Both the position numbers and the translations under genes were made by a program. DNA of 64,000 bases, taken from assembly GCA_945876035.1 (NCBI GenBank), contig CAMCMU010000020.1:1-64000 (forward strand). Direction: 5' to 3'. Below, piece after piece: positions 1 through 64,000 of the stretch; within the stretch, counting starts at the first letter, position 1, and each line of letters opens with the position of its first letter. This stretch comes from Schlesneria paludicola DSM 18645. GTDB taxonomy: Bacteria > Planctomycetota > Planctomycetia > Planctomycetales > Planctomycetaceae. A model generated the notes under the pieces. The model was not told the DNA's origin, searched no databases, and saw only the letters and a program-made list of their open reading frames with translations.

Positions 1-140
1 TCCGCCACCTCGCCGGCCTCGGTGGCTTCCTGATGCGCAAACGCGACGGTAACCCCGGCTGGCTCACCCTCTGGCGCGGCCTCGATAAACTCCTCCTCGC
101 CATCCGTGGCTACTCCGCAATGAACCAAAAATGTGGGTAA
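1..140 (+). mobile_element. IS4-type transposase, C-terminal fragment (truncated by window edge)
   Basis: The frame starting at base 3 is open from the window edge to TAA at 138-140 and encodes about 45 residues. It contains GGFLMRKRDGNPGW followed by LWRGLDKLLL, which resembles the extreme C-terminus of IS4-family DDE transposases (recognised from memory, not searched). The catalytic part lies outside the window, so activity cannot be judged. A tRNA gene begins 92 bases downstream. No terminal inverted repeat was identified in the 90 bases after the stop, because the other end is not visible. Confidence 0.65.
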
Positions 141-231
141 GTTCAAGGCTTACCAATGTCCGACGGCCACAGTCAGATCCGCCCACCCCGTGCTCCGCAC
201 TATCCTAGGCTGTGAGAGACCTGAAAAGAAA

Positions 232-305
<74 letters not shown>

Positions 306-697
306 AAAATATTATTGAGAATCACACCTTCGTCACATGACTTTACCGATCTTATCCGCCAACGCAACACATGACCCTTGGCCAACGGAATGGACTGCCG
401 CGTTCGATTGTACATGGCGCCGAAAAAATAGGAACCCTGCACGCTCTTGTCGAATGATTCCTCACAACAGAGGCTTCAAAACGGGTCGTCGTAGACCGAT
501 TGACAACACATTCCGTGCGTATTTCCTGACCTCGAGGGACGTTCTGAGCGCAGGTTCCTTAGGTGATTTTTGCCACGCAATGGCAACGATCAAAACGGTG
601 GTGGGACATGACTGGGGCGAGCATCCGTTGATTCGAACTTTGCTAAGGCCACACGGCCGACTGTTCACGCAGTTCTTGTCAAGCAATCCGAAATCGC
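306..697. other. Intergenic stretch without a supported gene
   Basis: About 390 bases lie between the tRNA and the FAH-family gene. Overlapping open frames exist on both strands (up to 138 codons on plus from 337, 74 codons on minus), but neither has a recognisable domain, a convincing ribosome site or protein-like composition. No strong hairpin was seen. It would contain the tRNA promoter, since the tRNA is transcribed leftwards. Confidence 0.4.
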
Positions 698-1576
698 TTA
701 TTGGGGTGGAGACGCCTTCACAATGGGATTATTCAATGTTCCAATGCCCGTGATCTCAATACTGACTTTGTCTCCGTCATTCAGCGTGAATGCATCCGGT
801 GGAACAACTCCTGTTCCGGTCAGTAGAAACGCACCGCACACCAAATCATTCTCGCGAATCAGCCAGCCGATCAGTTCGTCAAATCCTCGCTTCATCTGAT
901 CGAGATCCGTTTGCCCCTGGAAAACGGTGACCTCTGCGCGGAGGATCGTCAGCTTAATCTTCGTTGCCGGTCGATCGAGGGGTTCTTCCGGAATCCATAC
1001 GAATGGCCCCAATCCGCAGCACTGATTGTAGAGCTTGGCCTGAGGAAGATAGAGGGGATTCTCTCCTTCAATGTCTCGCGCGGACATGTCATTACCAATG
1101 GTGAAACCGACGTGAGTGCCACGCGAAGAAATGACCAGAGCCAACTCGGGTTCGGGGACACTCCAACCGCTATCGGCACGCACGCGTAGCGGCTGATCAG
1201 GTCCGGAGACACGATTGGCCGTTGCCTTGAAAAAGATCTCTGGACGAGGGGCGGTATAGACCTTGTCATAATGAGAAGCCGCAGCTTTCGACTCTTCCAT
1301 ACGCGCGACCTGGCTGCGTTTATATGTCACACCCGCTGCCCAGACTTCCTGCTCGTCAATCGGTGCCAACACTGTGACCAGTCGCGGGTCCAGCGGAGGT
1401 GCTTTTCGATCGACAAGAAACTTCGCCAATCCGATCGGATCGTTCGAGTTCAACACATCCATCAAGCATCGCAGTCGAGCGACTTGCGTCAGATCGAGCA
1501 GGCGAAATGCCCCCTCCCTCTCAAGCAGAGCCACTCGAATTGATCCATCTGCAAGCTTCAATTTGGCCAATCGCAT
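698..1576 (-). CDS. Fumarylacetoacetate hydrolase (FAH) family protein, possibly a sugar-acid dehydratase
   Basis: 292 residues. The C-terminal two thirds carry the FAH fold: EVWAAGVTYKRSQ is the usual entry motif, and EPELALV supplies acidic metal ligands, followed by GFTIGNDMSARDIEGENPLY. FAH enzymes are Mg-dependent and act on C-C or C-O bonds of 2-keto acids. The N-terminal layout (about 80 residues before the core) and the PRPEIFFKA segment resemble 2-keto-3-deoxy-D-arabinonate dehydratase-type members, so a role in sugar-acid breakdown is inferred and not proven. The start codon lies 42 bases downstream of the dapL stop on the same strand, so co-transcription with dapL is likely. Confidence 0.85.
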   Translation of the reverse strand: MRLAKLKLADGSIRVALLEREGAFRLLDLTQVARLRCLMDVLNSNDPIGLAKFLVDRKAPPLDPRLVTVLAPIDEQEVWAAGVTYKRSQVARMEESKAAASHYDKVYTAPRPEIFFKATANRVSGPDQPLRVRADSGWSVPEPELALVISSRGTHVGFTIGNDMSARDIEGENPLYLPQAKLYNQCCGLGPFVWIPEEPLDRPATKIKLTILRAEVTVFQGQTDLDQMKRGFDELIGWLIRENDLVCGAFLLTGTGVVPPDAFTLNDGDKVSIEITGIGTLNNPIVKASPPQ

Positions 1577-1618
1577 GGCAATCTCTTTCTGGGTCGTCGT
1601 TCTGAAATTTCGCGGTGG

Positions 1619-2851
1619 CTAAGACAGCAGCTGCTGGATTCGGCAGACCGCTTCTTCGACATGAGCGCGACTGTTGAAAGCACTGAGGCGGAAGTAGCCT
1701 TCTCCTGCGGCGCCGAAACCGCTGCCTGGCGTTCCCACCAGATGCGACTTCGACAACAAATGGTCAAAAAACTGCCAGCTTGTCATGCCACCAGGCGTCT
1801 TGAGCCAGACATAGGGCGCATTCACCCCGCCATGCACGATCAGCCCGGCATCGCGCAGGCCCCGGCACAGTATTGCGGCATTTTCCAAATAGAAATCGAT
1901 CAAGGCACGCACCTGAGGCCGTCCTGTGTCACTGTACACCGCTTCGGCTCCTCGCTGAATGATATAGCTAACCCCATTGAATTTTGTGGAATGACGCCGA
2001 TTCCACAGGCCATGCAATTCGACCTTGGAACCATCCCCCGCTCGGGCGGTCAACTCCTTGGGAACGACAGTATAGGCACAGCGAGTTCCTGTGAATCCGG
2101 CTGTTTTGCTAAAGCTGCGAAACTCAATGGCTACATCGCGAGCACCGGCAATTTCATAAATCGAATGTGGGATCGCGGGATCGGTAATGTATGCTTCATA
2201 GGCCGCGTCGAAGAACAGGATTGCGTCGTTCGCCTTGGCATAATTCACGAAGGCCTTCAACGTCTCCTGTGTCGCAACTGTCCCCGTCGGATTGTTTGGA
2301 TAACACAAATAGATCAGATCGACTTTTTCTTGCGGCAGAGAGGGGGTAAAGTTGTTTTCGGCCGTGACGGGCAAATAGACAAGCCTTTCATAGCGTCCGG
2401 TGTCATCCGCGACGCCCGTTCGCCCGGCCATCACGTTGGTATCGACATAGACAGGGTAAACCGGGTCCGTCACAGCGACGACGTTCCCCGCGCCGAAAAT
2501 GTCAAGAATGTTGCCCGTGTCACATTTCGAACCATCCGACACAAATATTTCATCCGCCGAAACATCTGCTTTGCGACTGACAAAGTCCTGCTGCGCAATC
2601 GCATTTCTCAAAAAGTCAAAGCCCTGTTCTGGACCATAACCGCGGAATGTCGCCCGGTTGGCCATTTCATCGACCGCTTTGTGCATGGCGTCCGTACACG
2701 CCGGAGGAAGCGGCTCGGTCACATCCCCGATTCCTAAGCGGATGATTTTTGCATGCGGATTTTCCTCGGCAAACTTCGCCACGCGGCGGCCGATTTCGGG
2801 AAAGAGGTATCCCGCCTTGAGCTTCAAATAGTTGTCGTTGACGAGGGCCAT
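1619..2851 (-). CDS. dapL: LL-diaminopimelate aminotransferase
   Basis: 410 residues from the chosen ATG. It is a fold-type I PLP aminotransferase that converts tetrahydrodipicolinate directly to LL-diaminopimelate for lysine and peptidoglycan synthesis. Diagnostic segments are [16 protein letters not shown] at the N-terminus, [13 protein letters not shown], the CYPNNPTGT motif, and the PLP lysine in [14 protein letters not shown] (about K249). The open frame extends 12 codons upstream, but the inner ATG is preceded by GGAG at proper spacing and gives the family's usual length of about 410. Two perfect 23-bp direct repeats lie just upstream (2886-2931). The FAH-family gene follows on the same strand. 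The enzyme is known from plants, chlamydiae, planctomycetes and other groups. Confidence 0.96.
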
Positions 2852-2885
2852 CAGGGTCTCCGAATGGACAGCATTTTGTGAGAGC

Positions 2886-2931
2886 ACGTTTTATCAAGTT
2901 GCCGCAAAACGTTTTATCAAGTTGCCGCAAA
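2886..2931. repeat. Perfect 23-bp tandem duplication upstream of dapL
   Basis: Two identical head-to-tail copies of a 23-base unit beginning ACGTTTTATCAAG occupy 2886-2908 and 2909-2931. They lie 35-80 bases upstream of the chosen dapL ATG. Read in the dapL direction each copy contains TTGATAAAAC. A doubled operator or promoter element is possible, and replication slippage is equally possible. Confidence 0.85.
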
Positions 2932-3103
2932 AAATCATTCTAGCGGAAGACCAGCATGACGTGAAACGAGAAGGCCCACTCAATTCATGGCGTTCTGACT
3001 CCGATTCCGCTGAGTCGTCGCTGGAAGTCGCGGAAGGATTCTCGGAAATCGCCCTGCTCTCCCTGAAACGTACTCGTTAGAATCCCAATTCACGAGGATT
3101 CTC

Positions 3104-3616
3104 GTGATCCATGACACAGAGCCACTCCTGACACACACGGGATCAATCCAAGTGCACCCGATCACCTATCAATCCGCCGTTTCACGCGCCCTGCGTTTGC
3201 GTTGTCCACGATGCGGCCAGGGCGCCCTTTTTCGAAAAAGATTGTCCATGCACAATCTGTGCCCGCACTGTGGCCTTCAATACGAACGTGCTCCGGGCTA
3301 TTTTCTCGGTTCGACATACGTCAACTACGGATTTATTTCCCTCTCCATGACGGCGATGTACACCGGCCTGCACTTCGGGGCCCAGATCAGCAACGAAAGG
3401 CTGACACTGCCCTTATTGGCTTACTGTGTGATCACGCCGCTCGTGATCTTCCGCCATGCACGCGCGTGGTGGCTGGCGATGGACTGCTACCTCGATCCGA
3501 TCAGCTTCGACATCGAGAATGATGAACGGATTCCCCGCAGCATGCCGGCTCAGCGGACCTCCGAAAACGAGGAGACACAATCGGAGGCCGCCGGTCCATC
3601 CAGTCGAATGAGTTAA
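3104..3616 (+). CDS. DUF983 family membrane protein
   Basis: 170 residues. It starts at GTG 3104, preceded by GAGGA six bases upstream. Two CxxC pairs, CPRCGQGALF and CPHCGLQYE, form a zinc-ribbon-like N-terminal part. They are followed by the typical DUF983 segment APGYFLGSTYVNYGF and two hydrophobic stretches (about residues 75-95 and 100-120). The C-terminus is polar and low in complexity. DUF983 proteins are small inner-membrane proteins of unknown biochemical role. The stop is four bases from the stop of the convergent TPR gene. Confidence 0.85.
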   Translation: MIHDTEPLLTHTGSIQVHPITYQSAVSRALRLRCPRCGQGALFRKRLSMHNLCPHCGLQYERAPGYFLGSTYVNYGFISLSMTAMYTGLHFGAQISNERLTLPLLAYCVITPLVIFRHARAWWLAMDCYLDPISFDIENDERIPRSMPAQRTSENEETQSEAAGPSSRMS

Positions 3617-3620
3617 TCGT

Positions 3621-4376
3621 TCAATTGCACAGCGGGTTGAACTGTCGCAGCCACTGCAGTCGCTCCAGATGTGCTAGAATTCGCCGGGCTTTTGCTGCTG
3701 AGACGGGGGCCGGAGCCTCTTGAAAACAGGCGACCGCGCGGCGGACACACGCTATTTCACCACGATACCGCCCCAATTGGTTGAGAAGCGACGACAGGTT
3801 GAGGCGATCTTTTCCCATCAGCCGCAAGTCACCATTGGCTTGATGCTGTTCGTAGGCACGCAACAAAGGAACAATCCCCTCACGCGGATCATCAAGATGG
3901 CCGCACATTAGAGCGAGTGTCGCTTCGGCTTCAATCACCGGACCATCACGTTCCTCGGAATCAAAGTCTGCCGCTGTTGCCGCCAGACATTGGGCCAATT
4001 TTCCCCGATTGTCCAGCCATGCATCATTTGCCAGACCGAGCATCTCTTCCGGACCACAGTCATCCATTAAAGAGACTGCTCGCCGCTGAAATCTCTGAGC
4101 TAAACCGATATCGTCAAGCTCCCGATAAATTGCGGCCAGATTGTGATAAATCGTCGCCAATGCGTTTCGCAGACCGTCTCGCTCGGCGATCTCCAAGGCC
4201 GCCGTCAGTTGGCACAAGGACTCGTTGAAACGCTCCTGCTCCGCAAGAGCACTCCCGTATTCAAGACACGCACGAGGGGAATCATCGAGGGCCACGGCAC
4301 CCCGAAAGGCGACATCGGCGTCAATCCAACGTCTTGATTGAACGAACTCATCAGCCAAACATAGCAGCCGCGCCAA
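3621..4376 (-). CDS. Tetratricopeptide-repeat protein
   Basis: About 251 residues built almost wholly of helical TPR-like pairs: ACLEYGSALAEQERFNESL, ATIYHNLAAIYRELDDIG, and LNLSSLLNQLGRYRGEI later in the chain. No signal peptide or membrane segment is seen, so it is probably a cytoplasmic scaffold. The best available start is TTG at 4376 with a weak ribosome site, so the N-terminus is uncertain. It is convergent with the DUF983 gene. Its upstream region (4377-5054) is shared with groESL, transcribed the other way. No specific partner can be inferred. Confidence 0.75.
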   Translation of the reverse strand: MARLLCLADEFVQSRRWIDADVAFRGAVALDDSPRACLEYGSALAEQERFNESLCQLTAALEIAERDGLRNALATIYHNLAAIYRELDDIGLAQRFQRRAVSLMDDCGPEEMLGLANDAWLDNRGKLAQCLAATAADFDSEERDGPVIEAEATLALMCGHLDDPREGIVPLLRAYEQHQANGDLRLMGKDRLNLSSLLNQLGRYRGEIACVRRAVACFQEAPAPVSAAKARRILAHLERLQWLRQFNPLCN

Positions 4377-5054
4377 AGAACTGAATTTACTTAGCGGTTC
4401 GGGTGTCTCAATGATTCACTATCCCCCACAAGGTCTAGATCTGAAACTTCCGACAAAAGCTGAACAATTCAATTCAGAGATGTCCGTTTGTACGAGATGT
4501 TCTCATGTACAATAACGCGTTCTAAAGTGATTAACGCGATGTAAAAGTGATTTTTCCCAAAAGTTCAATCGTTAGTTGGTCGCCCAAATCAAATTCTGAA
4601 ACGAACGAGTTTGATATCGGGTGCCACAGTCACGCTTTAACTCAACAGTAACAAAAAAAAACCCAACACAAAACCTAATCCGCCCAAACATCCAATTTCG
4701 CCAGAATTTAACTTACGATTAGTCTGCGACCGAAATAAGGCGGCGCGTAATTTTTGAACGCCACTACCAATTTGGACAGGGTGTGCTGATCGATCAGGGT
4801 TGAGTGGATCGAGTGAGCAACAGCGCGTGGTTCCATTTTGACGGTGTCAGATTGGCAGTAGGTTCGGGATCCAGATCGCGCGTCTCGCCACGATGGCAGA
4901 TCCACAAAAAACAACCTATCGACGCAACCTGTTTTCCTTATATGACTTTTGTCAGATTAAAGCTTTGGCGCGCAGTTCGCTTAGATAATTTCAACAACCG
5001 TATTGTGTCGGTGCATTGTCCCGCTGATTGAATGTTTATCTGGAGTATGAAGAG
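4377..5054. promoter_or_regulatory. Divergent intergenic region between TPR gene and groESL
   Basis: About 680 bases without a supported gene, locally AT-rich. It must hold the groESL promoter and that of the TPR gene. No CIRCE element (TTAGCACTC-N9-GAGTGCTAA) was found, so HrcA control of this operon is not supported. An imperfect inverted repeat with TGTAC ends (4489-4511) is followed immediately by two tandem copies of a 19-20-base unit (4513-4551), listed separately. Confidence 0.5.
4489..4551. repeat. Inverted repeat plus two tandem 19-20-bp repeats
   Basis: 4489-4511 is an imperfect inverted repeat: TGTAC-GAGA against TGTACATGAGA on the other strand. Directly after it come two near-identical units, TAACGCGTTCTAAAGTGAT (4513-4531) and TAACGCGATGTAAAAGTGAT (4532-4551). 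This lies about 110-175 bases upstream of the TPR start and 500 bases upstream of groES. The compact arrangement looks like a regulator-binding site, but no regulator is known. Confidence 0.6.
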
Positions 5055-5372
5055 ATGGCGAAAAAGGCGAGTGCCTCTAGTGACATTAAGCTTGTGCCTC
5101 TCGGCGACCGTGTTGTCGTCAAGCGAGCCGAAGCGGAAGCGAAGACTGCCGGCGGCATCGTGCTGCCAGACGCGGCGAAGGACAAGCCGCAGCGTGGCGA
5201 AATTCTCGCGGTCGGTGAGGGACACACCAAAAGCAGTGGCATGAAAGTGTCGCTGACCGTCAAATCTGGCGACCAAGTGATTTTCAGCTCCTACGCGGGC
5301 GACGAACTCAAGGTCGGCGACGAGACGTACCTGCTGATGCGGGAAAGTGACATTCTCGCTGTCATCGTCTGA
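5055..5372 (+). CDS. groES: Co-chaperonin GroES
   Basis: 105 residues from ATG 5055, with GGAG nine bases upstream. The open frame runs nine codons further up, but the inner ATG matches the family. The N-terminus is slightly extended (MAKKASASSDI) before LVPLGDRVVVKR. The family landmarks KTAGGIVLPD (mobile loop), GEILAVGEG and the C-terminal LLMRESDILAVI are all present. It forms the heptameric lid of the GroEL folding chamber in the cytoplasm. groEL follows after 77 bases on the same strand, so this is the usual groES-groEL operon. Confidence 0.97.
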   Translation: MAKKASASSDIKLVPLGDRVVVKRAEAEAKTAGGIVLPDAAKDKPQRGEILAVGEGHTKSSGMKVSLTVKSGDQVIFSSYAGDELKVGDETYLLMRESDILAVIV

Positions 5373-5449
5373 AATTCAGACGCCGGTTCGATATCCGGCA
5401 ATGAACATCTCCATTTAAAAATACTTCATTTCGTAAGGAATCATCCGAT

Positions 5450-7066
5450 ATGCCCAAGATTATCGCCTTCGACCAAGAGGCACAGGAAGCGATGAAGCGT
5501 GGCGTGCAGAAGTTGGCGCGCACCGTTCGCGTGACTCTGGGCCCTCGCGGTCGCAACGTTATCATCGAAAAGAGCTTTGGCTCACCAACCGTCACGAAAG
5601 ACGGTGTCACCGTGGCCCGAGAAATTGAGCTTCCGGACAAGTTTGAAGACATGGGCGCTCGGATGGTTCGCGAAGTCGCAAGCAAGACTTCCGACATCGC
5701 CGGCGACGGAACAACGACTGCCACAGTACTTGCTGAAGCTATCTACTGCGAAGGCCTTAAGGCTGTTGTGGCCGGTGTCAACTCGATCGACATGAAGCGT
5801 GGTATGGATCTCGCCGTTGAGCAGATCGTCGCCAAACTGAAGAGTATGGCCGTTGAGTGCAAGAACAAGAAGTCGATCGCTCAGGTCGGCACAGTGGCAT
5901 CGAATGGGGACACCGAAATCGGTGAGATCCTGTCCACTGCCATGGAGCAAGTCGGTAAAGATGGCGTGATCACCGTCGAAGAGGGCAAGACACTCAAAAC
6001 CGATTTCCAAGTTGTCGAAGGAATGCAATTCGACCGAGGCTACCTCTCTCCGTATTTCGTCACCGATCCGACGTCCATGGAATGTGTTCTCGAAGATGCC
6101 TATGTCCTGATCCATGAAAAGAAGATCAGCAGTATCAAGGATCTCGTTCCAGTTCTTGAGAAGGTTGTCAACAGTGGTAAACCACTGTTGATTGTCGCCG
6201 AAGAGGTCGAAGGGGAAGCCTTGGCAACCTTGGTGATCAACAAGCTGCGAGGAACATTTAAGATTTCCGCGGTTAAGGCTCCTGGTTACGGCGACCGCCG
6301 CAAGGCCATGCTGCAAGACTTGGCGATCATGGTTGGCGGTCAGGCGATCTTCGAAGACTTGGGGATTCAACTCGAAAACGTCCAACTCTCCGACCTGGGC
6401 CGCGCCAAGCGGATTGTGATCGACAAGGACAACACAACGATCATTGAAGGTCTCGGTAAGACCAGCGAAATCAAGTCTCGGATCGAGCAAATTCGGCGTG
6501 AACTCGCCAATTCGACAAGCGACTATGATCGCGAGAAGCTCGAAGAACGCGTCGCGAAGCTGTCTGGCGGCGTCGCTCAGGTCAATGTCGGTGCTGCGAC
6601 CGAGAGCGAAATGAAAGAGAAGAAGGCCCGTGTGGAGGACGCATTGTACGCAACGCGTGCTGCTGTCGAAGAGGGAATTCTGCCAGGTGGTGGTGTGGCT
6701 CTTCTACGTGCGTCATTGGGGCTCAAACCAACCGGATTGAACGAAGATCAGACGACTGGTTTTAACATCATCGTACGAGCCTGCCGTGCTCCGCTGACCC
6801 AGATCGCGGACAATGCCGGTGTCGATGGAGCCGTCATCTGTGAGAAGGTCGCGGACCACAAGGATAACTTCGGTTATAACGCCGCAACCGGCAACTACGA
6901 AGACTTGGTCAAGGCGGGAATCATCGATCCCTGCAAAGTCACACGCAGCGCCCTGCAAAACGCCGCAAGTGTCTCGACATTGTTGCTCACCAGCCAAGCT
7001 TTGATCGCCGAGAAGCCCAAGGGCGACGACAAGAAAAAGGGTGGCGGCGACCACGATATGTACTAA
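5450..7066 (+). CDS. groEL: Chaperonin GroEL
   Basis: 538 residues, normal for the family. The ATG follows TAAGGA by about ten bases. The ATP site ([24 protein letters not shown]) and the C-terminal equatorial segment ([16 protein letters not shown]) are intact. The apical domain includes [11 protein letters not shown] and [11 protein letters not shown]. The C-terminus is unusual: it ends [11 protein letters not shown] and lacks the GGM repeat tail of most bacterial GroELs. Planctomycetes often have several groEL copies, so this may be one of a set (known of the phylum, not tested here). A strong terminator follows at 7122. Confidence 0.97.
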
Positions 7067-7121
7067 CGTGAACTTCGATTAATGGGTGTGCACTCACTGA
7101 GACGCAGACCGACAGATACAA

Positions 7122-7163
7122 GAAAACAGCCCACGAGTGACAACTCGCGGGCTGTTTTCTTTT
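7122..7163 (+). terminator. Rho-independent terminator of groESL
   Basis: A long inverted repeat is followed by a T run: GAAAACAGCCCACGAGT, loop GACA, then ACTCGCGGGCTGTTTTC and TTTT. Only one mismatch interrupts the stem. It lies 55 bases after the groEL stop and before the next gene. Confidence 0.93.
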
Positions 7164-7341
7164 GGGCCTCGCGCAGCGTGGAAAACGGCCTACTCTCTGT
7201 CGGGTTCAACGCTACCGACTTCCAATTTTTTTCCATAATCGCAAAAACGACCCGGCTGAGTGCGAAACGGGAGGCGGATTTCTGGGTTCTATAGTTCGAC
7301 CGCATCGTCTCGCGATCTCTTTTGCGTTGCAGAGAAAGCCC

Positions 7342-8745
7342 ATGAACAAGTTTCCACAAAACGCGATCACGTGCGGGGCGATGGCATTTTGTGTAGCGAT
7401 GGCGAGTGCTGCGGATCATTCCCCAACGCCTAGCGTTGTCATCATCCTGATGGATGACCTTGGCTGGCGAGACGTCGGCTTCATGGACAACACGTTCGTC
7501 GAGACGCCTCACATCGATCGCTTGGCCAGGACCGGACTCGTTTTTACTCAGTCCTACGCGAGTGCTCCGAACTGCGCACCGACTCGGGCCTGTTTGATGT
7601 CGGGCCAATACACACCACGACACGGCATCTACACCGTCGTCGATCCTCGACAACCGCCGGGCTCCACCTGGCACAAGCTGACGGCGGCGGACAGCAGGTC
7701 GGAACTCGACACCGGCAACGTCACGATTGCCGAGTCCCTACAATCCGGCGGCTACTCGACCGCGTTCTTCGGCATGTGGAACCTTGGTCGATGTCGCTCC
7801 GGTCCGGTGACTCCGGGCGGACAAGGCTTTCAGAAGGTGGTCTTTCCCGAGAATCTCGGCTTCGTCAAAGACGCCTACGACGACGACGACAAGATCTATC
7901 TGAGCGATCGGCTGACCGATGAAGTCCTGAAATTGGTCGACGAAAATCGCGAGCGACCCTTCTTCGTCGACCTGCCCGGCCATGCGGTTCATGCACCGTT
8001 CGAACCAAAGCCGGACTTGCTGAAGAAGTACGAAGCGAAGGCCAAACGCAGCAATGATCGGCGCGATGATCCGGCCTACGCTGCAACGATTGAAGCGGTT
8101 GATCAAAACGTCGGTCGGATTGTCGAGACGTTGGCTCGGCTGAAGCTGACCGAGAACACCGTCGTCATCTTCACGTCGGACAACGGCGGCACTCAGCAAT
8201 ACACCGCACCTCTGAATGGCTCGAAAGGCCAACTCTATGAAGGGGGAATTCGAGTCCCCTTGGTCGTTTCATGGCCGGGACTGAAGAAGCCCGACAGCAA
8301 GTGCGACGTACCGGTCACGAGCGTTGATCTCTATCCCACGCTAATCGAACTCGCAGGCATCAAGCCGCCCAGCGATCAAATCCTTGATGGAGTGAGCCTC
8401 GTCCCATTGCTACGCGGCGCATCGAAGCTCGACCGCGACAGAAAACACTTCTGGCACTTCCCCTGTTATGTTGGAAAATCGACGCCATCCAGTGCCATTC
8501 GCGAAGGGGACTTCAAACTGATCGAGTTCTTCGAAGACGGCGGTCACGTGGAACTCTTCAACTTGAAGACCGACCCCCAACGAACAACGCAACCTCGCGA
8601 AAACTATGTCCGACAAAGCTGCCGCCATGCACAAAACTCTGCGAGCCTGGCAGACCGAAACCGGAGCACTCCTGCCGACCGGCCCCAATCCCAACGACGA
8701 CCCCAAAGCCGAACGCCCTCGCGGCAATCAAGGTGGCAATGCTGA
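7342..8745 (+). CDS. Secreted sulfatase, apparently frameshifted near the 3' end
   Basis: The start is ATG 7342; an upstream extension of 60 codons runs through the groEL terminator and is rejected. A short signal peptide (about residues 1-23, ending AMASAAD) precedes the alkaline-phosphatase-like fold. PSVVIILMDDLGWRDVGF carries metal-binding aspartates. CAPTR at residues 78-82 is the sulfatase motif whose Cys would be converted to formylglycine. DNGGTQQYTAPLNGSKG follows later. The family typically hydrolyses sulfate esters of polysaccharides. After NLKTDP the frame changes character. A five-C run at 8574-8578 puts the natural tail in another frame, which reads NEQRNLAKTMSDKAAAMHK and ends at TGA 8771-8773. 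One C fewer would give a normal 476-residue sulfatase. A sequencing error, a genuine mutation and slippage cannot be told apart here. Confidence 0.85.
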   Translation: MNKFPQNAITCGAMAFCVAMASAADHSPTPSVVIILMDDLGWRDVGFMDNTFVETPHIDRLARTGLVFTQSYASAPNCAPTRACLMSGQYTPRHGIYTVVDPRQPPGSTWHKLTAADSRSELDTGNVTIAESLQSGGYSTAFFGMWNLGRCRSGPVTPGGQGFQKVVFPENLGFVKDAYDDDDKIYLSDRLTDEVLKLVDENRERPFFVDLPGHAVHAPFEPKPDLLKKYEAKAKRSNDRRDDPAYAATIEAVDQNVGRIVETLARLKLTENTVVIFTSDNGGTQQYTAPLNGSKGQLYEGGIRVPLVVSWPGLKKPDSKCDVPVTSVDLYPTLIELAGIKPPSDQILDGVSLVPLLRGASKLDRDRKHFWHFPCYVGKSTPSSAIREGDFKLIEFFEDGGHVELFNLKTDPQRTTQPRENYVRQSCRHAQNSASLADRNRSTPADRPQSQRRPQSRTPSRQSRWQC

Positions 8746-8769
8746 GGGGAAGACGGGGAGAAAGAAGAA

Positions 8770-8966
8770 TTGAACAGGAGAGAAGGGAGGAAACAGAGAA
8801 ATGCAATTCGGCTCTTCCGCCAGAAGTCGTGGAGCACGTTTTCAACGTGCTCGATCCCTTGAATCTCGGCACGTTTGGAGCTTGCCTCTCGTGAACTACG
8901 AACATCTACCCGCACTCAGCAACGAGTATTCGCGCTTCTCTGTTTGCTCCGTTCTCTCCTGTTCAA
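8770..8966. repeat. 197-bp segment bounded by 29-bp inverted repeats
   Basis: The left arm at 8770-8798 begins TTGAACAGGAGAGAA. The right arm at 8938-8966 is its reverse complement with only two mismatches over 29 bases, and weaker similarity continues inward for about ten bases. The 139-base interior has no gene but contains a perfect hairpin (8832-8852). It sits between the frameshifted sulfatase and the next secreted-protein gene. It could be a miniature non-autonomous element or a long RNA stem. No target duplication was recognised. Confidence 0.75.
8832..8852. other. Perfect 9-bp stem-loop inside the inverted-repeat segment
   Basis: GAGCACGTT, loop TTC, AACGTGCTC. It has no T run on either side, so it is not a classical terminator. 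It is central in the 8770-8966 element. Confidence 0.7.
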
Positions 8967-9010
8967 CATCTTTGCCTTAGACTTCCTACCACACAAAAAG
9001 AACTATCCCA

Positions 9011-9745
9011 ATGAAGCGTTACTTCCAACTCGCCGCATTGCTCGGTGTGTTATCGACTGCCGGCTTGATTGCATGGGCTCAGAAGCCCGGTGATCGACCG
9101 CCTCCACCGAGTGGCGGAAGCAAGATCAAGAAACCGCAGATGGCCGACACCGTGAAGGCCAACATGTATGCCGACAACTGGTTCATGCTCTACATCAACG
9201 GCGAACTGGTCGCGGTCGATTCGATCAAATTCATTCCGCACAACGTGATCTCGGTCGACATCCTGCCGAACTATCCGATGACGATCGCGGTCATGGCCAA
9301 AGACAACGCCGATCCGAAAACCGGCATGGAATACGCCAACACTCAAATTGGCGATGCGGGTTTCATCCTCAAATTTTCCGATGGGACGGTCACGAATGGG
9401 CGGTGGAAGGCGAAGACGTTTTCTTGGGGCCCGGTCGACCGCGACACTAAGAACCCGCGTGTCGAAAACCTCTCGATTCCCGCGGACTGGTACACCGTCG
9501 ATTTTGACGACCGTTCGTGGGATCAAGCGAAGGAATACACTGAACAGCAAGTCGGTCCGAAGCAGCCGTTTTTTGACCATGACTTCACAGGGGCCAATTT
9601 CATTTGGACCGGCGACATCGAACTCGACAATACCGTCTTGTTCCGGTATGTCGTGAAATCGTCGCCGGATGGCAAGGCACGCGGGGATTACTCAAACCTC
9701 AACCACGTCGTGCCTGATGCACCGCCGAAGAAACCGAAGAGGTGA
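9011..9745 (+). CDS. Secreted protein of unknown function
   Basis: 244 residues. A clear signal peptide is present: MKRYFQ, then a hydrophobic core to about residue 22, ending AWA before QKPGD. A proline-rich linker follows. The mature part is mostly beta and begins NMYADNWFMLYINGEL, with FIPHNVISVDILPNYP after it. It resembles carbohydrate-binding jelly-roll domains in texture (inference), ending in a lysine/proline tail. No catalytic motif was recognised. It lies between two sulfatases and upstream of the YHYH gene, all on plus. I have the impression from memory that proteins with this YADNWFMLYINGEL stretch occur near YHYH-domain proteins elsewhere. That is unverified. Confidence 0.8.
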   Translation: MKRYFQLAALLGVLSTAGLIAWAQKPGDRPPPPSGGSKIKKPQMADTVKANMYADNWFMLYINGELVAVDSIKFIPHNVISVDILPNYPMTIAVMAKDNADPKTGMEYANTQIGDAGFILKFSDGTVTNGRWKAKTFSWGPVDRDTKNPRVENLSIPADWYTVDFDDRSWDQAKEYTEQQVGPKQPFFDHDFTGANFIWTGDIELDNTVLFRYVVKSSPDGKARGDYSNLNHVVPDAPPKKPKR

Positions 9746-9867
9746 CGCGCAACGGAAATCTTGGCAGGACGCCATCCTCAATCGGTGGTCAAGCGAAGCA
9801 TGGCCACTGGGACCACGGAACCACATTTCGAAGAGATGACAGAAAACCGAGGATCAATCCCGTGGCG

Positions 9868-11418
9868 ATGACATCGAATTGCTTATTGCACACGGCCACC
9901 TCTATCAGGGTACTGAGGCAAATTCGGCAACACCAATCTCATTCGATTTTGGCGTTGCGTTTACCACCGGGTAAACGCTGTGAGCACTCCGGATTCGTTC
10001 ACCGATTGTTCGTTGCTGCGGCGGCGATGGTCTTCGCCATCGTCATGAGTCCGTTTGACCTCATCGCTGCGGAGAAGCCTGATCGGCCCAACATCCTCCT
10101 GATGCTGGCCGACGATCAGGGTTGGAGCGGGCTTTCTGTGCCAATGCACCCGAACGTTTCCGGCTCTAAGGGAGACATGTTCCACACGCCGAATCTCGAG
10201 AAGCTCGCGGCTCAGGGGATGAGGTTCTCGGCAGGATATGCTCCGGCTTCGGTTTGTTCGCCGACGCGGGCCAGTCTGCTGACCGGCAAGAGTCCCACTC
10301 AATTGCATTGGACGAAGGCTGCTCCCGCTGGAGATGGGCACAAACTGACCGAGCCGCGTCTCAACAAAAGCATTTCTTCATCCGAAACGACGATCGCCGA
10401 GCTGTTGCATCAGGCGGGTTATGCAACCGCACACTATGGCAAGTGGCATCTCAGCGGCGGCGGGCCGGGGCAGCATGGTTACGGCGAACACGACGGTGAC
10501 ACGGGCAATGAGCACGCGTCTCAGTTCAAAGATCCGAATCCGGTCGACATCTTCGGCATGGCGGATCGAGCGGCGGTGTTCATGGAGAAGAGTTCCAAAG
10601 CCAAGCAGCCGTTCTTCATTCAACTGTCGTGGCACGCGTTGCATGCGTCGGGGAACGCGAACAGGGCAACTCGGGCGAAGTACGAGCAACAGATGCAGGG
10701 TCAAAACACCAAACAGATCAACATTGCCGCCATCACGGAAGATCTGGACACCGGCGTCGGTCGCGTGATGGCGGCGTTGGAACGACTCGGCTTGGCCGGC
10801 TGCACGTATGTCATCTACATGTCGGATAACGGAGCGAGCGGCGGGAGGAAGGTTTTGAATGGTAGCAAAGGGGGCTTGTGGGAGGGTGGTCTCCGAGTCC
10901 CGTTCATCGTGTGTGGTCCTGGGGTAACGGCGAATTCATGGTGCCACACGCGAGTCGTGGGCTACGACTTATTTCCCACTTTCTGCCAATGGGCGGGCAT
11001 CTCGGCCAATACACTGCCGAAAGGAATCGAGGGAGGCAGTATCGCCTCGCTGCTGGCCAACGATGGTCGAGGTGAGGTCAAACGCCCTCGCGAGGAATTG
11101 GTGTTTCACTTCCCACACTACCAAGGAGACACGCCGCACTCAGCGATTTTTCTGGGGGATCTGAAATTGATTCACTTCTATGAAGATCATCGCAGCCTCT
11201 TATTCGACCTGTCGAAAGACATCGGCGAACGTCACGACCTCGCCGAACGCATGCCCGCCGAAACGAAGAAGCTGCGAGAGCGATTAGAGAACTATTTGGC
11301 GGCGGTTGATGCCCAGTTCCCAACCGTGAATCCTGATTACGATCCCAATCGACCGACCACTCCCGAACGCAGACAAAGGGACCAGGAAAAGAAGGCTCAG
11401 AAGAAGCCGAAGAAGTGA
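9868..11418 (+). CDS. Secreted sulfatase, second copy
   Basis: The frame is open from GTG 9742, overlapping the previous stop. ATG 9868 is my choice because the first 42 codons look non-coding, but the true start may be later, near the hydrophobic segment VHRLFVAAAAMVFAIV that precedes the mature N-terminus AAEKPDRPNILLMLADDQG. The motif CSPTR (Cys about 130 from this start) marks a Cys-type sulfatase requiring formylglycine conversion. HYGKWHLSGGGPG, MSDNGASGG and NGSKGGLWEGGLRVP are further family signatures. Only moderately similar to the sulfatase at 7342, so not a recent duplicate. The lysine-rich C-terminus (KKAQKKPKK) recalls the tails of its neighbours. Confidence 0.9.
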   Translation: MTSNCLLHTATSIRVLRQIRQHQSHSILALRLPPGKRCEHSGFVHRLFVAAAAMVFAIVMSPFDLIAAEKPDRPNILLMLADDQGWSGLSVPMHPNVSGSKGDMFHTPNLEKLAAQGMRFSAGYAPASVCSPTRASLLTGKSPTQLHWTKAAPAGDGHKLTEPRLNKSISSSETTIAELLHQAGYATAHYGKWHLSGGGPGQHGYGEHDGDTGNEHASQFKDPNPVDIFGMADRAAVFMEKSSKAKQPFFIQLSWHALHASGNANRATRAKYEQQMQGQNTKQINIAAITEDLDTGVGRVMAALERLGLAGCTYVIYMSDNGASGGRKVLNGSKGGLWEGGLRVPFIVCGPGVTANSWCHTRVVGYDLFPTFCQWAGISANTLPKGIEGGSIASLLANDGRGEVKRPREELVFHFPHYQGDTPHSAIFLGDLKLIHFYEDHRSLLFDLSKDIGERHDLAERMPAETKKLRERLENYLAAVDAQFPTVNPDYDPNRPTTPERRQRDQEKKAQKKPKK

Positions 11419-11431
11419 CGTATCAACGGGG

Positions 11432-11479
11432 CGCACGCGGTTCGCGTGCGTCTCAATCAAACGGCACGCGAAACGCGTG
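11432..11479. repeat. Two consecutive CACGCG-type stem-loops
   Basis: 11432-11450 is CGCACGCG, loop GTT, CGCGTGCG. 11465-11479 is CACGCG, loop AAA, CGCGTG. Both share the CACGCG core and fill the gap between the second sulfatase and the YHYH gene. No T run follows, and the second ends just before the YHYH ribosome site. Confidence 0.65.
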
Positions 11480-11497
11480 TTGCGACAGGAGTTCCCT

Positions 11498-13174
11498 ATG
11501 TTCCGCATCACAAATTCTGTCACCACATGGCTCGCCTTGCTCTTGGCAAGTTCATGGGCCATGGCCCATCCCGGCCACTCGCCCCGACAGCAGGCAACCG
11601 CGCCCGCCCGTGTTGAACAAGTCCGATCCGATACCGAGAATCAGGCGGCGGCGTTACTCGTCGTGCAGGAATTGCCGTGGCTGCTGGCGCAGCTCGATCA
11701 AACGCAATCGCGCGCTGTGGGAGACAAGGCACCCGAGATGGCCAAGGCGTTCGAAGCGTTTGTCAAACTGAAGACGATCAAGACTCGATGGGATGAGCGT
11801 TACTTCTACGTTGAGTCGAATGGCATTCCCGTTCATCAGATGATGGTCGGCATCACCGCCTGGCAGCAGCAGGTGCCGTTGCCGCAGAAGTACGTCGGTG
11901 AAAACTCGTGGCGGATCCCGTTGCATCCGGTTCCGGCGAAGACACCGCAGTCCGCCAAGGGCCACTTCCTGCGTGGAGCCATTGCAGTGGCAGCCAACGG
12001 CATCCCGATCTTCAACCCGCTCAACAATCGAGGTGAGGATTCAGCGGCAATCGGGGAACTCGATGAGTTCGGTGGTCATTGTGGTCGCGCCGACGACTAC
12101 CACTATCACCTCGCTCCAATCCATCTGGAGCAGACGATTGGCAAGGGTCAGCCGATCGCTTACGCCCTCGATGGCTATCCGATCTATGGGTATGAGGAAC
12201 CGGACGGGTCGCCGGTCGTTGGCCTCGATGCACTTAACGGCCACAATGACAAGAGCGGCAACTACCACTATCACGCCACAAAAAAATATCCGTATCTCAA
12301 CGGAGGCTTTTTCGGTGAAGTGACTGAGCGTGGCGGCCAAGTCGATCCTCAACCGCGTGCGGAGCCGATTCGCCCCGATCTCCGGCCGCTGCGCGATGCC
12401 AAGATCACCGACTTCCAAGAGACGAATCCCGGTCAACACGTGCTGACCTACGACGTGAGGGGACGGAAGGGGACGGTCAGTTACACGCTCGCCGCCGATG
12501 GCTCAGCCAACTTCTCCTTCACCGACACCAGCGGCAAGACAACTCAGGAAACATACTCGGCCAAACGACGTGGCGGTGGCCCCAAAGAGCGTCAGCCACC
12601 ACTCCGGCCCGGGGAAAACCGACCACCGCGCGACGGCCAGCGGCCTCCGCCACGTGCGGAGACTCGTCCCCGTCATTCGCCCCGCGCAGATTCAAAAACG
12701 ACGCAGAGCAACATACCACAATTGCGAGTGACGAGCCCCGCCTTTGAATCGGGTAGCAGCATCCCCATCGAGTTCACCGGCGACGGAGAGCGTGCGTCTC
12801 CGCCACTCGAATGGACGGATGTTCCCGTTGGAACAAAATCATTCGCTATCCACGTCTGGCACATCCCCGGCCCCGGCGAGGTCAAGTCGTATTGGATCGT
12901 TTACAATATTCCCGGCAACGTCAGGACGTTTGCCAAAAACAACAATTCCTTAGGCACCGTCGGCCTCAACGACAAGAATCGCCGTGAGTACGATCCGATG
13001 AAATCGAAAGGTCCTGGCTTGAAGCTATACCACATCACCGTTTACGCCCTTGCGACCGAGGAGATCCCAAAACTCACTCCCGACACAGCCACCCGAGCCA
13101 ATCTCTTCGAGGCCATTCAAGGCATCACGCTCGCCGAAGGAACATTGGACTTTCAGTATGAACGGAAGCCTTGA
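11498..13174 (+). CDS. Secreted YHYH-domain protein fused to a C-terminal PEBP-like domain
   Basis: 558 residues from ATG 11498, with CAGGAG directly upstream. The signal peptide ends at SSWAMAH. The middle part (about 85-290) is a YHYH domain: DDYHYHLAPIHLEQ, IAYALDGYPIYGYEEPDG, then GNYHYHATKKYPYLNGG. A proline/arginine-rich linker follows (about 350-400). The last 150 residues are a PEBP/YbhB-like domain: FTGDGERASPPLEWTDVP, then SYWIVYNIPGNVRTF. Both domain types are widespread; YHYH has no firm biochemical role and the pairing within one chain is unusual to me. A short GGCCG-CAAA-CGGCC hairpin follows the stop. Context suggests joint action with the neighbouring sulfatases and the 244-aa secreted protein, which is inference. 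Confidence 0.88.
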   Translation: MFRITNSVTTWLALLLASSWAMAHPGHSPRQQATAPARVEQVRSDTENQAAALLVVQELPWLLAQLDQTQSRAVGDKAPEMAKAFEAFVKLKTIKTRWDERYFYVESNGIPVHQMMVGITAWQQQVPLPQKYVGENSWRIPLHPVPAKTPQSAKGHFLRGAIAVAANGIPIFNPLNNRGEDSAAIGELDEFGGHCGRADDYHYHLAPIHLEQTIGKGQPIAYALDGYPIYGYEEPDGSPVVGLDALNGHNDKSGNYHYHATKKYPYLNGGFFGEVTERGGQVDPQPRAEPIRPDLRPLRDAKITDFQETNPGQHVLTYDVRGRKGTVSYTLAADGSANFSFTDTSGKTTQETYSAKRRGGGPKERQPPLRPGENRPPRDGQRPPPRAETRPRHSPRADSKTTQSNIPQLRVTSPAFESGSSIPIEFTGDGERASPPLEWTDVPVGTKSFAIHVWHIPGPGEVKSYWIVYNIPGNVRTFAKNNNSLGTVGLNDKNRREYDPMKSKGPGLKLYHITVYALATEEIPKLTPDTATRANLFEAIQGITLAEGTLDFQYERKP

Positions 13175-13431
13175 GTCGGGCCGCAAACGGCCAATGAAAC
13201 CCTTTGGCAGTCACTGAAATACAGGCCTATTGAAAGATCCTCAACGCTGCCCTGTCCTTGGTGCTCGCGGCCCAGACGCGTGATCTCTTCAAGGTCTTTC
13301 ACGCCAATTTTCTCAGGATCGATGACGACAGTGTCGATGCCGTTGCTGTCGAACATGTTGTGGCGGTGTCGTGCTCCGACCGAGGCCCATCGAAACTTGT
13401 CGCCGGCCACTTTTGCATGACCAAATGTCAT
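13153..13431 (-). CDS. Possible small gene of unknown function, antisense to the YHYH gene end
   Basis: 92 codons on minus, starting at ATG 13431. The first 65 residues look protein-like: FRWASVGARHRHNMFD, IDTVVIDPEKIGVKDLEEI. The tail then degenerates where it runs into the opposite-strand YHYH stop. The frame may be a truncated remnant of a longer gene. No domain is recognised. The inverted repeat at 13457-13480 lies just upstream. No ribosome site is obvious. Confidence 0.35.
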   Translation of the reverse strand: MTFGHAKVAGDKFRWASVGARHRHNMFDSNGIDTVVIDPEKIGVKDLEEITRLGREHQGQGSVEDLSIGLYFSDCQRVSLAVCGPTQGFRSY

Positions 13432-13456
13432 GGAGTCAATTTTTCGGGAGCGTTTT

Positions 13457-13480
13457 CTGATATAGTGACGCTATGATCAG
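13457..13480. promoter_or_regulatory. Near-perfect inverted repeat, candidate operator
   Basis: CTGATATAG, five-base centre TGACG, CTATGATCAG. The arms pair over nine positions with a single bulged base. It lies about 100 bases upstream of the PSCyt1/DUF1553 start and 26 bases upstream of the opposing small frame, in a region without any other clear promoter feature. Confidence 0.45.
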
Positions 13481-13577
13481 GAAATAGGAGCAGCGCCGTC
13501 ATTGCGTGCTGCCGTGATCTGTGCCCCGTCGATTGCTCACAGCGTTCCTAAAGAAAAGACTTCAAGATGAGGCATCA

Positions 13578-16500
13578 ATGCTGGCACACTCCAATATGAC
13601 CATTCCGAGAGACCTGTGGATGATTTATTTGCGGATTCCCACACGACGTTTTGTTTTAGTAGGGGTTCGCTGTCTGCTGCTCTCGGCGGTGTCGTCGCTC
13701 TCGGCTGAGGAACAGGTTGATTATCTGAAGCAGATCAAACCGTTGCTAACGGAGCGATGCGTGGCTTGTCACGGGGTCCTCAAGCAAGAAGCGGGCTTGC
13801 GACTCGACACAGCCGCGTTGGCAATCCAAGGCGGCGAGTCGGGAGCCGTGATCAAGCCCGGAGAGGCTACTGCGAGTCTGTTGCTGAAACGCGTCACCAC
13901 GACCGAAGAGTCCGAACGCATGCCTCCGGAAGGTGAGCCACTGAAGCCCGAACAGATTGCGGCACTGCGAAACTGGATTAATCAGCAGGCGCAAGCTCCG
14001 GCACATGAGCAACCGGAACGCCACCCCCGCGACCATTGGTCTTTCAAGACTCCCGTGCGACCGGCGGTGCCTGACCTCCCCTCACAAACGGACAGTTTCA
14101 AGCCGCAAATCGCCAACCCCATTGACGTCTTTATCACCAGCGCCCAACGGAGCCGAGGGATCGTGCCCCAAGCCGAAGCCGATCGGCGAATCTGGTTGCG
14201 ACGCGTGTCGCTGGATTTGATTGGCTTGCCGCCTACACCCACAGAACTCGAAGCGTTCTTGGCCGACGACTCATCGGAGGCCGATGACAATGTCGTCACG
14301 CGGTTGCTTGAAAGCCCTCAGTATGGCCAGCGTTGGGGACGGCATTGGATGGATATCTGGCGTTATAGTGATTGGTGGGGGCTGGGAAGCGAGGTCCGCA
14401 ATTCTCAGAAACACATCTGGCACTGGCGTGACTGGATCGTGGAGTCGATCAACTCGGACAAGGGCTACGACCAGATGCTGCGCGAGATGCTCGCGGCAGA
14501 TGAACTCTATCCCAATGACCTCGATCGGATGCGTGCCACCGGGTATCTGGCTCGGCAGTACTTCATCTTCAATCGGACCAGTTGGCTGGACGAGACCATC
14601 GAGCACACCGCGAAGGCAATGCTCGGTCTGACGTTCAATTGTGCGAAGTGTCATGACCACAAGTACGACCCATTCTCGCAGGTCGAGTATTACAAGATCC
14701 GTGCCATCTTCGAGCCATATCAAATTCGCACGGAGATGATTTCCGGCCAGCTTGATTTGGAGAAAGATGGCATTCCGCACGCATTCGATGCGCATCTGGA
14801 TCTGCCGACGCATCTGCACGTTCGCGGCGACGAGAGCAATCCGGACAAGAGCCGGATTATGGAACCTGCCGTGCCCGCGTTCTTATCGTCCGACGCGTTA
14901 AAGCTCACGATCGAACCGGTCTTACTCCCGCCCGAAGCGACGTCTCCAGGCCTGCGCGACTTCGTGATCAAGATGCATCGGCAAGCCGCCGAGCAGCAGA
15001 TCGCCGCTGCCCGGTCCGCGGTCGAAGCAGCCCAGAAGACGCTCCTTGAATCCGCGGCACAGGAATTAGCCGCGAAGGACACGGCGTTGGAGGCGGCAGC
15101 GCAGGGCGATGCAAAATCTGCCGACAACAAACCGACCAGTCTCCCGAACGAGCTTTTCGTGCGAGACGATTTTTTAGTGCCCAACCCCGAACTCTGGGAG
15201 CCACAGACCGGCCACTGGAGCTACGCCAATGGTCACCTGATCCAATCCCAGATCGGTGCAAACCGCGACGCCGTGCGTTTAAAACAACTACCGCCACACG
15301 ACTTTGAAGCCCGTCTGAAATACATCCCAACCGGCGGCGAGATGTGGAAGTCGGTGGGCATCTCGTGTGACGTCACTGCGGCAGGGAATGAGTTGTTGGC
15401 GTATGTCAGTTCCGTTGCTGGAGCGTCGAAATCACAGATCGCATTTAAGCAAGATAGTCACTACGTCTATCCACCGACCGCACAACAATCTCGCAACGTC
15501 GAACTCAATCAACCGCACGAGATCGTGCTGCGAATTCGTGGGACGTTACTCAACATGTCCGTCGATGGCGAGCACTCCATCGCCTACCAACTGCCGGCGG
15601 GTTTGGAGCGGCAACACGGGTACTTGGAACTCATCGCCTTTGACGCACAAGTCGAACTTCTGGCGTTTGAACTCCGAGCCTTGCCGGCGGAACTGCAACT
15701 CGTCGAAGCGGCCCATTCCCAGACGCCGCCGGTTGCCACGGTCACACTGACGCGGGTTGATGAGCTGCGGCTGGCCGTAACGATCGCACAGAAAGTCCAG
15801 ACGACTGCCGAAGCGCAACTCGCTTGCATCGAAGCACGAGTCGCCGCCGATCGGGCGCGTCACTTGGGCTCGGAATCGTCGAGAACGACAGATCTCGCAC
15901 TCGCCGCCGGAAGATCAGAACGAGTCCTGGCAGCCGCAGGCGCGGACGAGGAACTTCGTCGGGCGGAACTCGCCGTAGCACAAGCGACAGCCGACAAAAA
16001 AGCCGATGCCGACAAAAAACTCGACACCGCCAAGGCCACGTTCGAGACGTCTCAAAAAGCGATCGACGTGCCGAATGAGGTCTATACGTCACTGTCTGGC
16101 GCGAAGAAGACACAAGAGGACTATCAAAATCGTAACGCCGGCAAACCGTTTCCGGCGACGAGCAGCGGGCGACGATCCGCTTTTGCAAAGTGGCTTACGG
16201 ACCCACGTCAACCGCTTACGGCCCGCGTTGCTGTGAATCACATCTGGATCCGGCACATGGGCAAGGCGCTGGTCCCAACGGTGTTCGACTTCGGTCGCAA
16301 GGGGGCGCCGCCAACACACCCCGAGCTGCTCGATTGGCTGGCCGCCGAACTCATCGAACACAACTGGAGCATGAAGCACATTCATCGGCTGATCGTCACA
16401 TCGCACGTCTATCGTCTGTCGTCATCGAGTGCCGGAGCCACCGACGCGACCTTAGCGGCCGATCCCGAGAACCGCTTTTACTGGCGGATGAACCCTGTGC

Positions 16501-17009
16501 GGATGGAATCGCAAATCGTGCGTGACAGCCTGCTGCATCTCGCTGGAGAACTCGATCTGTCGTTGGGCGGTCCGTCGATGGCGACCAACGACGAATCCGC
16601 TCGTCGTCGCAGCCTCTACTTCGTCCATTCGCACAACGACCACCAGCCGTTTCTCGCCGCCTTCGACGACGCGAGCGTGCTCGACTGCTATCGCCGAGCG
16701 GAGAGCATCGTCCCGCAACAAGCTCTGGCAATGGAGAACAGTTCGCTAGCCACCGCGCTAGCCGACAAGATCGCTCAACACATGGCCGAAGCGCGACCGA
16801 ATGCGGCCGACTCGGACTTCATCCGTAAAGCGTTTTTGAGTATTTTGTCTGTTGAACCGACCGCTAACGAACTCGCCACAATGTCTGAGATGCTCAACCG
16901 CATGACCGACCTCGCCCGAGCAAAGAAACGTCCGAATCCGGAAGGTTTCGCTCGGACAAATCTCGTTCATACTCTCTTGAATCACAATGACTTCATCACG
17001 ATTCGATGA
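13578..17009 (+). CDS. PSCyt1/DUF1549/DUF1553 heme-binding secreted protein
   Basis: 1143 residues from ATG 13578, chosen because GAGG lies five bases upstream; ATGs at 13596 and 13620 are alternatives. An N-terminal hydrophobic segment ends LSAEEQ. CVACH (about residue 61) is the Planctomycete cytochrome-C heme motif in the PSCyt1 domain. DUF1549 follows with [15 protein letters not shown] and [14 protein letters not shown] second Cxx[16 protein letters not shown], lies about residue 355. A lectin-like beta insert (about 530-700) and an Ala/Glu-rich helical stretch (about 720-850) come before DUF1553 ([19 protein letters not shown]). The biochemical role is unknown; electron transfer linked to extracellular polymer breakdown has been suggested for the family. 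It overlaps the DUF1501 gene by four bases, the standard pairing in this phylum. Confidence 0.93.
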
Positions 17010-18490
17010 TGCCGCAGAGAAACAGCACCATGACTCAAACTCGTCACTCTGATCCATTTCGTAGTGTGCCTCGTCGCACGTTTCTTGCCGATGTTGGCTT
17101 GGGCTTCACTGGCTTGGCGTTGGGCGCGATGCTTGCAAAAGACACAATCGGGCGTGCGACTGAGCCGGCCGTATGGCAGCCGCCGAATGGGGAGCCGAAA
17201 TTCACTCCGAAAGCAAAAAGCGTCGTGTGGCTGTTCATGAATGGAGGCGTTTCGCATGTGGAGTCGTTCGATCCGAAACCAGAGATCACCAAGCATGCTG
17301 GCAAGTCGATCAGTGAGACTCCCTACGCCGACACGCAGAAGCCCGAGCGGCTGAAGCGGCGCGAAGTCGCCTTCAATGTCGAATTGCGGCAAAAGCTCTA
17401 TCCGTTGCAGATCGGCTTTCGAAAATACGGCGAGAGCGGTATCGAACTGAGCGACTGGGTGCCGCACATCGGAAGCTGCATCGACGACCTTGCGGTCGTA
17501 CGTTCGATGTGGACCACGGATGACAATCACGGCGCTCAGACGCAATTTCATTCGGGACGACATATGCTCGATGGCGAATTCCCGACGCTTGGTGCGTGGG
17601 TGCATTATGGGTTGGGATCGATCAACGACAACCTGCCGCAGTTCATCTCGATGGGTCAACGCGAATACTGGAATGCCAAAGACGGCCATTACCTCGGCCC
17701 GGCTCACGATGCTGTTCCGATTCGAGTCGATCCCAATAACCCGCTCGACTATGGTACCCCCGCTAACGGCTTAGGGGTGGATGAGCAGCAACTCGGCTTT
17801 GAATTGGCCGGACGGCTGAATCGGCTGAAGGCGATCGAATATCCGAATGACCCCGCTTTGATAGCGCGCATCAAAGCCTACGAACTCGCCTTTCGTATGC
17901 AGACCTCCATCCCCGAGGCGCTCGGATTCAATACTGAGACGCAAGCGACGCAGGAGCTCTACGGTCTCGACGAACCCGCCACTTGCGACTTTGGCTCGCA
18001 GATGCTGGCGACCCGAAGGCTGATCGAACGCGGCGTGCGTTTCATTCAGGTCCAACACGGAGCCGGTGGAGCGGGAAAATGGGACGCACACGGCGACTTG
18101 AAGACCAACCACGAGAAGAACTTCAAAAAGGTCGATAAGCCGATCGCCGGTTTACTCAAGGATCTTAAACAACGCGGCCTGCTCGATTCCACGATCGTGA
18201 TCTTCGCCACCGAGTTTGGTCGAACTCCCGCCTCGCAAGGAACCGACGGCCGCGATCATCACCCCTACGGCTTCTCGGTCTGGATGGCTGGCGGCGGACT
18301 GAAACGCGGGATCGTGCATGGAGCGACTGATGAAATCGGCTTCCACGCGGTCGAGCATCGGCACTATGTGACCGACATTCATGCTACGATTCTCAAGCAA
18401 CTCGGCCTCGACTCCCGCACTTTGGAGGTCCCCGGCCGCAAGCGTCTCGACATCGACCACGGCCAGCCCATTGACGAGATCATCGCTTGA
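17006..18490 (+). CDS. DUF1501 secreted protein
   Basis: 494 residues. The ATG overlaps the stop of the PSCyt1/DUF1553 gene in ATGA, so translation is probably coupled. The N-terminus carries a twin-arginine-like signal, [20 protein letters not shown], implying Tat export of a folded protein. The DUF1501 body belongs to the alkaline-phosphatase/sulfatase-like superfamily: [38 protein letters not shown], then [11 protein letters not shown] and [17 protein letters not shown] with metal-ligand His/Asp. Family function is not established. It is nearly always paired with a DUF1549/DUF1553 gene, as here. Confidence 0.94.
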
Positions 18491-19366
18491 AACAAATCCG
18501 GCGATGACGCCGTATCGCTCGGCTGAGACAGGGTTGCCGAAGTCGTCGGTGGTGCTGTTCTACGCGCGATGCGGCAACGGTCCGGCATTTCGTGCGGGCT
18601 TCGGGGAGATCCGTGAATCGCGTGACCGTCGCCGTCTCGTTGATGAGACACTTTCGGCGTGCGGTAGTGTTGTTAGCGACCGGAGTGTTTCAGCAGCGGA
18701 CTGCCTGTTAAAAAAAGCGGCGGAGTCGAGTCCTTGAAAGAGCCTCTCACCTGAGTCGCGGCTGTGCGAAATCTTCGGCGTCACTCCATTTCTTGATTCG
18801 ACAGGCGACGAGACCATGCGTTCCTGAGAAAATTCACTGAGTGAGACAGTTTCCTGATCCGGACAACTTTCTGGCTGCCGTCGAAGCGGGGAGTTGAATG
18901 CCAAACCCTCGCTTGGCGACTTCCGGCGGATCTGGATGGAATCGAGGGCGCGTGACGCGTCGCCCAGCACCGTGGGGAAGAAACACCAACTCAACGCCTT
19001 TCGAGAGCAATCAACGAGTCTTGTCCAGTGACTGGTGACGATCCCCGTGGCGGGGCATTGCTGATTGACGATCGGGTTTGGTGTCGGCGTTGTTTGTAGG
19101 TTTGAAAGCGCCAGCTCCATGGCCTCGGAAAATTCCACTGGATCCTGTGGGCGAAGCAGGTGGCTTTGTGGTTCTAGTTCGCACAATTCAGGAGACCTGC
19201 CTCAGCCTTTGTGACCTTCCCACAGGTTGAAATGTCGATGCGTCTACTGGATACTGTCGCAAATTGTGATGTCTGTCACCATCTCACTTTCTGGCATATC
19301 ATCGCCCTGCAGGCTTCAAAGCGAATCCGACAGTTCGAGAGCGCTAGGAATCAACGAGGAATTCCG
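18491..19366. other. Long intergenic region, no convincing gene
   Basis: About 880 bases between DUF1501 and the NHL gene. The longest open frame is 208 codons on minus (18560-19186), rich in Ser and Arg, with no recognisable domain, repeat or ribosome site. I do not call it a gene. Small palindromes are present, for example CCCCG-TGG-CGGGG near 19050. It may contain decayed coding sequence. Confidence 0.4.
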
Positions 19367-20422
19367 ATGATCAAGAGTTGTTTGCTGTCGCTGGCCGTCG
19401 TTTTAGGTCTCGTCTTGCCTGGGTTTTCGGCCGATCCAGTGACGCCCGTACGGATGGGTTGTGGGATCATGACGTTTGACACCGTTCCTGGTTGGGGACT
19501 CGGGGAGGACGGAAAGTCGGTGCTTGGGTCGACTCATGGTGGTGTCGTCGTCGACAAGGCCGGGAATATCTACACCACTTCTAGCCTCGGAATTTTTGTC
19601 TTCTCGCCCGACGGGAAAGTCATTCGCAAGTTCTTGGGCGACGCATATTCGAACATTCATGACATTGAAATTCGTGCCGAAGAAGACCAAGAAGCGGAAG
19701 AAGAAGAGGTTGAAGAAGAGGTTGAAGAAGAAGATGTAGAGTATCTCTACGGCGCTCGCAACGCGGCCGGCGAAGGAGTCAAGATTCACTCCGAAACCGG
19801 TGACATCGTGCTGAAGATAGGAATTCCCACAGAAGCAGAATGCGGATTGAAGTTATCCAAATGGAGTCCGACGGCAATCACGGTTGCTCCGAATGGAGAC
19901 ATCATCTTGGCAGACGGTTACGCCAGCAATCACATTTTCAAGTTCGACAAGACCGGCAAATACCTGAAGCACTTCGGAGTCAAAGGGAACGGCTTGAGGG
20001 AGTTCAACACCGCACACGGGATGACTTTGGACACGCGTTACGATCCGCCGCGACTGCTCATTTGCGACCGCAACCACACCCCCAAGGGGCGTCTGTTACA
20101 CTATGACCTGGACGGCAATTATCTCGATGAAGTCGTCACGGGGCTGGGGATGCCGACTTCTGCCGCCGTTCAGGGAGACTATGTCTCGGTCCCCGACCTA
20201 CACGGGCGAGTCGTCATTCTGGACAAGAGCAACACGATCATCGCGGTCCTGGGCCACAATGCCGATCCGACGACGCGAATGAATCACCGTGTCACACAAG
20301 ACAAATGGATCGAAGGAATCTTCAACGGCACTCATGGCTCCAACTGGGACAAGGACGGCAACCTGTACGTACAGGATTGGAACGTCTCGGGCCGTCTCAT
20401 GAAGCTGGTCCGAGTCGACTGA
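19367..20422 (+). CDS. Secreted NHL-repeat beta-propeller protein with acidic insert
   Basis: 351 residues from ATG 19367, preceded by GAGGA; a 52-codon upstream extension is rejected. The signal peptide is MIKSCLLSLAVVLGLVLPGF. Propeller blades are seen as GVVVDKAGNIYTTSSLGIFV, VAPNGDIILADGYASNHIF, KFDKTGKYLKHFG and NWDKDGNLYVQDWNVSGR. About residues 105-130 hold a purely acidic tract encoded by 12-base repeats GAAGAAGAGGTT (19700-19735). NHL propellers mostly bind ligands or partners and are rarely catalytic. A long hairpin follows the stop at 20471. It is monocistronic by position. Confidence 0.85.
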   Translation: MIKSCLLSLAVVLGLVLPGFSADPVTPVRMGCGIMTFDTVPGWGLGEDGKSVLGSTHGGVVVDKAGNIYTTSSLGIFVFSPDGKVIRKFLGDAYSNIHDIEIRAEEDQEAEEEEVEEEVEEEDVEYLYGARNAAGEGVKIHSETGDIVLKIGIPTEAECGLKLSKWSPTAITVAPNGDIILADGYASNHIFKFDKTGKYLKHFGVKGNGLREFNTAHGMTLDTRYDPPRLLICDRNHTPKGRLLHYDLDGNYLDEVVTGLGMPTSAAVQGDYVSVPDLHGRVVILDKSNTIIAVLGHNADPTTRMNHRVTQDKWIEGIFNGTHGSNWDKDGNLYVQDWNVSGRLMKLVRVD

Positions 20423-20470
20423 CCGCGAGCCTTGGCTCGATCGGTTTGCTGGAAATTGAAGAACCGCGCT

Positions 20471-20503
20471 AACCTTCCGAAGTCAGGCCGACTTCGGAAG
20501 GTT
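20471..20503 (+). terminator. Strong 14-bp stem-loop after the NHL gene
   Basis: AACCTTCCGAAGTC, loop AGGCC, GACTTCGGAAGGTT. The stem is perfect. No T run follows on plus, and none follows on the minus strand, so it is terminator-like without being a textbook Rho-independent terminator. It lies 50 bases after the stop codon. Confidence 0.6.
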
Positions 20504-21689
20504 GGAAATGGAATTTTCTGGGACCGTCCCCACTGGCGATTGTGTTTCCGAACGGCGGTGAGCTCAACCTTGACTGGGCACGTCGCCAAACGCTTTGCGA
20601 CCAGTTCTGCCCGCCGACTTGCTCAATCGGAAGCCTTCGTCATGCCATCCGCTGTTAGCATTTTCCTCCGCCTAGGACCGCGTCAAATTTTGATGACTCG
20701 GTTCTTCAGCCAGACGTTCACCGCAGCAGTCAAAGCGTTTCAGGACGCTCTGCCGCCATCCGTGAAGACGTCTTGCGTTGCGTATCCTAATTCAACGAAG
20801 ACCGAGGGGGAACCGGATCGGACGCCTTATTCGTCGGAGGAGGCAGTGGCCAAAGGCTATCGAAGGTGGAAGTACCTCGTTACGTTTTTCAACAACGAAG
20901 AAATGCTACCGCCCGGCAACGGTCGCTCGCCGGACGAGCAGAAGTGTTGGGAACACTGCGAAAGCTGATGTTGCAAGGGGCTCGTACAACGACGGGTTAT
21001 CCGTGCGTCGTCTTTTTTCCAGACGGTTGAGCGATGCCGAGTGCCATAATGCAATCTGCGATCTGACGGAGGTGGACATGCCGTCAGCCGATTCTTTTGT
21101 CGTTGCTGATCGACGCGGGGACGACCAACACAAAAGCTGTAGACCGTCTCTGATATTGATGGATCGGATGGGAACCACTTGAATTCGGCGACTCGAGGGA
21201 GCGACTGGCGGGGATTTCGTTATGGTCGCATGGGTGACTCCCTCCCCAAAATGGACTCCGGACCGACGGATGAAGAACCGTCGATACCGGGTAAATCTGG
21301 AGTGCCGTTTTTAGCGAAACATTTCCGGCGCGACGGTGTTTTGACCGGCATGATTGTCAACAGTTTCAAGCTGCCTCTGTCGAATCCTTGCTGCTGAGGA
21401 TTTTCCTGGCCGTCATGGCTTGGATGGCAATCTCGATTTGATTCCGTATCCCCGCGAAATCTATTAGGCTGGGCTCAATAATATGTGGTCTTGCGAATAC
21501 GACACTAACGTATAGTACCCGCTGTACCTCGCCGGTTATCCCCAGCGGGTGTCTCGAGGTCCGTCGTCGCTAGAACGGAAAGATTGTACGGGCTGTCCCG
21601 TTGCAATAACCTGCTCTTGAAGGGCCCGGCAATCTGCCGGAGCTGAACGTTGTCTCGAAGCATCAAACGCACTCCCAAAGGAATTGATC
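20504..21689. other. Long intergenic region with only weak open frames
   Basis: Nearly 1.2 kb. One plus frame ends at 20968 and its last 91 codons (from ATG 20693) look somewhat protein-like (GYRRWKYLVTFFNNEEML, then CWEHCES), but it has no ribosome site or known domain. An overlapping frame to 21182 is less convincing. The region next to the EF-hand gene contains CCGGCA-ATC-TGCCGG (21626-21640). Degraded coding sequence is possible. Confidence 0.35.
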
Positions 21690-22370
21690 ATGAAGCGATG
21701 GACGTATGGACTGGGGCTGATCGCTGTCGCCTGTGTTGCGACGGCTGTGGCGCAACCACCCGCTGGTGGGTCTGGCGGCGGACGACGACCGATGCCGATC
21801 ATTGACGCTCTCGATGCCGATCACGATGGGGTCATCTCCGCGGACGAATTGAAGAACGCCACGGACGCGTTGTCAACACTGGATAAGAACAAGGATGGGA
21901 AGTTGACGGACGACGAAATTCGGCCTCACGGGGGCCGCCCAGCAGAAGGCGGCCGCGATCGTGAACGAATCGGGCGGAATCGGGACGTCGACGGACGCCG
22001 GCCTGATCATGACACTGATGGACAAGGTGCTCCCAGTGGCCGAGGGCCCGGCCGCGGAGACGGCGGACCAAAAGATCAGGGAGACAGACCTGATGGGCCG
22101 CAGGGTGATGAGGGACCACCAGTCGATCTCGAACGAATGCTGAACCATGCCATGGAGTTCGATGCGGATCAAGACCAGAAGCTGAGCAGGGACGAGTTGA
22201 AAAAATTTCTCGATGACTTCACCAAACATCATCGCGGACCAGGTGGCCCGAGGAGTGGCGCGGGTCCGGGTGGACGCGGCCCACGAGGTGACGCCGGCGG
22301 ATCGCCGAACGGCTTCGATCGCGGCATCGGCGGTGATGAGCGACGTGAGCGGCCCCGTCGTCCGGACTGA
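21690..22370 (+). CDS. Secreted EF-hand protein, Gly/Pro/Asp-rich
   Basis: 226 residues from ATG 21690, with AAGGA seven bases upstream. The signal peptide spans about residues 1-21 (ending TAVAQ). Three calcium-loop motifs are visible: DADHDGVISADE, DKNKDGKLTDDE and DADQDQKLSRDE. The third has Gln where Gly is usual. Between loops two and three lies a disordered Arg/Gly/Asp-rich stretch, and the tail is similar. Such proteins are abundant in planctomycetes and are presumed extracellular calcium binders. It stands alone with about 1.2 kb of apparently empty sequence upstream. Confidence 0.87.
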   Translation: MKRWTYGLGLIAVACVATAVAQPPAGGSGGGRRPMPIIDALDADHDGVISADELKNATDALSTLDKNKDGKLTDDEIRPHGGRPAEGGRDRERIGRNRDVDGRRPDHDTDGQGAPSGRGPGRGDGGPKDQGDRPDGPQGDEGPPVDLERMLNHAMEFDADQDQKLSRDELKKFLDDFTKHHRGPGGPRSGAGPGGRGPRGDAGGSPNGFDRGIGGDERRERPRRPD

Positions 22371-22451
22371 TCTGAGGGGTGATGTGCTGGGCAGCGAACG
22401 AGCGTTTCTGTCGTTACGCTGCCCCAATTTTGTGTCAACTCAGTGAGCATT

Positions 22452-22475
22452 CTCACGATACGTGAGTCTTTCTCC
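22452..22475 (+). terminator. Weak terminator-like hairpin after the EF-hand gene
   Basis: CTCACG, loop ATA, CGTGAG, then TCTTTCTCC. An overlapping alternative, GTGAG-CATT-CTCAC at 22444-22456, uses the same CTCAC segment, so only one can form at a time. Confidence 0.4.
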
Positions 22476-22633
22476 AATAACTAATGCGACGGAACCTCCG
22501 CCGCTCATTCGTTTGGTACGTGGCGAGATTTGACGGGCAATGATAGACTACAGTGCTCAACTGCGAATTGACTGCGGTAATTCTCTGGCATCGTAGGTCG
22601 AAATTTCAAGTCCGTCATAAGGAGTCTCTCACG

Positions 22634-24172
22634 ATGGCCGTCTTCCTCGGGATCGATATCGGGACGAGTGGCACGAAGACTCTGGCGATGCGTGAAGACG
22701 GGCACATTCTGGCTTCGGCGACCTCCGAATATCGCTTGATGTCACCTCGTCCGGGCTGGTCCGAACAAGACCCCGCAGACTGGTGGGATGCCGTCATCGC
22801 AACCGTCAAGAAGGTCCTCAAGGATGGAAAACTCAAACCGGACGATGTCGCGGGGATTGGTCTGACGGGCCAGATGCACGGCAGTGTTTTTGTCGACAAG
22901 CAGGATAACGTGATCCGTCACGCCATCCTGTGGAACGATCAACGCACGGCCGACGAATGCAGCGATATCGAAAACCGCGTTGGCGGCCGGTCAAAATTGA
23001 TTGAGATGGTCGCCAATCCTGCCCTCACGGGTTTTACCGCACCGAAAATTCTTTGGCTGCAAAAGAACGAACCCAAAAGTTACGCAAAAACGGTTCAGAT
23101 TCTTCTGCCGAAGGACTATATTCGATTCAAGTTGACTGGCGAATTTGCCACGGATGCGAGTGATGCTTCAGGAACATTGCTGCTGGATGTCCGAAACCGG
23201 GAATGGTGCAAGCCGCTGCTGGAAAAACTGGAAATCAAGTCGTCGCTGCTGCCGCAGGTTTTTGAGTCCGAAGATATCACGGGCACCTTGTCCGAATCAG
23301 CCGCAAAACTGTTGGGACTGAAGAAAGGTGTGCCTGTCGTAGGTGGGGCGGGCGATCAGGCCGCCGGTGCCGTGGGGAATGGCATCGTCAAACGCGGGAT
23401 CATCTCGGCCACGATGGGAACCAGCGGAGTCGTGTTTGCCCATTGCGATGACGTCCAGATTGATCCCACGGGGCGAGTCCACACGTTCTGCCATGCGGTC
23501 CGAGGAAAATGGCATGTCATGGGAGTTGTCCTTTCAGCGGGAGGCAGCCTTCAATGGTATCGCGATCAACTTGCGGAGACCGAGGTAGCAGCCGCTAAAA
23601 AGATTAAAACGGATCCCTACGACATCATCACGGAACAGGCAGCCGAAGCACCTCCCGGTTGCGAGGGACTATTCTTTCTCCCCTATCTAACCGGGGAGAG
23701 AACGCCTCACGCGGATCCCAATGCGCGTGGCTGCTTCATTGGGTTGAGTCTTCGTCACGGCCGTTCTGCGATCATTCGATCGATTATGGAGGGCGCCACG
23801 TACGCGATGCGGGACTGCTTGGAAGTGATCAATGAGATGCACATCCCCATTCGCGAAATCCGTCTTTCTGGAGGCGGATCTCACAGCGAATTCTGGCGAC
23901 AGATGCAAGCCGACGTTTATGGACGGCGGGTCAGCATGATCAACGTCTCTGAAGGTCCGGCCTTCGGTGCGGCATTACTCGCCGCTTCAGGAACAGGTCG
24001 TTACAAGAGCGTTGTGGAAGCCTGCGCCGCCACGGTCAAGGTCACCAGCAGCACCGATCCACAGGCCGAAGCTAAACGAATTTACACCAAGTCTTATCCT
24101 CTGCATGCAAAGCTCTATCGATCTCTAAAGAACGACTTCAGCGACATCGCCAAAATTGTTTCAGAGTCCTGA
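22634..24172 (+). CDS. xylB: Xylulokinase (FGGY family)
   Basis: 512 residues from ATG 22634, with AAGGAG about ten bases upstream. It phosphorylates D-xylulose with ATP, feeding the pentose phosphate pathway. N-terminal [19 protein letters not shown] is the ATPase phosphate loop. SGQMHG-type sequence ([10 protein letters not shown]) and [13 protein letters not shown] are xylulokinase-like. [17 protein letters not shown] and the C-terminal [19 protein letters not shown] are FGGY landmarks. Length and motifs fit XylB best within the FGGY kinases. No xylose isomerase or transporter is adjacent, so it is not in a classical xyl operon. It converges on glgC. Confidence 0.93.
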
Positions 24173-24308
24173 TGCGTACGGCGGAGAATGCGACATTCTT
24201 GGGGACTGATAGGGCGGCAGGCCTCGACGCTCCAAAAATGAAGCGGCCGCTTTTGAAGTGACGATTCGGTGACGTGAAACCGGGGTTTCAGGCGTGATTC
24301 GCCATCGA

Positions 24309-25535
24309 TCAATCTTGGTCATTTTTTCCAATGACAACGATCCCCGATTCGGTGACGACATAGCCCCGTGACCGGTCTTCGTCGACGTCAAATCCAATCC
24401 GCCGCCCATCGGGAACGCAGACTTGCTTGTCGATGATTGCCCGACGAATTTTGGCATTTCGTCCGATCACGACGTCATCGAACAAAATCGAATCCTCCAC
24501 GCTGGACCAACTGTTGACTCGGACATTGTAACCCAGGACCGACCTTTGGACTGTTCCACCAGAAATAATGCTGCCCGCACAAACGAGACTGTCGAGAGCA
24601 TGACCGACTCGATGATTCGGCTCTTCATACTGGGCAAAGACAAACTTGGGCGGTGGACAGGGAGGCTGATAGCTACGCAACGGCCAAGCCCTGTCGTACA
24701 GATTGAGCTCCGGATCAACTGAGATCAGGTCCATGTTGGCTTCGTAATAGGAGTCGATGGTACCGACATCACGCCAGTAATGATTATTTCCCGTATTTTT
24801 GTCACGGAACTGATACGCGCGAACCAAATTTGAATCGATCAGAGAGGGAATGATACTCCTGCCGAAATCATGAGAACTCTTTGAATCCGCCGCATCCGCA
24901 ATCAGGCAATCGAAAAGAAAATTCGTATTGAAAACGTAAATACCCATTGACGCCAGACACCTCGTCGGTTCATCGGGCATCGGCTGAGGCTGTTCCGGCT
25001 TCTCCTGAAAATTAACAACCCGTTTTTCAGAGTCGATCTGCATGATGCCAAATTGCATTCCCTGTTCCAGTGAGCAGGGAATGCACCCCACCGTCAGAAC
25101 AGCCCCAGATGCAATATGATCACGCACGAGATCGGAATAATCCATTTTGTAGATATGGTCACCGGCAAGGATCACGAGGTATTCAGAGCGGCATCGTTCG
25201 ATCGAATAGATGTTCTGATAGACGGCATCGGCCGTCCCTTTGTACCAATCCGCGTGTAATCGTTGCTGAGGCGGCAAAATATCGATGTATTCATCGAGGT
25301 CACGACACAGGAATCTCCAACCAAGGTTAATATGACGATCAAGGCTCACGGCCTTGTACTGCGTGAGCACCAGCACCTTCCGCAGGCCACTGTTGATACA
25401 GTTGGAAAGGGCGAAATCAATGATCCGATAAGCACCGCCAAACGGTACAGCAGGCTTGGTCCGATCACGAGTCAGCGGCTCCAACCGTGACCCCTTACCA
25501 CCCGCCAGAATCAACGACAAGACGCGATTCATCAT
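24309..25535 (-). CDS. glgC: Glucose-1-phosphate adenylyltransferase (ADP-glucose pyrophosphorylase)
   Basis: About 408 residues from ATG 25535 (a second ATG follows directly), with GGAGG just upstream; the frame extends 14 codons further. It makes ADP-glucose from ATP and glucose-1-phosphate, the committed step of bacterial glycogen synthesis. The nucleotidyltransferase signature LILAGGKGSRLEPLTRDR and the following KPAVPFGGAYRIIDFALSN are complete, as are WYKGTADAVYQN and LAGDHIYKMDY. The C-terminal part is a left-handed beta-helix (SVLGYNVRVNSWSSVEDSIL). No other glycogen gene is adjacent. It is convergent with xylB. Confidence 0.96.
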   Translation of the reverse strand: MMNRVLSLILAGGKGSRLEPLTRDRTKPAVPFGGAYRIIDFALSNCINSGLRKVLVLTQYKAVSLDRHINLGWRFLCRDLDEYIDILPPQQRLHADWYKGTADAVYQNIYSIERCRSEYLVILAGDHIYKMDYSDLVRDHIASGAVLTVGCIPCSLEQGMQFGIMQIDSEKRVVNFQEKPEQPQPMPDEPTRCLASMGIYVFNTNFLFDCLIADAADSKSSHDFGRSIIPSLIDSNLVRAYQFRDKNTGNNHYWRDVGTIDSYYEANMDLISVDPELNLYDRAWPLRSYQPPCPPPKFVFAQYEEPNHRVGHALDSLVCAGSIISGGTVQRSVLGYNVRVNSWSSVEDSILFDDVVIGRNAKIRRAIIDKQVCVPDGRRIGFDVDEDRSRGYVVTESGIVVIGKNDQD

Positions 25536-26107
25536 CGTACCTCCCTGACGTTCGATTCCGTGGATCGACTGCGTCATTGATTGCCATACGCGTTGAAATT
25601 CTAAACGCCAGCATGCGAGACGCTGCGGTATTCCTGTACCAGTCTGCCGCAGTATTCACATTGTCGCAACCGAGGGCCGTAAACTGGCCACTCCAATTCC
25701 TCCATCGAGAGATTGACCTCGTTGCTGGTCTGACGATGCCGACCGAGGGCAATCACACGACTTGGATTCGTTCCGGTAAGTGTCATTCCAAGGAATCTGA
25801 TCCGCAGTGAAGACGCATTCGAATTTCTCGTGGATCTTGGATAAATTTCGGGAATGTTTTTTTCCTGCAAGGCTGTTTCAGCACTCAGCCTCCAGGCTCG
25901 ATCGAAGAGGGATCCCAGAAGCACCGTCCTCTTGCCCGATGAACCGCGATATCGCAGGAGATTCATGGCCTGTATCATTCCGAATTTGAGAAACGTTTGA
26001 TCCCACCCCATGAGTTGTTTCCGGACACCTTGGTGGCAAGAATTCGGCTTCAGCGAATCGCGGTTTCTGTCTTCCTAGAATTGCTGTCTTCAACAAGGTC
26101 TCTGAAA
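25536..26107. other. Divergent region between glgC and the isochorismatase-type gene
   Basis: About 570 bases. It must hold the glgC promoter on minus and that of the 26108 gene on plus. Only one small frame (25601-25786, listed separately) has any protein-like character. A short palindrome ATTCC-AA-GGAAT lies near 25790. Nothing else stands out. Confidence 0.4.
25601..25786 (-). CDS. Possible very small protein with a CxxC motif
   Basis: 61 residues from an inner ATG; the frame is open for another 75 codons upstream. The C-terminal half reads LSMEELEWPVYGPRLRQ then CEYCGRLVQEY. One CxxC pair is present, too few for a full zinc ribbon alone. The ribosome site (TTGGA) is poor. Whether it is expressed cannot be judged from sequence. 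It lies just upstream of glgC on the same strand. Confidence 0.3.
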   Translation of the reverse strand: MTLTGTNPSRVIALGRHRQTSNEVNLSMEELEWPVYGPRLRQCEYCGRLVQEYRSVSHAGV

Positions 26108-26698
26108 ATGCCCTCACCGTCCGAAGCATTCGGCAGTCCTGAACTGCTGCACGCCTCGTCAAGTCGTCTGCTGATTGTCGATATCCAAGAAAAACTCGTT
26201 TCGGCATTGAGTGTTGCGACGAGAGATCGTTTGGTTTCGAATTGCCGTTTTCTTGTCGACGGGGCCACGCTCTTCGGTGTCCCGGTCACAGCCACCGAGC
26301 AATATCCACAAGGCCTCGGGCCGACGGTCGCTCCGTTGGCGGAACGGATCCATGAAAGACCGTCCAAGAAACGGTTCAGCGCCTTGGAATGCACCGGATG
26401 GCCGACGGCGGCCAATACCGTTGATGATCGATTCCAAATCGTTGTGGCTGGAATGGAATCACATATTTGCCTGTTGCAAACGGTACTGGATTTGTTGGCG
26501 GCCGGTTATCAAACGACTGTCGTGGCCGATTGCATCGCCGCACGAAGTGAACTGGATCACCAAACGGCCATTCACCGCATGGCAAATAGTGGCGCGACAA
26601 TCACAACAGCAGAAGCGGTGCTGTTCGAATGGTGCGAATCGGCTGATGTCCCGGAATTCAAACGACTCAGCGCGCTGGTGAAGTCACGCACCCAATAA
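26108..26698 (+). CDS. Isochorismatase-family cysteine hydrolase
   Basis: 196 residues from ATG 26108. It is a small Rossmann-like cysteine hydrolase. The expected triad is visible as Asp in LLIVDIQEKL, Lys in KKRFSAL and Cys in ESHICLLQT. LLAAGYQTTVVADCIAAR is another family landmark. Substrates of this family range from isochorismate to nicotinamide and ureido compounds, and the sequence does not settle which. The short form without extra domains resembles YcaC/hydrolase-type members. It appears monocistronic. Confidence 0.9.
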   Translation: MPSPSEAFGSPELLHASSSRLLIVDIQEKLVSALSVATRDRLVSNCRFLVDGATLFGVPVTATEQYPQGLGPTVAPLAERIHERPSKKRFSALECTGWPTAANTVDDRFQIVVAGMESHICLLQTVLDLLAAGYQTTVVADCIAARSELDHQTAIHRMANSGATITTAEAVLFEWCESADVPEFKRLSALVKSRTQ

Positions 26699-26943
26699 GT
26701 CGCGGTCCAAACGGAGTTTCCATCTGCCTGTGTCATCAATCATCCTTCGTTTGCTGGCCAATTGACTTTCGTTAATCACCGATCCGTGATTCCAGCCGCG
26801 GCCACAGCTTGCCGAATAGACAACCGCCCGGAGCATTGGCATGCTTATCAGCGCCGAGCGGTCTGAGATTAAGAATTTGCCTCGAATCTCGCACAGGATC
26901 CTCCGACCGCAGAGCGGTCGATTCCATCCGAACACGCGTCTGC

Positions 26944-27828
26944 TTATCGGATGGAACTGCAGGCCAGACGGAAGCCCAGGCTGCCAAACTTGGCCGAGGG
27001 CGAGTCCCCGTTACGGAGTGCCGACCGGCAGTAGACCGGCCAGCTGCCCCAGCTCCCACCCCGGTGCACCCGGATCGAGCCTGTCTCGGAGCCTTGGGGA
27101 TCATTCGTTGGCGAACTCGCGTAATACTTCTCGGCGTACCAGTCACTGCTCCATTCCCACACATTCCCATGCATGTCGTACAGGCCGAACGGATTCTTCT
27201 TCTTCTGGCCAACCGGATGTGCGTACTGTTCGTTAATATCTAGCGCGTTTTTGTCGTACCACGCATACCCTCCAAAAACCGTCTCGTCATCGCCGAAGTG
27301 GAATCGCGTGGCCTTACCGCCCCGACACGCGTACTCCCATTCCGCTTCCGTTGGCAACCGATACTCCTTCCCTTCCTTCTTGCTCAGCTTCTGGCAGAAA
27401 TCCGCTGCAGCCTCCCAACTCACAGAAGTTGCCGGAAACTCGGCACCTTCTTTCCCGAATTGCTGGCCCTTCCAGGGCTCGCTGCCCATCACCGCCTTCC
27501 ATTCCCCCTGAGTCACTTCGTATTTCCCCAGATAAAACGCCTTCGTAATTCGGACCGTGTGCTGCTGCTCGTCGCTGATGCGTTCCTCTTCCGACTCGGA
27601 TGAACCCATCTGAAATTCTCCCGCTGGAATCAACCGCAGTTTCATCCCAAGGCTGTTCTTGATCTCCACATCCACTTTGAGATGCTTGGCCCACGTCTGC
27701 TGGTGCAACTCAGCAGCCGGGCCATCAAACGGCGCCACGGCTAATGGCGGAAATTGCGCCCCCGCGGGGACCTTGTTGGATAGCGACACCACGAACAACA
27801 GCGTCACAATCACAGGTCGCAACCGCAT
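26944..27828 (-). CDS. Secreted formylglycine-generating-enzyme-like (SUMF1) domain protein
   Basis: 294 residues from ATG 27828. A signal peptide covers about residues 1-24 (IVTLLFVVSLSNKVPAGA). The rest is one FGE-sulfatase domain: GMKLRLIPAGEFQMGS, YEVTQGEWKAVMG, YRLPTEAEWEYACRGG, NPFGLYDMHGNVWEW and HRGGSWGS. True FGE uses two cysteines spaced Cys-x4-Cys near the C-terminus. Here only the second-position Cys (WPVYCRSALRNG) remains and the first is absent, so sulfatase activation is doubtful and a ligand-binding role is more likely. It closely resembles the C-terminal half of the caspase-FGE fusion at 56932. Confidence 0.88.
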   Translation of the reverse strand: MRLRPVIVTLLFVVSLSNKVPAGAQFPPLAVAPFDGPAAELHQQTWAKHLKVDVEIKNSLGMKLRLIPAGEFQMGSSESEEERISDEQQHTVRITKAFYLGKYEVTQGEWKAVMGSEPWKGQQFGKEGAEFPATSVSWEAAADFCQKLSKKEGKEYRLPTEAEWEYACRGGKATRFHFGDDETVFGGYAWYDKNALDINEQYAHPVGQKKKNPFGLYDMHGNVWEWSSDWYAEKYYASSPTNDPQGSETGSIRVHRGGSWGSWPVYCRSALRNGDSPSAKFGSLGFRLACSSIR

Positions 27829-28395
27829 CGTAAAAAAACCACGCTTGAGAATTTGATTCGAGCCTAGAACGTCAGCGATCAGTCTGCCTCCAGAGGGATC
27901 CCAAGTCAATCAGACCTTCTGGTCAGAGGATGGGGGGCCAAAGTTTCTGGTGGCAACGGCCAACACGATTTGTCGGGAACTCTGCAACGAGACTTATCCC
28001 CGCGCCGCAAGGCCGCTGCGATACTTCCGCAGGCTAGCGGGGTGAACGAGAGAAACAGGGGACCGGTCGATTCTTGACTCGGATCGAGAGGCCAGCACTT
28101 CGGGTCGGCCAACAGGATTGAACTAACCGACAACAGGCTCGGATTGCAATCGAGACTCCGTTTTCACGGTCGGCCAAGACCAACGACACGGGATCACGAA
28201 TCATTAGACTTCGCCCCTTTTCATGCCCCGTAGTCACTGGGGATTGTCGGCAGTAAACGCTTTTCCAGATATCGATACGAAACGGGTGGGGTGACCCGCG
28301 GAGCGATCCGTTTGAGAAACGCGATACCCCGATCTCGGAAGACGGGTTTGGAGTCTGGATCAAAAAATAGGACTGATTTTTGGGGCGAGCAATCT
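27829..28395. other. Intergenic region, no supported gene
   Basis: About 570 bases between two minus-strand genes, so it contains the upstream region of the FGE-like gene. An open frame of 139 codons on minus (28034-28453) overlaps the end of the CxxCH gene in another frame and has no recognisable features. No strong hairpin with a T run was seen. Confidence 0.4.
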
Positions 28396-31300
28396 CTATT
28401 TTTCCGGATTCACGATCCTCGCTCCACCCCAATAGCCGAACTCGTTGGACCAATCGTTGGCTTGGTTGACGATGTCGAGATTGAGTTCCTGGCCAGCGAA
28501 CTTGGTCAGGTCGACCGTGATCGTTCGCCAGCCTTTTGAACAGGTTTCATTCGAGATCATCTCATCGGCCATCCGTTGGCCGTTGCCTCGAACGACCAAC
28601 CTCCAGTCACCGTGGGGGTGGTGAGCGACGTCGAGAATCAGTTCTGTTTTCTTGTCGACAGAGGGGGTCAGTTTCATCGATAGGACACAGGGTCTGTCGC
28701 GGTTGATCGGGTGTGTACGCAGAACGTTCTCGCGACCGAGGTGTTCGGCGAGGAGGCCGATGCCCTGTTCACCCGATTCCTTCGTTGAAAAACCGGGTAG
28801 GATTTCGCCGACGAAGGAGGCGAAATCCGCGGGGTTGACGCTATTGCGTGGCAAGACCGCTGTGACACCTGGCAAACGCTTCGCTGTCGGGTCCCTCGGG
28901 TGTTTGTCGAGCGTCAGGAAGGCGAACAGGTCGATGATCTCTTGAGAGGTGAGTTGCTTCTCAAGTCCCTCAGGCATCAAGGAGAGTTCGTTGATTTTAA
29001 AGTCTTCGATCTCGTCACGCGGGATGACTTCCAGATCGCCGACGGAGACCTGAAATTTTGTTTCGGTCTGGTTTGTCTCGTCACTACTAACGCCGGGACG
29101 ACCGACGGCGGCGGGTTTGAGGACTGCGCGCTGAGGACTGTCTTCGATGAGCAAACCGCTTTGTACTCGGCCGGAAGTCGTCACGACGGTACAGACACGG
29201 TATCCCGCTCCGATCACCAGGCTCGGATCGAACACATTGGAGAGGAGTTGCGTGAAATCGTTACGGCCGTTCAAGGTGATGTCGGGGCCGATGTCGGGGC
29301 CTTCTCCGTAAATTTTGTGGCAAGCGGCGCAGACTCGTTTGAAAACCTTTTCACCGGCAAATTCATCTCCCGAAGTCGTGCGGATCAGTAGCTTCATCTC
29401 GGCTACAATCTTGTCGCGGTCCGGGTTGCGCGTGTCACGCACCTGGCCCCAGTGGCGATTGAGTAACTCGTTGATTTCCTTGTCTTTGAGAGATTGAATG
29501 CGACGCGTCTGATTCAGATTGATAGCCGTCACCGCAATCTTCTTCTCGCCAACTTGAATCAGCAGTTGCTTCGACCAGTTCGCTCGCTGAGTCAGCAGTT
29601 CGATGGCTGATGGTTGGAGACTCGGTTCCATCGTCGAGAATTGTTGCAGGATCACATCGGCAACCTTGGCGTCATCCAGCCGAGCGATCGCGCGCAGCAC
29701 CTGCGATTTGAACTCGACCGATTGATCGTCATCGGTCAGTACGTCGGAGACCGCCGGCAGCACCCCGTGATCCTTGGCGGCGATGAGTGCATTGAGTGAC
29801 TGCAATCGAACGTCCTGTGGCGTTCCACTGGCTTGGAACGAGCGTCTCGCAAAGCCGAGTCCCTGCAGATCGCCCCATGATGCCGCAAGCAGCATCGCTT
29901 GGTGATACAGCGGCGACTCGGGGGGGCCATCGTAGATCGGCTTCAACTCCGGACCGATCGCCATCTTCAGTTGGTCTAGGTTCTCGCCCTTCAACTCTGC
30001 GGACTGCACCTTAGCCGAGATGTCTTCCAGGATTTTCTGTCCCAGTTCAGGATGCCGCTGCCGAATGACGGCAAACAGCCTGCCGATGGGCTTGGCATCG
30101 AGCTTGTGACTCCCCAGAAAACGATCAACAACTCGGGGTACGATGTCGGCGACAGGAGCGGCTTGGAGATAGTTTTTTGTTTCCAGCAGTCGCACGAATT
30201 CGGCAGAGTGTTCCTCCAAATGCGGCTGCAGGTTAGCCCAGATGACGCGTGCCAAAATCTTGTCGTCTTTTGACTGTGCCAGATGGAACAGAAGACCCTC
30301 GATCAAAAGGGGTCGCGGCCATGTGTACTTGGAAATCGCGATCACATGCTGTAGACGAACCGGCTCGGCCAAGGGTGACGCTTGAGACCAGTCTCCCCAC
30401 CACGGATCGCGACTCGTGGTGGGGAGCTCGGAATAGACTTCCCGCAAGGCTGGATTTTCCCCTGAGAAACGGATCCGCCACGCCTCCGAAACAGGATCGC
30501 TTGGACCCTCGGTGGCCGGAATGTTGTTCAGATCCGACTGGATCAGTCCTCCGTCTGCCGTCAGATGATGACTAGCCGTCAGAGCGAATAAGGCCTGTCG
30601 GCGGGAGACTTTCGGCCCATTTCCTCCTGCCGCTTTCGCGAGCGCGCGGCGTACGGCGGGGGTCGCCCTATTGGCCAGCAACCTCGACGCCGTCGAGCGG
30701 ATGAAATCGTTTTTCGATCCCAAACGTTCGATGAGTTGCTCGTCAGTCTCCTGCGCCAGATCAAAGCCCTGTGGCGTGCGGGGGGAGTCCTTGTAACGGA
30801 CTCGGTACAGACGGCCCTTGAGGCGGTCAATGCCGGTGGGGTCTCGATTGGCGTCTTGATAACAGTGGTAGCGGTCGTACCAATCCAGAATATAGAGGCA
30901 GCCGTCGGGGCCCGTTTTCTGCACAACGGGCATGAACCACGTATCATTGGCCGTTAAGAAGTCCGGTTCGCCGAAGCCCTGATACGTCGCGCCATCTCGC
31001 TCGACACGATCCACGTTGACACAACCGCCGTGGATATTGCCCATATAGAGCTTGCCGCAGTACTGCTCAGGATAAGTATCGCTGTCGAAATAGTGGATCC
31101 CACAATAAGCCGCCTTCTGATGCTTGTGCTTGACGATGCTGTCGATCTTCCACGTGAACGGCGGATACGCCCCCCCCTGACGTTGGTAACTGCCGGTCTC
31201 GACCAGATGCCACAGATGATCGATCACGCACGCGCTGACAAATGCATCGCCCTCATCGTTGAAGGCGATGCCCCACGGGTTGCTCGTCCCTTCGCAAAAA

Positions 31301-32007
31301 ACTTGAAACTCACGCGTTTGGGGGTGAATCCGGAACATCGCACACGAGATGGGCCAGCCGCGATGCTCCTGTGTGTAATGGGGGTTCGTCGACGAGTATC
31401 TGACACGTGAGTTGTTCGCGACCCCATTGAGACCGTAAAGCCAACCATCGGGCCCCCAGGTCAGCGAGTTTGGCAGCTCGTGAGTATCCGCCCGCGCGAA
31501 ATCGGTAACGACGACCTCCTGTTTATCCGCCTTCCCGTCTCCGTCTGTGTCTTGGATAAACAGAATGTCAGGCGCATGGGCTAGCCACACACCACCGTGC
31601 CCGATTGCAATCCCGCTGGGGATGTTCAGGCCTTCCATAAAGACGGTAAACTTATCCATTCGACCATCGCCGTCGGTATCCTCACAAATCTTGATACGAT
31701 CCTTGCCAGGACCTGGTTCCCGACGCGGGTATTCGAGCGATTCGGTGATCCAGAAGCGTCCACGCTCGTCAATCGCCATGGCCACAGGATTGACGATATC
31801 CGGCTCTGCAGCCACAACCTCGACAGTAAATCCCTCGGGAACAGTCATCATCCGTGCCGCCGTGATCGGATCGCGGGGATCATTCGGCGGCCTGTCTTGC
31901 GCGTGAGGAATCGGCGGCTTGCTTGGCTCCGCAGCCAATGACGTTCGGTCACACTGCAGAAGAAGAATCATGGCAAGCGTCATACGAACCGCACGATAGA
32001 CCCGCAT
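28396..32007 (-). CDS. Very large PVC-type heme-binding CxxCH protein with propeller and HEAT-like repeats
   Basis: 1203 residues, ATG preceded by AAGGA. The signal peptide spans about 1-25. Residues 45-410 form a sugar-dehydrogenase-like propeller: VPEGFTVEVVAAEP, NPVAMAIDERGRFWITE, NSLTWGPDGWLYGLNG, NPWGIAFNDEGDAF, and GPDGCLYILDWYDRYH. Residues about 430-830 are helical HEAT-like repeats. CAACHKIYGEGPDIGPD (about 890) is the c-type heme site. The last 130 residues look like a carbohydrate-binding beta domain (GDWRLVVRGNGQ). This architecture is highly expanded in planctomycetes and is often annotated as membrane-bound dehydrogenase; substrates are unknown. It is separated by 312 bases from the oxidoreductase upstream. 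Confidence 0.9.
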   Translation of the reverse strand: MRVYRAVRMTLAMILLLQCDRTSLAAEPSKPPIPHAQDRPPNDPRDPITAARMMTVPEGFTVEVVAAEPDIVNPVAMAIDERGRFWITESLEYPRREPGPGKDRIKICEDTDGDGRMDKFTVFMEGLNIPSGIAIGHGGVWLAHAPDILFIQDTDGDGKADKQEVVVTDFARADTHELPNSLTWGPDGWLYGLNGVANNSRVRYSSTNPHYTQEHRGWPISCAMFRIHPQTREFQVFCEGTSNPWGIAFNDEGDAFVSACVIDHLWHLVETGSYQRQGGAYPPFTWKIDSIVKHKHQKAAYCGIHYFDSDTYPEQYCGKLYMGNIHGGCVNVDRVERDGATYQGFGEPDFLTANDTWFMPVVQKTGPDGCLYILDWYDRYHCYQDANRDPTGIDRLKGRLYRVRYKDSPRTPQGFDLAQETDEQLIERLGSKNDFIRSTASRLLANRATPAVRRALAKAAGGNGPKVSRRQALFALTASHHLTADGGLIQSDLNNIPATEGPSDPVSEAWRIRFSGENPALREVYSELPTTSRDPWWGDWSQASPLAEPVRLQHVIAISKYTWPRPLLIEGLLFHLAQSKDDKILARVIWANLQPHLEEHSAEFVRLLETKNYLQAAPVADIVPRVVDRFLGSHKLDAKPIGRLFAVIRQRHPELGQKILEDISAKVQSAELKGENLDQLKMAIGPELKPIYDGPPESPLYHQAMLLAASWGDLQGLGFARRSFQASGTPQDVRLQSLNALIAAKDHGVLPAVSDVLTDDDQSVEFKSQVLRAIARLDDAKVADVILQQFSTMEPSLQPSAIELLTQRANWSKQLLIQVGEKKIAVTAINLNQTRRIQSLKDKEINELLNRHWGQVRDTRNPDRDKIVAEMKLLIRTTSGDEFAGEKVFKRVCAACHKIYGEGPDIGPDITLNGRNDFTQLLSNVFDPSLVIGAGYRVCTVVTTSGRVQSGLLIEDSPQRAVLKPAAVGRPGVSSDETNQTETKFQVSVGDLEVIPRDEIEDFKINELSLMPEGLEKQLTSQEIIDLFAFLTLDKHPRDPTAKRLPGVTAVLPRNSVNPADFASFVGEILPGFSTKESGEQGIGLLAEHLGRENVLRTHPINRDRPCVLSMKLTPSVDKKTELILDVAHHPHGDWRLVVRGNGQRMADEMISNETCSKGWRTITVDLTKFAGQELNLDIVNQANDWSNEFGYWGGARIVNPEK

Positions 32008-32319
32008 GTCAAGATTTCCTTATTCGATCTGATGGATGAAAATCGGCATGCCATCCTATCGTATAGCCACTTTCAAGGGCACTGAATTCGACAGGGACTG
32101 AGGACGCGTAATCAAGTGTTCTGGCCAACGTGTTGACGGCTCTGTGAATCGTCGAGATCCGCCCCGCAACCACTGCGAAAGATTCGAAACCGACCGGGGG
32201 ATGATACGGAGGGAGGCGAGTTCTACCACAAGAGCCGGTGTCTGCTATCCGATTGGGGGAGACGCGACTCTCGATTTGTGGCAAGGCGAGTGAATCCGCT
32301 ATCCCACAAGAGCTCTTCA
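32008..32319. other. Intergenic region, no supported gene
   Basis: 312 bases between the Gfo/Idh gene stop and the start of the 1203-residue CxxCH gene, both on minus. It would contain the promoter of the latter. No repeat or strong hairpin was recognised, and the overlapping open frames look like shadows. Confidence 0.4.
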
Positions 32320-33438
32320 TCATGCCAGCGTGAATTCTGGCAACTTGACGATTTCCCCTCCTTGGAGAGCGGACTGATGAGCACAGAGGCCGACGCACGT
32401 CCAGTTGGCCGACTGCACCGCGTTGGGCCATGGGTCGCGATTGTCCTGAAGGGCGCTGAGCATTTCATGGACGAGATGGGGATGCGAACCACCGTGACCT
32501 CCACCCTGAATAAAAGACAGGTGTTCTGAGTCGTGGATCTCCGAGGGAAGTGTAAATTTGCGAATTGGCTCAGGCAGCAGTTGGGCATAGTCCGGAACAG
32601 TCACTTTCGATGGAATTTCCGACTCCGTTTTTTTTGCGGTATGGATCACATGCGGTTCGTGTTCGATCAGCGTCCACTCGAAGCTCTTCTTAGTGCCGTA
32701 GACATCGAAACTTTCACGGTACTGTCGCGCCGTGTCGTACAGAAACCGCCAAATATGAGCGGCCACGTCGCTGTTCTTAATCTTGATGTGACACGATTCG
32801 ACAGCGAATGTGTTGCCCGATTTCAGAGCAATGTCGTCACGAACCGTCCCTGATCCGAAGCAACTGACATACTCGGCAACTCCGTTGATGAGCCCCAGAC
32901 AGGGGCTGACAACGTGTGTCGCGTAGTGCATCGGAATCATCTTCTGCCAGTAGTCTGGCCAACCATCCATGTCTTGCGGGTGCGACGCCGCAAGGTGTTG
33001 AATTTTGCCGAGTTCACCGGTCTCGTACATCTCTTTGATGAAGAGGAATTCACGCGAATAAACAACCGTTTCCGCCATCATGTACTTCAGTCCTGTTTGA
33101 CTGACAAGCTCGCAAATTTGGCGACATTCATCAATCGTCGTGGCCATCGGCACGGTACACATGACGTGTTTTCCTGCCTTCAGTGCTTGAATGGACATCC
33201 AGGCATGGTCAGGAATTGGACTATTAATGTGCACGAAATCGACGCGGGGATCCTGCAATACCGCGGCGTAATCGGTGTAACGCTGCTCGATACCAAACCG
33301 CTCACCCACCGCGTCCAGATTTTCCCGATTCCGCTGACAGATCGCATAGACATTCGCGGCGGGGTGAGCTTGATAGATTGGAATGAACTCCGAACCGAAT
33401 CCGAGACCGATCATCGCGACATTGACGGGTTGGCTCAT
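32320..33438 (-). CDS. Gfo/Idh/MocA family oxidoreductase
   Basis: 372 residues from ATG 33438, which overlaps the stop of the upstream permease gene in ATGA. The frame extends 150 codons further into the permease gene and that part is rejected. The N-terminal Rossmann domain is VNVAMIGLGFGSEFIPIYQAHP, lacking the commonest GxGxxG spacing variant but typical of this family. DFVHINSPIPDHAWMSIQALKAGKHVMC is the usual dinucleotide/substrate segment; the catalytic Lys region here reads CTVPMATT, with Thr-Val in place of the classical EKP, so catalysis may differ. Such enzymes oxidise or reduce sugars. No signal peptide is present. Coupling to ABC-permease translation is an odd context. Confidence 0.88.
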   Translation of the reverse strand: MSQPVNVAMIGLGFGSEFIPIYQAHPAANVYAICQRNRENLDAVGERFGIEQRYTDYAAVLQDPRVDFVHINSPIPDHAWMSIQALKAGKHVMCTVPMATTIDECRQICELVSQTGLKYMMAETVVYSREFLFIKEMYETGELGKIQHLAASHPQDMDGWPDYWQKMIPMHYATHVVSPCLGLINGVAEYVSCFGSGTVRDDIALKSGNTFAVESCHIKIKNSDVAAHIWRFLYDTARQYRESFDVYGTKKSFEWTLIEHEPHVIHTAKKTESEIPSKVTVPDYAQLLPEPIRKFTLPSEIHDSEHLSFIQGGGHGGSHPHLVHEMLSALQDNRDPWPNAVQSANWTCVGLCAHQSALQGGEIVKLPEFTLA

Positions 33439-35840
33439 GGTGTATTCCTTGCTCTCAGTGCATTTCGTTGATGCGAAGCGTGTATTTCTTCCAAATCGTG
33501 GATCGTGGAACGTCTTGTCAGTCGGTGTATCAGGGCCATGCCGGCGAGCGTTGTCATGCACAACAACGCGGGTTGGTATCGTAATACCCCAGCTTCGTGC
33601 CGGAACAGCCAACCATAAAGACCCGCGTCTGGAATCTGGCCGCCCAAGCGACCGTGGAGGATGGCGAGAGCATTGTAAAGGAAGTGGAAACCGATGCCTA
33701 GAAACAGACTGCCTGAGCGGACGCAGATAGTCCCCAAGACGACTCCCAACAGCGCCGCGTTGAAGACCTGCTGGGGGATCATGTGGATCATCCCGAACGA
33801 CAGACTCGACAAGGCAATGGCCACCCCGATCTTGCCCGAGCGGCGGAAGCCGCTGAGCAGGAAACCACGAAATGTCAGTTCTTCGCAAATCGCGGGGACT
33901 CCGGCAAATGCGAGTAATACCAGCCAGAGTGGTTGATCGTTGCTCGACATCAACGCCAAGGTTTCAGCCAAACCCGGCGGAGGTTTTGGAAAAAACCATT
34001 GGAGACTGATCTGCAATTCGAGGGTCATTGGATGAATCGCAAACGGCAACAGTCCGGCCCACATCAATTGGCCGTAACCCGGCCATCTCAAGGAAAATGT
34101 CCGACGCAGGCTCGTGGTCAGCATCAATCCCATGATCAGCGCGGGAGTCGCGATCAAGGCAATCTGCTGAATCATCAGGAGTTGCATGGTCAGCAACGCA
34201 CGATTGTCATCGTTCGCACCAAGCATGGCGGTTTGCATCGCCTTCATGGACACGAATTGGAGCAATAGGATCACCAGAAAACAGAAACTTGCTTCTGTAA
34301 AAGAGGGGGTAGGCTCTTTGTCTCGTAACAGATGTCGCCACCACAACCGCACATCAAATCGCTCCGCCTCGCGAAACAGGACTTCCTCGCTTCCAAACTG
34401 TTCGATGGCCCACCACAGTGCGAGTAGACTGTAACCAATGGACGTGATCAGAACGGGAATCACGTAGAAGTAAATCTCTGAGGAAGCAGCGGTCGCTTTC
34501 AGCAGTCCCTTGAGCAGCAAAGCGGGCCCCACAACAGGCATGACGCTGTAGAACGGCTCAATCTCCGTGACCGACGATGAGCAAAAGACCGTCATTCCCA
34601 TCGTCACCATTAACAATGGCGTCAGATAGTACTGCCCTTCCTTGCTACTCTTGGCAAAGGTGGCGAGAGCGAGGCAGAGTGCGCTGAACAGACTTGCGAG
34701 CGGAAGCAGCATGATCACAACCCACACCAAAGACAAAAGGGGGGGAAGTGCCAGATCACCCAGTTTGGCGGCCGCTGCCCCGCCTGCAGAAAGCGAAGCC
34801 ATGTACTTCCCGGTGAATCCAAGGCTGCAGAGGTTGAGGAGCGCGGTGGAACAACTAAACAGCATGACGGTCAGAAATTTTCCAAGAACGATTTCGGTGC
34901 GTGTGGCAGGGCAGATGAGAAGCGTCTCCATCGTCCCGCGTTCCTTCTCGCCGGCCCCGAGATCCACAGCCGGATAGAACGCACCGGTCAATGCCATGAT
35001 GATCAGCAAGGCGGGAAACAACTTGGCCCAGACATTGGCCGCAACCTGACCACGCTGTGCCAGATCGAGATTGGTCGGATTCACGGGATTCGGAAGATTT
35101 TCGGGTAGGCCCCCGTCTTTGAGATAGGCCTTCAACAGGGCACGTTCCCATTCCTCAACGACGGCAGCCACCCGATTGTGAGCGATGACCGACTTCTCGT
35201 CCGCACTGTTTCGAACGATCACCGGCCTCGGAAAATCGAAGTCCCAAGAATCCGTCTGATCCCGCCGCGACAGGGCACTGTGCAGCCGCTCCAAATTGTC
35301 CTTGAATTCAGGCGGGATGATCATCAAAACTTGAATTTCACTCAGGGAAAATAGCGCATTGATCCGTTCGTTGAGGTTCATCAGTTGCTCAGTCAACCGC
35401 TGGCCCGCCGGCGAATTTTCCGTCTGACGTGCTTCCGACACCTGGCTTTGGAGTTGCAGACTTTTTGCCAGCAGGTCACGTAGTCTGTTGGCACGCTGTA
35501 GCAATTTCGCGCTTTCGACACCGTCTGTGGCCGACCGTTTGTCATCTTTTGCCGTCGCGTCGGTGATGACGCGCAACGTGTTGGCATCGGCCGAGGCCCG
35601 AAACCATGTTCGGGAAAAACGGTCATCCATCACCAACGGCAACAGGGGAAGTTGATCCGCGCCGAGAATCACCACCGTCCGTGACTGTTCCGAGAACAGG
35701 ACTGTCATCTGCACCATCCCGATTCCCATGACCGGATACAGCAGCAGTGGAAGGACGGCGACCATGAAGAGCGTCCGCCGGTCTCGCAGCTGGTCGAGGA
35801 CTTCACGACGGAATATCAGGAATGCATTACGCCACTTCAT
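33435..35840 (-). CDS. ABC-2 type permease fused to a CPBP (CAAX-like) intramembrane protease domain
   Basis: 801 residues. The N-terminal half is NatB-like: a cytoplasmic start (RNAFLIFRREVLDQLRDRR), one TM segment, a large extracytoplasmic domain (about 45-270), then six TM helices starting at KLFPALLIIMALTGAFYPAV with GAGEKERGTMETLL. The C-terminal third is a CPBP domain, with EELTFRGFLLSGFRR (about 655) as the EExxxR motif and FGMIHMIPQQ as the FxxxH motif, so the metal-binding protease residues are present. ATPase and permease are 81 bases apart. Na+ or antibiotic efflux is one idea for NatAB-type pairs; the fused protease suggests processing or immunity. Both are inference. Confidence 0.9.
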   Translation of the reverse strand: MKWRNAFLIFRREVLDQLRDRRTLFMVAVLPLLLYPVMGIGMVQMTVLFSEQSRTVVILGADQLPLLPLVMDDRFSRTWFRASADANTLRVITDATAKDDKRSATDGVESAKLLQRANRLRDLLAKSLQLQSQVSEARQTENSPAGQRLTEQLMNLNERINALFSLSEIQVLMIIPPEFKDNLERLHSALSRRDQTDSWDFDFPRPVIVRNSADEKSVIAHNRVAAVVEEWERALLKAYLKDGGLPENLPNPVNPTNLDLAQRGQVAANVWAKLFPALLIIMALTGAFYPAVDLGAGEKERGTMETLLICPATRTEIVLGKFLTVMLFSCSTALLNLCSLGFTGKYMASLSAGGAAAAKLGDLALPPLLSLVWVVIMLLPLASLFSALCLALATFAKSSKEGQYYLTPLLMVTMGMTVFCSSSVTEIEPFYSVMPVVGPALLLKGLLKATAASSEIYFYVIPVLITSIGYSLLALWWAIEQFGSEEVLFREAERFDVRLWWRHLLRDKEPTPSFTEASFCFLVILLLQFVSMKAMQTAMLGANDDNRALLTMQLLMIQQIALIATPALIMGLMLTTSLRRTFSLRWPGYGQLMWAGLLPFAIHPMTLELQISLQWFFPKPPPGLAETLALMSSNDQPLWLVLLAFAGVPAICEELTFRGFLLSGFRRSGKIGVAIALSSLSFGMIHMIPQQVFNAALLGVVLGTICVRSGSLFLGIGFHFLYNALAILHGRLGGQIPDAGLYGWLFRHEAGVLRYQPALLCMTTLAGMALIHRLTRRSTIHDLEEIHASHQRNALRARNTP

Positions 35841-35921
35841 CGAGTCGGTCTTTCGGAGTCACTGACGACATTTCCCCGGGGATCGATAATCGATCCAACG
35901 ACACAGGTCAATGTTGAAGAC

Positions 35922-36686
35922 TCAGGTCATCTGTTCCCCAAGACACAGGCTGTCTTCACGATCAATCAATTGAAAGAACAGTTCTTCCATATCTGGCTGC
36001 TCGTAACGATCGGCCAGTTCTTCGACGGAACCCATCGCGAGAATTCGGCCCTTGTAGATGATTGCAATCCGGTGACAAAGCTTCTCGACCTCACGCATGA
36101 TGTGGGTCGAATAAATGATGCACTTTCCCTGCTCACGCAGTGACTTGATTTCATCGACAACGTTGCGGGCAACGAGCACATCCAGTCCGGAGGTCGGCTC
36201 GTCGAAAATGAGCACGGGAGGATCGTGGACGATCGTGCGAGCAATCGACACCTTCTGCTTCATACCGGTCGACATTTTTGAACCGAGCACATCGCGGATA
36301 TTGTTCATCGAAAGCCGATCAAATAATTGACCGATTCGTGTCTGGAGTGTTGCTTCAGGGATGCCGTACAAGCGGCCGAAATATTCGACCATCTCCCAAG
36401 CCGTCATACGGTCGTAGATCCCCGTATTGTTCGACATAAAACCGATGCGAGACCGGACCTCTGTCGGATGAATCGCGACATCATAGCCGGCAACAAACGC
36501 TGTCCCACTGCTGGGCCTCAGCACCGTACTAAGGATGCGCAGGCAAGTCGTCTTCCCTGCGCCGTTGGGTCCGAGCAAGCCGAGGATTTCACCAGGCCGG
36601 ACCTCAAAACTGACATCCTCCAACGCCGTGAATCCCCCCGTTTGAAGGTCAGAAAAACGCTTCGTCAGTCGATCAACAGTTATCAC
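35922..36686 (-). CDS. ABC transporter ATP-binding protein (NatA-like)
   Basis: 254 residues, GTG start at 36686 with GGGAAG upstream. Walker A is GPNGAGKTT, the signature is [12 protein letters not shown], Walker B is [12 protein letters not shown], and the switch His sits in [10 protein letters not shown]. The long N-terminal phrase [20 protein letters not shown] is typical of the NatA/CcmA-like subgroup that pairs with ABC-2 permeases. The gene leads the minus-strand operon ATPase, permease-CPBP, Gfo/Idh. It is cytoplasmic and powers the permease encoded next. Confidence 0.95.
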
Positions 36687-36850
36687 GCAGCATACTTCCC
36701 GTTGTCAGTTGATGGGAGATTGCACCAATGACGGCCCTCCACCTAGAAAACCAATCGACTCCCGAGCGGAGCAGCCTCTCACCGAACCGCAAGCCTAGCC
36801 CACAATCAGCCGGCATGTCGTGATTTGTGGGTTGGGAAACACGAGAAACC

Positions 36851-38038
36851 TCAATTCAAAACCTGCAGGGCCACGTGATCGATTTTCAAAGCGGGTTTTC
36901 GCTCTTCACCCGCATCAGCGGAATCGATGTAATCATAAAAGACGTTCCGTTGACGCGGGATGTAGCCGGCCTCACGGATCAGTCTTTTGATCGTATCAAG
37001 CGTGAGGTGATGAACCGTCCCCGCTTCGGCAACGACATTTTCTTCAATCATCAACGAGCCCATGTCATTGGCCCCAAAATAGAGCGCCAAACCACCAATC
37101 TTTTCTCCCTGTGTCACCCATGATGACTGAATGTTCGAAAAATTGTCGAGATACAGTCGAGCCACCGCTTGCGTCTTGAGGTACTCGAACGATCCGGTGG
37201 GTGCGATGTGTGCCATATCGGTATTATTGGGCTGAAATGTCCAAGCGATGAAGGCCGTAAAGCCGTGCGTCTCATCTTGCAGTTGCCGCAGGCGTTCGAG
37301 GTGCTCAATCCGTTCAGCCAGCGTTTCGATGTGGCCGAACATCATCGTCGCCGACCCTTTGCCTCCGAGTTGGTGCCACTCGCGGCAGACGTTCAGCCAC
37401 TCCTCAGACAGGCATTTGCCTCGCGTCATTTCTTTCCTGACGCGATCGACCAGAATTTCACCGCCACCGCCCGGCAGGCTCCCCAGCCCCGCCACCTTCA
37501 ACCGTTCCAAGACCGTTCGCACCGGCAACTTGGCCAGCTTGTGAAGCGCATGAATTTCGGGAGGGGAAAAGCAGTGCAGGTTCACCCGTGGAAAACGATC
37601 CTTAATGGAACGAAGCAAGTCTTCATACCACTCGAGCGGCAAGTCGGGGTTCATCCCGCCCTGCATCAGAATCTGATCTCCCCCGAGGGCGACCGTCTCT
37701 TCGATCTTCCTGTAGATCGTTTCCTTGTCCAGCGTGTAGCCCTCGAGACTTTTTGGCTTGCGATAGAACGCGCAGAAGTCACACACGGCGGAACAGACGT
37801 TCGTGTAGTTGATGTTCCGGTCGATATTAAACGTGCGATACGACTCGGGATGCAGCCGTTTAGTCACCGCATCCGCAGCCGCCCCGATGGCGACGAGATC
37901 AGAAGACTCTAATATTCGCAGACCCTCATCCGGCGAAAGACGTTTTCCCGAGATGGCTTTGTCCAGCAGTCGATTCAATTCAGCACACACGGTTACCTCA
38001 ATCTGTTCACGTTGCCCGGTGGAGGATTCTTCAAGCAT
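36851..38038 (-). CDS. mqnC: Cyclic dehypoxanthine futalosine synthase
   Basis: 395 residues from ATG 38038, which begins one base after the mqnA stop. It is a radical-SAM enzyme of the futalosine route to menaquinone that cyclises dehypoxanthine futalosine. The cluster motif CSAVCDFCAF (CxxxCxxC) follows NIDRNINYTNV. GGDQILMQGGMNPDLPLEWY, LPGGGGEILVDRVR and MMFGHIETLAER are diagnostic for MqnC and set it apart from MqnE. Tight coupling to mqnA supports the pathway call. Menaquinone made this way implies no classical men operon is needed. The frame upstream of ATG 38038 belongs to the mqnA overlap. Confidence 0.95.
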   Translation of the reverse strand: MLEESSTGQREQIEVTVCAELNRLLDKAISGKRLSPDEGLRILESSDLVAIGAAADAVTKRLHPESYRTFNIDRNINYTNVCSAVCDFCAFYRKPKSLEGYTLDKETIYRKIEETVALGGDQILMQGGMNPDLPLEWYEDLLRSIKDRFPRVNLHCFSPPEIHALHKLAKLPVRTVLERLKVAGLGSLPGGGGEILVDRVRKEMTRGKCLSEEWLNVCREWHQLGGKGSATMMFGHIETLAERIEHLERLRQLQDETHGFTAFIAWTFQPNNTDMAHIAPTGSFEYLKTQAVARLYLDNFSNIQSSWVTQGEKIGGLALYFGANDMGSLMIEENVVAEAGTVHHLTLDTIKRLIREAGYIPRQRNVFYDYIDSADAGEERKPALKIDHVALQVLN

Positions 38039-38039
38039 C

Positions 38040-38927
38040 TTATGTCCGAAAGACCAACTCGACACCGGCGGGGGCCAACCCTAAACCAGTCGCCAGTTGG
38101 TAAAATAATTTCAAGCCGTTTCGTTCCGCGGGGCCGAGGTGGTATTGGAGATTTTGCGAAAGGTAGCGAACCGTAATGGGAAGAGACAATCCCAGCAACG
38201 GAGCCTCACGCCTGGCAATTTCGTCCGTATGGGCAACGCCCATATCACGAGCGACAGACAATGATTTTGCCACCCCGTTCAGAAGCTCCTCCATCCCCTC
38301 TTCGGACGTCTGAAGGCGAATGCCCTTTCTTCGGACCCACATGGCAAAGACAAACGGCAAGCCGGTCCACTCGAACCACTCTTGGCCGAGGTCCCAGGTC
38401 CCTCGAAAATGTTCTTCCGGTGGCAAGATGGCACGGTCACCGATTAGCAGGACCGCATCGGCGGAGGTCTCTTGCATGCGGTGGTCTAGGGGCAGTGATT
38501 GCAGTTGCGGGAAGACGCCGTGTCGTTCGGCAAGCAAGATCCGTGCGAGGGTTGCGCTGGTTCGGGATCCTTCGTCCAAGGCGAGCGACTTGACTTCGCC
38601 CCACGGCACACGGCTGTAGAGTTTGACGCTGAGAACCGGGCCATGCGCGGCGACACACGCATCGGAAATGACCTCATAGGCCTCACCTCGAAAGTATTCG
38701 ATGCTCGGGATGAGGGCGATGTCCAGATCGCCTGAAGCCAGATCATCGGCCAAGCAACTAGGATAGTCGAGGCCCAGTGAGGCACGCCCCGCCAACAGCT
38801 GATTGAGCCCTTCGATCAGCGGCTTGGAATTGAGGTAGTTGACAGCCCCAATTTTCGCGAGGCGGGGGCCTGGTGATCGAAACAGAAGTGCCTGCGAAAG
38901 TGAATTGTTTATGAAAGGAGCGGACAT
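38040..38927 (-). CDS. mqnA: Chorismate dehydratase
   Basis: 295 residues. It dehydrates chorismate to 3-[(1-carboxyvinyl)oxy]benzoate, the first futalosine-pathway step. The N-terminus has LAKIGAVNYLNSKPLIEG, followed by LDIALIPSIEYFRG and LDEGSRTSATLARILL. DAVLLIGDRAI lies in the middle. The fold is that of periplasmic-binding-protein-like enzymes. About 25 residues precede the usual family start, so the true start could be later; the ribosome site at 38927 is weak. It is co-transcribed with mqnC. Confidence 0.94.
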   Translation of the reverse strand: MSAPFINNSLSQALLFRSPGPRLAKIGAVNYLNSKPLIEGLNQLLAGRASLGLDYPSCLADDLASGDLDIALIPSIEYFRGEAYEVISDACVAAHGPVLSVKLYSRVPWGEVKSLALDEGSRTSATLARILLAERHGVFPQLQSLPLDHRMQETSADAVLLIGDRAILPPEEHFRGTWDLGQEWFEWTGLPFVFAMWVRRKGIRLQTSEEGMEELLNGVAKSLSVARDMGVAHTDEIARREAPLLGLSLPITVRYLSQNLQYHLGPAERNGLKLFYQLATGLGLAPAGVELVFRT

Positions 38928-39216
38928 GGTGAAACGACGTCTATTTCAAGCGTTGCGACTCGTGATCCTTGCAAGAAATCTGAGACCGGTGATTGTTCGG
39001 CGAACGGAGGTGACTTGTCAACGGGCGTTCGAGCCGGTCAATCGGCCGTCAAAACAGATTTCACGGCCCACGATGCTCCGCATCATGCCCCATGCGAGTT
39101 GGCAATCTTAATCAATGCCGATTAGGATGCGTCGTCAATTGACCGTTTGCAAGGATGAGGCCGGATTTGCAGGCTACTTTTATGACGACAAACCGGACTT
39201 GCCAAAAGGAATACAC

Positions 39217-40527
39217 GTGCCTGCGCTATCACTTGCAATCATCGGTTTAGGAAACGTCGGGACCGGCGTGGTGAGAATTCTCCAAGAACAGCGTCAGAGG
39301 ATTTCACAACGAGCCGGTTGTCCGATTGACATCCGACGCGTTGTTGTGCGTGAGTTGAACAAATCGCGTGAACTCGATCTGCCGGCTGGAATTCTCACAA
39401 CCGACCTAGAATCCGTGATTCACGACCCCAACATCCGGGTGGCCGTCGAATTGATCGGAGGCATCCATCCTGCTCGAGAGATGGTTTTGCGGCTGCTCGA
39501 AGCAGGAAAGGATGTAGTCACCGCGAACAAGGCCTTGATTTGTGAGCACGGTGAGGAAATCTTCCGATGTGCCCGCCGTCTCGGACGGACAGTCTGTTTT
39601 GAGGCGGCTGTGGCGGGAGGGATTCCGATCATCGCATCCATCGGGCAGTCGATGGCCGCGAATCAAATCGTCGGCATTCAAGGGATTCTTAATGGGACCA
39701 CAAATTACATTTTGTCCGAGATGTTGCTGCATGGACAATCCTATGCCGAAGCGTTGAAACAAGCTCAGGATCTGGGATATGCCGAAGCCGATCCGACGCT
39801 CGACGTCGACGGTACGGATGCCAGTCAGAAGCTGCGAATCTTGGCTCAACTCGCATTTGGTGTCACGATAAACTCGACCGAGTTCCACGTTTCTGGGATC
39901 GACAAGCTGGAGCGTAGCGACATTCAGAACGCGCAGGATTTGGGCTATACCATCAAACTTCTGGCGTGTATCCGCCTGACTGATGGCCGGCTGGAAATGA
40001 GTGTTCAGCCGACGTTGATCCACGCCGATCGGCCTCTCGCGCAGATTCATGGCCCGTTCAATGCGATTTTACTCGAAGGCGACGTCGTCGGTAGCGTGTG
40101 GTACTCCGGTCGTGGAGCGGGCCAACTTCCGACCGCAAGTGCCGTGATCGCTGACATCATTGACATCGCCATTGGTCGCGCTCAACTCACGTTCGCGCAT
40201 CTCGATCTCTGGCGCGCAACTCCGCCGTTTTCTCTGGCCCCACAGCAGGAATCCTCCAGTCGTTACTATCTGCGATTATCCGTTGAAGATCGCCCGAATG
40301 TCCTCGCCGAAGTCACCGGAATCCTCGGTCGAAACGGCATTAGCCTGTCAACGATCTTCCAACCCGAAGCTCCCGAGCTCGATGCCGTCGCAGACGCGGC
40401 CCCCACGGTACCTCTGATCATCATGACTCACCGAACGAATGCCGGCCGCCTAGCAGCCGCCGAACGAGACCTCGACCGACTCGCCTCAGTCCGCTCACCC
40501 AGAATGGTGCTCGCGGTGGCGGACTGA
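39217..40527 (+). CDS. hom: Homoserine dehydrogenase
   Basis: 436 residues from GTG 39217, with AAAGGA seven bases upstream; an ATG 34 codons earlier lacks such a site. It reduces aspartate semialdehyde to homoserine for threonine and methionine. The NAD(P) site is LAIIGLGNVGTGVVRIL. VAVELIGGIHPAREM and KDVVTANKALI follow. The catalytic region GVTINSTEF and EAAVAGGIPIIASIGQS are present. The C-terminal ACT domain (SRYYLRLSVEDRPNVLAEV) suggests feedback control by an amino acid, as known for the family. It is divergent from mqnA across about 290 bases. Confidence 0.96.
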   Translation: MPALSLAIIGLGNVGTGVVRILQEQRQRISQRAGCPIDIRRVVVRELNKSRELDLPAGILTTDLESVIHDPNIRVAVELIGGIHPAREMVLRLLEAGKDVVTANKALICEHGEEIFRCARRLGRTVCFEAAVAGGIPIIASIGQSMAANQIVGIQGILNGTTNYILSEMLLHGQSYAEALKQAQDLGYAEADPTLDVDGTDASQKLRILAQLAFGVTINSTEFHVSGIDKLERSDIQNAQDLGYTIKLLACIRLTDGRLEMSVQPTLIHADRPLAQIHGPFNAILLEGDVVGSVWYSGRGAGQLPTASAVIADIIDIAIGRAQLTFAHLDLWRATPPFSLAPQQESSSRYYLRLSVEDRPNVLAEVTGILGRNGISLSTIFQPEAPELDAVADAAPTVPLIIMTHRTNAGRLAAAERDLDRLASVRSPRMVLAVAD

Positions 40528-40621
40528 ATCCCCTGCGGAGATGGCTGCCCGTTCCCGACCCAGAAAACTGCCGGGCCACGAATTCTGAGAGGACGCCAAA
40601 CCGGCAGACTACGGACCCTGT

Positions 40622-40954
40622 TTATTCGGCATGCCATCGAAGGGTACGACCCTCAATCGTTGCCATGCGGACTCTGGCGCGTCCCGCGAGTCGCAGTTCA
40701 CAATAGTCTTCCCGATCGATGACCCACTCGAACGTTCCCGCATCCCACTGCGAGACTGTTCCACGATCACCGGTCAGAGGCCCCTCATAGTCGAGGTACA
40801 CCAGGCGATGATTGCTGATCGGCTCGACAGAAATGTCGCCCTCTGTGTCCGGCGAATTCATCAGCCTCCAGGTTCGACAGGAATCGCCCTGCTCCAAAAG
40901 CAGGTCCCAATGAAGAACCGGACGGTCATGAACAAGGAGGGCGAATCGAGGCAT
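40622..40954 (-). CDS. Stand-alone LigD N-terminal (3'-phosphoesterase-like) domain protein
   Basis: 110 residues from ATG 40954; the frame extends 37 codons upstream through the hairpin at 41007, which I reject. The N-terminus MPRFALLVHD followed by VLHWDLLLEQGD matches the phosphoesterase-domain pattern HD-(x)n-LHYDLRLE of LigD, with His residues kept but the family's Arg in DLRLE replaced by Leu. LigD phosphoesterases trim 3' ends in bacterial end joining. No Ku or ligase is adjacent. The Arg loss could mean altered or no activity. The call rests on one motif, so it is moderate. Confidence 0.65.
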   Translation of the reverse strand: MPRFALLVHDRPVLHWDLLLEQGDSCRTWRLMNSPDTEGDISVEPISNHRLVYLDYEGPLTGDRGTVSQWDAGTFEWVIDREDYCELRLAGRARVRMATIEGRTLRWHAE

Positions 40955-41312
40955 GTTTTTATTGGAGTGAGACAGCCTGCAGCGGGAGAGACACAGGATG
41001 TCTTGCCAGTGCCGAACAGCGGATGGTGGAGTGGCGTCATTCGCTGTTCGGCACTGACGTCTCACGGATCAATTTCGAAATCTGTTTCAACGCCGATCTT
41101 TTCAATGGCATTCTGCCACAAATCCTGCACGACGACGAGTCCCAGAGTCTGGGGGCGAGGATTGTGGCCGACTCTTGATTCGTTATCGTCCGTCGCTCGA
41201 CTCAGGGTCTGTCGCACACGTCCGGCGGCGGCTTAGACCCAGGCGGGAGTGAACAAATAGTCGCGTATTGATTTTGGATCAGCGGGCGTTGGAGCATCCC
41301 TCGATACCCGTT
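40955..41312. other. Intergenic region around the long stem-loop
   Basis: About 360 bases between two minus-strand genes. Apart from the stem-loop at 41007-41056 nothing was recognised. A 201-codon plus frame (40631-41236) is mainly antisense to the LigD-like gene and passes through the hairpin, so it is taken as a shadow. Confidence 0.4.
41007..41056. other. Long stem-loop, 15 perfect pairs extended by G-U pairs
   Basis: The arms 41007-41021 and 41042-41056 are exact reverse complements (CAGTGCCGAACAGCG). On the plus-strand RNA the stem continues inward to about 22 pairs using three G-U pairs, leaving a six-base loop GAGTGG. G-U pairing favours the plus-strand transcript. It has no T run. 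It lies about 50 bases upstream of the LigD-like gene start, which reads the other way. Confidence 0.75.
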
Positions 41313-42152
41313 TCATACCGGCTGCGAAGGCAACATCGGAAACAATGTTTTCTTGTGTGCGTCATTCCACGGTGAGCCATACTCGCAGGCCTCGAAAGCT
41401 TCGATGTACTGTATTTTTCGTCCACGTTCCTCACCATAGGTTTGAACCACAAGGTCTCGATAACGATCCGCCAGTGGTCCGTTGAAACTGTCATAAAAGT
41501 GTTTCACGAAATCACGTTGCTCGGCAGGTTGCATCGGAAACGAGGCCTCTTGACACAGGGTCCACGGCAACCATTCGAAGAACTGGGAACGGTGGCAGAC
41601 CATCTGGTCGATAATTTTTTCCAAGACCGGTCCCACGTCGACAACCACTGTCGGTGCGAACGATGTTGGTCGATGAAAGTTGTCTGAAAGATACGCAATC
41701 ACGGGGTTGACTCGGAGTGCCGGCACTTCAGGGACGATATGCGGGACGATCACCAGATACGCAGCGTCACAGACAAGAATTGACGTTGCGCGATGATCCG
41801 GGTGATAGTCGTTCGGCCGATGAGTCAACACCAAGTCCGGCCGGAACCTTCGAATCAAACCGATCAATTCAAATCGAGCCTCGAGCGTGGGCTGCAATCG
41901 ACCATCGCGGTTGTTCAAAACTTCGTACTCAATCCCCATTAATTTAGCCACCGCTTCTGTCTCTGTCCGTCGCAGGGCAGCCAACTCCGGCGGATTCCGC
42001 AAATGATGTCCTGCGTCACCGTTGGTGACACTGACAAATTTCACGTGATGGCCAGCCTCACGATACATCGCCGTGAGACCGCCAGCTTTCATTTCACAAT
42101 CGTCGGGATGAGCGCCGATAACCAAGATGCGGAGGGGTGCCGATGTCGTCAT
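41313..42152 (-). CDS. PIG-L family deacetylase
   Basis: 279 residues from ATG 42152; an upstream extension encodes a His/Gln repeat from a tandem duplication and is rejected. The zinc site is seen as [12 protein letters not shown] (motif PDDxE) and [10 protein letters not shown] (HxxDH). [10 protein letters not shown] and [15 protein letters not shown] are also typical. Members remove N-acetyl groups from GlcNAc-type substrates, as in bacillithiol/mycothiol synthesis or antibiotic modification. The exact substrate is unknown here. It is divergent from nadA. Confidence 0.92.
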
Positions 42153-42175
42153 GATTTTGCTTTGGAGTCTCACAA

Positions 42176-42205
42176 GGTGACTGTGCGTCTGGTGACTGTG
42201 CGTCT
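42176..42205. repeat. Perfect 15-bp tandem duplication in the nadA/PIG-L divergent region
   Basis: GGTGACTGTGCGTCT occurs twice head to tail (42176-42190 and 42191-42205) and is followed by a further partial GGTGCG. It lies 24-53 bases upstream of the PIG-L start and about 155-184 bases upstream of the nadA start. Confidence 0.8.
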
Positions 42206-42359
42206 GGTGCGGAAGAGTCTGCCTGGAATTATGCAGGCGGAAAGGGAATCTGTCCAAGGCAGACGGATCGCATTCGCCGCACGAGCCGTGCTACAATCAG
42301 AGAACTCTCCGCGAAAACAAAAACACCGATTGCCCCTCTCTTCTTCGGAAAGGATGACT

Positions 42360-43355
42360 ATGGACTTGCCCGTCCTCAGCTGCGTTTCATCTGCTGACGC
42401 TCACGAGGATCCACTCGATCTGATGGACGAAATTGAGGCGTTGAAAAGGACAGAAGATGCCGCGATACTGGCGCACTTCTACGTTGACGGCGACCTTCAA
42501 GACATCGCCGACTTGAGCGGCGATAGCCTAAAACTGGCGCGCGATGCCACGAATGTCACAAACTCAACAATCGTGTTTTGCGGTGTCCATTTCATGGGGG
42601 AATCGGCCAAGATCCTCAGCCCTTCGAAGCGGGTTTTGATGCCCGATCTTAGGGCAGGATGTTCGCTTGCAGAAAGCTGTCCGGCCGAATCGCTGGCAGC
42701 ATACCAAGCGGAACTGAGAGCGCACGGCCGTCACTTTCAGACTGTTGCCTATATCAATACGACGGCCGCCGTAAAGTCCTTGTGCGACTGGATCGTCACC
42801 AGTGGAAACGCTCGCGAAATTATCGATCGTGTCCCCGCCGACAAGGAAATCCTGTTTGTTCCCGATCAACACCTAGGTCGTTATCTCAGTTCCGTGACCG
42901 GTCGCCGGATGATCCTTTGGCCGGGTTCATGCATGGTGCATGAAGTGTTCAGCATTCAGGATTTAATCAGAGCCAAACGCAACAATCCGGGATGCCTCGT
43001 CTTGGCACACCCCGAATGTCCAACAAACATCCTCGAACATGCGGACATCATCGGCGGAACGGAAAAAATGCGTCAGACGGTGGCATCTTTTACTGAAAAG
43101 CAAACATTTCTCGTTGCCACCGAAGCGAACATGATCCATCCATTGCAGAAACTGGCACCACAACATGAGTACATCCCGGTGCCCGGCATCATGGCATCAA
43201 CGGGCACGACGTGTGCCTGCAATCAATGTCCGCACATGGCCCTGAACACGTTACAAAAAGTCCGGAACTGCCTGCGCGACGGCACACCTGAAATTGTTTG
43301 GCAGGACTACTTCGCCCAAGCTCAAGACGTGCTCCAACGCAGTCTGCTGCAGTAA
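42360..43355 (+). CDS. nadA: Quinolinate synthase
   Basis: 331 residues from ATG 42360; GGAAAGG six bases upstream favours it over the ATG six bases earlier. It condenses iminoaspartate with dihydroxyacetone phosphate to quinolinate in NAD synthesis, using a 4Fe-4S cluster. Cluster cysteines are seen in [22 protein letters not shown] and [26 protein letters not shown] and [15 protein letters not shown] are landmarks; the former has FYVDGD where many have YYQ. The frame reads further upstream, overlapping the PIG-L promoter, and that part is rejected. nadB and nadC are not adjacent. Confidence 0.96.
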
Positions 43356-43519
43356 TCCCCCACACACAATTCCACCAGCGTGATCATCGTCTCAGAACAG
43401 AGAGCCTCACTGCGTGGGGTTGATCGTCCCCGTGGCACAGACAACATCTGGTCCCGTGCTTGGTCAGCCTTCCGATTCGCCGTGGCCTCCGGGCTCCAAA
43501 ATGTTAGATGGACGAAGGA

Positions 43520-43816
43520 CTAGGCCGCTTCCGTTTCAAAAATCACACGCTGCGTCAGAGACTCCTTGCGAAATCGTTCGCCGCGGGCGTCATAAAAATA
43601 GAGTTGATTTTTTTCAGAGGCCCAAACTGCACCTAACCTGACGCTTCTCGGCCCACGAAGTAGGAATTGCAAACCGCATCTCTCTCCCAACTGAGTCAGC
43701 GTCACAACCTGCAACGCAAATTGCTCGCCGACGAGATTTTCGTGGCCACAAAGGATTTCATGAACGTAGCAACGAAGATCGTCCGACGTCCGGATGTGCG
43801 CTAACTCGTCCACCAT
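43520..43816 (-). CDS. Small conserved-looking protein of unknown function
   Basis: 98 residues from ATG 43816 with GAGG seven bases upstream; GTG 43864 would add 16 residues but has its purine run directly on the codon. Composition is protein-like: ELAHIRTSDDLRCYVHEILC, then GPRSVRLGAVWASEKNQLY and FYDARGERFRKESL. It has no signal peptide, membrane segment or recognised domain. The texture suggests a compact alpha/beta domain. It is convergent with nadA. No function is proposed. Confidence 0.65.
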   Translation of the reverse strand: MVDELAHIRTSDDLRCYVHEILCGHENLVGEQFALQVVTLTQLGERCGLQFLLRGPRSVRLGAVWASEKNQLYFYDARGERFRKESLTQRVIFETEAA

Positions 43817-44239
43817 CACTGTGCCTCGAAAATTTTCAAGGGTGTCGTTCTCAGGGGGGATCACTCTCCGCAGAAGAGTTGATCGGCAACCGGATGCGGA
43901 GGCTTTGTGACAGAACAGCGACGCTGTTCGACTGACAAAACTCGCTCTGTCGATGAAACCCGCGCAGATGGTCGAAAAGAACTTCGACTGAAGTCAAAAA
44001 AACTACTTCCTGCTGATTTTTCGTTTTGAATCGTTGTGGCACAGGACTGCAATTTTCTTCAAGTTCTCCCTGCCGACACCGATTGTTTTACCACTGGAAA
44101 TTGGCAGACACCCTCTGCACACACAAAACGACGATTTCGCGAACGAGCTGTAGTGGATACAATCCCCTCGTCGTGAGTGCCGTCTCATTGTTTTGACAAC
44201 GCGAGCTCCAGTCGCTGATACCCCATGGGAAGCCCCGTC
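43817..44239. other. Divergent intergenic region, no supported gene
   Basis: About 420 bases between the small minus gene and the reductase on plus. Short minus frames here lack a ribosome site or domain. Small palindromes TCGAA-AAGAAC-TTCGA and ACTTC-GACT-GAAGT sit near 43975-43995. It should hold both promoters. Confidence 0.4.
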
Positions 44240-45238
44240 ATGAAAGCCGCATTTATCCGCGAAATCGGTTCACCCGCTGTGATCCAATATGGCGAACTCC
44301 CCAAGCCGACCCCACGTCCCAACGAAGTCCTTGTCAAAGTGGGGGCTGTTTCTGTCAATCCGATTGATACTTATATCCGTGCGGGTGCCGTGGCAATGAT
44401 CAACCGGTTCCCGTACATCTTGGGCTGCGACTTGGCGGGAACAGTCGAAGAAATCGGAACCGAAGCAAAACGATTCCAATCGGGCGACCGCGTTTGGGGC
44501 AGCAACCAGGGTCTGTTCGGACGCCAAGGAACATTTGCCGAATACGCCTGCGTGGACGAGCGATGGCTCTATCCCACGCCCGCTCGGATGACCGATGCGG
44601 ATGCAGCAGCGGGAGCACTCGTGGGCCTTACCGCACATATGGGGCTCTTTTTGCACGCCGATTTGAAGCCTGGTGAAGTCGTTTTTGTGAACGGTGGAGC
44701 CGGCGGAGTCGGTTCTGCGGTATTGCAACTTGCCAAGGCGGCGGGGGCCTTGGTGGCCACCACCGGTGGCAGCGACGAAAGTTTGGAAATTTGTAAAAGG
44801 CTCGGAGCCGATTTGGCGGTCAATTACCGGGACACAAAGCTCGATGATCAGCTAAGAGCGTTTAGCATTCCGCATGGAGGTATCCATTTGTGGTTTGAAA
44901 CGGTCCGCGAACCGATGTTTGATCGGACCTTCAGCCTGATGGCACCGCGCGGGCGTGTAGTTCTGATGGCGGGTCGCGGGGCCCGTCCTGAATTTCCCGT
45001 TGGTCCCTTCTATGTCAAAGATTTGCGGATGATGGGATTCGCGATGTTTAACGGGAGTCCTGATGAACAACGGGTCGCCGCACTCAAGCTGAACACCTTG
45101 TATGAATTGGGGAGATGGAGTCCCTTAATCGGCAAGACGATGCCATTGAGTGAGGCAACCGATGCCCATCAACTGCAAGAAAACAACACGATCAACAAAC
45201 ACGGGACGCTTCGCGGCAAGATTGTCCTTCAACCATAA
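44240..45238 (+). CDS. MDR-family NADPH:quinone reductase-like oxidoreductase
   Basis: 332 residues from ATG 44240, with GGAAG upstream; an ATG five codons earlier is possible. It is a medium-chain dehydrogenase/reductase without structural zinc ligands. GroES-like N-terminus: MKAAFIREIGSP, then GAVSVNPIDTYIRAG and LGCDLAGTVEEIG. The NADPH-binding Rossmann motif is VNGGAGGVGSAVLQLAK. The lack of catalytic zinc Cys/His supports the quinone-reductase or zeta-crystallin-like branch. The small membrane protein gene follows 21 bases later, so the two may be co-transcribed. Confidence 0.93.
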   Translation: MKAAFIREIGSPAVIQYGELPKPTPRPNEVLVKVGAVSVNPIDTYIRAGAVAMINRFPYILGCDLAGTVEEIGTEAKRFQSGDRVWGSNQGLFGRQGTFAEYACVDERWLYPTPARMTDADAAAGALVGLTAHMGLFLHADLKPGEVVFVNGGAGGVGSAVLQLAKAAGALVATTGGSDESLEICKRLGADLAVNYRDTKLDDQLRAFSIPHGGIHLWFETVREPMFDRTFSLMAPRGRVVLMAGRGARPEFPVGPFYVKDLRMMGFAMFNGSPDEQRVAALKLNTLYELGRWSPLIGKTMPLSEATDAHQLQENNTINKHGTLRGKIVLQP

Positions 45239-45259
45239 AAACATGTTCGAGACTTCACC

Positions 45260-45517
45260 GTGACAATGCGACTCTGGATTGCCCGACTGTTATGGAACGC
45301 CGTGGGATCGCTGGGAATCAGTCTGATCGCTGGGCTACTTGCCCTCGTATTACATGCGGCCGGCGACGAAACAGGAGCAACGGCTGTCCGCGGTGTCCTG
45401 CTTGTTGCCGTGAGTGTGTTTGGGATTTGCATTTTATCTCTGGTCGTTTTGCTGGCTGCCATGGAATTAATGCGGCCCGTCAAATCGGATCACGAATCGA
45501 CGGATCCGACGATCTGA
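45260..45517 (+). CDS. Small two-helix membrane protein
   Basis: 85 residues from GTG 45260 (ATG 45266 is an alternative). Two hydrophobic helices are clear: VGSLGISLIAGLLALVL (about 15-32) and VLLVAVSVFGICILSLVVLL (about 46-66). A short charged C-terminus follows. No domain is recognised. It is 21 bases after the reductase and convergent with the UbiA-type gene. Function unknown. Confidence 0.6.
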   Translation: MTMRLWIARLLWNAVGSLGISLIAGLLALVLHAAGDETGATAVRGVLLVAVSVFGICILSLVVLLAAMELMRPVKSDHESTDPTI

Positions 45518-45621
45518 AAGGCGGCATGGTCCCCGATTTCAGCCGCCGTCCCGGAACGTGTCTCCAGGCGGTGAATGTTTCGATCTTGTGACAGCAGGGC
45601 TTCGGGGAGGGTCGGGATTGC

Positions 45622-46545
45622 CTATGTCATGGCGATCATCCGTGACAAGAGCAATGCCGGGATGACTAGTGCTGCGGTAAGAATCGCATGAATCGCTCCC
45701 ACAGTGCCACTTTCGGACATCTTCCAGAAGACCAGTGTGGCATCGAGCAGGACGTACGAAAGCAACATCAGTTTGATTGTTAACTGCACGTTTTGTGACG
45801 ACGGATTCACGATCGCGGCAACGGCTCTTCGATTCAGCGTCAGGGCGATCACGGTCAACATCGCCAAGACCGCCGGTATCTTGGCACCCATGGGCGATAA
45901 GCAGATGAGCCACGCCAGACAACCGACAGCCAAGTCAAGGATCAGCAGCGCTAGACCCAAAACCCAACGGTTGCTCGTTCGAGCTTCCGTGCGAGCGAAG
46001 AGGGTGACACCGACAATGTACAGCCCGAGAAATGCAGCCACATAAGTTTGCGGGGGGCGGAGAAGGAACGGGATCCAGAATTCTTGGTCGCTGGCACCGA
46101 GCATCACATTGAGAGACCGACACAGCCCCATCGCCAATGGAGCTAACGGAGTGCGTTTGAGCAGACCGTCGTAGGCCAGAATTGCCATTGCCAACAATGC
46201 CGCCACCTGCAGGCTGACTCGAGTCACCGTGGCCGCGGCAGCCACTCCAACAATCATCAATATCGAACCCAGCAGGATTGCCGAAACGAGTGACACTCGA
46301 CCCGAAGGAATCGGACGTGAGAACCGCTCGGCGGCATCCTGCTTCCGATCAAAAACATCGTTAAAGACCATTCCAGCAAGGTACAGGCCGCAAGACGCTG
46401 CCAGTAAACCGACAAACTTGGCAGGATTGTCCCAGCCGCTTGGCCCCACGATGACGGGGTGCGTCAATACATAACCTAACAGAATGTCGGCCATGGCCGT
46501 GAACACAGTAGGCAATCGGACGAGCTGCAAATAAGCGATCATCAA
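45622..46545 (-). CDS. UbiA-type prenyltransferase
   Basis: 307 residues with AAGGAC just before the ATG. It is an integral membrane protein of about eight to nine helices. The first aspartate-rich motif is NDVFDRKQD (NxxxDxxxD), and the second loop is YDGLLKRTPLAPL, with Arg/Lys but weaker acidic content. RPIPSGRVS follows the first motif, as in UbiA, and SLNVMLGAS matches the EboC/UbiA-like subgroup. These enzymes attach polyprenyl chains to aromatic or other acceptors. Given mqnA/mqnC in this window a menaquinone role is conceivable, but the distance and the sequence do not prove it. Confidence 0.85.
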   Translation of the reverse strand: MMIAYLQLVRLPTVFTAMADILLGYVLTHPVIVGPSGWDNPAKFVGLLAASCGLYLAGMVFNDVFDRKQDAAERFSRPIPSGRVSLVSAILLGSILMIVGVAAAATVTRVSLQVAALLAMAILAYDGLLKRTPLAPLAMGLCRSLNVMLGASDQEFWIPFLLRPPQTYVAAFLGLYIVGVTLFARTEARTSNRWVLGLALLILDLAVGCLAWLICLSPMGAKIPAVLAMLTVIALTLNRRAVAAIVNPSSQNVQLTIKLMLLSYVLLDATLVFWKMSESGTVGAIHAILTAALVIPALLLSRMIAMT

Positions 46546-46885
46546 CTGTCCTTCAGAAAAGTGGTTTCGAGATTATGACCGAGGCGTTTGGAGGGGTCGA
46601 GCCGCTATCGAAGAACAAGGCGCGTGCGTGCACGATTGGTCGTTCCGTCCCCTCGTTTTTCGGACTCAGCAACACGTGTCTGTCAGCAAATATAGTCAAT
46701 TCTCATTCCCGTCATTTGTGTCCGCGTCGATTGTGCATGGGCCGTCTCCCCTGTTTATCACCCATTTCATACCGTCAAGGGGACTGGACGTCTGCCATGA
46801 CTCGCTTCTCACTCCGTTTGGGGAGTGATAGGATCTCAGTTTTGATTCGATAATGGACGAGCAATTACAGCGGAGAAACAAGGTC
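46546..46885. promoter_or_regulatory. Divergent region between UbiA-type gene and aconitase, with leader hairpin
   Basis: 340 bases. The aconitase leader contains a hairpin TCACTCC, loop GTTTGG, GGAGTGA at 46809-46828, some 57 bases before the ATG. Nothing else was recognised. The hairpin is too weak for a terminator call. A protein- or metabolite-controlled leader is conceivable, since aconitase leaders are regulated in other bacteria. Confidence 0.4.
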
Positions 46886-49552
46886 ATGGCGGCTACGAAT
46901 CCCTTTGGTGCTGAATGTTTTTTGAGCACGAGCAGCGGCGAACTAAAATACTTCTCATTGCCCAAACTGGCAGCCCAAGGCTTCGGTCAGATCGAGACCC
47001 TGCCCTTTTCGATGCGCGTTCTACTCGAATCCTGCCTGCGCAACGTCGATGGGTTCTTGGTCACCGAAGAGCATGTCGCGCAGGTCGCGAACTGGGACGC
47101 CGTCAAGCCGCAACAGGTGGAAGTTCCGTTCATGGTCGGCCGCGTCGTCTTGCAGGACTTCACCGGCGTTCCAGCGGTCGTGGATATGGCTGCCCTGCGT
47201 GATGCGATGATCCGCATGGGGGGCGATCCGAAGAAAATCAACCCGCTGGTGCAATGTGATCTCGTCGTCGATCACTCGGTTCAGGTCGATTACTTCGGAA
47301 CCGAGGGGGCGTTGCAGCAGAACGTCGATCTGGAGTTCGAGCGAAACCTCGAACGCTACCAGTTGCTGCGTTGGGCGCAGCAGGGGCTAAGCAACTTTCG
47401 CGTCGTTCCTCCCGCGACGGGAATCGTGCATCAAGTGAACCTCGAATACTTGGCCAAGGTCGTGCTGACAAAGGACGGAGTCGCGTATCCTGACAGCCTC
47501 GTTGGTACGGACAGCCACACAACGATGATCAACGGACTGGGCGTTGTTGGCTGGGGTGTCGGTGGAATCGAGGCCGAAGCGGTGATGCTCGGCCAGCCGA
47601 TTTACATGCTCATGCCAGAAGTTGTTGGTTTCAAAGTCAGCGGCAAGCTGCCGGAAGGAGCCACCGCCACGGACCTCGTTCTAACCGTGACGCAGGCGTT
47701 GCGGAAACACGGCGTGGTGAGCAAGTTTGTCGAATTCTACGGCCCCGGATTGGATTCTATGTCACTTCCAGACCGAGCGACTCTGGCCAACATGGCTCCC
47801 GAGTATGGAGCGACGATGGGCTTCTTTCCTGTCGATGACGAAACACTGCGGTTCATGACTCGCACTGGACGAACAGCCGCTGAAGTGGAACTAGTCAAGA
47901 CGTACTATGAAGCTCAAGGCCTGTTCCGCACGGCCAGTTCTCCCGAGCCGCGGTTTAGCAGCACATTGGAACTCGACCTCACGACAGTCGTCCCATCGAT
48001 GGCCGGCCCCAAGCGTCCGCAAGACCGTGTGTTGCTGCGCGACATGAAGTCGGCGTGGCACCAAGAACTGAAGGGTTTTGGTCGGCAGACCCCTTCTGCG
48101 CCGGTCCTCGTAAAAAGTGAAAGGCCCTCACAGATCACCGATGGTGCGGTCGTGATCGCTGCGATCACCAGTTGCACCAACACCAGTAATCCCTCGGTGA
48201 TGCTCGGGGCGGGACTACTCGCACGCAACGCCGTGGCAAAGGGTTTGACCAGCAAGCCGTGGGTCAAGACGAGCCTCGCACCGGGTAGTCGCGTCGTCAC
48301 CGAGTACCTCGCCAAGTCGGGACTTGATCAATCGCTGAACCAACTCGGTTTCAACACCGTGGGCTACGGCTGCACAACCTGCATCGGCAATAGCGGGCCG
48401 CTCCCCGATGCCGTTTCCGCGGCTGTCTCTGAGGGAGACCTCGTGGTTTCGGCGGTCCTCTCGGGTAATCGCAACTTCGAGGGCCGAATCAACCCGCAAG
48501 TGAAGGCCAACTACCTTGCCAGCCCGCCACTCGTCGTGGCTTATGCACTGGTTGGCACAACGGACATCGACCTGACTCGCGACTCACTCGGCAAGGGAAA
48601 AGATGGCCAAGATGTTTTTCTCAAGGATATCTGGCCCTCATCCCAAGAAATCGAACAGACGATCGCCACATCAATCACACCCGAGATGTTTACCACGGAG
48701 TACGGCAACGCGGCGCTCGGTCCCGTCGAATGGCAGAAGATCACCGGGGCGATCGGCCCACTGTACAAGTGGGACGAGAAGAGCACCTACGTGCAGGAGC
48801 CACCATTCTTTATCGACATGCCGACGCATCCCAAGCTGATTCAGGGGATCAGCGATGCGAAGTGCCTGCTCTCGGTCGGCGATTCCGTCACGACAGACCA
48901 CATCAGCCCGGCCGGTTCGATCAAGGCCAGTTCTCCCGCTGGGATCTTCCTGCAAGCTAACGGTGTGAAACCGATCGACTTCAATAGCTACGGAGCACGC
49001 CGAGGCAACGATCGCGTCATGACACGAGGCACTTTCGCCAATATCCGCCTGCGCAATCTGCTTTGCCCCGGTACCGAGGGCGGTATCTCCAAGTACTTCC
49101 CCACCGGCGAGCAGATGTCGGTCTACGATGCCGCCATGAAGTACCAGGCGGACGGTACCGCGTTGGTCGTCCTCGCGGGAGCCGAATACGGCACAGGTTC
49201 CTCCCGCGACTGGGCAGCCAAGGGCACCTATCTGTTGGGCATTCGAGCAGTCATCGCCGTCTCGTTCGAGCGGATTCATCGCTCGAACCTCGTGGGTATG
49301 GGCGTCCTGCCGCTCCAGTTCCGCGTCGGAGAGACCCGCGACTTCCTCGGCCTCGACGGTACTGAGACCTTCGACATTCAACTCAACGACAACTTGAAGC
49401 CACTTCAAGCCGTCGAAGTCATGGCCACCAAACCTGACGGCACCGCGATCCATTTCGTCGCCACCTGCCGTATCGATACCCCCGTCGAAGTCGAGTACTA
49501 CCGCCACGGAGGGATCCTGCACAAAGTCCTCAGAGACTTAGTCAAGGGATGA
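46886..49552 (+). CDS. acnA: Aconitate hydratase AcnA
   Basis: 888 residues from ATG 46886; the ATG at 46853 would add 11. It isomerises citrate and isocitrate in the TCA cycle through a 4Fe-4S cluster. Cluster Cys are in [13 protein letters not shown] and [25 protein letters not shown] and the swivel-domain sequence [16 protein letters not shown] are diagnostic for the AcnA/IRP1 branch. Length fits about 890. It is flanked by an apparently unrelated DUF1080 gene in convergent orientation. Leader hairpin noted above. Confidence 0.97.
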
Positions 49553-49845
49553 GACAGCAATCGTCGCGATCCGTTCGACCTCTGCTGCTCGTAACTTGTC
49601 GTGCAGAAAACGAGTGTCGCTGGCAGAGGCGCACCTCGCTTCGAGGAAGAATCTGAGGTCTGGGATCACTATTCGCAGGAACTTCGGCCTGAGAGGATTC
49701 CAAACCCGTGAACGGCCGGCATCTCCTCCGAGTGCGTTGAGAGGGAGGAGCATCACGGTGCCGTTTGCAGAGCCAGTGCGGCTCACCACGCTAACGGCGT
49801 TCGAACATACCCCCTCCACAAGCCGTCAGATCATCCGAGCCACAC

Positions 49846-50490
49846 TCACTTTCCCAGCGGCTTGAGGCGGATGTTGCGGAAATCGACTCGCATCGGGCCG
49901 CCGCTGTGAACTTGGAGGGCGATGATTCCCGAGCGGGGGATCTCGGCGTTTCTTTCTTTATAATCGACAGTCGTCAGGCCGTTGATTTTCAGCGTGATCT
50001 GATCCCCCTCAGCGCGGATCGTGTACTCATTCCAGTCCCCCTTCTTGAGCACGTTCTCTAACTCGGGCGGGGCTTGCGCGAGCACCTGGTTGCGACGCGA
50101 CTCGTCGTACAGGCAGCCCCAGTACTTCTCACCGATGTCCGCCTGATAGCCCGAGACCTCCGTGGTGTTCGGGATTTTCTGTGTGCGAAACTGTACGCCG
50201 GTATTCCCCGCGCCGTCCTTCACGCGGAACTCCAGCTTCAATTCAAAGTCGCCGAACTCAGCCTTCGTGCAGAGAAACTGATTCTGCTTGATCCCAGCAG
50301 AGTCGCCGACGAGAGCCTGGTCCTCGACCTTCCACAGTGTCGTATCACCCTCCCAACCGCTGAGGTCTTTTTGATTGAACAGTGAGCGATAACCCGGCTC
50401 ATCGGCGGGCGAAATTAATGGCAAGTCGAACGACATGAGTCCGCAAACCAGCCTCACGACATAGACGATCCAAATTCGATGACTAAACAT
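49846..50490 (-). CDS. Secreted DUF1080 (3-keto-disaccharide hydrolase-like) protein
   Basis: 214 residues, with AGGA nine bases before the ATG. A signal peptide spans about 1-28. The DUF1080 beta-sandwich follows: YRSLFNQKDLSGWEGD, LWKVEDQALVGDS, FGDFELKLEFRV, NTGVQFRTQKIP, and the end IALQVHSGGPMRVDFRNIRLKPL. This last signature is nearly constant in the family. Members act on 3-keto-glycosides or bind glycans; the phylum has many copies. It is convergent with acnA and has no partner gene nearby. Confidence 0.93.
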   Translation of the reverse strand: MFSHRIWIVYVVRLVCGLMSFDLPLISPADEPGYRSLFNQKDLSGWEGDTTLWKVEDQALVGDSAGIKQNQFLCTKAEFGDFELKLEFRVKDGAGNTGVQFRTQKIPNTTEVSGYQADIGEKYWGCLYDESRRNQVLAQAPPELENVLKKGDWNEYTIRAEGDQITLKINGLTTVDYKERNAEIPRSGIIALQVHSGGPMRVDFRNIRLKPLGK

Positions 50491-51146
50491 GATGAAGATT
50501 CCTGAAATCGAGCGGCAATTGTGGATGGTTTGAGTCTATTTCGCTCCAGTGATTGCAACAACCAACTCCGTTCCGCAGGTTGTCCCCGTCGCAGATCAAC
50601 GGCGTACCGCCCGGCAGATTGTTTCCCGCGTGTCCCGCGTGTCCCGCGTGTCCCGCGCGGAAAGTCATCCGCTTATCCGTCGGCGGGTTTGTTGGTTCCC
50701 TCAAACTCACCTCGCTGATCCCTCATTCGATGAAACATCACTCGTGTCTAGCAGCCGGCAATCTGCGAGGCTGGCGATCAACGTCGCGGTGGTTGTGGAC
50801 CAGATCGCCCCAGGACTGGCGTTGGTCTCCCGCAACAGCAGCCAGCCAATTCGTGAACAGAGATAGACACCACGGCCGACAAGGACTGGGCCTTGGCAAT
50901 TTTCGTTGCAGCAGCAAGACCCGTTCGATCTCGGTAAATCGATAGTCGTTCCGAATGACGCGGAATGTCCGGCACATGCGTCTTGGCGATCAAAGGTACC
51001 ACAACGCAAGCACGGTTTCTCAATCTTGTCCAGATTTTGATACGAACTTCTTCACGAGTTCACATTCGCAAATTAGCCTGATCGAAAACGGGAACGACTT
51101 GGATCAAGATCGTTCCACAACACACACACCAACCCGAGGGTCTGCC
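50491..51146. other. Intergenic region with short tandem repeats, no supported gene
   Basis: About 660 bases between DUF1080 and the STAS gene. Several overlapping open frames exist on both strands but none is convincing. It contains four consecutive 9-base units at 50622-50657 (listed separately). The 3' part must hold the STAS promoter. Confidence 0.4.
50622..50657. repeat. Four tandem 9-bp units
   Basis: TTTCCCGCG is followed by three exact copies of TGTCCCGCG. In the frames that cross it this would give PACPACPACPAC or VSRVSRVSR, typical of a simple-sequence tract and not of a folded protein. Confidence 0.85.
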
Positions 51147-51506
51147 ATGCCGGTCGCGACGACGCACCATTATTATATTGATCGGGAGCGGATTGCGATT
51201 GTGATCCGTTTCACGGTGAACGCACTTGAAGAAGACAATTACGACATCGTTTCCGACGAACTCTTGGAGCTGGTTTCATGGATCGCCTCCAACGCGCCGA
51301 TACCCGTCGTCGTGGAACTCTCTGAAGTCTGTCGCATCGACAGTCTGGGCTTGGCGATGCTGCAAGCGTTTAAGGACAGCATTCAGGATTCGGGTGGGGA
51401 CGTCTTTTTTCGCGCTCTGCATCCATCGGTCCTGATGGCAGTTCATGAGTCCGAATGGGATCACGAATTCAAATTTCAAGACAGTCACAACAACGCGATT
51501 TTGTGA
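51147..51506 (+). CDS. STAS-domain protein (anti-sigma-factor antagonist-like)
   Basis: 119 residues from ATG 51147, with GAGGG upstream; the frame is open for 64 codons further but is not convincing there. It is a single STAS domain. VVVELSEVCRIDSLGLAML holds the usual phosphorylation-site motif D-S-x-G (Ser about 66). IQDSGGDVFFRALHPSV is also typical. Such proteins are switched by a kinase that phosphorylates the Ser and a phosphatase that removes it, controlling an anti-sigma factor. No such partners are in the window. The gene is monocistronic. Confidence 0.85.
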   Translation: MPVATTHHYYIDRERIAIVIRFTVNALEEDNYDIVSDELLELVSWIASNAPIPVVVELSEVCRIDSLGLAMLQAFKDSIQDSGGDVFFRALHPSVLMAVHESEWDHEFKFQDSHNNAIL

Positions 51507-51624
51507 TTTTGATTGAGACCGCAGACGGCCGGTATTTTATTGTTCGAACGGTCACGAAGCGGAGCCAGCCGCCCCCCATTGGAACGCGTGTTCGACTGCG
51601 AATTCAGGACCACTGCGCATCGAT

Positions 51625-51657
51625 AAAAAAACGGCCGCACGGAATGACCGTGCGGCC
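51625..51657 (-). terminator. Rho-independent terminator for minus-strand transcription
   Basis: GGCCGCACGG, loop TCATT, CCGTGCGGCC on the minus strand, followed by G and seven T. The perfect 10-bp GC-rich stem and T run are unambiguous and point leftwards. The only minus-strand candidate it serves is the very small secreted-protein gene at 51798-51980. Confidence 0.92.
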
Positions 51658-51797
51658 TGATCGTTGATGTCTTTACCTGCTGCTGAAGCCCAATTCAAAG
51701 ATTGTCTTTTCGATGCCTTTCGTTCGCTGACTCATTCGTTTTTCAGGAGTGACGGTCGATTCGTTCTGATCTCTACAACGGGCCTTCGCCGGAAATT

Positions 51798-51980
51798 TTA
51801 CCGGCCGAACATGCTCCTCAACGACGCATTCTTTCGGCGTTCGAATTCCATAAGACGTCCCAGCGGACGGTCTCCCGAGGACACTGTTTGCCTGCCACCG
51901 AGGACACGTCTCGCGGCTTGGGCTTCACTCGATACCATGACGATTACCACCAAAGCGGCCAAAATTAGAGAGTTGCGCAA
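51798..51980 (-). CDS. Very small secreted protein with ERRKN C-terminal motif
   Basis: 60 residues from TTG 51980; AAAGGG lies eight bases upstream. The first 22 residues form a good signal peptide (LRNSLILAALVVIVMVSS, cut after AQA). The mature 38 residues are basic and end GRLMEFERRKNASLRS then MFGR. A strong minus-strand terminator lies 141 bases downstream, which supports real expression of this short frame. The frame is open for 20 more codons upstream with ATG 52040. I have an unverified memory of planctomycete small exported proteins ending in related ERRKN-x-x-LR motifs. Function unknown. Confidence 0.6.
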   Translation of the reverse strand: MRNSLILAALVVIVMVSSEAQAARRVLGGRQTVSSGDRPLGRLMEFERRKNASLRSMFGR

Positions 51981-52898
51981 GGAGTCATCCCTTTCAAAAA
52001 ATTGGAATTGAAACACCAAAAATAAGACACATCGTGTCACTCAAGAGTCGCGAAATCGTGAGTGATAGACACTGTCCGAGCATCAAACGCAGTGACTATT
52101 TCGTCCAGATAGAGTGTCATCCGCAACACGATCTCGACCGACATCGGTAAAATCTGCCGCTGCCGCGAAGCGAGTTCCGATGAGGTAAAATTGACCGGCT
52201 ATCGACCATCGCCTGACTTCGCAAAACGATCGATATTGCCACTAGACTCAGCGTAACAAGATTGTGTGATACCGGAGGCGGTAGCCATTGGTGGGCTGAC
52301 GCTGAAGGATAATTTTCAACGCGTCCGATGTCCGTGTCTATTGCAACAGGAATCTGAGGAGCACACTTAGCCGATGGCGTGAAGAGCCTCGCCTATTTCT
52401 TTGCGGATCAGCGATTTTTTTGCCCTTTCTCACGACTCTTTTCAACGGGCTTCGCTCCCAAAATGTGAGTCGTACCCTCGCTAAATCCGTTCCGTGGACT
52501 CGATTTCAGCGGCGGGACAAAGAGGAGACGGTGGCGATCTCTAAACCTAAACCATCCACACACGGCGGCGTGCATCACGGTTCTAAACGCTCGTCAACGA
52601 ATTTTCTCAGAATACCGACTGAGGTTCGTGAAAACGGGGATCTCACCCGTTCGCGCGTGCTCAGCAGGCCAAAGGCTTCCTCAGCAGTCTGATCTGAGGA
52701 AATTTTCCGCTGCCGCTTGAGGATCAATCCCCGAATCCGGGTCCCATCCTGCAAGTTTATCCCTGGCCTGTCGGACGGAGGGGTTTCCCGTGGCTTCGAG
52801 ATCCCTGAGGTTCGCCTTCGTCGCACTCCTCGACCAAAACGATTTTCTTGGTTCAAGCGGTTTGAATTGGTCTGTGTTTCACCTGAATCGATTCCGGG
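51981..52898. other. Long intergenic region with weak frames and a hairpin
   Basis: About 920 bases, containing the promoter side of the small secreted-protein gene and the downstream side of the 1165-residue gene. A plus frame of 90 codons (52420-52692) and a minus frame of 93 codons overlap and neither is convincing. A perfect 8-bp hairpin TTCCTCAG ... CTGAGGAA followed by ATTTT lies at 52677-52701. A short hairpin GACAC-ATC-GTGTC sits at 52026-52038. Confidence 0.4.
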
Positions 52899-55800
52899 CT
52901 AGCCTGTTTTGATCAACATCACTTCGGGCAACACGCGCAACGGTATCGACAATAATTTTTGTTCTGTTTCCCAATAGGCTTGCCAGTCCTCCCAGCTCAG
53001 CGAGTTCCCCGAAAACTTGAGCGTTGCTGATGGAATCGGGAACAACCCTGCCGACCTCGCCAGCGAACGAGGACGCGGCGTGATCGTCGGAGTCTCCTCG
53101 AGATCATAGCGAATTTCTGATTCGTAGTTGCCCTGTGGCCAGACGATCAAACCCGTGAGCGTGATGTCATAGGGATGTGCCCGCATCAAGAGTGATCGAT
53201 CTGAACCCTCAAGAGACGTCGCCGGTGTCGCCGGCACGAGACTCAGAGTCGGCAACGTCATCAGTTGAGTTTCAATGTGCTCTTTGACCAGATCGACAGC
53301 CCCCAACTTATAAAGTCCGGCCAAGCCTGTACGAAAAACAACGCGATCTTCATCCGTCAAACCCGCGAGCCAACCCTGATGGGAGACTCCGGCAATCAAC
53401 CACCCCGACTGCTCTGAAATTTCGATGCATGTCGGCTCATCGGGCTGATTGTCATCACGCAGAAAAATGGAAATGCGGTTGGTGGCTAGTGCGACGTGAG
53501 TGACCGAGACCGATCGCTCTCGAAACGTGCGACTCTCACGCAGTAATCCCACCAATTCGCGATCCACAAATTGCCGCACGCTTTCGGCTTCATGGTGCAT
53601 TTTTTCCGCATAGCGGGCCTGATTGTTCACCTGAGGATTTTCATGTGCATTGCGGGCAGCGCGACGACGACGAGCAAACATTTTGGGAATCGTCCCTGAA
53701 TGAAACCCCGGCCTTAACAATCGCGTCAACGATTCACCGTGGTGCCCGATGTGTACCGGACGAAGTGTCAAATGACGATTCGCCGCATACAACTTCCAAT
53801 TCTCTTTCAATTCCCATGCCAGAAACCCAAATACACCAGGAATACCCGAGAGGATCAAGCCGGCCAGCGTCCACGCCGCGGGTTTGTCGTAGAACCGTTC
53901 CAAGAGCGTCGCCAGAGGAATCAGCAGCGTCGTCATCACCAGTTTGTGCGAGACCGTCACCACGGGAAAGTGTTTAATGGGGTTGATTTGCGGCTCGATC
54001 AATAGCGTCACACAGAAGCGAATCACACCGTGGATTAAAGACCAAGCCAGCCCTAATACCGCTTTCACACCAAGCGTGATGCGAGATTCACCGCTGCGGA
54101 ACCGCAGCCATTCATCAACGGCGTACAACACTCTTTCAAGTCCGTCCATCAACCACTGGAAGGCATCGACGACAAATGTGAACAATCCGAGCAGCAGATG
54201 CGTGCGGATGCGGTACCACGTGTGCGATACAAACTCACGGGTCAACTCCTCGGTATCGCGGCCGATCCGAGAATTCAGGACGATCATCGTCAGCAGGGCT
54301 GTCACGAGGCTCCACCAGCGATCTGGGCGTTGGTAGACACCGAAAAACGGCAGAAACAAACACAAGACAGACGTTGCCAATAAGGGCGTCAGCAAGAATC
54401 GCCGAAAAAGCCGCATCGGAAAACTCTTCAGCACCCATTCGACGAGAGGAAATTCTACGATTCGGCGCGGCGCATCCAACAAAACCAACTTCAGGACTTT
54501 TCGAGTGGCCTTCAGCAACAAAATGACGACATTCCGGAAGGAAAGAAGGTGGATGAAGGCAAAAATAAACAGGCCCAGCCAAAACATGTTTGTTGACGAA
54601 TAGATCAAAAATTGATGCGCTGCCGATCGATCGGCGCCAATCACAAGATGAGCGATTTCCTCCGCAGCCATCAACGAGAGAAACGACAGTCCAAACGGCA
54701 GGAAGAAAAATTTGGTGAGGACTCGTCCGCAAGCTGTGCCGTAGGCCAACGAACTTGCCCGCTGTAGCCAACGCAGGTAAAACGGACCACGCTGATAAAC
54801 ACCTTCCAATGGTGACGACAATATTTTGTCGGCCCGCAGCAGCGGATCCCCTGTGACAAGTTCCCGAACGTTGTTGAGATCTGGCATCTTCAACTGATTA
54901 CGTGAAATCGCATCTCGCAAATTTCCGAGAGTCAAGAAACCGCGTTGGACGACTCCGTCCAAAAGTTCTTGAGTGACTTTTTGCAATGCAACTCTTTCCA
55001 CGACACCTTGCGGAACGAATCCCGCCGCGCGGAGTGCCTCTCTAACCAAGGGTTCCATTCGCCGTCGCAGAATGTGTTCGGCGGCATCGGCAGCGGCGTG
55101 CAACAATCGACTCAATTCTTGTCGACCCGTGGCATTGATTTGCACTACGGGGACGCGCAACACCGCGCGGCGGAGGTGTTTCGACATCATCACAATGCGT
55201 TGATTTGGCAGTGGTCGTTTGAGCGACACCCGGCCTAGGTTCTTCAACCAGGAGAGCAAGTCCGTCTTGTAGATCTCCTGTTCGTGATCGAGGCACACCT
55301 GTTGCAAATCAGACAGCAATCGAGCATTCGCGTTCCAAAAACCGCGTCGCGCGGCCGGCAACAATCGCTCACACATCGCCAACCATGGACGGACCTCAAC
55401 GTCGGACAATTCCAATGCCGCCTGGAGGCGTAACACGAGACGTTCGATCTCACTTAACAACTCGTTCCGGGCAGCGTTCATGATATTCAGCGGAGCCACG
55501 TCAAAGGCCTTGCGTCGGACGAGCGCCGCACGAACATTATTGCCCTCTTGGCGAAACCGATTGGCGCCGCGCACAAGCGATGCATACTTTCGTGACGAAC
55601 GGGCGCCGAGAGGAATCTGCGAACCATCCAGAAGCACTTCTGTGACGTCGTTCAAACACTCAACAGAGACGACTGAAGCAACAGCGGGAATGTCAGCGGG
55701 CCGCGTTGCATCCAACAAAGAGTCCGCATTGCAATCGGCAGTGATCGCCCGCAGGGCAACGGTCTCATTCAATAAAGGGAAATAGAGGGGTAACAAATCG

Positions 55801-56396
55801 GGAGCGAAGACATGTAGTTCATGCCAGACAGCCACAAATTCGGCGTAGACATGACGCGGATCCTCGGGCCGACACAACATCTGCTCCGTCCGCAAGACCG
55901 ACTGAATCGCGTCGAACTGTGTGTTTCCGATCGCATCAATTCGTCGGCGCAGTTCGGCCCTTGTCATTCGTGACGGAGATGATTTTGATTCGAGTTCGAA
56001 ATCAATCCGAGCGTGAAACAAGAGACGCCAATAGTAACGCAATAAATCTTCCCGTGAAAATTTTTGCAGACGATCTTCTTCGGGTCTGGCAATCAGAATC
56101 AGACGCTGAGGAAGCGTCGCATCGACATCGACACCCAATTCGTCACGCGCCACGATCCACAACAGTCGGTCGCGATCGATAACACACGATTTACGGTGCG
56201 GTGGCGGCAGCCAAGGACTTGTAATATCCACTTCACTTTGCCAGACACGTCGTACGACTCGGGGCAAAACAAAGAAGACTCCCGCGTCTCGTTCTCGAAA
56301 AATTTGCTCGACTTCGGCAACCCATTGCTCATTGCGTGAACTCTGCAAATCGGGCATTTGTGAACCTGCGGTCATCGTTTCCGTCACGTCATCCAC
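52899..56396 (-). CDS. Very large membrane protein of unknown function
   Basis: 1165 residues (GTG start). Residues 1-555 are soluble, with WLPPPHRKSCVIDRDRLLWI, YYWRLLFHARIDFELESK, FLTLGNLRDAISRNQLKMP and many Arg-rich helices. About residues 560-860 hold some eight hydrophobic helices (for example NMFWLGLFIFAFIHLLSF and LATSVLCLFLPFFGVY). Residues 860-1165 are soluble again, including HIGHHGESLTRLLRP and a beta-rich tail. I recognise no domain. Two soluble parts flanking one central membrane block suggest a single inner-membrane machine. It is alone on minus, upstream gap 535 bases, neighbour of the caspase-FGE gene in divergent orientation. Confidence 0.85.
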   Translation of the reverse strand: MDDVTETMTAGSQMPDLQSSRNEQWVAEVEQIFRERDAGVFFVLPRVVRRVWQSEVDITSPWLPPPHRKSCVIDRDRLLWIVARDELGVDVDATLPQRLILIARPEEDRLQKFSREDLLRYYWRLLFHARIDFELESKSSPSRMTRAELRRRIDAIGNTQFDAIQSVLRTEQMLCRPEDPRHVYAEFVAVWHELHVFAPDLLPLYFPLLNETVALRAITADCNADSLLDATRPADIPAVASVVSVECLNDVTEVLLDGSQIPLGARSSRKYASLVRGANRFRQEGNNVRAALVRRKAFDVAPLNIMNAARNELLSEIERLVLRLQAALELSDVEVRPWLAMCERLLPAARRGFWNANARLLSDLQQVCLDHEQEIYKTDLLSWLKNLGRVSLKRPLPNQRIVMMSKHLRRAVLRVPVVQINATGRQELSRLLHAAADAAEHILRRRMEPLVREALRAAGFVPQGVVERVALQKVTQELLDGVVQRGFLTLGNLRDAISRNQLKMPDLNNVRELVTGDPLLRADKILSSPLEGVYQRGPFYLRWLQRASSLAYGTACGRVLTKFFFLPFGLSFLSLMAAEEIAHLVIGADRSAAHQFLIYSSTNMFWLGLFIFAFIHLLSFRNVVILLLKATRKVLKLVLLDAPRRIVEFPLVEWVLKSFPMRLFRRFLLTPLLATSVLCLFLPFFGVYQRPDRWWSLVTALLTMIVLNSRIGRDTEELTREFVSHTWYRIRTHLLLGLFTFVVDAFQWLMDGLERVLYAVDEWLRFRSGESRITLGVKAVLGLAWSLIHGVIRFCVTLLIEPQINPIKHFPVVTVSHKLVMTTLLIPLATLLERFYDKPAAWTLAGLILSGIPGVFGFLAWELKENWKLYAANRHLTLRPVHIGHHGESLTRLLRPGFHSGTIPKMFARRRRAARNAHENPQVNNQARYAEKMHHEAESVRQFVDRELVGLLRESRTFRERSVSVTHVALATNRISIFLRDDNQPDEPTCIEISEQSGWLIAGVSHQGWLAGLTDEDRVVFRTGLAGLYKLGAVDLVKEHIETQLMTLPTLSLVPATPATSLEGSDRSLLMRAHPYDITLTGLIVWPQGNYESEIRYDLEETPTITPRPRSLARSAGLFPIPSATLKFSGNSLSWEDWQAYWETEQKLLSIPLRVLPEVMLIKTG

Positions 56397-56931
56397 GCTT
56401 GGCTATTGATGTTATGAATCTCAGATCCAAGATTACCCTTCAATGCCGTGAGTTTCCACTGCGGATTCAAACTTGAGGTGGAGTTCGAATCCAAAACAGA
56501 CAACCGGTTTGGCCGTTTCGTCATCAAGCTCCACGGTCGGGCTGTTCGAGACCGAGGCTTGGCGTAACAACGGAGCTTCCCAGAACAAAAGCAGAATTCT
56601 TGCCCGGAATGCCTCGGTCCTGAACTTCCCTAGCCGTATTTTTACGACGATTGCGGCCACGATCACGCCAAGCTGTGAGCGTGGCCCCCTGAAAACAAGC
56701 GCCGTCGGAAGGATTGATTCGGTCCGGACGATATCATGGTCGCGTAGCTGAGTTCGCAAGAACTCAGCTCGTGATCGTGCATACAAGTCAGGGGTCGGGC
56801 CTACGTTTTTTCGAGTTTGGCGGAGAACGCACGTGCTGCGCGAAATCAGTGTCCGCTTTGCGAAAATCGTAGAACCGACCCCGCATGCAAACGCGCATTC
56901 ACTGACCCGCGATTCCTAGAGAGGCCGTGTG
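56397..56931. promoter_or_regulatory. Divergent region between the membrane giant and the caspase-FGE gene, with perfect stem-loop
   Basis: About 535 bases. Opposed frames of 117 (minus) and 92 (plus) codons overlap each other and lack known domains. AGCTGAGTTC, loop GCAA, GAACTCAGCT at 56746-56769 is a perfect 10-bp stem with a GNRA-type tetraloop and no T run. Both promoters must lie here. Confidence 0.45.
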
Positions 56932-58671
56932 ATGAGACTCACTCAATGGTGTCCGGCGTTTCGTGTGTTGGTTCTGGTGGGAATCAGTCTCGCCATCACG
57001 ATGACTCATTCCGTATGCGGTCAGGAAACCGGGGGTCGTCGGTACGCGATTGTCGTGGGCGTGCGCGAGTACGACCGGAACCAGCTCAAGAATCTGCCCT
57101 ATGCCGAAAACGACGTGTTCGAGCTGGCCGAGGTCTTGAAGCAGTCGGGCTTTTGCCGCGTGGTTGTGATGACGCAGACCGAGGGAGCCAAGTCCTCGCG
57201 CGCCCTGCCATTGGCCAAGACCATTCGCGAGGCTCTGAAGGGAGTGCTGCAGGATCGTGAGAAAGACGATCTGGTCCTGGTCGCCTTCGCCGGACATGGG
57301 GTGCAGTTTAAAGGGGAGCAGGAACACTTCTTCTGCCCGATGGACGCGACCCTCACCGACCGTTCGACGTTGATCTCACGGACTGAGGTGTACAAGCAGC
57401 TCGAACAGTCCAAGGCCGGGGCCAAGCTGCTGCTGGTCGATGCCTGTCGCAATGATCCGCTGGCGGGCAATGCTCGCGCCGCCGGGGATGTTGAATTGGC
57501 CAGCGTCACTCGGCCGCCGTTGGTTGCGCCACCCGGCGGCGTCGCCGCGTTCTTCAGTTGTTCGGAAGGCCAGCACGCGTTTGAAGACGAATCACTGAAG
57601 CACGGCGTCTTCTTTCATTACGTGATCCTGGGTCTGAAGGGGGAGGCCAAACTCAAGAATCGCGAGGAAGTGACGTGGGACAGTCTGGTGGCCTACGTGC
57701 AGTCCGAGGTGCCCGACAGGGTGAAGGAATTGTTCGGCAACACGACCCGCCAGATCCCCGAACACAAGGACCAACTGCGCGGCGGAGCCACCTTGATTTC
57801 AAACCGACCGACCACGCCGCCGTCAGTTCCAATCCCGACGACCAAGCCCCCATTGAGTCCCGCCACGGCGTCGCCGTTGGTCTTCCCGTTCACCGCTTCT
57901 CAGGCCACGGCGGCTCAGCAGGCGTGGGCGAAGTCACTGGGGAAGAAGGTGGTGGAAACGAACAGCCTCGGGATGGAGTTGGTGTTGATTCCGCCGGGGA
58001 AGTTCACGATGGGCAGTCCGGCCGGAGAGAAAGATCGCGAAACGGACGAGGATCAAGCCGACGTGACGTTGACGGAGGCATTCTGGCTGGGGAAGACCGA
58101 GGTAACGCAGGGCCAGTGGCAGCAGGTGATGGGGACGACCCCGTGGAAGGGACAGTCTTATGTGAAGGAGGGTCGGGACTACGCAGCAACGTACGTGAGT
58201 TGGGATGACGCGCAGGAATTCATCCAGAAACTGAGCCCGCGTGATGGCGCGACGTATCGGCTGCCGACGGAAGCGGAGTGGGACTGGAGTTGCCGCGCGG
58301 GAACGGCAAGCCGTTGGAGCTTCGGGGAGAGTGACGGGGACTTGGGCCGTTACGCGTGGTACGGCGGCTTCGATGGTGGCGGAAATACGAAGGATGAAAA
58401 TTATGCGCATCAAGTCGGTCAGAAACTGGCGAATCCATTCGGCCTTCACGACATGCACGGGAACGTTTGGGAGTGGTGTGAAGATGTGACTTTTGGCAAG
58501 CTGCCGGGTGGAACGAACCCGAAGGTGACGACCGGTACCGCTCGGGACCGTGTCCTGCGGGGCGGGTCGTGGTACGACGTACCACAGAACACCCGCTCGG
58601 CCCGCCGTAACGGGAACACGCCCGACATCCGGAACGGCCTCACGGGTTTCCGTGTATCGAGGACTCGTTAG
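56932..58671 (+). CDS. Secreted caspase-like (peptidase C14) protein fused to an FGE-like domain
   Basis: 579 residues from ATG 56932, with AGAGG upstream (GTG 56929 also possible). The signal peptide covers about 1-30. Residues 35-290 are a caspase-like p20 domain: YAIVVGVREYD, FAGHGVQFKGEQEHF (His about 122) and LLLVDACRNDPLAG (Cys about 172), so the His-Cys dyad is intact. A Pro/Thr linker (about 295-320) follows. Residues 340-579 are an FGE-sulfatase domain: GMELVLIPPGKFTMGS, YRLPTEAEWDWSC, LHDMHGNVWEWCED, LRGGSWYD. The C-terminal catalytic Cys pair of true FGE is absent (PQNTRSARRNGN). Planctomycetes are rich in caspase-like proteins; targets are unknown. Confidence 0.92.
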   Translation: MRLTQWCPAFRVLVLVGISLAITMTHSVCGQETGGRRYAIVVGVREYDRNQLKNLPYAENDVFELAEVLKQSGFCRVVVMTQTEGAKSSRALPLAKTIREALKGVLQDREKDDLVLVAFAGHGVQFKGEQEHFFCPMDATLTDRSTLISRTEVYKQLEQSKAGAKLLLVDACRNDPLAGNARAAGDVELASVTRPPLVAPPGGVAAFFSCSEGQHAFEDESLKHGVFFHYVILGLKGEAKLKNREEVTWDSLVAYVQSEVPDRVKELFGNTTRQIPEHKDQLRGGATLISNRPTTPPSVPIPTTKPPLSPATASPLVFPFTASQATAAQQAWAKSLGKKVVETNSLGMELVLIPPGKFTMGSPAGEKDRETDEDQADVTLTEAFWLGKTEVTQGQWQQVMGTTPWKGQSYVKEGRDYAATYVSWDDAQEFIQKLSPRDGATYRLPTEAEWDWSCRAGTASRWSFGESDGDLGRYAWYGGFDGGGNTKDENYAHQVGQKLANPFGLHDMHGNVWEWCEDVTFGKLPGGTNPKVTTGTARDRVLRGGSWYDVPQNTRSARRNGNTPDIRNGLTGFRVSRTR

Positions 58672-59027
58672 ACTTTTTGCTTTAGTCCTCTTTCCCTTTG
58701 CTCTGTGCCTTCTACCCTTTGTCTTTTGTCTTTGCCATCTTGCGACGAGCGCAGCGAGTCGCGTGAGTTCATTTTGTAGGATGGGCACTCCTACCAGCCA
58801 ATCCAGACGACCTCGCGATCTGCCGCCGGATGATCTCCCCGACAGCAACACGCCCGGACTGACGGTCCCGCCCCCACTGTCTTTTCCAACAGCCTCGGGA
58901 ACCGACGAATTCAAATCTAGCCCGCCCTGTCATCTCCAGGCACGGCTGGACCGTAAAGCACGAAGGCGACTGACGCACCGTTGAGAACAAAATCCGCGGA
59001 TCACGACCCTCCCCCAAACGCCGATTT
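58672..59027. other. Intergenic region with pyrimidine tract and palindromes
   Basis: About 360 bases. The first 70 are a pyrimidine-rich tract that may serve as a weak end of the caspase-FGE transcript. It is followed by GCGAC ... GTCGC (58742-58762) and GTAGGA, loop TGGGCAC, TCCTAC (58776-58794). No gene is supported; open frames are shadows of the FGE part on minus. Confidence 0.4.
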
Positions 59028-59537
59028 TTAGGGCACACTTGCTGACGAATTCTTGAGCCACACGATTTTCGTCTCCATAGTGCTTGTGTCCAAGAGTGCT
59101 ACGGAAGGTTTTCCAAATGACCAACCGCTGGTTTCACCCGGATTGATCCACAGTCGCCCTTGCAGATCACGTGTCAGACTTGGCTTGTGTGTATGAGCAA
59201 AGATGGCGACATCAAATTCCCCACCGAGACCGAGTAATGATCGATCCATGTGTGTCAGCAAGATTCGCTTGCCATCATTCGTTTTGAATCCAAACGGAGG
59301 TTCACCGATGATTCCGATGATCTTCATTCCTGCGGCCACACCCCTCTTGTTCCCTTCATTGTCGCCATAACAGCCGATGAGATTGCACTTTAGTAATCGC
59401 AATGGTGGCACGGAAAAAGAGGACACCAAGTCTCCGGCAAAGACAACCAGTTCGCACCCCGCATCATTAAAGACTTGAACCGCGAGGCGAATGTGGTCCA
59501 AGTGATCGTGACTATCTGCAAAGATGCCGATGAGCAT
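59028..59537 (-). CDS. YfcE/MJ0936-type metallophosphoesterase
   Basis: 169 residues from ATG 59537; the frame runs 150 codons further up through the RNase D start and is rejected. All five calcineurin-like motifs are visible: FADSHDH, VVFAGDLVS, CYGDNEGN, LLTHMD and FAHTHKP. The short single-domain form resembles YfcE phosphodiesterases, which cleave phosphodiester model substrates with two metal ions. The physiological substrate is not known. It is divergent from RNase D. The GGAG upstream is rather far from the ATG, so the start is slightly uncertain. Confidence 0.9.
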   Translation of the reverse strand: MLIGIFADSHDHLDHIRLAVQVFNDAGCELVVFAGDLVSSFSVPPLRLLKCNLIGCYGDNEGNKRGVAAGMKIIGIIGEPPFGFKTNDGKRILLTHMDRSLLGLGGEFDVAIFAHTHKPSLTRDLQGRLWINPGETSGWSFGKPSVALLDTSTMETKIVWLKNSSASVP

Positions 59538-59747
59538 GGTCTGTATTGATTCTCCTCGTGATGCCGACCGTGGATGAATCGTCTGCGGAACGACCCGGAT
59601 CCTGCCACAACAGTCTGACAATTTTTTGTCTGAATCGCGATCATCGATGATTGACCTGACGTTCGACCGGCTTGCGATTTCGCAACAACTGTGCAAGGAT
59701 AACCTCTTGATCGACGGGAAAGCCTCCTTCGAATTGACCTTATACAA

Positions 59748-60944
59748 ATGACTTCTCCGCTGATTACCGATCAGTCCGAATTTGAGGACCTTTGCCACCA
59801 CATTCAGGAGGCTGGGTTGGTGGCGTTTGATACGGAATTCGTGTCGGAATTTACGTACCGCCCGGAACTCTGCTTGTTGCAATTTGCCACTGCGGACCGC
59901 TGCGTTGCTGTGGACCCGTATGAAGTGAAGGATCTGAGTGCGTGGTGGAACATGATGGCGGATGACAAGACATTGGTCATCGTTCATGGAGGCCGCGAAG
60001 AAGTCCGATTCTGCATGACATCAGTCAATCTTCCCCCCCGTCAATTGTGGGATGTCCAGATCGCGGAGGGATTGCGTTCTCGCAGTTTTCCACTGGGCTA
60101 CGAAGCCATTGTGAAGCGAGTGCTCGGACGCGAAACGGACGGACGCGAAACGCGGACAGACTGGCGTCGGAGACCGCTGACCAGCGGCCAATTGTCGTAC
60201 GCTGTAGACGATGTCAAGCATGTACTCGAAATTTATGAACGGCAAAGGGAGTGGTTGAACAAGCATCAACGAATGGCTTGGGCAGATGCTGAAATGCAGC
60301 GAATGATTGACGAAGTTGCTGTAGAGCGGGCCCCCGAAAGTTGGATGCGTTTGTCTGGCCTGCACCGACTCTCGGGATCCGAACTGGCTGTCGCGCGCGA
60401 AGTCTATCGATGGCGGGACCTTGAAGCGGCCGCAAGGAACCGACCAATGCGGAAAATTTTGAGGGATGATTTGGTACTGGAAATGGCCAAACGGCGACCC
60501 ACCTCCGAGGCGGACCTGCTGGCCGTTCGCGACATGAACCGTCCAGAGTACAAGAAATCTGCCCCGGAGCTTCTGGCCTGCGTCGTCAGCGGATTGGGCA
60601 TTCCCAAGCAGGATCTCCCCGTTCTTCCCAAGTCTCTGGATGAAGAAAAGTCTCACGACGAACAAGTCATCGGCCAGTTACTTGGTCTTGCTCTGGCCAA
60701 TCGTTGTGCAGAATTGAATGTGGCGATGAGTCTTGTCGGAAAAACGTCGGACTTGCGCCACCTCGTCCGCTGGCATGCCTACGGCGAACGTGAGGGGACT
60801 CCCCCTCGGCTGACTCAAGGGTGGCGGGCCGAGGTCTGTGGAGATTTGCTGAGGGATGTCCTGAATGGCAAGATCACACTGCGTGTGGCCGACCCTCAGT
60901 CTGACCATCCACTCGTCTTTGAGCGACGGGTGCAGGTGTCATAG
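59748..60944 (+). CDS. rnd: Ribonuclease D
   Basis: 398 residues. It is a DEDD-family 3'-5' exoribonuclease with an HRDC-like helical tail. Motif I is VAFDTEFVSEF. Motif II reads VHGGREEVRFC, where the second acidic position is Glu and E. coli RNase D has Asp (HAGSEDLEVF). Motif III is LSYAVDDVKHVLEIY. WDVQIAEGL and GYEAIVKRVLG lie between. An in-frame 15-base duplication gives GRETDGRETR before DWRRRPLT. It processes 3' ends of stable RNAs in known cases. The PQQ-propeller gene converges with eight bases between stops. Confidence 0.94.
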   Translation: MTSPLITDQSEFEDLCHHIQEAGLVAFDTEFVSEFTYRPELCLLQFATADRCVAVDPYEVKDLSAWWNMMADDKTLVIVHGGREEVRFCMTSVNLPPRQLWDVQIAEGLRSRSFPLGYEAIVKRVLGRETDGRETRTDWRRRPLTSGQLSYAVDDVKHVLEIYERQREWLNKHQRMAWADAEMQRMIDEVAVERAPESWMRLSGLHRLSGSELAVAREVYRWRDLEAAARNRPMRKILRDDLVLEMAKRRPTSEADLLAVRDMNRPEYKKSAPELLACVVSGLGIPKQDLPVLPKSLDEEKSHDEQVIGQLLGLALANRCAELNVAMSLVGKTSDLRHLVRWHAYGEREGTPPRLTQGWRAEVCGDLLRDVLNGKITLRVADPQSDHPLVFERRVQVS

Positions 60945-60952
60945 ACGCTCTT

Positions 60953-62236
60953 TCAACGAACGCCTCCAAGACAGACGAGGGCACGGGGAGTCCGGTAGAA
61001 GAGACGGCCCTGAGAGATCGCACCCGACGCATAGACCGGTTCACCAAGCGCGTTTCTTGCCATTTCGACATACGTCTTTTCGCCCCCCTTCACGACAATG
61101 GTCTCACCGTCGTCGCTGGTAAAATAGACCTTGCCATCTCCCGCGATCGGTGAGGCGGTGAAGACGCCTCGAAGCCTGTTTTGCCAGATCAATTTTCCGG
61201 AATGCGCGTCAAGGCAGGTGACGATTCCTTGGTCGTCCACAAGGTAGTACTCGTCGCCAAGCAACACGGGTGACGGAACATAGGGACTGCCGCGTAGACT
61301 GCGCCATAAGACGTGAGTCTCGCTCACATCACCTCGGCCGCCTGGTCGAATGGCCATCGCCGCTCCCTTGGGACCGCTGACTGCGAACAACATCCCATTC
61401 CCCACCACCGGCGTTGGAATACACTCCCGTTGAAGCCCCCCGACTCGCCAGAGAGGCTTGCCCGTCAATGGTTCCAAGGCATCAATGCGTCCTGCCGCAC
61501 ACAGGACCAGTTCGCGGTGACCTCGATCATCCGCCACAAACTGCGGTGATGACCACGAATGCCACACACCCGGACGATCGACTTTCCAACGGTTCTCACC
61601 TGTCTGACGATCGATAGCCAAAACGTAGGAATCGCCGTAATGGTCGCACTGCAGGTACAACAAGTCCCCCTCGATGGCTGGTGAACTCGTGTGTCCAAAG
61701 CGATTCTCAAAGGGTCCATACTCACTGGCCAGCGAGCGCTGCCAGACCAACCCTCCCTCAGCATCAACACAGAAGACGTCGCCCGTTCCAAACAACACAT
61801 AGACATAGTGCCCATCGGTGATTGGAGTTGGAGTTGCCATATCACTTTTCGTCGGATGGTGCAGCGTTGGAGAAGTCCCCCAAAGACGCAACCGCCATCG
61901 TTCCCGGCCATTTGATGACTCTAGGCAAACCACGTAAAGTTCGTGTTGATTTGCTCCCTCAGCGGCCGTCAGAAAGATTTGATCGCCCCAGATCACTGGA
62001 CTCGAAATCCCGGATCCCGGCAGAATTGCCTTCCAGAGCAACCCCTCGTCAGCCGACCAACGGACGGGGAGGTTCGTCTCGGAACTTACCGCGTTTCTTT
62101 GCGGGCCACGCCATTCGGGCCAGTTTTCTCCCCACACAGAAGTCATCGGTTGTCGTCCAACGGCGATCAACAAAATGGTCAGTAGCGACAGCCGCAGATT
62201 GGCTGGCACAAGATGCTGACGATCAACATGGCTCAT
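60953..62236 (-). CDS. Secreted PQQ-like beta-propeller protein
   Basis: 427 residues, GGAG eight bases upstream of the ATG. An N-terminal hydrophobic signal (SLLTILLIAVG) is present. Repeated blades with the W-motif: GLLWKAILPG, NGRERWRLRLWG, GLVWQRSLAS, GENRWKVDRPG, GKPLWRVGGL, GKLIWQNRLRG. Sequences such as ENWPEWRGPQRNAVSSE at the start are typical of planctomycete exported outer-membrane BamB-like propellers. No PQQ-enzyme catalytic residues are evident, so binding or scaffolding is likely. The next gene upstream on the same strand ends 18 bases before its start, so they form an operon. Confidence 0.9.
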   Translation of the reverse strand: MSHVDRQHLVPANLRLSLLTILLIAVGRQPMTSVWGENWPEWRGPQRNAVSSETNLPVRWSADEGLLWKAILPGSGISSPVIWGDQIFLTAAEGANQHELYVVCLESSNGRERWRLRLWGTSPTLHHPTKSDMATPTPITDGHYVYVLFGTGDVFCVDAEGGLVWQRSLASEYGPFENRFGHTSSPAIEGDLLYLQCDHYGDSYVLAIDRQTGENRWKVDRPGVWHSWSSPQFVADDRGHRELVLCAAGRIDALEPLTGKPLWRVGGLQRECIPTPVVGNGMLFAVSGPKGAAMAIRPGGRGDVSETHVLWRSLRGSPYVPSPVLLGDEYYLVDDQGIVTCLDAHSGKLIWQNRLRGVFTASPIAGDGKVYFTSDDGETIVVKGGEKTYVEMARNALGEPVYASGAISQGRLFYRTPRALVCLGGVR

Positions 62237-62254
62237 GCGGTCGGCTCCGTTTCC

Positions 62255-63451
62255 TCATTCTGTTTTGGCCAGCGGAAGTCCATTTCGAAATGGCGCCGCT
62301 CCGCCCGTTTCATCGCAGAACCGCAATTGGAATTTCCAACTATTGGGTGCTTCGGGATTGGTGTGTGGTGGTCCCTGACAGATTTTCACGAGGATTCGGT
62401 TGAGGCCCTGTTGCAGGGTCACGGGGGTTACAAACCTGTCCAATCGTGTGCCGTTGAGCCATTGCTCACGAGCGAGCACTTGTCGCTCGTTCAGCCAGAC
62501 ACTGATATTGTCATCGGCACTGCACCGCAACTGAATCGACTGCTCGTGCGCAGAATCGATTTCTGCAAATGCGTAACCGACCGCTTCACTCGCAGGTCCG
62601 ATCGCCTGAATCAGGTTCACTTCCCCTAGAGGATTCGTGGACTGATGCAATTTCCAACGCAGTTTAGCCCGATCGCCAGCATCATATTCCGCGGCCAGAT
62701 CAACACTTTTTTCGGGTGGAAATTTGGCATGAAAGCCTGTTGTTTCAGGGGCTGGAAACGGTCCGACCAACCACCAACGGTTGACGAATCCCATGTGGGC
62801 AACGGCATCCATGTCCTGTCCCACACTTTTCAAACGATCGACCGCCTGCAGCACTTGGTCACTTTCACGGGCATGGCGAAATCCGTTTTCGTAATGCCGG
62901 CGCGCCGGATCGGTCCGACGCTCCTCCTTCTCTCGGTCGCCCTGTGACAAAACGTAGTTCACCGCGTCACGGCGGAATTCCGGGTCATCCAACCAGTCGG
63001 GCAAGAGTCGATTTCGTAAGGTAGGATCGACCCGCTGAAGCAGGGTCAGAGTCAACCGTCTCGCCCGACCATGCCGCGTTGAATCGCGGAGGTACTGTTC
63101 CAGTTCGGCTTGGGGCAACTGAGGATTCGGCATCGCCAATTCGCGATCGGCGATCTGATCGAAGGCGATCCGAAACCAATTTGCCGCCACGATGTTTGGT
63201 GTGTCGAGAGCGATCAGCAATCGCGGTAGTGTTTGTGCTTCAGCGTGTGCCAATTGATCACACGCCCGGCGTGCTGACTCTGATCCGGTGGCCCCCGGCC
63301 CGACCTGTTCGATAACGCGGATAGCCTCATCGATCGTCTGATCGGCAGCCGAAACGTAGGGGAAATACAGACCGAGCAACAGATGGCAGAACACCCTCGT
63401 GAATTTCAAAAGTCCGTCTCCGCAAGTTCGTTTTTCGGTCAGGTTAACCAT
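62255..63451 (-). CDS. Secreted protein of unknown function with galactose-binding-like domain
   Basis: 398 residues. A signal peptide is probable (VFCHLLLGLYFPYVSA). Residues 40-220 are helical and resemble HEAT-like repeats (DEAIRVIEQVGPGATGSE, ACDQLAHAEAQTLPRLLIAL). About residues 225-390 are beta-rich: WWLVGPFPAP begins a domain often found before galactose-binding folds, followed by IQLRCSADDNISVWLNERQ and QGLNRILVKICQGP. It is co-transcribed with the PQQ propeller by spacing. I do not recognise a function; glycan or polymer binding at the cell surface is plausible. Confidence 0.8.
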   Translation of the reverse strand: MVNLTEKRTCGDGLLKFTRVFCHLLLGLYFPYVSAADQTIDEAIRVIEQVGPGATGSESARRACDQLAHAEAQTLPRLLIALDTPNIVAANWFRIAFDQIADRELAMPNPQLPQAELEQYLRDSTRHGRARRLTLTLLQRVDPTLRNRLLPDWLDDPEFRRDAVNYVLSQGDREKEERRTDPARRHYENGFRHARESDQVLQAVDRLKSVGQDMDAVAHMGFVNRWWLVGPFPAPETTGFHAKFPPEKSVDLAAEYDAGDRAKLRWKLHQSTNPLGEVNLIQAIGPASEAVGYAFAEIDSAHEQSIQLRCSADDNISVWLNERQVLAREQWLNGTRLDRFVTPVTLQQGLNRILVKICQGPPHTNPEAPNSWKFQLRFCDETGGAAPFRNGLPLAKTE

Positions 63452-63506
63452 CGGTCACAGAACACAATCACCGCCATCAAATTCGCAGACCGATTCGCTC
63501 GCGTTC

Positions 63507-64000
63507 CTATCGCAACTTACGCAGCATGACGGGCATTCCGAAAGTTTCTTCGAAGAGTGAACCGGATTGTTTGAGAGCCAGTTGCTCAATACTCAGGTCT
63601 TCGACCTGTGAGATCGCGATCACAAGACGCCCCCCTTCGCGAGAGAATTTCAATTCGTGCAAGCGTTGTCCGCGTGAGGCTTCCATGGCGTCAGCAACTC
63701 GCAGCATCGCCGCCATTTTCACCACGGCGATCCTTTGGTCACGGTTCAATGCCGTAAAGACCGTGTGTGTCGGCTTGGGTGAGGATCGGCGATGATAACG
63801 GGCCGTCAGTGCAACCAGTTGCACATCGGCCCGGCTCAACCCGAAAAGTTCACTGTTCTGAATTAAATACATGGTGTGCTTATGATAGCTACCCGTGCTG
63901 ACGAACTGACCAATTTCGTGAAGCAAGGAAGACACACATAGCAACAACTCAAATCGAGGCGCCAGTTGATGTTCCTCGCGAAGACCCTGGAATAAGATTT
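63507..64000 (-). CDS. Ppx/GppA-type C-terminal HD domain, gene truncated by window edge
   Basis: The frame is open to the window edge (last full codon begins near 63998) and ends at TAG 63507. About 163 residues are visible. HEIGQFVSTGSYHKHTMYLI, LTARYHRRSSPKPTH and MAAMLRVADAMEASR match the HD-like C-terminal half of exopolyphosphatase/guanosine pentaphosphatase proteins. These hydrolyse polyphosphate or (p)ppGpp in known cases. The ASKHA phosphatase half would lie outside the window. The FELLLCVSSLLHEIG segment is the helix carrying the HD-like His/Glu. Confidence 0.82.
   Translation of the reverse strand, partial: ILFQGLREEHQLAPRFELLLCVSSLLHEIGQFVSTGSYHKHTMYLIQNSELFGLSRADVQLVALTARYHRRSSPKPTHTVFTALNRDQRIAVVKMAAMLRVADAMEASRGQRLHELKFSREGGRLVIAISQVEDLSIEQLALKQSGSLFEETFGMPVMLRKLR

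Follow-up and report, generated by a model that had tools for sequence, protein, structure and literature searches.

The window, by which we mean the whole 64,000-nt stretch of DNA analysed, carries on its minus strand a gene for a small, apparently exported protein of 60 residues, whose features are collected in Table 1. The assembly of the source genome totals 4.7 Mb in 102 contigs, and the genus Schlesneria is placed in the family Planctomycetaceae in NCBI. On one side of the small gene, at 51147-51506, the plus strand encodes a STAS-domain protein; on the other, upstream of the small gene on the minus strand, lies a frame of 1165 aa (52899-56396) that displays several hydrophobic stretches by eye and had no Pfam match at E 0.01. 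The 60-aa gene is single copy in its own genome, since the next-best matches there have an E of about 1.

Table 1 Features of the small gene in the window and the evidence for each.
Feature	Position	Strand	Details and basis
Gene for small protein, 60 aa, very probably exported	51798..51980	-	TTG start at 51980, stop TAA 51798-51800; frame, homologues and selection
Predicted signal peptide, residues 1-22	51915..51980	-	predicted cut after EAQA (A22|A23); hydropathy and -3/-1 rule
C-terminal module, residues 39-60 (PLGRLMEFERRKNASLRSMFGR)	51801..51866	-	predicted helix 39-58; alignments and AlphaFold
TTGAAAGGGATGACTCC, immediately 5' of the TTG start	51981..51997	-	contains ribosome-binding-site-like AAAGGG; aligned with same-genus relatives
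Predicted intrinsic terminator hairpin, then GTTTTTTTAT	51633..51657	-	terminator scan and folding

Every one of the other 14 genomes in the genus (the Schlesneria group) carries a homologue of the small protein, with E from 4e-15 to 1.7e-5 for a single-sequence query. In each of the 11 pairs analysed, synonymous change per site was greater than nonsynonymous change (pN/pS 0.10-0.41); the least constrained pair was that of the window copy and L005, with a pN/pS of 0.41 and raw counts of 30 synonymous and 38 nonsynonymous changes. Three overlapping close pairs showed no nonsynonymous change in the core, versus 2, 4 and 6 synonymous changes, and in diverged pairs the core was not clearly better kept than the rest of the protein (pN of core versus whole, 0.21 vs 0.28 for window-L005, 0.24 vs 0.22 for L015-L008 and 0.15 vs 0.13 for L008-L011). 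These results indicate that the codons of the small gene are under purifying selection, and that the TTG frame is almost certainly a genuine protein gene. The sequence-only reading had held that a small 60-residue gene on the minus strand is real because its terminator implied one. The gene itself stands, borne out by the homologues and the selection on its codons, whereas the argument does not, since a strong terminator could equally be used by an RNA gene and is weak evidence alone; it is homology and codon evolution that settle the case. The opposite view, in which the frame is fortuitous and overlies a small RNA or a stray terminator, could point to the TTG start, the mere 60 codons and the lack of a Pfam or NCBIfam family, but it is refuted by codon evolution and by the homologous proteins throughout the genus, no Rfam match was found at gathering score, and we give it practically no weight.

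The start codon of the window copy is unusual within its own group. The TTG start proposed from the sequence is confirmed here, yet it is an exception in the family: all 14 same-genus relatives have ATG at the identical alignment column, with AAGGA a few bases upstream in 14 of 14, whereas the window copy has TTG for ATG and AAAGGG for AAGGA. In the wider set of 84 members, 82 begin with ATG, a count to be read with the preference of our start picker for ATG and for basic and hydrophobic starts. Farther upstream, an 18-base element, GGCANNCGCGTCACACCG, occurs exactly once per genome in 8 of the 15 genus genomes (L183-L190), and in these it always ends 56-62 nt 5' of the ATG of the small gene; a reversed control pattern occurred in none of the 15. 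Pairwise identity in the element was 0.94, a value inflated because the pattern chose the sites, versus 0.55 and 0.44 in the flanks, compared ungapped. The element is absent from the genome of the window. It looks like a possible dedicated promoter or operator of the small gene alone. With the sequence that precedes it, the element forms a TTGCC-N4-GGCA inverted repeat in six of the eight genomes.

Downstream, a minus-strand terminator with seven T had been predicted and was recovered. Its hairpin begins 140 nt after the stop of the 60-codon frame and consists of ten pairs, nine of them G-C, with a loop of five and the seven-T tail GTTTTTTTAT; the plus strand has no T-run after the hairpin. 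A 61-nt segment that includes the hairpin has a folding energy of -25.5 kcal/mol (z -5.6), which none of 200 shuffles equalled. Terminator-like sites in the whole scan were near chance (4 found, 3.4 expected), and the hairpin of the small gene had the longest stem of the four, with 10 pairs versus 7, 6 and 5. Among 83 members, which are related and thus not independent, a strict terminator was detected at most 300 nt after the stop in 27, an undercount because the rule requires gap-free stems; in the controls, the counts were 38 among 1660 sequences obtained by single-base shuffling of these stretches and 11 among 83 stretches read antisense. Because terminators recur after members of the family, the small gene is probably a stand-alone transcription unit that ends at its own terminator.

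The presence of a signal peptide, also anticipated by the sequence-only reading, agreed with sequence rules, which give MRNSLILAALVVIVMVSSEAQA|A for the window protein. A simple hydropathy-based rule of our own recognised the features of a Sec signal peptide cut by signal peptidase I (a basic n-region, a hydrophobic core and small residues at -3/-1) in 83 of 84 members; this count is in part circular, as the start picker gives preference to starts that are basic and hydrophobic. Export of the protein is strongly indicated by these features, and we regard it as very probable; cleavage by signal peptidase I would follow EAQA. The window protein has no cysteine and hence no lipobox for signal peptidase II, and the LPAM_1 match of one relative scored 12.2 against a cut-off of 20.

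The general plan of the family is a signal peptide followed by a variable linker and then by a C-terminal module whose sequence approximates FxRLMELERRKNAWLRxxFxGR. The ERRKN-type C-terminus seen earlier in the window protein is indeed there, as ERRKN-A-S-L near the C-terminus. Length ranges from 56 to 168 residues (median 67) in the 84-member set, which was collected with a pattern in which the motif must stand 5-14 residues ahead of the stop; for this reason the set cannot measure the frequency of terminal tails. A second set of 44 loci had no tail limit, but its loci were picked from profile matches; there, 6-12 residues follow the motif in 41, and the motif lies farther from the C-terminus in three (tails of 88 residues in L168, 34 in L170 and 19 in L169). 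In L168 the motif comes directly after the signal peptide and is followed by the 88 residues, and in L169 and L170 its surroundings are Cys-rich; the three possibly represent a second subfamily. L169 is a second, divergent match in genome G073, beside an ordinary one. The linker varies in length and in kind, being Arg-rich, Gln/Tyr-rich or furnished with CPxCGxxH; the CPxCGxxH linkers, found in L164, L165 and L182, are a candidate metal-binding half-site.

Over the 18 rows of the first alignment (A1), M1, E47, R48, R49, K50, N51, A52 and L54 are invariant, and A22 is conserved in at least 90% of the rows. In the rows of the tail-only alignment (A2), invariance of ERRKN is partly by construction, a bias of which the 18-row alignment is free. 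The variants EQRKN, ERAKN, ERKKN, EKRKN, ENRKN and DRRSN also occur, and in a 52-row alignment N alone is invariant in the motif. AlphaFold predicted one helix at residues 2-27 and another at 39-58, separated by a segment of low confidence (mean pLDDT 69.7, pTM 0.31). The mature window peptide would have 38 residues, with 10 R/K and 3 D/E and a computed pI of 12, and the last 26 residues carry a net charge of +2 to +6 across the 84 members. The helical moment of the module was reached on average by 22% of shuffles (50% by chance) in these members; fewer than 5% of shuffles reached it in only one of the 84, and the value for the window copy was 39%. The C-terminal helix is thus modestly, not strongly, amphipathic.

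The sequence-only reading had further envisaged a small exported family with an ERRKN-x2-L tail, to be sought in planctomycete genomes; such a search retrieved homologues in three families. The 18-row profile matched 85 of the 170 GTDB-family genomes and 21 of 392 genomes of the phylum, and its strong same-genus scores are expected, since same-genus rows helped build it. Eight of the matched phylum genomes lie outside the class, with matches (E 5e-4 to 0.009) too weak to be accepted, and the motif was not found when five of their loci were searched for it. The tail-only profile, with 38 rows gathered by searching E(R/K)RKN, matched 86 of 170 family genomes and 92 of 397 class genomes across three families (f1, f5 and f110); this class-wide search scored no more than 20 candidates in each genome, and 5 of the 92 genomes are marginal, with a best E above 1e-4. 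The 52-row core profile matched 87 of the 170 family genomes. The remaining 83, which include every g47 genome among those listed, had no match to it, and therefore the function is not universal; as the broader profile finds 87 rather than 86, divergence does not explain the missing half at the sensitivity tested. Two matches were found in only 4 of the 87 matching genomes. In L177 (G144 contig 49), two family members lie about 6.5 kb apart on one contig. A narrow peptide pattern picked out 62 stretches in 84,980 species genomes; 31 of these were confirmed as relatives, and their titles name planctomycetes in every case but one, which reads just 'bacterium'. Viruses and plasmids were rejected as carriers of the family: plasmids gave no match to it, and none of the 49 pattern stretches in viral contigs was confirmed.

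Neighbouring genes were compared in frames of at least 90 aa up to 5 kb on each side of 31 named loci and the window. No neighbour was common to the window and any of the 31 loci, and an operon partner was accordingly rejected as a clue to function; neighbours were otherwise common mainly within a genus or family. A second comparison covered 51 of 54 loci without the window, L170, L174 and L182 having been dropped as not orientable. In the two comparisons together, with gene names taken from reading the sequences, a sigma-54-type regulator was common to L110 and four Schlesneria loci, a phosphoglycerate-dehydrogenase-like gene to L088 and six f110 loci, and an SDR-like gene to L141 and L178 with L150, L160 and L162; another gene type was common to L175 and L150, L160 and L162, and recurring frames were common to L087 and L101 and to L090 and L107. 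The gene types that recur across genera stand at other places or on other strands, and we take them to be common genes met by chance.

We tentatively propose that the small gene encodes a stand-alone protein that is exported through Sec and uses its C-terminal helix to dock on a conserved partner in the envelope, a reading that we hold to be possible, though somewhat short of an even chance. The gene would be transcribed alone and end at its own terminator; once Sec had exported the product, signal peptidase I would cut it behind EAQA, and the basic 38-residue peptide that is left would have a disordered front and a helix in the last ~20 residues. The C-terminal module would then act as a docking peptide for one conserved partner in the planctomycete envelope, in the periplasm or at the cell surface, and the linker as a spacer, equipped in some genera with CPxCGxxH or Q/Y-rich stretches. 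Docking is proposed because the polar and charged residues E-R-R-K-N are the best conserved, the module is terminal and the linker is variable; both the docking and the nature of the partner are parts of our hypothesis. The gene is usually single copy and without linked genes, which suggests that its product serves the envelope as a structural component or an adaptor. Several findings count against the proposal as a whole: the motif variants, the three of 44 loci with a non-terminal motif, the 83 of 170 family genomes without a match, the core of diverged pairs not being clearly better kept, the ARR after the cut, and some amphipathicity. The planctomycete cell envelope is unusual, with many parts lacking an assignment, and a protein that is apparently exported, is mostly single copy and keeps a near-fixed 20-residue tail across several families could serve as bait for an envelope partner. 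A bolder form, which we consider rather doubtful, is that the tail is the ligand of a planctomycete-specific envelope machine, with usually one exported adaptor per genome, a single ancient receptor and a genus-tuned linker that sometimes binds metal through CPxCGxxH.

Four other readings of an expressed protein were weighed. Basic residues right after a bacterial Sec cleavage site are unusual, and the mature part of the window protein begins ARR. The N-terminus might stay uncleaved as an inner-membrane anchor, so that the tail acts beside a membrane protein, which would be compatible with docking at another place. In the Schlesneria group the hydrophobic segment is indeed followed at once by basic residues, but the small-residue site at -3/-1 in 83 of 84 members, the conservation of A22 and a hydrophobic core that by eye is shorter than a usual membrane span make an anchor unlikely. 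We consider it less probable still that the C-terminal ~20 residues are freed by proteolysis as a secreted signalling peptide and sensed by a receptor. The succession of leader, variable linker and conserved C-terminal peptide does resemble a precursor; pheromone-type peptides, however, usually diverge between species, whereas this tail is kept across families, and neither a constant processing site before the module (by eye) nor a receptor gene among the neighbours was recognised.

The last two readings turn on the basic character of the module. As a peripheral helix on anionic lipid or LPS of the envelope, it would need no protein partner, and its net charge, its predicted helix and a helical moment above that of shuffles would all fit. 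Nevertheless, that moment is outstanding in a single member and ordinary in the window copy, and the best-conserved residues are specific and polar, so that a membrane-lying amphipathic helix is less favoured, at a probability a shade lower again than that of a signalling peptide. A cationic membrane-active peptide of bacteriocin or defence type, directed against competitors, is the least probable of the four and to us improbable: the mature peptide is small, apparently exported and strongly basic, but its tail is kept across families rather than diversified, no immunity or transporter gene was recognised among the neighbours, and the searches of bacteriocin and defence families speak against it. 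When three members were compared with Pfam and NCBIfam, bacteriocin families gave matches below curated cut-offs only, the sole bacteriocin-type match being that of one relative to mediterrocin (score 12.2, cut-off 40), and none of 18 members matched a PADLOC anti-phage defence model at E 0.01 or better. The modest helical moment above shuffles was counted as leaning towards specific recognition, and docking to a specific partner would fit these data better than a membrane-active peptide.

Sequence searches of Pfam, NCBIfam, PHROGs, PADLOC and the PDB returned nothing credible (best E 0.19 for PDB sequences), and the strings 'ERRKNAW' and 'ELERRKN' did not occur in the literature searched, whose coverage was partial. 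An unnamed cluster corresponding to the family may be present elsewhere, for example in small-protein catalogues. We regard the family as new but of a familiar kind: like the lineage-restricted small exported proteins of unknown function for which catalogues such as GMSC and sORFdb exist, its members are mostly shorter than 100 residues, with a signal peptide and no domain match; unlike them, it keeps one C-terminal module across three families of the class while the linker is free. Family libraries and start-codon habits can miss real small genes, and the TTG-started gene in the window is an example. A short conserved stretch at the C-terminus of exported proteins also recalls, by eye, the PEP-CTERM sorting tags. 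Those tags occur on many different proteins per genome and consist of a hydrophobic span plus a basic end; the module described here differs in both respects, as it is charged throughout without a hydrophobic span (by eye), and 83 of the 87 matching genomes have exactly one match.
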